Shown in pieces: positions 1 through 21,937 of a DNA stretch of 21,937 bases (positions are counted from its first letter, which is position 1; each line of letters starts with the position of its first letter). The notes beneath the pieces were generated by a model, which had not been told where the DNA came from, ran no database searches, and saw only the letters and a program-made list of their open reading frames with translations. A program made the translations under genes and the position numbers. The stretch covers positions 1-21,937 of IMG/VR virus record IMGVR_UViG_3300028388_001912; one strand, given 5' to 3'. The DNA is from a virus.

Positions 1-32
1 CATGGGCGATTGAACACCGCGCACCGGCGTAA
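1..32 (+). CDS. 3' end of an upstream gene (partial)
   Basis: One frame is open from the window edge to a TAA at 30-32 and would encode the C-terminus ...WAIEHRAPA. The other two frames stop at 13 or run into the next gene. In phages with this gene order the preceding gene is usually the major capsid protein, but ten codons cannot show that. The identification is positional inference only. Confidence 0.3.
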   Translation, partial: WAIEHRAPA

Positions 33-43
33 GGTGACAGCCA

Positions 44-529
44 ATGAGCTGTCAGACCATTCAGAGTGAATGCGTCAGGTTAGGTGCTCGTATACCGATC
101 ACCCTGGACTTTTCGCAATTTGCTGCTCGTTCGTGGCGGCGCGGTGCTATATTCGCATCTCAAGTCAGAATCCGAGGTAAAACCCCCGGTTTCGAATACG
201 AAGCACTAAGTACCGGTCAGACCGGGCAACGTGAGCCGACGTGGCCGTCAACCATCGGTGAGACAGTGGTTGACGGCTCCGTCACATGGGAAACCAAGGC
301 AATTTCAGACGCTAGTTTCCGAAAGACTTTGTCGCTGGTCGAGTGGGATGCGCCGGTTGGAATCACAGTTTCAGGCGAGTTGATAGTTGCCGCCAACGGG
401 GAGCAAACTGCTACCGCGTATCTGGAGCCAACCGTTGCAGGCACCTACACCGTGGTTGCGTGGGTATCGTTCTCTGATTTGCCGTCGCATCGAGAAGGGT
501 TCGCTATCGAGTTAGAAGTGGTGGAGTAA
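44..529 (+). CDS. Virion-associated structural protein, head-tail region, unknown function
   Basis: The ATG at 44 follows an AAGGTGA ribosome binding site at 31-37. The 161-residue product is beta-rich with no signal peptide or membrane segment. Residues 55-82 hold the motif EPTWPSTIGETVVDGSVTWE, a short beta element I know from many phage virion proteins and tail fibres, where it occurs in varied contexts. The C-terminal half (about 95-160) reads like an immunoglobulin-type beta sandwich, with alternating hydrophobic residues and a GTYTVVAWVSF strand. It sits between the presumed capsid gene and the connector genes and is separated from the next gene by 3 bp. It could be a head decoration or a connector accessory protein. 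Structural class is likely; the exact role is unknown. Confidence 0.6.
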   Translation: MSCQTIQSECVRLGARIPITLDFSQFAARSWRRGAIFASQVRIRGKTPGFEYEALSTGQTGQREPTWPSTIGETVVDGSVTWETKAISDASFRKTLSLVEWDAPVGITVSGELIVAANGEQTATAYLEPTVAGTYTVVAWVSFSDLPSHREGFAIELEVVE

Positions 530-532
530 GAG

Positions 533-1033
533 ATGCCTGTAACATTGCCTGTTGATCCCGCCGCTGACGCCTATGCCGACGTTGCATTCGGTGATGCCTA
601 TTTCACAGGTCGGCCCAACGCAGCCCATTGGACTGGTGGCACGACCGAAGAACGGGAGTGGGCGCTCAAAATGTCCACTTCTCTGTTGGACGCGGTGGCG
701 TGGCGCGGGACAAGGGCCTATACGGTGGCGGAGAATGCGCTCCAGTGGCCGCGAACAGGGTATGACCCCGACGACATATCAGCGCCGACTGATTCCGTTC
801 CCCGAGCAATCCAGAACGCTACCTGTGAACAGGCGCTGTATCTACTGCAAAACGGAACGCTGGCGTCGGGACAGAATCCTCTGACCCAAATCAAAGTCGG
901 TAGCATCTCGTTGTCGTATGCGGTATCTGACCAGACCAGTGCTCAGCCCATCTTCTCTGGCGCTGTCCTGCGCATGATTGCGCGGTACATTGGGGTCGGC
1001 TTCGGCGGCACGTTGAGTCTGGTTCGCGCATGA
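533..1033 (+). CDS. Head-tail adaptor-like protein (DnaT_2-like family)
   Basis: The product of 166 residues is mostly helical. It contains the combination seen in phage proteins annotated as DnaT-like or head-tail connector: an early aromatic/Asp-rich stretch (ADVAFGDAYF), a helix with LLDAVAWRG, the motif LQWPRTG at about 72-78, and a following helix that starts near VPRAIQNATCEQALYLL. These proteins are encoded just downstream of the capsid gene and are thought to form the ring that attaches to the portal. The DnaT name reflects distant similarity only and does not imply a replication role. Its ATG lies 3 bp after the previous stop and its TGA overlaps the next ATG, so it belongs to the same translationally coupled string. 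Confidence 0.65.
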   Translation: MPVTLPVDPAADAYADVAFGDAYFTGRPNAAHWTGGTTEEREWALKMSTSLLDAVAWRGTRAYTVAENALQWPRTGYDPDDISAPTDSVPRAIQNATCEQALYLLQNGTLASGQNPLTQIKVGSISLSYAVSDQTSAQPIFSGAVLRMIARYIGVGFGGTLSLVRA

Positions 1034-1398
1034 GTTTGACGGCTCAAATAGCTGAGGGCATACAGGCGGCTTTCACTGCCGCCGGCGATCTGGTTCAAAC
1101 CGGCCAGATTCAGCGTACCACACGCGGCGAGTACGACCCGGTCGAGGCCGCATACCCCGAGTCAACCCAGTCATGGACCGGAAAAGCAATCACTGAATCG
1201 TACTCCGCATATGAGATCGATGGGGCGGTGATTCAAGTTGGTGATGTAAAGGTGTTGTGGCTTTCGGATTCTGCCAACCCGGACCCCGAACCGGGTGACA
1301 GGCTTACTCTTGGTGGTGAGACTTTTCGTATCATCAATAACGAGCCGATCAAACCCGGTGACACTGTCTTTTTGCACGTCATACAGGCGCGTCGTTGA
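1030..1398 (+). CDS. Putative head closure / neck protein
   Basis: The start overlaps the previous stop (ATGA). The 122-residue product begins with an amphipathic helix (about 3-20) and then is mainly beta, with GDVKVLWLSDS, a proline-rich turn PDPEPGDRL and a final strand pair FRIINNEP...VFLHVIQARR. Size, position and the 'GDRLTLGGETFRI' hairpin resemble small head-closure or head-tail joining proteins such as the SPP1 gp16 or lambda gpFII type. That assignment rests on position and fold impression rather than diagnostic residues. The stop overlaps the next start. Confidence 0.5.
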   Translation: MSLTAQIAEGIQAAFTAAGDLVQTGQIQRTTRGEYDPVEAAYPESTQSWTGKAITESYSAYEIDGAVIQVGDVKVLWLSDSANPDPEPGDRLTLGGETFRIINNEPIKPGDTVFLHVIQARR

Positions 1399-1859
1399 TG
1401 GCGGCTGATGCGGACTTTTCTGCCCAGATCAGAAAGTTTGCCCGCAAATCGCTGGCCGACGCCGAAGTTGTGCGCAAAAAAGTCTCACTCGATATTTTTC
1501 ACCGTACAATCATGCGGACCCCAGTAGGCGACCCGTCGTACTGGAAAAACCCAGCACCACCCGGATACACGGGAGGATCGCTCCGTGCAAACTGGCAAGC
1601 GGAAAAGGGCGATTCCCCGCCCGGCGAAATCATTAACACAAAGGACACATCTGGCTCTTCTACTAGGGCGCAGGCGAGTCGTGTCATATTGGGGGCTGAG
1701 TCGAATGACACATTGTGGCTGATCAACAATTTGCCATACGTACGCCGAGTTGAGTACGAGGGGTGGAGTCCGCGACAAGCACCACAGGGTATGGTTCGTG
1801 TGTCGATCGGTGAATTCAAGGGGCTGGTTAAAAAACGGGCCAGAGGGAGCACGTTGTGA
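1398..1859 (+). CDS. HK97 gp10-like neck / tail completion protein
   Basis: I chose the ATG at 1398, which overlaps the upstream TGA (TGATG). A TTG one codon earlier is in frame but gives no better ribosome site. The 153-residue product shows the features of the HK97 gp10-like family: an N-terminal helix rich in charged residues (FARKSLADAEVVRKKVSLDIFHRTIMRTPVG), then a WKNP...YTGGSLRANWQ segment typical of the 'tgrLranW' motif, and later NNLPYVRRVEYEGWSPRQAPQGMVRVS, matching the usual 'PYA..lE.G...qap.GMvr' ending. These proteins act in joining tail to head. The family call is reasonably firm; the mechanism is inferred. Confidence 0.7.
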   Translation: MAADADFSAQIRKFARKSLADAEVVRKKVSLDIFHRTIMRTPVGDPSYWKNPAPPGYTGGSLRANWQAEKGDSPPGEIINTKDTSGSSTRAQASRVILGAESNDTLWLINNLPYVRRVEYEGWSPRQAPQGMVRVSIGEFKGLVKKRARGSTL

Positions 1860-2272
1860 GCTATGAATTGATTCAGTCGGTGTTGGAGTCCGAACTTAAA
1901 GCATTTGCTGATGGTGAGTCTATCCCTGTTGCATGGGATGGCGAGCCAATGCGCGATGATGAGGTTCCTCTGTACCTCGTGCCGGCGTTCCTGCCATCCG
2001 AGCCAGAAATGGCGACAATCGGCACAAATGGTGAGGACAAATTGCAGGGTCTTTTTCAGATTTCCGTTCGTACCCCGAGAGATGGTACAATGGGACCTGT
2101 TCGAAGGTTGGTTGATGATCTGGTGAGGGTGTTTGGTCGAGGAACATATATCTCGGCTGGTTCGACCACCGTCACCTGTGAACGAGCATGGCCGGCACCT
2201 CGTGTGCTGACCGAAACGTGGATATCGGTGCCGATTTCGGTTCGCTGGTATTCTTATGCAAAAGGCCGGTAG
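1856..2272 (+). CDS. Putative tail terminator protein
   Basis: The start is GTG at 1856, overlapping the previous TGA, with GAGGGAG upstream at a suitable distance. The 138-residue product has an N-terminal helix (residues 2-18, ELIQSVLESELKAFAD) followed by an alternating strand/helix pattern ending in WISVPISVRWYSYAKGR. This pattern, and the location right before the tail tube gene, fits the tail terminator family (lambda gpU type, DUF4128-like), which caps the tail tube at the end facing the head. There is no single diagnostic motif, so the role comes mainly from position, size and secondary-structure pattern. Confidence 0.6.
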   Translation: MSYELIQSVLESELKAFADGESIPVAWDGEPMRDDEVPLYLVPAFLPSEPEMATIGTNGEDKLQGLFQISVRTPRDGTMGPVRRLVDDLVRVFGRGTYISAGSTTVTCERAWPAPRVLTETWISVPISVRWYSYAKGR

Positions 2273-2292
2273 TGGCCAACGGAGGATGAAAC

Positions 2293-3207
2293 ATGCCTAA
2301 GGCAACAGGTGCACAAGCCGGCGTCGCGTATATTGAAGAGTCAGTGCTGGGTACGACTCCCGCAACGCCATCTCTGATTGAGGTCGCATCAACCGGGTTC
2401 ACCCCGGAGATCACCAAGGATGGTGCTGCATCCGCAGACATCCGTAGCGATCGCATGATCTCGGATTTCCGGCATGGCTTCCTGTCGGCGACATTCGGCC
2501 TCAATTTCACATTCAAACACGGCGAGTTCGACGCATTCCTTGAGTCGGCTCTTTTCGGCGCGTGGGCGGCCAATGTGCTTAAAGCCGGCACAACGCGCAA
2601 GTCGTTCTCGATCGAGGCCGGATACAAGGACATCTCGCAGTATTTCCTGTACACCGGCTGTGTCGTCAACAACATGACACTGTCGCTGTCGGCCGAAGCC
2701 GCCGAGGTCACGGGCGCGTTCAACATGGTCGGAATGAACGCGGTGCGTTCGGCGACGAGTGCCGACGCCGACGGGTGGACCCCACCGGGGGCCAAGCGGG
2801 CATTCGACAATTTCACCGGTTCCATTCTGGAGGACGCCGCCCCGATCGCGTTGATCACCGGGCTGGAGCTGTCTCTCGAAAACGGTATTTCGCCCGCCCG
2901 CACCCTGTTCCAGCGTAGCGCCGCCGATCTGTTCCACGGGCGCTCCAATCTGACCGGTACGGTGTCGGCCTATTTCGAGGACGGGGCGCTCGTCGACAAG
3001 TTCATCGACGAAACCCCGACTTCGTTGCAGTTCACACTGGAAGACCCGGATGGCAACACGATGCAGTTCCTGATTCCGCGTGTAGTGTACACCGGCGGCA
3101 GTCCGCCGGCCGTCGACGGTGAGGGTGGGCTAATCTTGTCCATGCCGTTCCAAGCAGTCTATGACCAGACTGCCCAGACGAACCTTCAAATCACCCGTTC
3201 GGTCTAA
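2293..3207 (+). CDS. Major tail tube protein
   Basis: The ATG follows a clear GGAGG site at 2281-2285. The product is 304 residues, beta-rich and soluble. The N-terminus has AGVAYIEESVLGTTPATPSL, a pattern common in tail tube proteins of the large 'phage tail tube' family, followed by DIRSDRMISDFRHGF (the 'sel..dr.i.d...g' segment). Downstream are repeated strand motifs (FTGSILEDAAPIALITGLELSLENG, LTGTVSAYFED) and a C-terminal strand LSMPFQAVYD. The gene is flanked by the tail terminator and the tail chaperone frameshift pair, exactly where the tube gene is expected. Codon use is more GC-rich at third positions than the neighbours, as is often seen for highly expressed structural genes. Confidence 0.85.
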   Translation: MPKATGAQAGVAYIEESVLGTTPATPSLIEVASTGFTPEITKDGAASADIRSDRMISDFRHGFLSATFGLNFTFKHGEFDAFLESALFGAWAANVLKAGTTRKSFSIEAGYKDISQYFLYTGCVVNNMTLSLSAEAAEVTGAFNMVGMNAVRSATSADADGWTPPGAKRAFDNFTGSILEDAAPIALITGLELSLENGISPARTLFQRSAADLFHGRSNLTGTVSAYFEDGALVDKFIDETPTSLQFTLEDPDGNTMQFLIPRVVYTGGSPPAVDGEGGLILSMPFQAVYDQTAQTNLQITRSV

Positions 3208-3215
3208 GGTGTAGG

Positions 3216-3611
3216 ATGATCGATCTGTCTAAGTTCGACCTCTCGCCTGAAGGTGAAGAGATGGTGGTTACTCATCCGGCTACCGGTGCTCAACTCATCG
3301 ATGAGAGCACCGGTGAGCCGGTTACAATCACCCTTGTTGGACGCGATAGCGACGAATTCCGTACTGCCCAGCGCAAAAACATCGATAAGCGCGCAGCGAT
3401 GCAGAAACGGATGATGTCGTTTGAAGAGATTGAGGCCGAGGCGACCGACACACTGGTCGCCTGCACCAAGGGGTGGAAACATGTAGGGCTGGACGGGGAA
3501 GACCTGCCATTTTCCGCTGAAAATGCCCGCAAGCTCTATACAAGGTATTATTGGCTGCGTGAGCAGGTTGATGTCTTCGTAGCGAGGCGGGCAAATTTTT
3601 TCAGACCCTGA
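3216..3611 (+). CDS. Tail assembly chaperone, short form (gpG-like)
   Basis: The gene starts 8 bp after the tube gene and yields 131 residues when read without frameshifting. It is charged and helical with a beta N-terminus (FDLSPEGEEMVVTHPATG...VTITLVGRDSDEFR), the usual look of the N-terminal domain of tail assembly chaperones that coat the tape measure during tail assembly. It sits directly between the tube gene and the tape measure gene. Near its 3' end, at 3593-3599, is the heptamer A AAT TTT in the correct phase for a -1 shift. Ribosomes that do not shift end at the TGA at 3609-3611. Confidence 0.75.
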   Translation: MIDLSKFDLSPEGEEMVVTHPATGAQLIDESTGEPVTITLVGRDSDEFRTAQRKNIDKRAAMQKRMMSFEEIEAEATDTLVACTKGWKHVGLDGEDLPFSAENARKLYTRYYWLREQVDVFVARRANFFRP

Positions 3612-3943
3612 TAGAGGAAGCCCTAAAGTATGCGGAGAACGAGTTTGTATTGAGTTCTAATCAGGGCGGCGGCTCCCTACGATCACAGTTGATGAAGGTC
3701 GAAAGAGAGACAGGCAAAAGGCCCGCTCAATTAGATGCTGGGGGGACCCTACCGATATCGTTGGCGCATGTTTGGGGTTGGTTCCTTGATCTGCACTCAA
3801 CGAGAGATGAGGGAGGTATTAGTTACGGCGAAATCAAAGCGTGGGCTGAACTCACTGGGAGACAGCCGCGCTACTGGGAAATCGAACTAATCCGAGAGTT
3901 CGATCAAGCATGGCTTAGATGGAGGGCGACGCGGAAGTCGTAA
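3216..3943 (+). CDS. Tail assembly chaperone, frameshifted long form (gpGT-like)
   Basis: A -1 shift at 3593-3599 joins the first 128 codons from 3216 to a downstream frame that is open from 3599 to the TAA at 3941-3943, giving about 242 residues. The joined part reads FQTLIEEALKYAENEFVLSS..., then a Gly-rich linker and a conserved-looking domain with LPISLAHVWGWFLDLH and YWEIELIREFDQAWLR, which resembles the T domain of lambda-like chaperones. Read alone, this second frame would need a TTG start at 3650 without a good ribosome site, which argues for expression by frameshift. In the lambda system the T domain recruits the tube protein to the tape measure; that role is carried over by analogy. 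Confidence 0.75.
3593..3599 (+). promoter_or_regulatory. Programmed -1 ribosomal frameshift site (slippery heptamer)
   Basis: The sequence is A AAT TTT in the zero frame of the chaperone gene, a canonical X XXY YYZ heptamer in which both tRNAs can re-pair after slipping back one base. It lies 10 bases before the zero-frame stop. A purine-rich GAGGCGG stretch just upstream at 3584-3590 could act as an internal ribosome-pausing element, although it is closer than in the best-studied examples. I see no clear downstream pseudoknot. Confidence 0.75.
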
Positions 3944-3949
3944 CAAAAA

Positions 3950-6583
3950 ATGTCAGTAGATGTTGCCTCACTTGCAATCCGCGTTGAAAGTCTCGAAGCC
4001 AGAAAGGCCCAGCAAGACCTTGATGGTCTGAGTCGCGCCGGCGCACGTTCCGAACAGTCAATGAAGGCGCTCCTCTTGCGCACGGTCAGTTTGACTGCTG
4101 CTGTGGCGGGGATGGCGGCACTCTACCGGGCGTCCAGCGACCGCGCCCGTCAATTCAGCACCTCCGTATCCGAACTTTCCGCAATCACTGGCGCGACCGG
4201 TGTCGAACTGCAGAAGCTCACCGATGCATCCAAGCGATTCGGTGCAACTACCACACTCTCCGCGTCCGAGGCCGTAAAGGCGTTCCAGTTGGTGGCGTCC
4301 GCGAAGCCTGACCTGTTGGGTAACGCCGAGGCTCTCACTGCCACAACCGAAGCCGCCATCAGGTTGGCCGAGGCAACCGGCCAATCACTGCCGGAAGCCG
4401 CAAATACCCTGGGTTCCGCTCTTAACCAGTTTGGTGCGGGTGCTGAGGAAGCAGATCGGTTCATCAATGTCCTCGCGGCCGGCTCGCAAAAAGGCGCTGC
4501 ATTGGTTGGCGAGGTTGCTGAATCATTGAAGACTGCAGGTGTGGTTGCTTCATCTGCTGGTATTTCGTTCGAAGAAACGAATGGAGCCATCCAGCTGTTG
4601 AGTCAGTTCGCTATTAAGGGCAGCGAATCCGGCACTGCATTGCGTAATGTGATCTTGACGCTGAACACTAGTATGGACGAGAATTTGCGTCCGTCTGTGG
4701 TCGGGCTTGGGCAGGCACTGGAAAACCTCTCCGATATGCAGCTCACCGAGACGCAGCTTCTCGACATTTTCGACAAGCGCTCTATTACTGTCGCCAAAAC
4801 TCTGATCAATAACCGCGATAAGTACGAAGACCTTACGGAAGCAATCACCAACACCAATATCGCACACACTCAAGCGGCGACGCGGGTTGACAACCTTGAT
4901 GGTGACATCAAAGGACTGAACTCCGCGTATGAGGCTCTGCTCATCACCCTTGGTGAGAATTTCATGCCCATGCAGCGGGACGTGACGCAACAGATGCGCA
5001 ATTCCCTGTTGGCGCTCAATGATTATGCGGAATCTGCTCAGGGTGCTGGCGATAACTCCATGATCATGGCTTTTGCCATGGCATCGCTTAGCAAAATTGC
5101 CTTTCGCGCCGGTGTCGAGTTTAAGGATCTGGGCGACCTGATTGGTGCGACCGCCGCACAATTGGCGGCTTTCGCGACTCTTGATTTCGATGCCGCACGG
5201 GCTATCGGTCAGGCGCGGCGCGACACCCGCGCCCAGCTTGAGGAAGAGATCGAACGGTATGGTGATATCGTCGATTTCGGCCAGATCATCCTCGACATGG
5301 AGCGCGAGCGCAACCAAATCATCGCCGAGCGCAACAATAGCGAGGACCCGGAAGACCCGGATGAGGGTAAGAACAAGGGTCCCGGCGAAGCAACTGTGTC
5401 TTCTAACCAACAGATGCTTGACGCCGCAATGGCCCGTCATACCCAAGGCATCGAGTTGATCAAACTCCAGACTGAAGCTGAAATTGCTGCTCTCATGGAG
5501 TTGACTGATCTGACGGTGGAGCAGGAGCAGATTCGGCGGGATCTGATTGCCCAGATCAGAGAGGAAGAGATCAATCAGATCAAGGACTCAAAGAACGAAA
5601 TTTTTGCTGCAGTCGAGGAACAGTACGCGTCCGAGCGCGACCTGATACGTGCCAAAGCCGAAGAGCAAATTGAAGCTCTGACGCAACTGACTGATCTTAC
5701 GGCTGAAGAGGAACAACGTCGCGCCGATCTAGTCGCCGCAATCCGCATGGCTGAGCAGGAGCAAATCGATGCCATTAATAGCGATGCTATGGATAGAATC
5801 TATGAGCGGTACGCCACTGAGCGCGAGCTGGCGGAGCTTAAGGCGGAGGAACAGATCGAAGCGCTGATGGGGCTGACCGATCTGACTGCCGAGGAGGAGC
5901 AACGTCGTGCGGACCTGATCACCGAGATTCGTGAGGGTCTGGCAGAGAATCTGGTCAAGATTGAGGAGCGGCGAATCAAGCGCGAGGGGACGATGGCCGA
6001 GAAAGCCGGTCTGGCTCGTCTGAAATTCGAACAGAAAACCGCTAAAGAGAAGACCGACACTGTCCTTGGCGAGATGGTCAGCATGACGGCCGGTGTGGCT
6101 CAGCACAACAAAGTCTTGTTCAACATCAACAAGGCTGCGGCCATTTCTCAAGCTGTTGTCGATAACTATTCCGGCTTCATGCGCACCATGGCCGACTATC
6201 CGTATCCAATCAATATTGCACTCGCTGGTTTGTCCCTTGCGGCTGGTGCCAGTCAGATTGCCGCCATCGCATCCACCTCATATGAGGGCGGCGGTGGTGG
6301 TACGACCCCGTCTGCCGCAGGTAGCATGGCAGTCATCAATGATCGACCGATCGAGAGTGACAGCGCCGGCGGCAATTCCATCTTGGACGAAGTCGAAGAT
6401 CGCAGAAACCTCGATCGGGATAATTCAATTCAGGTCGTCGTGACTGGCAATGTCGGGTGGACGCCTGAAATCATCGACGAATTGGCCGAGGGACTGAGGC
6501 AGGCAACCGAAGATCGCGATGTTGTGATCATCGGCAGTAATTCGCGGCAGGCCCAAGAAATCACGGGAGGTGGTGGTGGCTAG
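3950..6583 (+). CDS. Tail tape measure protein
   Basis: At 877 residues this is the longest gene of the tail tube block and follows the chaperone pair, as tape measure genes do. It is almost entirely helical. A hydrophobic helix lies near 42-60 (VSLTAAVAGMAALY). Residues about 70-270 resemble the TP901 core of tape measures, with SELSAITGATGVELQKLTD, LSASEAVKAFQLVASAK, AANTLGSALNQFG and GTALRNVILTLN. Residues about 498-683 are three 62-residue coiled-coil repeats. A second hydrophobic stretch near 750-770 (INIALAGLSLAAGASQIAAIAST) precedes a Gly-rich linker, a plausible channel or membrane segment. Using the usual 1.5 angstrom per residue, the tail would be roughly 130 nm. The start has a weak ribosome site and may depend on coupling to the long chaperone form. 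Confidence 0.9.
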   Translation: MSVDVASLAIRVESLEARKAQQDLDGLSRAGARSEQSMKALLLRTVSLTAAVAGMAALYRASSDRARQFSTSVSELSAITGATGVELQKLTDASKRFGATTTLSASEAVKAFQLVASAKPDLLGNAEALTATTEAAIRLAEATGQSLPEAANTLGSALNQFGAGAEEADRFINVLAAGSQKGAALVGEVAESLKTAGVVASSAGISFEETNGAIQLLSQFAIKGSESGTALRNVILTLNTSMDENLRPSVVGLGQALENLSDMQLTETQLLDIFDKRSITVAKTLINNRDKYEDLTEAITNTNIAHTQAATRVDNLDGDIKGLNSAYEALLITLGENFMPMQRDVTQQMRNSLLALNDYAESAQGAGDNSMIMAFAMASLSKIAFRAGVEFKDLGDLIGATAAQLAAFATLDFDAARAIGQARRDTRAQLEEEIERYGDIVDFGQIILDMERERNQIIAERNNSEDPEDPDEGKNKGPGEATVSSNQQMLDAAMARHTQGIELIKLQTEAEIAALMELTDLTVEQEQIRRDLIAQIREEEINQIKDSKNEIFAAVEEQYASERDLIRAKAEEQIEALTQLTDLTAEEEQRRADLVAAIRMAEQEQIDAINSDAMDRIYERYATERELAELKAEEQIEALMGLTDLTAEEEQRRADLITEIREGLAENLVKIEERRIKREGTMAEKAGLARLKFEQKTAKEKTDTVLGEMVSMTAGVAQHNKVLFNINKAAAISQAVVDNYSGFMRTMADYPYPINIALAGLSLAAGASQIAAIASTSYEGGGGGTTPSAAGSMAVINDRPIESDSAGGNSILDEVEDRRNLDRDNSIQVVVTGNVGWTPEIIDELAEGLRQATEDRDVVIIGSNSRQAQEITGGGGG
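5438..5995 (+). repeat. Three 62-residue coiled-coil repeats inside the tape measure gene
   Basis: The motif LTDLT(A/V)EEEQ-RR-DL recurs at codons starting 5501, 5687 and 5873, an exact 186-bp spacing. The second and third units also share the leads YASERDL and YATEREL and the phrase KAEEQIEAL. The second and third copies are closer to each other than to the first, suggesting stepwise duplication. Units begin at roughly 5438, 5624 and 5810. Confidence 0.85.
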
Positions 6584-6971
6584 TGTAACTTACACCGCGA
6601 GGCGAAGCCTGATGGCCGGTGTCACTGTCGGCACCGAGGTGACGCTCGATTTCTATGTTGATCAACTTGATCGACAGCGTAATGTTGAGCGCCCGCGCAG
6701 GGTGTCCTTGGGCGGCAGGGTCGAATCCATTTTGCACCGATCGGAGTCTTTCATTTCGGCGCGGTTCCAGCCCGTGTTGGAAGAGGATTTTGGCCCATAT
6801 CGACAGTTTCTCGATTCTGTTGAGGGCGGGGAGGAATTCGTATTCGACCCGTACGGGGTGGGCGCCTCGCCGGTGGAGCTGTTAAACTGCGTGATGGAAT
6901 CAGATAAGTACACTGAGTCCAGAATCAACCACTCATATCTCACCGCTTCGTTCAAGGTCAGGGTGCTTTAA
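6576..6971 (+). CDS. Minor tail protein, possibly distal tail type
   Basis: Three consecutive GTG codons (6570, 6573, 6576) could start this gene. GGGAGG at 6565-6570 gives a good 5-base spacing only to the third, so I place the start there. It overlaps the end of the tape measure gene by 8 bp. The 131-residue product is beta-rich with no signal peptide: [23 protein letters not shown], then [20 protein letters not shown], then [11 protein letters not shown] and a final strand [10 protein letters not shown]. Gene position between tape measure and the hub/fibre protein and the pattern 'F.ar...v...D....r.FLDSV..GE.F.FDPYG' suggest a tail-tip ring protein analogous to the small minor tail proteins of other siphoviruses. 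The function is inferred. Confidence 0.6.
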
Positions 6972-9900
6972 TGTCTGGTTTTTCGCCGGTTTTCACGCAA
7001 CAGCTCGCCATCCCGAATCGGTCGCTGCGGTATGTTATCACGATCGAGTTCGGCGGGGACTTGATTGCGTTGACTTCACATACCGATATTGTGTGGCCCG
7101 ACGCGACTCAAACAATCTCTGGTGTGATCTCTGGCGTGTCGCAGGTGTCGCAGCGGCTTAATGTTCTGGAGTCGCGTTCCACTGTTGGTCGGCTGTCAAT
7201 CAAGGCTATCGACTACAGCAACGAAATCAGCTCGATGCTGGCAACGATGCTGTCGCTTGGTTTCGGTGCGCGGAATCGCAGAGTGCGCTACTACATCGGG
7301 TTCGAAGGGTTTGTGGCTAGCGAATTCTCGATGATGGCGACCCAGTACATCTCGGAGATCACATTTGATGACGGCGAGTACCGCATTAATTGCCATGACC
7401 CGCAGGCGAGGCTCAAGCAGAGAATATTCTCGGTCAAGCGTACCATTCTGACTTCGACGGTGGCTGTTGATGCGACGACTGTCAATGTCGCAGACACATC
7501 GGATTTCGAGTTGGTCGTTCATGGCGCGTCTTACACTGACGCACCCAACAGCACCGTGGGCTACATCCTGATCGACGACGAAGTTATCAGGTATACCGGC
7601 AAGACCGCGACTAGTTTCACCGGGTGTACTCGCGGGGCATTCGGCACAAAGCCCAAAGAACACGAAGTTGGGGACGGCGAGACTTCGCGCCGTCCTGAGG
7701 TGCGCGAGTATGTTTACCTTGAGCTGCCGGCCATCAAGATGGCGTACGCGCTGCTCACAGGTATTGTGCATCCGGACGCGACAACTCTCCCCGATCACTG
7801 GCATACGGGCATCGAGCCTGAGTTGATTGATTTCGACTCTTTCACCGGGATCGGGCGCGATCTGTGGGACCCAACCAACGATCTTGCCGGTATGGTTATC
7901 AGGTTCACGGGGCCTGAAGACGAAGAATCGAAAGCTTTCATTGAGCGCGAAATATACCGGATGGCCGGCGTCTACTCTCCTATCTTGCGAGAGGGCGGTC
8001 TAATCTCACTGCGGCGTATCGCTCGTGTGGACCCGGAAACGCCGCATGTGGCGCGACTAACCTCTGCGAATGTGGTGAAGGTCGGCGCACTGAAGCACGA
8101 CATCTCTGGAATGAAGAATGTGTTCCGGGTAGACTGGAACTACAATGACATAGAGGACAAGTTTACCCGCGCACTGCAGATCGAGGACGGTGAATCAATC
8201 ACTCTCTATGGCCGCACCGATGTGCACAACCTGCAACTGCGTGGGCTGCACGGGGCGTCGCACACACAAAACACACTCTTAAACATTATCGACACACTGC
8301 GTGACCGGTTCTCCGGCCCGCCGCTGACGACCACTGTCGAGGTCTTGCTCAATACTGCTTCGGTGTCCGTTGGTGATGTCGTTCGCCTGACGCTTGATGT
8401 CGTTCGCGACTATCAGGGCAACGCGACGAGCATCGATCGCGCGATGGAAGTGCAAGAGGTTTCGCTCGACGCCGTGCGCGGTGTGCTCAAGCTCAAGCTC
8501 TTCGGATCCGCGCGCGCTAGCGAGGCGACGGTTCCGCAAGCCTCGGCCGCGCTGGCCGATGGCTTTTATAGCTCCGAGGGCACGGATCTCAGCTCTGTGA
8601 CCTCGATCGATGTCAGCGGCAACCTCACGGCCGACGCTGACATCACCGGCGGGCCGGATCTCAACGCGCCGGCGGCGATCTTCTACTACATCGGCAATCT
8701 CACGATTCCGGCCGGTCGCACCCTGACGACGCGCCAGAATGTGCAATTGCGCGTCATGGGTCAACTGACCGTCAACGGCACCATCAGAGCCATCGATGGG
8801 CTGGCCGGGACGAGCGATAACTTCGGTAATGTTGGTTTAATCGGTGCGGCGTCTGGTGGTGTTGGTGTTTATTCTAGGGTGTCGGTGCTGAGCGGTACAC
8901 CCCTGCGAACAGCGGAAACCATAGCCCCGGCAGTTGTCCGTGCACCGAATCTGACGCTGCCGCAGTTTGAACTTGAGAATTACGACGGCACCGAAATTCT
9001 AAACTTGCCGACGGATTTGCGCGGTATTGGTGCTCCGCGCGGCCGTGATGCGACAATGGAGTATGTGGTCCTAGCACAACCGGGGCCGTATGAGACATCC
9101 ATCGCTTCCGGCGGTGCCGGCGGCGATGGTGGCGGCGGTCTGGTGGTGGTCTGTCGAGGCATGGCGACCGGCGTCGGTGGGCTGGTTGATACTTCGGGGG
9201 CGGCTGGGTCGGTAGGTGGCGCTGCGTTCCACGACATGTTGGGCATCCCGTTCGTTCAAGCTGGTAGTGGCGGCGGCGGCGGGCCGGGTGCGTTCCTGCT
9301 GCTGTTGGATGGCTCGCTGTCGATTATCCCAGACTTGGGAGGTCGATTCCATGCCAGAACGGGGGAAATCCCGGTCGGTGTGGGCGTTGGTGTTTTGCCG
9401 CAACCGTTCATCCCTGATCTCGTCCTGTTTAACGACACCAATCCGGCCTTCGACATCTGGCAAGGGAACAAGAGTGAATCGGATGAGCTGAACGAAGCTG
9501 TTTTTGATTCGGCTCTGCGGCGCATCCAGTTCATCCCCGACCCTGAGATACCGCTGCCGGATCCGGCCTCGGCCGAGGATCCCGGGCTCGTGAATGTCGT
9601 CTCGGGCGCGCTCACGCAGCCGGCCTTTATCTCGCCGGCCGAGGCCGACGGCAGTGCGCCCGATCTCACCGGGCTCGGCGGCACCTTCGAGGTGTTCCAA
9701 GGTGATCAGGATGTCACCGCGTCGGCGGTCTTCTCGGTCAACGTGCCGGCCGCCGTCGACGGGCTCACGATGTCGATCGATGCTGCCGGCAACTACTCCG
9801 TTTCGGGCGCATGGTCGAATGCCTCGAATTTGATCACATGGGAGCTCCGTGCTGAGTTCGAGGGCGTGATCCTGATTCGATCCTTTGTGCTCTCGAAGGC

Positions 9901-12900
9901 GCGCGCCGGCCTCGACGGCACGAATGCCGAGGGCGGCATCGATATCGTGTTCACCCGGGCCGCGTCGCAGCCGGCAACCCCGGCACCGTCGGACGGCACC
10001 CCGAGCGGCTGGTATTCCGATGTCGACTCAGTGCCGGCGACGGCCGATCCGATGTGGAGCTCGATCGGGCAGCGCCCCGATGCGCTGAGCAATTTCACAT
10101 GGGAGACGCCGCTGCTCATCGAGGGAACGAACGGCAACCCGGGCGCATCCGTGGCCGAGGTCTCAGCCTACACCCGCAGCGCGGCGCAGCCGGCGAATGC
10201 GACGGGCGGCTCGTATGACTTCGACACGAACGCGCTCACCCCGCCGGCCGGTTACTTTGCCGACATCCAGACGGGCACGGATCCAGTGTGGATCGTGCGC
10301 GCGGTGGCGAGTATCTCCGGCACGAGCGGCGTCGACAGCTCGCTGACTTGGTCGGTTCCGGTGCAAGTGTTCGCCGATGGTGAGACCGGCCCGGAGGGGC
10401 CGCAGGGGCCGTCGGGCGACGACGGGATCTCGATCGCCGAGCTCTCGATCTTCACCCGCGACCCGGGCACGCCGGCGGGTCCGAGCGGCGGCTCGTATGA
10501 CTTCGGCACCGGCGTGCTCACGCCGCCGTCGGGCTGGTTCGTTGATATCCCTTCGGCCGGCACCGACCCGGTGTGGACGGCACGCGCTGTTGCGAGCGTC
10601 ACGGGCACGACGGGCGTCGACAGTTCGCTCGCGTGGTCTCCGGTCGTGCGCGTGTTTCAGGATGGCACCGACGGCACAAACGGCACAAACGGCACCGACG
10701 GATCCGGCGTCGATATTGTATTCCGTCGCGCTCCGTCGCAACCCGCGACGCCGGCACCGTCGACCGGCACCCCGGCGAACTGGTACAGCGATGTCGGCAG
10801 TGTGCCGGCTGGCGCGGATCCATTGTGGAGCTCGATCGGCACCCGCCCCGACTCGACCAGCGCGTACACATGGCAAACGCCAGTCAAGATCGAGGGCATC
10901 GACGGCGCTGAGGGGCCGGATGGGCCGCAAGGGCCGTCGGGGGATGATGGCCTATCGGTTGCCGAGATCGTGGCCTACAGGCGCTCAGCAGGCACGCCAG
11001 CGAACGCGAGCGGCGGCTCATACGATTTCAGCACAAACACTCTGACGCCGCCGGCTGACTGGTTCGCCGATATCCCGGCGGCGGGCACGGATCCCGTGTG
11101 GGCCGTGCGCACTGTTGCCTCGGTGGTCGGTCAAACGGGTGTCGACTCATCTCTCTCGTGGTCGGCTCCGGTGCGCGTGTTCGCCGATGGTGCCGACGGG
11201 CAGGCCGTCGACATCGTTTTCCGCCGGGCGACGACGCAGCCGGCGACGCCGGGCTCGAGTTCTGGCACCCCGACGGGGTGGTACAGCGATGTCGCTTCGG
11301 TTCCGGCTGGCGCGGATCCCTTGTGGAGTTCCGTCGGCACGCGCCCGGATGCTTCGAGCAACTTTACATGGCAAACGCCGATCAAGGTCGAGGGGCTCGA
11401 CGGTGCCGAAGGGCCGGAAGGGCCGCAGGGGCCAGACGGTCCGACCGGGCCGCAGGGACCAGACGGTCCGACCGGGCCGCAGGGACCAGACGGTCCGACC
11501 GGGCCGCAGGGACCAGACGGTCCGACCGGGCCGCCGGGGCGTGATGGCGGCAACACAATCACGAACGGCGGTTTCGAGACCGGAGACGCGACCGGCTGGA
11601 TTCTTCCGAGTGTTGGCTCTCCTGCAATTACATCATCTCAAACTCGCAGTGGCGGCTATTCTCTGTCTCTGGCCGAAGGCAGCGGCGGGCCAGAAGTCGC
11701 CTCCGAGTATTTTGCAGTCGAGCCCGGCGATCGATTCAGGGTCGGCGGTTACTTGATGCGTGATGAGTCGTCGCTGCCGGCCAGTCAAGGCCGCGTCGCG
11801 ATGCGCTTTTATGATGAGAATAGCTCACAGCTTGCTATCGTAAATGCTGCAACCGCAAGCCAGTCGGTGTCCGGATGGCAGCGGGTGGAGGGATACGCTA
11901 CAGCGCCGGCGGGGTCGAAGTATGCTCGAGTCGACTGCGGAACTGGATCAAATACGACAGCGGTCGGGCGCTGGTTTTTCGATGATATGTATTGCTATCG
12001 CACCCTCCCGGGCGGCGATATTGATGATGGCACTCTAGGCGTTACAAAGTTTGCCTCGAGCATTGAGCCGGTGACGATCGTGTCGTCGGTGCCCGGCTCT
12101 AAATCGACCGAGACGGTGTTCAACACAACCGACGGCAAGCTCTACCGCTGGAACGGCTCGGCCTACACGAAAGCCGTCGACGACGACGACATCGTCGAGA
12201 TCAACGCGAACAAGATTAACGCAGACTGGCTCACGGCGGGGGCGATTTCTACGGGCGCGATCGGTGCAAATGAAATTGCCGCCGGAGCGATCACCGCCAA
12301 CAAGCTCGCGATCTTTAGCACCTCTCAGGTGCTTATCGATGGCATGTTTACGAATGCGGGTAATTTTCTTCATGGAGCGGGCGGGGGCTACTCATTCGAG
12401 GATCGCATCTCTGACACAAACGTCGCCAACAACCTAGTCGCTCAAACTGCGCTCAAGATCCCGATCACAACGACAGCAAACGGTGTCTATGCTCGAACTG
12501 GCGACACTAACTATTTCAGTGTCACACCCGGGGAGACCTATCGCATCAAATACCGCGCATGGTGCACCTCGGACGCGAACACCGATGCAAGAATCTATCT
12601 TGCTCTCACGGATACCACGGGGGCGACTCGATGGCCGTCGAAAAACGCATCGAGGCTCGACTGCAACACCCCGGGCGGGTACTGGCTTGAAGGGCTGGTC
12701 ACTGCCGAAGCCGTAGCGAATGGGTATGTCGCGGACGAATATAGGGCGCGCATTTATATCCGCGCCGACGGCACTACATCACCCGCCGGCACATGGTATA
12801 TCACCGACCTATCGGTCGAGAGGGTGTCCAGCTCGACCCTGATCAAGGACGGCGCGATCACGACCGACAAGATTGCGGCAAATGCAATCACGGCAGGGAA

Positions 12901-14329
12901 GATCGACGTTACGCAACTTTCGTCCGTTGCTGCGGTTATTGGGGAGTTGCGTAATCGTGTGGACGAGTCTGGGACGGTACCGTTCATGCGGTTGTCTGCA
13001 AGCGACTCCCCAATCGAGATTTTTGACAACAACGGTTCCAGTGGGCAACGACTGCTTGGTGTCGATTCTGTCACCGTGAATGGACAGCAGCAAATTCGCG
13101 TAGGCATACGGGGTTCGTTCGCGGCAAACACCATCAACGATGCCGCGTGGCTGACTGACGCGGGTGCTGACGCACTCCGCGCACGTCTTGGTTACGTCGC
13201 TCCTATAAACCCCTCTGGCGGCACAATCTCACTTGAGGGTGAGGCTTTAAGCCACACAACAGTTACACAATATGTGGACCTCAATCCTAGTACGATCACT
13301 TCTGCTGGGGCCGGCGCATACGCCAGTGCGTCACTTAAGCTTTATGGCCAGTATTCAATGGAGACGAGCACTGACCCGAATTGGACAGCACCACGGTACA
13401 CGGTTCAGTTCCAGTTTGATAACAGCTCGACGTTCGCTTCACCAACCAATTTTGGCTCTGCTCAGCTGCTGATCGGCCATGCAAATTACATGCCTGGAGA
13501 ACCAGCAGAAGGCATTCCGGGCACGGCTGCTGTAGGAATCTCTGCAACAGCCACGGTTGACGGCAATTTGCCCGCAGGTGAAAGTGCTGGCACGATGTAT
13601 TGGCGGGCGATAATCACACGCACTGTCGCGTGGCCGGGTATCACACCGAACATTTTCGAGGTGGAGACGTTCACCGCTACTGAAGAGGTAGTTGGCGATG
13701 TGGCAGCGCACACCCACACCGATTACGTTTCTACCGGTGGTGGTACCATCACTGGTACCCTCAACGTAGACACAGACCTCTATGTCGGTGGCGGCGGCAC
13801 TGGGACGACCGGGGCGTTGCGTCTGTTCAAATCAGGCGAACATAGCTACATCAGAAGTTATGACCACTCGGGCAACGTCTATATCCAAGCAGAAGATGCT
13901 GGCGGCGTACTGAGAAACCTGTGGTACGCCGACCCGGACGGCAGCTCATACATGTATGCCGATGGTACGGCTCGCATCACGGCGACCACCGTAGGAGCAA
14001 CAATCTCCGGCTCCCTCACGGCTACCAGCAATATCACCGCGTATTCGGACGCTCGGCACAAGGAGAACGTAGAAACGATTCCGGCGGCGCTGGATAAGGT
14101 CGGCCAAATGCGTGGCGTCTACTTCACCCGCAAGGATGATGAGACGCAACGCCGCCACACTGGCGTCATCGCGCAGGAAGTGGAACAGGTGTTGCCTGAA
14201 GTGGTCTTTAAGGACGACAATACAGACAGCCTGACCATCGACTATGGCAACGTCGTCGGCGTGTTGATCGAGGCGATAAAAGAGTTGCGCGAAGAAGTGC
14301 GGCTGTTGAAGAAGGAGCGCGACAAGTGA
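6971..14329 (+). CDS. Giant tail hub/fibre protein with collagen-like tracts and self-cleaving S74 C-terminus
   Basis: This 2,452-residue protein begins at an ATG overlapping the previous TAA (TAATG). Residues 1 to about 520 look like a tail hub domain, including [20 protein letters not shown], a strand motif common in phage tail proteins. A Gly-rich stretch spans about 710-780. Residues 990-1475 are six repeat modules (A-B-B-A-B-A) with short collagen-like linkers. Residues 1476-1526 are a GPQGPDGPT collagen-like tract. Residues about 1528-1675 ([12 protein letters not shown]) and about 1787-1953 look like carbohydrate-binding jelly rolls. Between and after them are GAI...KIAA linkers typical of phage fibres. 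The C-terminus is a peptidase S74 chaperone: SDARHK at 2359-2364 gives the Ser/Lys pair with the usual five-residue spacing, then [15 protein letters not shown], then a coiled coil. Known relatives cut themselves just before this Ser, which here would release about 94 residues after trimerisation. The role is receptor binding at the tail tip. Confidence 0.85.
9938..11395 (+). repeat. Six-module repeat array (A-B-B-A-B-A) within the giant fibre gene
   Basis: Module A (about 63 residues, starting [13 protein letters not shown] and ending W.TP.K.EG) occurs at residues 990-1052, 1247-1309 and 1413-1475. Module B (about 78 residues, starting S.AE...Y.R and ending V.VFADG, with GGSYDF, TPP..WF.DI and DPVW inside) occurs at 1060-1137, 1153-1232 and 1329-1407. 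Linkers are [23 protein letters not shown] and [13 protein letters not shown]. Copies are diverged but clearly homologous at DNA level too, and the whole stretch is more GC-rich than the surroundings. Confidence 0.9.
11421..11528 (+). repeat. Four tandem 27-bp repeats encoding collagen-like GPQGPDGPT
   Basis: Units start at 11421, 11448, 11475 and 11502. The only difference I see is G versus A at one position in the first unit. Each encodes three Gly-X-Y triplets. The tract continues into GPPGRDGG. Near-identity implies recent expansion and likely copy-number variation by slippage. Confidence 0.95.
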
Positions 14330-14883
14330 CTCTCCCAGCATCCGGTACCATCAGTGCCAACGACATCAACGTCGAGCTGGGCCGCGCAGGCACGGCGGCG
14401 TTTAGCATGAATGGCTCCGAAGAACGCGCATTGGCTGAGGTCGCGTCCGGGGCCATCAGCTTCAGTAATTTCCACGGTAAGTCTGCAGGTGCTTCTACTG
14501 CTGCTAGCCTGACGGCAAGAACTGTAACTAACACTGCCCTGTTTCCGGGTTCGACAACTTGCTACTACAAGCTGGACAATAACGGCAGTGTGTACGGTAA
14601 CGCCAGCCTGACAAACTACCTTGAAGTGTGGATGGACACAGGCACCAACTCTGAGTTCGACGTTCGGTTCGACTCAGTCAGTGGCGTCACTCCGGTAGCA
14701 ACTAATATCACGTTCAACACGTGGTTAACTGGCATGACCGTAGACAGGTACTTGAGTCTGAGCAGGACGAGCCTCGGCACCAACGAATTCGTGGTCGATG
14801 TCAGCATCAGAGACCAGAGTACACAAACCGTGTTGACAACAGCCCGCATCACAATGCAGGCGAATGTCATCAACTTAGAGTAA
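14326..14883 (+). CDS. Small fibre-associated virion protein
   Basis: The GTG start overlaps the fibre stop (GTGA), with AAGGAG at 14312-14317. The 185-residue product begins [17 protein letters not shown] and continues ...[12 protein letters not shown] at about 45-56. This N-terminal pattern (LPxSG-IS--DI--ELG ... IS-S-F-GKS) is one I recognise from many phage proteins encoded next to tail fibres. Residues 57-185 are a separate beta-rich domain with many Thr and Asn, without Cys-based or catalytic motifs. Translational coupling to the fibre gene suggests the two work together, for instance as an additional tip adhesin or capping protein. That partner role is inference. Confidence 0.6.
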
Positions 14884-14900
14884 CTCCAAGGAGAAGACAG

Positions 14901-15266
14901 ATGGCACACACAATCGAGAAAAGATGGAACAGCGCCCGCAGAGCGGATGGCTCTGTGCAGGAAGGCGTAAATGAACTAGTAGGACAGGCTTGCACCAACG
15001 TCCTCCATGCTATCCAAGCCGGAGAGGAGTTGTACCAGCAGCTCACCGAGATGGTTGCCTTCGCAGGTGATATGCAGGCGGTTGCAGACCAGCTCTTCAA
15101 GGAGCAGTGGGACATGCGAGGCGAGACTGGGGCCAATGCCACTGAACTGGCGATGGTGCAAGACGCGGCTGCTGCTTCCACCGCGCTGCACCAGCTCTAT
15201 GAGGCCATGAATAATGGCACCGTGACTGCTGATGACCGGGCCGGCAAACTGCGACGCATGATCTGA
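14901..15266 (+). CDS. Unknown helical phage protein
   Basis: The frame is open from further upstream, but an ATG at 14901 follows AAGGAGAAG at 14888-14896 and begins 17 bp after the previous stop, so I start it there. The 121-residue product is predicted all-helical (QEGVNELVGQACTNVLHAIQAGEELYQQLTEMVAFAGDMQAVADQLF...), acidic, with no membrane segment or signal peptide. I do not recognise the family. It lies between the fibre genes and the lysis block and overlaps the next gene (TGATG). It could be a minor virion protein or a tail fibre assembly helper. Confidence 0.65.
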   Translation: MAHTIEKRWNSARRADGSVQEGVNELVGQACTNVLHAIQAGEELYQQLTEMVAFAGDMQAVADQLFKEQWDMRGETGANATELAMVQDAAAASTALHQLYEAMNNGTVTADDRAGKLRRMI

Positions 15267-15541
15267 TGGAAGGCAGCGTGATCAGCTTGGAGGCAGCGCT
15301 CACAGTCCTCGGCATGGCGTTCGGGGCGTGGGCGGCTGTCGTCGCGTGGGGTGTGCAGGTCATTCGGCAGGAAGTCCGCGACATGAAAGCCGCCGCCAAG
15401 GGAACGAGCGATTCTCTGACTTCACACGTCAATCAGACCGAGCGCCGCCTGACGATGCTAGAGTCCGAGTGGCGTTGGCTGAAGGACTGGTTTATAGACA
15501 TTCGTAACCGCACCAACAACCACGGAGGTAAGGAACTATGA
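15266..15541 (+). CDS. Small membrane protein with coiled coil (lysis block)
   Basis: The ATG overlaps the upstream TGA; an in-frame GTG at 15278 is an alternative start. The 91-residue product has one membrane helix at about 10-32 (LTVLGMAFGAWAAVVAWGVQVI) followed by a charged, coiled-coil segment (RQEVRDMKAAAKG...TERRLTMLESEWRWLKDW). This topology, with a single N-terminal anchor and a helical tail, is seen in phage class III-like holins, antiholins and other accessory lysis proteins. The next gene is a better pore candidate, so this one may be a regulator or partner. The function is inferred from position and topology. Confidence 0.6.
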   Translation: MEGSVISLEAALTVLGMAFGAWAAVVAWGVQVIRQEVRDMKAAAKGTSDSLTSHVNQTERRLTMLESEWRWLKDWFIDIRNRTNNHGGKEL

Positions 15542-15828
15542 TCGAGGCGTCACTCTGGATGGCTGCGCTGGCGATGGTGTTGGGTGTGCTGACCCACGTC
15601 TTCGCCGAGATCCGCGAGTTGCGGCAGACTGAAGGGGCGGGATTCCATGTCAAGCACTACCTCGTCGGCTACCCATATCGCAATCTCGGCATGGTCACGT
15701 CTGCCATCGGCGCGTTCTGGATGCTACAGGAAGCGAACCAGCTTACGATGGCGGCAGCGTTCTCGGCTGGGTACATGGTAGAGTCTCTGGCAAATAAGTT
15801 CTCTGACCGCGTGAGGAAGATTACATGA
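15538..15828 (+). CDS. Putative holin (multi-spanning small membrane protein)
   Basis: GGAGG at 15523-15528 precedes the ATG. The product has 96 residues. I see a membrane helix at about 5-22 (SLWMAALAMVLGVLTHVF), a second at about 48-66 (RNLGMVTSAIGAFWMLQEA) and a possible third at 70-86 (TMAAAFSAGYMVESLA), with a basic C-terminus (DRVRKIT). Size, number of helices and location immediately before the spanins fit a holin, which opens the inner membrane to the endolysin. There is no sequence motif that proves it. It overlaps both neighbours by 4 bp. Confidence 0.6.
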   Translation: MIEASLWMAALAMVLGVLTHVFAEIRELRQTEGAGFHVKHYLVGYPYRNLGMVTSAIGAFWMLQEANQLTMAAAFSAGYMVESLANKFSDRVRKIT

Positions 15829-16097
15829 TTGGATTGTTTGATTCTGTGGCCAATGTGTTTATAGCGCTCACTGTCGTGCTGTCAGGCATTGTGGTCACAC
15901 TCTACAGAGTGTGGCGTGGCTCCAAGCGACGCGAACAGGAAGCCGCCAACATGAAAGAGGAGTGGGCCGAGCTGATTCGTCGTGAGCGACAAGCGCGAGA
16001 AAAAGCTGAAGCCGCCGAATCGCATGCACGGCAGAGCGAGCGTGACGTCGTAGACCGCGCAAGGCAGGGCGACCGCACACACTTCGAGGAGCAATGA
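15825..16097 (+). CDS. Inner-membrane spanin subunit (i-spanin, Rz-like)
   Basis: The 90-residue product has an N-terminal signal-anchor helix at about 8-28 (VANVFIALTVVLSGIVVTLYRVW) followed by a long, highly charged coiled coil (KRREQEAANMKEEWAELIRRERQAREKAEAAES). That is the classic i-spanin layout: anchored in the inner membrane with the coil reaching through the periplasm. The very next gene encodes a small lipoprotein with a proline-rich middle, the expected outer-membrane partner. The pair is arranged with a 4-bp overlap and is not embedded as in lambda. Together they would fuse inner and outer membranes in the last step of lysis. Confidence 0.75.
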   Translation: MIGLFDSVANVFIALTVVLSGIVVTLYRVWRGSKRREQEAANMKEEWAELIRRERQAREKAEAAESHARQSERDVVDRARQGDRTHFEEQ

Positions 16098-16339
16098 TGA
16101 GATGGGCTATCCCGATTGTGCTCTTGCTGTGTGGTGGCTGCGCCACTCGCACGGTGTATATCAACACCGAACTGCCGCTGCCACCGGAGCCAGTGCTGCC
16201 AACCATCACGGCGGAGAACGTGGCGTGTCTCAACGACGAGACGTACGAAGCACTAGTGCGCCGGGAAGCGCGGCTGAAGGGCCACATCTTCGTGCTGCGC
16301 AAGATCATCGAAGATAACAACAGGAGCGCTGAGCCATGA
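16094..16339 (+). CDS. Outer-membrane spanin lipoprotein (o-spanin, Rz1-like)
   Basis: This 81-residue protein starts with a short basic N-region and a hydrophobic core ending in LLLCGGC, giving a lipobox with Cys16 as the acylated residue. The mature part is proline-rich at 29-38 (PLPPEPVLP), then helical and charged (YEALVRREARLKGHIFVLRKIIEDNN). A lipoprotein signal plus Pro-rich segment immediately after an i-spanin gene is the standard o-spanin signature. Its start overlaps the i-spanin stop (ATGATG, so the start may be 16094 or 16097) and its stop overlaps the following gene. Confidence 0.75.
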   Translation: MMRWAIPIVLLLCGGCATRTVYINTELPLPPEPVLPTITAENVACLNDETYEALVRREARLKGHIFVLRKIIEDNNRSAEP

Positions 16340-16818
16340 GCCGACGCAAAAAGACCGTTTGGGCCGTCGCCGCGTTCGTCGTGCTGTTCGTCGTGCTGCT
16401 GGCCAATGAGGCGCGCAGCGACACGCTCGTCGAGCTGGTTCCCGGTGTGTCGTGGGTGGGGAGCGAGCGGTACACCGGCACGGGACTCGCCATGGTGGAG
16501 CGGTTCCAAGGCAAGTACGACGTCGGGCTGATATTGATGTCTAGCCAAGAGACCAGCGGCAGTAGACGTCCAGATTATGGCGGCAATATGGGCGTTCATG
16601 CGCAACGCATAGTTCGCTGGAAGGATTTGGAGCTGGGCTTAGGCGTTGCGTACTGGGCGAACCAGACGCCAGCTTGGTCTTCCAACACGACGTTCTCGCT
16701 GTCTGTCGGCTACCGATTCGGCCCCATGGAAGTCCGTGGCAGACATTTCAGCACGGGCGGTTCTTCCGCGCGCAACAGCGGACTCGACATCGTGACTATC
16801 GGCTGGAGATTCAAATGA
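16336..16818 (+). CDS. Secreted outer-membrane beta-barrel, PagL-like lipid A deacylase candidate
   Basis: The 160-residue product has a basic N-region, a hydrophobic core and a signal peptidase-like end near residue 28 (NEARS). The rest alternates as transmembrane beta strands (GLAMVERFQGKYDVGLILMSS, LELGLGVAYWA, TTFSLSVGYRFG) and ends with aromatic-terminated WRFK, an outer-membrane barrel terminus. PagL of Pseudomonas aeruginosa uses His126, Ser128 and Glu140. Here His137 and Ser139 in RGRHFSTGG have the same two-residue spacing, and Asp151 lies 14 residues after the His, where PagL has Glu. Size also fits. If active it would remove an acyl chain from lipid A. The E-to-D change makes activity uncertain. 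It is translationally coupled to the o-spanin, so it is co-expressed with lysis genes. Confidence 0.6.
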   Translation: MSRRKKTVWAVAAFVVLFVVLLANEARSDTLVELVPGVSWVGSERYTGTGLAMVERFQGKYDVGLILMSSQETSGSRRPDYGGNMGVHAQRIVRWKDLELGLGVAYWANQTPAWSSNTTFSLSVGYRFGPMEVRGRHFSTGGSSARNSGLDIVTIGWRFK

Positions 16819-17153
16819 TGCTCGCTGCTCTGACACTTACGTTGGCTTTGACGACGGAGCCTAGTTACGTAGACGCATTCTGCACAGGCGTCATAGAGCA
16901 TCGTCTGGAGGACGGCACACGCGTTGATTGTTTGTTGGAAGACGAGGCGCAGGAGTGGGACTGGGGCAAGAAGTGGCACGAGGCCATCGGCCAAGCACTC
17001 TGGTACGCAGCCAATACGGGCAGGCGAGCGACGATTGTCCTGATCCTGAAAGACAACCGTGATGAGTTGGGGTTATGGAGGGCTAGGCGCGTGGTGGCTC
17101 ACTATGGCTTGCCGGTCACGATTCGTACCGCAACGGAAGAGGGGGTGAGGTGA
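16815..17153 (+). CDS. Small secreted protein with PD-(D/E)XK-like signature
   Basis: I start it at the ATG at 16815 overlapping the barrel gene's stop; 16818 is an equally good ATG. Residues 1-14 are hydrophobic (MMLAALTLTLALTT), a likely signal peptide. The mature 95-100 residues hold GTRVDCLLEDEAQEWDWGKKW followed by HEAIGQALWYAANTGRR and IVLILKD. A conserved Asp (38), acidic Glu47/Asp49, Lys52/53 and a helix with Gln60 are arranged as in the PD-(D/E)XK nuclease-like fold, and I recall small secreted bacterial proteins with the same E-x-D-x-x-x-K-W-x-E-A-I-G-Q pattern. The catalytic assignment is inference. A periplasmic nuclease encoded in a lysis block would be unusual. Confidence 0.5.
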   Translation: MMLAALTLTLALTTEPSYVDAFCTGVIEHRLEDGTRVDCLLEDEAQEWDWGKKWHEAIGQALWYAANTGRRATIVLILKDNRDELGLWRARRVVAHYGLPVTIRTATEEGVR

Positions 17154-17356
17154 TGTGGTTTTTGATTGGTGTTTTGCTGTTCCCGGCGCTGGTCGGGCTG
17201 TTCGTGCTCTACCACATTTTCCGGTCGCAACGGTTGCCTGCGGACAAGACGAATCGCATCAACAAGATCCGGCTCATCTGGTTCGTGCTGACGCGGGAAG
17301 ACCTGTTCGTGAAAACATTTCCGTGGCTTACCCGCGACGAGTTGGATAATGTATGA
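17153..17356 (+). CDS. Small single-pass membrane protein
   Basis: The ATG at 17153 overlaps the preceding TGA and follows GGGGGTGAGG; a GTG one codon upstream is less suitable. The 67-residue product has one strong membrane helix at about 2-22 (WFLIGVLLFPALVGLFVLYHIF) followed by a basic, hydrophilic tail (FRSQRLPADKTNRINKIRLIW). It precedes the endolysin gene with a 4-bp overlap. Pinholin, antiholin or another lysis accessory are possible; nothing in the sequence decides among them. Confidence 0.6.
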   Translation: MWFLIGVLLFPALVGLFVLYHIFRSQRLPADKTNRINKIRLIWFVLTREDLFVKTFPWLTRDELDNV

Positions 17357-17751
17357 TCAAGGACCTTCCGAACTTCTCGATGGATGAGTTGCGTTGCAAG
17401 GGCAGTGGTATGCTTATCCTCGCACCGGGTTTTGCACAGGCGCTCCAAGGACTGCGTGACGCTGTCGGTGTGCCGATGGTCATCAACTCCTGCTGCCGCT
17501 CCAAGGAACATAACGCAGCCGTCGGTGGGCATCCCCGCTCGCTGCATGTGTGCGATGAGCCGTACTGGGTGACGGGTGGTGCCTGTGCCGTCGATGTGCG
17601 GGCAATCCGTGGCGAGGATGACGAGTTCCGCGCCCATCTGGAAGCCGTCGCTTGGGCGCGGGGCTGGTCGATCGGGTTCCACCCCCGGTTCCTGCATCTC
17701 GACCTCCGAACTGAGTACGCCGGCCGGCCTCAGGCGAGGTTCGTCTACTAG
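17353..17751 (+). CDS. Endolysin, M15-type zinc peptidase
   Basis: The 132-residue protein has the layout of peptidase family M15 (VanY/phage L-Ala-D-Glu endopeptidase type): NSCCRSKEHNAAVGGHPRSLH at about 45-65, GGACAVDVRA at 75-84 and FLHLDLR at 113-119. Candidate zinc ligands are His65, Asp81 and His115. It would cleave peptide cross-bridges or stems of peptidoglycan. There is no signal peptide, so it depends on a holin to reach the wall. It is the last gene of the lysis block; its TAG is followed after 5 bp by the -35 box of the next promoter, with no terminator in between. Confidence 0.85.
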   Translation: MIKDLPNFSMDELRCKGSGMLILAPGFAQALQGLRDAVGVPMVINSCCRSKEHNAAVGGHPRSLHVCDEPYWVTGGACAVDVRAIRGEDDEFRAHLEAVAWARGWSIGFHPRFLHLDLRTEYAGRPQARFVY

Positions 17752-17752
17752 G

Positions 17753-17829
17753 GGTATTGACAAAGGGTCCGGGGGCATGTTCTAATTTCCCCATGGTCGG
17801 ATTTCCCGGCCCCGATAGAGGATAGAGAC
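17753..17829 (+). repeat. Duplicated promoter-leader cassette, copy 1 (copy 2 at 18373-18449)
   Basis: Positions 17753-17829 and 18373-18449 align without gaps at an exact 620-bp offset from the -35 box to the start codon. The region from the -10 box to the ATG is nearly identical, with one difference in the leader (C/T) and one just before the ATG. The main differences lie in the spacer between -35 and -10. The two downstream genes do not resemble each other apart from the first few residues (MTR), so the regulatory cassette was duplicated or recruited on its own. Confidence 0.9.
17757..17786 (+). promoter_or_regulatory. Sigma70-type promoter P1
   Basis: The -35 box is a perfect TTGACA at 17757-17762, and the -10 box is TCTAAT at 17781-17786 with an 18-bp spacer. 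The leader carries GAGGAT as ribosome binding site before the ATG at 17830. The half-site CATGGTCGGAT is present downstream at 17792-17802, but its upstream partner is not. Confidence 0.8.
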
Positions 17830-18372
17830 ATGACCCGCAAGATCACCAACATCGCCGCCGCTTTTGACATGCTGAAGCCCGGTCTGGTCAAGGAATTCAC
17901 CGAGTCTGTGACCGCCCGCGTTGAGTCCCTCCTCGCTTCCTACGACAACGACGCCAATGCCATGCGCAAGCTGGCCCATGAATACAGCAGCGATGGCAAC
18001 GCCTACCGCGCCCTGCGCCATTTCTTTGCGTCGGTCGAGAAGCACCCGGTCACCAACTTCCCGATTCGTTACGGTGTGAACCACGAGCGCATCGCCAAGG
18101 AAGCGATCGAATACGCCGATTTCACCGTCGCCAAGTTCGTCATCAAGCTGACCAAGAAACTGGCCGATCTGGACAATGTCGAATTCGTGCAGTCCAGTTA
18201 CGGCACCGACTTCTCGATCTGCGGTACGCTGAACGGTCGCGAAGTGCAGGTCGATCAGCGCCAGATTCTGAACTGGTCGCCGAAGGGCAACCCGTTCCAC
18301 CAGTTCCCGGCCCTGATCTATGTGGACGGCAAGAAGGTTTCCGAAAAGCAGTTCAAGGAGCTGGCCCGCTGA
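17830..18372 (+). CDS. Unknown phage protein, promoter-driven small-gene block
   Basis: The ATG follows GAGGATAGAG. The 180-residue soluble protein appears to have a helical N-terminal half (ITNIAAAFDMLKPGLVKEFTESVTARVESLLASYD; YRALRHFFASVEKH) and a mixed alpha/beta C-terminal half (IAKEAIEYADFTVAKFVIKLTKKLADLD, then strands FSICGTLNGREVQVDQRQIL and FPALIYVDGKKVSEKQFKEL). I do not recognise the family and see no catalytic or metal motif. Having its own consensus promoter right after the late genes suggests early or constitutive expression by host RNA polymerase. Confidence 0.7.
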   Translation: MTRKITNIAAAFDMLKPGLVKEFTESVTARVESLLASYDNDANAMRKLAHEYSSDGNAYRALRHFFASVEKHPVTNFPIRYGVNHERIAKEAIEYADFTVAKFVIKLTKKLADLDNVEFVQSSYGTDFSICGTLNGREVQVDQRQILNWSPKGNPFHQFPALIYVDGKKVSEKQFKELAR

Positions 18373-18376
18373 GGTA

Positions 18377-18406
18377 TTGACAAAGTATCCGACCATGTGG
18401 TATAAT
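18377..18406 (+). promoter_or_regulatory. Sigma70-type promoter P2
   Basis: Consensus TTGACA (18377-18382) and consensus TATAAT (18401-18406) are separated by 18 bp. It drives the gene at 18450 and probably those after it up to the terminator at 19715. Both hexamers are perfect, so it should be strong unless repressed. An inverted repeat encloses the -10 box. Confidence 0.9.
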
Positions 18407-18422
18407 TTCCCCATGGTCGGAT
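18387..18422 (+). promoter_or_regulatory. Operator-like inverted repeat over the P2 -10 box
   Basis: ATCCGACCATG (18387-18397) and CATGGTCGGAT (18412-18422) are perfect 11-bp complements separated by 14 bp that contain TATAAT. The expected transcription start is inside the right arm, so the repeat works as DNA, not as an RNA hairpin. A dimeric repressor bound here would block RNA polymerase. No regulator gene is visible in the window. Confidence 0.65.
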
Positions 18423-18449
18423 TTCCCGGCCCTGATAGAGGATAGAGAG

Positions 18450-18854
18450 ATGACCCGCACGACCGCCACCAAGAACCTGATCGAAACGACCGCCGCCGGC
18501 TACCCCCAGATGACCGTTGAGGGACATCCCGGTCGCTATGAAATTCGTAACATCCTGACTGGCGCGTGGCGTACGATCTACACCGGCCGGATGGGTATGG
18601 CTGCTGAAGAGGCCATCAAGCTGATCGCCTTCGTGGCGCAGGTCGAGAATCTGGACGAAATCCGCACCGAGCTGCAGCAGCAGGAGCGCATGGCTATTAT
18701 CGACCTGACTGAATTTGGCCGTCGCCTTCAGTATGTGGCGACCATGAGCCAGAGAAACACCTGCGAGCTGGCCGATGCCATCAAGCGCGAGACTCGCGAG
18801 CTGGCCAAGATCCGCACCAAGCTGGAAGCCGTGCGCCGGATGATCGAAGGCTGA
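18450..18854 (+). CDS. Unknown phage protein with C-terminal coiled coil
   Basis: It starts at the ATG at the end of the second promoter-leader cassette. The 134-residue product has a small N-terminal beta element (YPQMTVEGHPGRYEIRNILTGAWRTIYTG), a hydrophobic helix (MAAEEAIKLIAFVAQVENL), then a long charged coiled coil to the C-terminus (RTELQQQERMAIIDL... RETRELAKIRTKLEAVRRMIEG). I do not recognise it. The consensus promoter with operator-like sequence suggests tightly controlled, strong expression. A virion role is unlikely from position. Confidence 0.7.
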   Translation: MTRTTATKNLIETTAAGYPQMTVEGHPGRYEIRNILTGAWRTIYTGRMGMAAEEAIKLIAFVAQVENLDEIRTELQQQERMAIIDLTEFGRRLQYVATMSQRNTCELADAIKRETRELAKIRTKLEAVRRMIEG

Positions 18855-18864
18855 AATCTAAAGC

Positions 18865-18892
18865 ACCATTGCCGGCTTCGGCCGGCTGTGGT
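18865..18892 (+). other. UUCG-capped hairpin in the intergenic spacer
   Basis: GCCGGC (18871-18876), loop TTCG (18877-18880) and GCCGGC (18881-18886) form a 6-bp GC stem with a stable UUCG-type loop. An outer ACCA/TGGT pair (18865-18868 with 18889-18892) extends it across a 2x2 internal loop. No T-tract follows, so it is not a standard terminator. It may be an RNA stabiliser, a processing site or a weak attenuator between the two genes. Confidence 0.6.
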
Positions 18893-18921
18893 CCAATGGA
18901 CATCAAGAGAGACTAGAGATC

Positions 18922-19119
18922 ATGAAACATCCGTTCAATGTCGAGTACATCCCGGCCCATTCTCCGCTTCGGATGGATGCGTTCGGCATCGACAAGCGAA
19001 TTCTGCTGGAGGGTCGGGTGTCTTACCGTCTGACCATTGAGCAGGCAAAATGGCTGGCAGCGCAGCTGGCAGTCGAGATCGAGAGAGCAGAAGAGGCCGA
19101 ACGCGGCCACATCGTCTAA
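18922..19119 (+). CDS. Small unknown phage protein
   Basis: The ATG at 18922 is preceded by a purine-rich AGAGAGACTAGAGAT leader resembling those of the neighbouring genes. The 65-residue product has a short beta N-terminus (FNVEYIP) and a C-terminal helix (TIEQAKWLAAQLAVEIERAEEAE). There is no membrane segment or Cys cluster. The length and codon pattern match the neighbours, and it lies in the same block ending at the terminator. I do not recognise it. Confidence 0.6.
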   Translation: MKHPFNVEYIPAHSPLRMDAFGIDKRILLEGRVSYRLTIEQAKWLAAQLAVEIERAEEAERGHIV

Positions 19120-19148
19120 CCAACCCATAGAGTACAGAGGATATTATC

Positions 19149-19685
19149 ATGTCGAAGTTCAACGTTGGCGATACCGTCATTTACAAGGGCAACGAGGCCG
19201 AGGTCGTTGCGGTTTCCGGTGGCTGGACCACTATCATCACGCAAGAGGGCCGGCAGCTGAAGGCCCGCAATGGCGCACTGTCCGCACCGGGTGCCAAGCC
19301 GAAGGCCAAGCCGAAGGCCAAGCCGAAGGCGACCCCGAAGCCGAAGGCGACCCCGAAGCCGAAGTCCGAAGGCGAAGAGGACGAGGATGACGCGGTGCGG
19401 CTGCACCCCGACCTGACCAAGTACACCAAGCACGACATCAAGACGGCATCCGGCCGGCGCTGCATCGACATTGCCGACGAAGTCGCCAACATGCTGCGCG
19501 GCCACGACCTCGACGAGGTGTACAAGCTGACCGCCCGCAAGCTCAATGAGTTGGGTGCGAAGACGACACAGGCGGCGCTGCACGACCAGTACGACCACCT
19601 GAACCCCGGCATGCAGCGCATGAATCTCGGGAACCGGCTGCGGGCCGCGATTCGCAAGTTCGAAGAGGAGGGCAGCGCCGCCTGA
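19149..19685 (+). CDS. Probable nucleic-acid-associated protein: KOW/SH3-like head, Lys-Pro linker, conserved C-terminal domain
   Basis: AGAGGA precedes the ATG. Residues 1-47 look like a small SH3/KOW-type barrel (FNVGDTVIYKGNEAEVVAVSGGW). Residues 49-72 are a basic low-complexity linker, three AKPK units then two ATPKPK units, resembling histone H1-like tails. A short acidic stretch follows (SEGEEDEDD). Residues about 84-178 form a helical domain, with TASGRRCIDIADEVANMLRG, LDEVYKLTARKLNELG and LNPGMQRMNLGNRLRAAIRKF. I associate this last pattern with small uncharacterised proteins of other phages. The basic linker suggests DNA or RNA binding. It is the last gene before the terminator and just upstream of the candidate origin, which would suit a role in DNA handling; that is inference. 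Confidence 0.65.
   Translation: MSKFNVGDTVIYKGNEAEVVAVSGGWTTIITQEGRQLKARNGALSAPGAKPKAKPKAKPKATPKPKATPKPKSEGEEDEDDAVRLHPDLTKYTKHDIKTASGRRCIDIADEVANMLRGHDLDEVYKLTARKLNELGAKTTQAALHDQYDHLNPGMQRMNLGNRLRAAIRKFEEEGSAA
19293..19364 (+). repeat. Short tandem repeats encoding the Lys-Pro linker
   Basis: Three 12-bp units GCCAAGCCGAAG (19293-19328) are followed by two 18-bp units GCGACCCCGAAGCCGAAG (19329-19364), identical within each set. They keep the reading frame and are prone to copy-number change. Confidence 0.9.
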
Positions 19686-19714
19686 CACCCGAATCACCCC
19701 CAGTTCGAACCTTA

Positions 19715-19741
19715 GGACCCGCCCAGTGCGGGTCCGTTTTT
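19715..19741 (+). terminator. Rho-independent terminator
   Basis: GGACCCGC (19715-19722) and GCGGGTCC (19728-19735) form a perfect 8-bp stem with a five-base loop, followed by G and five T (19737-19741). It ends the small-gene transcription unit 30 bp after the stop of the 19149 gene. Confidence 0.9.
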
Positions 19742-19753
19742 ATGGGCCGGCCG

Positions 19754-19807
19754 CACGGGAGCCGCACGGGAGGCCACGGGGGCCACGGGAGCTATGGGTG
19801 TGGGGGG
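19754..19807 (+). repeat. CACGGG repeats and G-tracts
   Basis: CACGGG occurs at 19754, 19765, 19775 and 19784 (spacings 11, 10 and 9 bp), followed by GGG at 19796-19798 and six G at 19802-19807. At least six G-runs of three or more lie within about 50 bp, enough for G-quadruplex formation on the + strand. Confidence 0.8.
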
Positions 19808-19808
19808 T

Positions 19809-19868
19809 CAGGCCCTCGCGCCCGAGGGAGAGGACGGGAGACGCCACCGGGCGCAACCAGAGGGCCTG
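19809..19868. repeat. Long GC-rich stem with asymmetric bulge
   Basis: CAGGCCCTC (19809-19817) pairs with GAGGGCCTG (19860-19868). The directly adjacent GCGCCCG (19818-19824) pairs with CGGGCGC (19848-19854). The result is 16 bp of perfect pairing with a five-base bulge AACCA (19855-19859) on one side and a 23-base loop. Chance occurrence is unlikely even in GC-rich DNA. Confidence 0.8.
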
Positions 19869-19974
19869 GACTCACCCCCGGAGGGCGGGAGGCGTTCCGT
19901 TTCTTTTTTATAGAACCGCTCCTGCTGTCCAGAAGACAGGTCGAGGGGCGGGCCTCGCTTTCAGGAGAGGGTAC

Positions 19975-20007
19975 CTGTTCCATCTCTCGTGGGTGGAGAT
20001 GGAACAG
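19975..20007. repeat. Perfect 12-bp inverted repeat
   Basis: CTGTTCCATCTC (19975-19986) and GAGATGGAACAG (19996-20007) are perfect complements around a nine-base spacer TCGTGGGTG. The arm starts with the same CTGTTCCA found in the repeats at 20043-20085. No T-tract follows, so it is not an intrinsic terminator. Confidence 0.85.
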
Positions 20008-20042
20008 CCACAGGCCCCGTCGGAAGGGAAGTTGCGGCCGGT

Positions 20043-20085
20043 CTGTTCCCGTGTTCCACTGTTCCATGTGTCCTGAGCTGTCCCG
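20043..20085 (+). repeat. Iteron-like CTGTTCC repeats
   Basis: Contiguous 8-bp units CTGTTCCC (20043), GTGTTCCA (20051), CTGTTCCA (20059) and the degenerate TGTGTCCT (20067) are followed by CTGTCCCG (20078-20085). The same core is in both arms of the inverted repeat at 19975-20007. An ordered series of short direct repeats upstream of a primase gene is typical of initiator binding sites. Confidence 0.65.
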
Positions 20086-20134
20086 TTAGTGACAGCATCG
20101 GGCTTCTATAAAAAGAGACACAGAGGTACAGGAT

Positions 20135-21703
20135 ATGTCAAACAGCAGCCTGCAGGCTGAGGATATTTCGCGTTTTGCGCGGCTGTTCATGGGCAACGAC
20201 CGATCAGTCGGTCGCTACCATCCACGCACCCGCCGGATGGAAACAAAGCATAGGGGGCCGGCACTGGAAGATTACGAGGAGCACCTGATCGGGAAAACCG
20301 GTGTGGGTGTTGTGCCGATCATGGATGATAGTAATTGCTGGTTCGGCGCGATCGACATCGACGCGCATGGGGCCGATGAGAGCATTGACCTGATCAAGCT
20401 GGAGGAGGAGGTACGTGAGCGGGAGCTGCCGCTGATTGTGTGCCGCTCGAAGTCTGGTGGTGCGCATTTGTATGTCTTCGGTAAGGAACCATTACCTGCT
20501 GAGTATGTTCGGGTGGTGCTGGCGCAGTGGGCGTCCGATCTTGGGTTCCCCGGTGTCGAGGTGTTCCCTAAGCAATCGGTTTTGCCGAAAGACCCGGACA
20601 CTGGGAATCGACAATTTGGTAACTGGATCAATTTGCCGTATTTTTGCCAGCATGACACCGAGCGTTATCAGGTGCATCGTGGCAAAGAGGTTTCGTTTGA
20701 TTTCTTTCTGACTGCGGCCGAGACTTCACAAATCACAGCATCCCGGCTCGATGAGTTGCGCAGCGATGGCCATGCGGGTGCTCCTCCTTGCCTGCAGCGT
20801 CTGATCAACGAGGGCTGTAGCTCCGGAGCCAGAAACGAGGCCATGTACAACCTTACTGTGTATATGCGCAAGGCGTTTCCGGAGGAGTATCGCGATAAAC
20901 TGTTTGACCTGAACAACCGTATCTTCGACGTGCCGCTGCCGCATAGTGAGGCGAGGCGCACGATCACCAGTGCGTCCAAGCGCGATTATCGGTATAAATG
21001 CCGAGAGGCACCAATCAAGGACCTGTGCGATCGCCAGACCTGCCTGAAACGCAGATTCGGCATTTCACCGGCCGAAGCCGAGGATTTAAAGCTTGTCGCC
21101 GAGATGCCTGAAATCGGGCCATTGTACAAGTACATGACCGAGCCGGCACGATGGGAGTTGATGATTGGTGACAAGCCGGTAATCCTGACCACGACTGTGC
21201 TGTACGACTGGAAACGCATCAGGGTCGCCTACACCGACACTCACACCAGCGTTCTGCCGATGATCCCGGCCAAGGAATGGGAGCGGCAATTGCGAGAATT
21301 GACCGAGAACGCCATCCTGCGCGAGGCACCAGAGGAAGCGTCGACCACCGGGCAAATGAGATGGCACCTGCGTGAATTTTTGCGCAAGGCCGACCTCACA
21401 TCAGATGGTGAAGACCTTGATGAGCGCAAGGCGCTGCTGCGCGGCGTCCCTGTAGTGCAGAAAAAGGACGATGGGCGGGTGGTATACTTCCGAGGCCCGG
21501 ATTTTGTGGCTTACTTGAAACGCAACCGCAGCGAGGAACTGAAGGACGTTAATCTGTTTTTTGCATTGCGTGGTATGGGTGGTCGTGAGATCAACCACTG
21601 TAAGTTGCGCGTCGGCTCTCAGGCGATCAACGTCTGGTATGTGCCGTTGGACGAGGACGGTGAGCCAACGATCGATGTTCCTGACTTCAACCCAGGATTT
21701 TGA
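20135..21703 (+). CDS. TOTE-type archaeo-eukaryotic primase (AEP superfamily)
   Basis: The 522-residue product has AEP primase motifs: FGAIDIDAH with metal-binding Asp74 and Asp76, then SKSGGAHLYVF (Ser107 to His111), EVFPKQ at 142-147 and GNWINLPYF at 162-170. This set matches the TOTE-conflict-system primase domain also found in phage replication genes. Cys219, Cys289, Cys298 and Cys303 (PPCLQ...YKC...DLC...TC) could bind a metal or Fe-S cluster, by analogy to the C-terminal domain of primase large subunits. Residues about 320-522 look like a winged-helix-type extension without helicase Walker motifs. It would make primers, perhaps also extend them, at phage replication forks. A probable helicase gene begins one base after its stop. 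Confidence 0.8.
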   Translation: MSNSSLQAEDISRFARLFMGNDRSVGRYHPRTRRMETKHRGPALEDYEEHLIGKTGVGVVPIMDDSNCWFGAIDIDAHGADESIDLIKLEEEVRERELPLIVCRSKSGGAHLYVFGKEPLPAEYVRVVLAQWASDLGFPGVEVFPKQSVLPKDPDTGNRQFGNWINLPYFCQHDTERYQVHRGKEVSFDFFLTAAETSQITASRLDELRSDGHAGAPPCLQRLINEGCSSGARNEAMYNLTVYMRKAFPEEYRDKLFDLNNRIFDVPLPHSEARRTITSASKRDYRYKCREAPIKDLCDRQTCLKRRFGISPAEAEDLKLVAEMPEIGPLYKYMTEPARWELMIGDKPVILTTTVLYDWKRIRVAYTDTHTSVLPMIPAKEWERQLRELTENAILREAPEEASTTGQMRWHLREFLRKADLTSDGEDLDERKALLRGVPVVQKKDDGRVVYFRGPDFVAYLKRNRSEELKDVNLFFALRGMGGREINHCKLRVGSQAINVWYVPLDEDGEPTIDVPDFNPGF

Positions 21704-21704
21704 C

Positions 21705-21937
21705 ATGGCTAGGGCAAGTAGATTTTCACCACGGACTGCGAATTCCCGGATAGAGATCGAATGGAACAGTAAGAAAAATCGATTCCAGATCGCCTGTCCG
21801 TTCACCGCCAACGGGCTGGTACAGAAGATACCCCGCCGCCGTTGGAGTAAGGCGCTGAGGATGTGGATGGTGCCGCCCGACAGACGCAACATCGAGGCCA
21901 TTCGTGAGATTCTGGTGCCGGTGGCGACGAGCATCAC
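21705..21937 (+). CDS. SNF2-type helicase, N-terminal part (truncated by window end)
   Basis: The ATG at 21705 comes one base after the primase TGA, and the frame stays open to the window edge (77 codons). The visible residues include IEIEWNSKKNRFQIACPF, GLVQKIPRRRWSKALRMW and PPDRRNIEAIREIL. The pattern 'f.i.cPf...gLv..IP.RrW.k..r.W.vP....N...i' is the HARP-like/N-terminal segment that precedes the DEAD/SNF2 motor in many phage helicases. No motor motif is in the window, so the call depends on that N-terminal pattern and the primase neighbour. Confidence 0.6.
   Translation, partial: MARASRFSPRTANSRIEIEWNSKKNRFQIACPFTANGLVQKIPRRRWSKALRMWMVPPDRRNIEAIREILVPVATSI

Follow-up and report, generated by a model that had tools for sequence, protein, structure and literature searches.

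The window, by which we mean the whole stretch of DNA analysed (21,937 bases, a linear contig from IMG/VR), encodes among candidate spanin and endolysin genes a protein of 160 amino acid residues that affiliates with PagL, the bacterial lipid A 3-O-deacylase that trims fatty chains off lipopolysaccharide. Sequence comparison places it with nine further phage proteins in a separate, unannotated clade tied to lysis cassettes, and this clade is what is new. Its members are probably active esterases; the function that we favour, deacylation of an outer-membrane lipid during lysis, is put forward at a little short of even confidence.

Affiliation with PagL, predicted active site and fold

The gene starts with ATG, and its product shows the features that the original prediction had described: a signal peptide, the pattern of strands and a C-terminus with aromatic residues (W-R-F-K); it contains neither a lipobox nor a coiled coil. 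As read from the sequences, a small-x-small motif follows the hydrophobic N-terminus in all ten family members, and an aromatic residue is located at the C-terminus or adjacent to it (10 of 10). The host of the window phage is likely Gram-negative, since its major tail protein resembles those of Vibrio, Xanthomonas and Pseudomonas siphophages (~40% identity).

The predicted identity as a PagL-like barrel was borne out by profile searches. Residues 98-158 matched the Pfam family PagL (PF09411) with 27.7 bits (E 3.3e-6) against a curated cut-off of 23 bits, and five of six family members scanned matched it at E values up to 0.1. A profile-profile comparison of the phage family with bacterial PagLs yielded a probability of 95 (E 3.9e-8). 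A profile built from 59 diverse bacterial PagLs gave eight of the ten phage members 21.0-29.6 bits (the window protein 21.0) and the remaining two 14.4 and 10.8 bits; among 10,000 shuffles of the same composition, used as a control, the highest score was 17.6 bits. In the reverse test, bacterial PagLs reached up to 28.4 bits on the phage profile versus 8.8 for shuffles. Given the PF09411 score, the profile-profile match and the shuffle control, the sequence resemblance to PagL is not a product of chance. The N-terminal half of the window protein is not recognisably PagL and differs from that of bacterial PagLs. PHROGs and NCBIfam held no match for the window protein, and Pfam, searched up to E 1, returned only PagL and an insignificant DUF4213, with no Ail/Lom/OmpX family. 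OmpX was rejected as the identity of the protein, the similarity reaching E 0.13 only.

Residues H137, S139, N147, G149 and D151 align gap-free with H126, S128, N136, G138 and E140 of the PagL of known structure (PDB 2erv: HYSNAGLKQPNDGIE; window protein: HFSTGGSSARNSGLD). Within the active-site stretch (HYSNAGLKQPNDGIES in 2erv versus HFSTGGSSARNSGLDI in the window protein) the H, S, N, G and acidic residues are equally spaced, and the predicted His-x-Ser pair with an acidic residue exactly 14 positions after the His agrees exactly with 2erv. H137 and S139 are located near the end of the penultimate strand (131-139), as is the His-x-Ser of PagL, and D151 occupies the third catalytic position at the start of the last strand, where P. 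aeruginosa PagL has Glu140. The original prediction had singled out this Glu-to-Asp exchange. The Asp is indeed present, but it is no novelty and was dropped as a distinguishing mark: the third position in 51 motif-bearing PagLs from a phylum-wide draw was E in 23, N in 13, D in 9, T in 4, Q in 1 and S in 1, and four of eight plasmid PagLs also carry Asp. H, S, N and G are invariant in the alignment of the plasmid-borne proteins, and the bacterial PagLs that scored best on the phage profile are of the Asp type. The residue after H-x-S is Thr in 10 of 10 phage members and Asn in 51 of 51 motif-bearing PagLs of the phylum draw; the bacterial signature H-x-S-N is thus absent from the phage members.

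AlphaFold2 (AF2), supplied with an alignment of eight family sequences and no bacterial PagL, predicted a signal helix and an eight-stranded barrel (pLDDT 81.7, pTM 0.70); a single-sequence run (pLDDT 53) was set aside. Foldseek against the PDB matched the model to the OmpA barrel (E 6.8e-4), PagL (2erv_B, E 7.2e-4) and PagP (E 1.3e-3), each with a TM score of ~0.5, and Ail/OmpX-type barrels were also near-equal fold matches. The model thus supports the eight-stranded outer-membrane barrel of the original prediction. The fold alone is not specific to PagL, because OmpA and PagL match equally well, and it is the sequence that separates them. Mean hydrophobicity in strand 7 is +1.72 for positions in register with H137 and S139 versus -1.54 for the others; the corresponding values for the D151 register of strand 8 are +2.55 versus -0.52. 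Because this register is hydrophobic, H137, S139 and D151 are expected to point towards the lipid from the outer ends of two adjacent strands, an arrangement like that of PagL.

Phage homologues and their lysis cassettes

Within the window, the PagL-like gene belongs to a run of overlapping genes (Table 1). The spanin calls are weak and the M15 endolysin call is strong. The stop of the candidate o-spanin gene overlaps the PagL-like start as ATGA, in agreement with the predicted coupling to an o-spanin, the spanin call itself being weak; the PagL-like stop in turn overlaps the start of the downstream gene.

Table 1 Features of the lysis cassette and of the PagL-like gene in the window
Feature	Coordinates	Strand	Evidence
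91-aa small membrane protein, possible holin-like/lysis gene	15266..15541	+	ORF; phrog_1296 holin E 0.18, not significant
96-aa small membrane protein, holin candidate	15538..15828	+	position and hydrophobicity; no informative family match
Candidate i-spanin, N-terminal membrane segment and charged coiled coil	15825..16097	+	phrog_2466 Rz-like E 0.0016
Candidate o-spanin, short, lipoprotein-like, proline-rich	16094..16339	+	phrog_456 Rz-like spanin E 0.0088
PagL-like outer-membrane barrel gene, 160 aa	16336..16818	+	PF09411, AF2 barrel, family alignment
Predicted signal peptide, residues 1-28, likely cleavage A-R-S/D	16336..16419	+	read from sequence
H137-F138-S139, counterpart of PagL H126/S128	16744..16752	+	alignment with PagL
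N147-S-G149-L-D151, counterpart of PagL N136/G138/E140	16774..16788	+	alignment with PagL
112-aa exported-looking protein, translationally coupled	16815..17153	+	ORF, junction; no family match
68-aa membrane protein 'NRINKIRLIWF...TFPWL'	17150..17356	+	49% identity with L189:3925-4209
M15 peptidase, endolysin	17353..17751	+	PF08291 E 1.8e-12, phrog_894 E 4.8e-17

Nine further distinct full-length phage homologues with signal and barrel, 28-54% identical to the window protein, were found in IMG/VR (L187, with the same protein in L188, L189, L190, L191, L181, L192, L193, L196 and L207; L189, L190 and L191 share one metagenome of origin). They were retrieved by degenerate DNA patterns for the active-site motif, L192 via an alignment search. 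All ten members retain H-x-S, N-x-G and D despite pairwise identities of 23-57%, although the invariance of H, S, G, N and G among the hits is partly built in, since the patterns demanded these residues. A pattern open to Glu as well as Asp, and to Asn, Thr or Lys directly behind the Ser, gave true hits that all carry Asp and Thr; L196, from a pattern with the last position free, nevertheless has Asp, and L192, from a pattern without N, G or D, carries all three. The pattern hits L175, L177, L179, L180, L186, L195 and L197 proved on reading to be unrelated frames. No close relative of the window protein emerged from viral and genome contigs searched by exact peptide words, tblastn of cultured phages with the window protein, L189, L192 and L181 gave no match, and no PagL was found in the siphophages related by major tail protein (VpKK5, DoCa5 and PaMx28). 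Against 398 phylum genomes, the phage profile produced four weak matches only, all of them ordinary H-x-S-N bacterial PagLs.

A tree built from the C-terminal half unites the ten phage proteins in one clade with support 100/99, part of which clustering the shared search motif may account for; a long branch (1.58 changes per column) separates it from the bacterial PagLs. Lacking the Asn after H-x-S, the phage proteins are classed as a separate clade and not as orthologues of bacterial PagL.

Lysis genes adjoin the PagL-like gene clearly in seven of the ten members, the window included, and weakly in two; one is negative. A binomial estimate of this adjacency was set aside because it drew on 11 records and a guessed background rate. 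The homologues beside spanins in other phages that the original prediction had proposed to look for do recur, next to spanin/Rz-like or endolysin genes. In L187 an M15 endolysin (phrog_465, 1.5e-50), a weak i-spanin and an o-spanin (phrog_812, 8.2e-6) accompany the PagL-like gene. L189 has an i-spanin (phrog_739, 2.8e-8) and an o-spanin (phrog_812, 4e-8) whose stop overlaps the PagL-like start as in the window, followed by the homologue of the window 17150-17356 protein. Neighbours elsewhere are an M23 peptidase (L190, 3.3e-11), an Rz-like protein (L192, phrog_1152, 4.8e-7), a cell wall hydrolase (L193, PF07486, 8.1e-27) and, in L196, a stand-alone TIGR02594-type domain (1.3e-18, slightly below its cut-off), accompanied by a lipobox ORF and two membrane proteins with coiled coils. 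L191 and L207 have weak Rz-like neighbours, the one beside L207 being the ORF scanned in L184 on the opposite strand. In L181, T4-like head genes were recognised by eye and no lysis gene was seen in the surroundings.

The small membrane protein 3' of the PagL-like gene in the window and L189 shares the motif NRINKIRLIWF...TFPWL..DE. It also occurs in the Xanthomonas phage LucasX (L271:3950-4174, 74.5%), and because LucasX carries it without a PagL, it was ruled out as an obligate PagL partner. Another small, exported-looking protein near the PagL-like gene of L189 (4428-4793) has a weak HNH nuclease match (PF01844, E 0.0031); this protein and that of window 16815-17153 are possibly exported nucleases in lysis cassettes.

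Elsewhere in the window, positions 17755-17829 and 18370-18449 hold two nearly identical versions of what looks like a strong promoter with its leader (TTGACA, a spacer of 18 bases, TCTAAT or TATAAT, and an identical leader); they precede small genes at 17830 and 18450. A 522-aa protein (20135-21703) resembles by eye an archaeo-eukaryotic primase-type domain, and a 2452-aa tail protein (6971-14329) has collagen-like repeats (10 protein letters, not shown); its C-terminus resembles, by eye, a self-cleaving fibre chaperone.

Proposed function and alternative readings

Chances are nearly balanced, by analogy with PagL, that the protein acts late in infection as an esterase, removing an acyl chain from lipopolysaccharide or from a similar lipid of the outer leaflet and so helping to open the outer membrane. 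The gene would be translated at this stage alongside those for the spanins and the endolysin, and its presumably exported and processed product would sit as a barrel in the outer membrane with the Ser-His-Asp site on the lipid-facing outer side. There it would hydrolyse the ester bond of an acyl chain in lipopolysaccharide (by analogy, 3-O-deacylation) or in a similar lipid; the lyso-type product would loosen the outer leaflet, and the spanins could then open the outer membrane faster or with less force. The placement in lysis cassettes supports this reading, because lysis genes recur beside the family and gene context was not a criterion in any homologue search. The window protein is probably an active esterase; lipopolysaccharide as its substrate, and a role in lysis rather than in surface change, are what we infer. 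Counting against a deacylase at lysis are the Thr after H-x-S, the non-PagL N-terminal half, the context of L181, a residue conservation owed in part to the search motifs, and a fold that matches OmpA equally well.

The main rival reading has the same enzyme alter the infected cell's lipopolysaccharide, closing the cell or its debris to adsorption by other phages or by the phage's own progeny, with the lysis operon only a convenient site for late expression. PagL-type chemistry does alter the surface, and L181 is without lysis neighbours. In Pseudomonas prophages a bacterial-type PagL has HNH and terminase genes nearby and no recognised lysis genes, so phages can use PagL outside lysis. Lipid A deacylation, however, leaves intact the core and O-antigen, which are the usual phage receptors, and the repeated occurrence beside spanins and endolysins, in cassettes unrelated to each other, also argues against this reading, which we regard as unlikely.

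Less probable still is an active outer-membrane hydrolase of the same fold with another substrate, e.g. surface phospholipids exposed during lysis. The long branch of the phage clade, the Thr for Asn after H-x-S and the divergent N-terminal half, which would shape substrate contacts, are consistent with such a change, yet the active-site spacing and the predicted lipid-facing geometry are PagL-like. A non-catalytic barrel comparable to Lom/Ail-type surface proteins, with the PagL motif kept for structural reasons, is the least probable reading and appears decidedly improbable: the near-equal fold matches to OmpA and Ail/OmpX-type barrels and the weak OmpX similarity stand against H-x-S, N-x-G and D retained throughout the family, in part where the searches did not demand them, and the lack of any Ail/Lom family match.

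Relation to known PagLs and lysis systems

The window protein resembles P. aeruginosa PagL in its profile match, residue spacing and predicted eight-stranded barrel and, going by the hydrophobicity pattern, probably in a lipid-facing site on the last two strands. It differs in the Asp (common in the PagL family) in place of Glu, in the Thr after H-x-S and in its N-terminal half, and, unlike bacterial PagL, it is phage-encoded, located in a lysis cassette and a member of a separate clade. The original prediction of a phage-encoded PagL was right in that a phage carries the PagL-like gene; phage carriage alone is not new. About 110 IMG/VR contigs (L015-L094 among them), by sequence Pseudomonas prophages, carry a bacterial-type PagL (e.g. 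L017:5977-6486). These proteins are nearly identical to each other and share ~70% identity with the bacterial PagL used as query; in the C-terminal-half tree they fall among the bacterial PagLs, outside the phage clade. PagL genes are common in the phylum, occurring in 81 of 299 genomes. The prophage PagLs correspond to phrog_15758, a family without a function label. As in the window, PagL is here carried by phages, but at the two loci inspected the neighbours are HNH/terminase genes, or a Q-like regulator upstream, and no lysis gene was recognised nearby.

Gram-negative phages are known to open the outer membrane with spanins or disruptins, neither of which cleaves lipids (PMC6139136). Spanins (Rz/Rz1) and disruptins serve the same stage of Gram-negative lysis, and spanin genes adjoin the window gene; they are not lipid enzymes, however, and the window protein has no lipobox or coiled coil. 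A lipid esterase of the lysis cassette that acts on an outer membrane is known from mycobacteriophages, whose LysB is a mycolylarabinogalactan esterase (PMC5707550, PMC6139136). If our reading is right, LysB would be a functional analogue; its fold, substrate and hosts are different, and no relationship is claimed. In the open-licence library searched, no paper joined phage, lipid A, deacylase, spanin and lysis.

We tentatively suggest, with some doubt, that uncultured phages of Gram-negative hosts carry, as a further type of lysis protein, a dedicated outer-membrane lipid esterase of the PagL line, a counterpart of LysB that works with the spanins. The idea lends itself to a direct test, given a short gene with three named candidate catalytic residues. 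PagL could serve as a name for phrog_15758, and the separate, unannotated phage family of the window protein would gain a function label. If true, a chemical step would be added to the opening of the outer membrane, and lysates would contain altered lipopolysaccharide.

Follow-up and report, generated by a model that had tools for sequence, protein, structure and literature searches.

A candidate iteron-type replication origin upstream of an AEP primase gene in a lineage of 2-aminoadenine (Z) phages

A conserved module, in which inverted boxes and small hairpins surround TGTTCC iterons and a GC-rich core, lies at about 19903-20115 of a phage fragment, an IMG/VR record 21,937 bases long that is referred to in its entirety as the window. 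The module is probably an iteron-type replication origin, to which the phage primase or a partner protein would bind (probability about 0.6, judged from sequence comparison). This reading is favored because the module is conserved ahead of the primase operon, iterons flank the core, the hairpins are paired, and the arrangement is independent of orientation. The original prediction had proposed all of 19742-20134 as a candidate origin: the conserved module is the part that stands, while the G-rich repeats of this region fall outside the module and a skew switch does not accompany it.

Gene setting and elements of the module

In the window, tail genes and a few small genes precede a terminator, and a stretch of about 390 bp that holds no accepted gene separates this terminator from the gene of an AEP primase (Table 1). 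The anticipated placement behind a terminator and in front of the primase is thus borne out by the stem at 19715-19735 and the primase reading frame from 20135. The fragment of a gene at the window end (21705-21935) has no Pfam match; its position and its resemblance to relatives suggest that it is the start of an SNF2-type helicase. The protein encoded upstream of the terminator (19149-19685) combines Lys-Pro-rich repeats with a C-terminal domain common to a conserved Z-phage protein. It has a relative within the conserved protein set of five complete phages, in L020 and L132 its relatives precede the primase, and it is at most a possible partner protein. A DNA search with the whole window matched six phage records, which covered at most 13% of the query. 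Among the tail genes, one encodes a protein of 2452 aa with collagen-like GPxGP repeats (window 6971-14329).

Table 1. Features in and around the module (positions in the window).
Feature	Positions	Strand	Remark
Upstream gene, 178 aa	19149-19685	+	phrog_8941/phrog_8878, function unknown
Intrinsic terminator stem, then T-run	19715-19735	+	divides upstream genes from module
G-rich direct repeats, CACGGGAGC type	19750-19792	+	
Left box CTTTTTTATAGAA	19903-19915	+	AT-rich patch
Left small hairpin CTGTC-N5-GACAG	19925-19939	+	counterpart of relatives' TGTC-N7-GACA hairpin
12-bp palindrome, perfect arms	19975-20007	.	one forward and one reversed iteron core (TGTTCC / GGAACA)
GC-rich core GGCCCCGTCGGAAGGG	20013-20028	.	
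Iteron array, 8-bp period	20043-20073	+	three TGTTCC and one degenerate copy
Right small hairpin CTGTC-N8-GACAG	20078-20095	.	
Right box TTCTATAAAAAG, inverted copy of left box	20104-20115	-	AT-rich patch
AEP primase, 522 aa	20135-21703	+	AEP-TOTE domain 45-177, PriCT_1 223-286
Gene start at the place of relatives' SNF2-type helicase	21705-21935	+	cut by window end

The elements named in the original prediction (G-tract repeats, stems, iterons, and AT-rich patches) are all present in the sequence, and most of them stand out above shuffled sequence. In 500 dinucleotide-preserving shuffles of 19742-20134, which give one value per feature, uncorrected for the choice of features by eye, the value is 0.002 for a stem of at least 12 bp, 0.016 for a distant exact inverted repeat of at least 11 bases (the AT-rich patch pair), and a marginal 0.038 for the 8-bp periodicity; five copies of TGTTCC/GGAACA occur in 0/500 shuffles (shuffle mean 0.18). 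These copies are located at 19976, 20001, 20044, 20052, and 20060. The stem at 19975-20007 indeed uses the iteron core as its arm, as had been claimed: its perfect 12-bp arms hold TGTTCC and GGAACA. Two features had been missed: the AT-rich patches form an exact 11-base inverted pair, and each of these boxes has a CTGTC...GACAG hairpin on its inner side. Within the GC-rich core, the 15-mer from 20015 differs by two mismatches from CCCCGTNNGACGSGG of the relatives' modules.

The G-rich repeats comprise GCCGCACGGGA, which occurs twice at 19750-19771, and CACGGGAGC at 19754 and 19784. The commonest 7-mer of 19742-20134 is CACGGGA from these repeats and not the iteron. Because no counterpart of 19742-19895 was seen in relatives, the G-rich repeats are probably not part of the module. 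A promoter scanner detects no sigma-70 promoter in 19742-20134, and the window has no Rfam match. No AT-rich stretch separates the iteron sets of the window; the 25-mers of lowest GC content lie outside, at 20104 and 19890-19892.

Conservation in relatives and a second copy

Relatives of the primase are encoded in 24 phage records, in 19 of them over at least 80% of its length, and others are found in viral and genome contigs. Of 26 other loci with the same AEP primase, which omit distant primase relatives (~30-37% identity) except L132, 21 show on reading a comparable module upstream of the primase gene (L001-L007, L012-L014, L017-L020, L095, L130, L197-L201), while genes instead of a module precede it in five (L015, L016, L123, L125, L132). 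The 21 loci are not independent cases, since they include near-identical phages (L018/L019, L013/L197, L006/L199/L201, and others). Their intergenic regions extend from a gene end or terminator to the primase and contain inverted boxes, hairpins, iterons or a core in similar order. The conservation in relatives suggested as a check of the original prediction is borne out: the module recurs before the same primase with changed sequences and the architecture retained. Boxes are weak or unclear in L001, L017, L018, and L020, an AT-rich center was read in L018, and L095 has boxes and one hairpin without iterons. The pattern GAAACTGTCGCCNNNNGACAATAT has no match in viral_contigs. The primase and partial module of L095 are located on a contig that is binned as a Cycloclasticus MAG and is probably phage DNA.

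Statistics were obtained for hand-chosen regions, i.e., 18 for boxes and 7-mers, from which the near-duplicates L019, L197, L199, and L201 are omitted, and 13 for folding. The left half matches the reversed right half above shuffles at 0.05 in 11/18 regions, the paired boxes are the top inverted match in 10/18, and an iteron-like 7-mer is enriched at 0.05 in 13/18 (in the window, the top 7-mer is the G-rich repeat). The boxes vary by phage, being AT-rich in the window and CACGTG-like, CGTACG-like or CCCGCGAGAGG elsewhere; left and right box of one phage agree and change together from phage to phage, and the iterons vary as well. The spacing of TGTC...GACA is nearly fixed, with N7 in 20 of 27 matches over 20 regions. 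Differences between the left and the reversed right box, counted in segments of 10 related, non-independent regions (L002, L001, and L020 omitted), comprise 12 wobble-keeping changes, 9 opposite transitions, and 14 transversions. Since these differences do not preserve base pairing, the boxes look like protein sites in duplex DNA.

All five complete relatives (Barton, DMU1, Kokobel2, PMBT28, and VLCpiS6a) contain a second, intergenic copy of the module ahead of the late genes; with the records treated as circular, the two copies are 20.9 to 23.5 kb apart. The second copies span about 1558-2008 of the record in L202, 43020-43350 in L203, 42520-42850 in L204, 14126-14450 in L205, and 43550-43940 in L206. 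Further copies of the elements score best at this second site; the lead is clear in Barton and DMU1 and narrower in Kokobel2, PMBT28, and VLCpiS6a. Iteron 7-mer clusters are present at both sites in four of the five phages, the leading repeats at site 2 of Barton being different from those at site 1. Moreover, 13 of the 15 occurrences of TGTC-N7-GACA in the five genomes fall into the two modules. Core matches with at most one mismatch are confined to the modules, at both sites in VLCpiS6a, DMU1, and Barton and at the first site only in PMBT28; Kokobel2 has none.

In the five phages, each copy is preceded by a gene end or terminator and followed by a promoter-like sequence; TTGACA-N17-TATAAT-like sequences occur at site 2 of VLCpiS6a, PMBT28, and Kokobel2. 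Site 2 is inverted relative to site 1 and to its own promoter in DMU1 and Barton and not in the other three, and this difference in orientation between clades is easier to reconcile with an origin than with a fixed operator. One module of DMU1 and of Barton adjoins the first gene of the record, which encodes the small terminase in DMU1. The GC-skew switch suggested as a check of the original prediction did not appear, as none of the five complete relatives has a skew extremum at the site; the extrema lie elsewhere.

Among six long IMG/VR records, three (G001, G005, G007) have a second cluster of the module's iteron about 20.5-21.6 kb away, with four iteron copies at the first site of G001, which is under the threshold used. 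G003, G006, and G008 have no second cluster with this iteron. G001, G005, and G007 also hold repeat clusters unrelated to the iterons, and a long repeat region in G001 (G001:C1 20926-22301, L236) has as many as 25 copies of ACTGCAA in 350 bases. In G008, an AGGCGCG cluster occurs at both contig ends (L250 1-376; L252 from about 2226); located just past the SNF2-type helicase, it may be that phage's own origin.

The primase, the Z-genome lineage and known origins

The primase matches phrog_21866 as well as the Pfam families PF22548 (E 3.6e-15) and PF08708 (E 6.8e-07), i.e., AEP-TOTE and PriCT_1; a PDB sequence search returned just three matches (E 0.74-0.77). Residues 5-215 (model mean pLDDT 87.2) fit AEP enzymes: the best fold match is the CRISPR-associated PrimPol 7nqf (Z 21.2, rmsd 2.8, 197 aligned), and the S-2L PrimPol 6zp9 and RepB' 3h25 reach Z 9.6 and Z 8.0 (174 aligned, rmsd 5.5), respectively. 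The C-terminal part (residues 318-522), modeled alone with a mean pLDDT of 86.9, gives weak structural matches, many of them to winged-helix DNA binders. Residues 82-205 of this model match mostly winged-helix proteins, e.g., TcpK on oriT DNA (Z 5.8) and RepE (Z 3.3-4.3); residues 1-81 match SaPI Rep (Z 5.6) and SCCmec Cch (Z 5.1). No Foldseek E-value for the C-terminal part is below 0.13 and all of these matches, the winged-helix ones included, have Z below 8; they may reflect only a shared general arrangement.

PurZ scores over its curated cut-off in PMBT28, DMU1, and Barton; of these, PMBT28 alone was scanned for DpoZ, which likewise exceeds its curated cut-off there. Among 10 IMG/VR relatives, both families are matched in seven, and the remaining three are records of 13-27 kb; matches over the cut-off number 5/10 for PurZ, a family that also matches bacterial controls below its cut-off, and 7/10 for DpoZ. 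Since the relatives encode PurZ and DpoZ, the lineage is one of 2-aminoadenine (Z) phages. The window is a fragment with no purZ or dpoZ match and stops before these genes, and it is therefore from the relatives that we infer a Z genome for its phage. The same module is present in SH-Ab 15497. Replication origins usually need A:T-rich DNA that is readily melted. The S-2L paper treats SH-Ab 15497 as a Z phage and regards A:T melting at origins as a likely problem for DNA with Z in place of A (PMC8342488). The literature searched, which mostly excludes subscription papers and was accessible in part, yielded no description of an origin of these Z phages. As the candidate is common to the cultured phages SH-Ab 15497, DMU1, PMBT28, Kokobel2, and VLCpiS6a, the start of Z-genome replication becomes directly testable.

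The module resembles PICI origins and the oriV of RSF1010 and is assigned to neither. PICI/SaPI origins likewise consist of two sets of short iterons, which flank a central segment beside replication genes, and SaPI Rep binds its own iterons via its C-terminal domain (PMC6092414, PMC7581432). Two iteron sets are present in the window, the palindrome at 19975-20007 and the array at 20043-20073, and were also recognized in relatives by reading. However, two PICI features are missing, as the window has no AT-rich melting region between the iteron sets and the module lies 5' of the primase gene instead of directly 3' of a rep gene; the module is therefore not classed as a PICI origin. It further differs by its GC-rich center, the additional boxes and hairpins, and the two copies per genome in relatives, and none of the conserved proteins scanned was recognized as a SaPI-type Rep helicase.

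The origin of RSF1010 (IncQ) contains iterons, too. RSF1010 oriV is served by RepB', a primase with an AEP and PriCT-1 layout that the phage primase shares (PMC4434180, PMC4538821), and its hairpin sites ssiA and ssiB provide one site per strand (PMC4434180, PMC5862659). These two hairpin elements of oriV are oppositely oriented, and the module has two small hairpins beside inverted boxes. The module differs from oriV in the hairpins themselves and in where they stand with respect to the iterons, and the catalytic domain matches the fold of RepB' at no more than the Z-score given above. Satellite phage P4, which is mentioned in PMC6092414, offers a third comparison. It has ori and crr, which function with the alpha protein. 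These are two separate sites of short iterons in one genome, as in the relatives described here. In contrast to P4, there is no primase-helicase of the alpha type here, and the sites of the relatives are about 21-23 kb apart.

Proposed initiation and alternative readings

The architecture of the module, its conservation, its second copy in relatives, and the primase domains are observed; every functional step of the origin model is inferred. The initiator that binds the iterons on either side of the GC-rich core would be a partner protein or, most likely, the primase itself via its C-terminal part. Primase and SNF2-type helicase would then load at the module, primers would be started at the small hairpins beside the inverted boxes, on one strand or on both, and a DpoZ-type polymerase, as seen in relatives, would extend them. 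The copy before the late genes could act as a second origin or as a cooperating site. A more specific hypothesis, which is rather doubtful, is that Z phages use a two-copy origin at which one AEP primase with a winged helix both binds the 8-bp iterons around the GC-rich core and primes at strand-specific hairpins. If so, initiation would be independent of a weakly paired A:T element for melting, the kind of element that 2-aminoadenine would make stronger.

The two modules might instead be control regions, at which a phage regulator acting on boxes, dyads, and iterons switches the replication and late operons. This reading is less probable than that of an origin, yet transcriptional control is a serious rival because the two copies precede promoters, a skew switch is missing, and the center is not AT-rich. 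Each copy has a gene end or terminator on one side and, on the other, a promoter-like sequence that leads into a gene block, and the near-constant spacing of TGTC-N7-GACA is expected of a duplex dyad. However, the module's orientation to the promoter varies by clade, its span of about 200-250 bp is long for an operator, and similar iteron arrays adjoin primase-like genes in unrelated phages. That the modules are centromere-like, packaging or recombination sites bordering the early gene block is improbable: their spacing of about 20.5-23.5 kb in the five complete relatives and three IMG/VR records approximates this block, and the copy next to the first gene of the DMU1 and Barton records, with the small terminase in DMU1, would fit, but the other copy precedes the primase and no partition gene was recognized among the conserved proteins scanned. 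The idea that pairing of the boxes closes a structured RNA, or that the region is an antitermination signal made as RNA, was rejected as very improbable. The boxes could pair, and folding energies are under those of shuffles in 13/13 regions on both strands, in some strongly; however, these 13 regions have no consistent strand preference, the window lacks an Rfam match, the box differences counted above do not maintain pairing, and the region has a terminator upstream and a promoter downstream.

The arrays in unrelated phages, which bear on the choice between an origin and a control region, are iteron triples of the GGAACGGT unit in 10 contigs (L207-L216) and of the GGAACAGT unit in nine (L217-L225). 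L207-L216 show no relation to the probe Z-phage proteins, bar terminase-like matches in L215. A gene with a match to 'DNA primase' families lies beside or near the array in 7/19 contigs (L207, L208, L209, L210, L216, L221, L224), of which L208 and L209 are the same region; several of the iteron contigs are short. The PHROGs scan of neighbors covered 10 proteins from 8/10 GGAACGGT loci and 10 proteins from 8/14 GGAACAGT and changed-unit loci. A scan for repeats of a changed unit, intended as a control, yielded five contigs and likewise found one array (L228) beside a primase, so that the neighbor test is one without a clean negative. L207-L216 and L217-L225 have the same 8-bp GGAAC iterons, and in many cases two arrays face each other across a GCGCGCG or other core.
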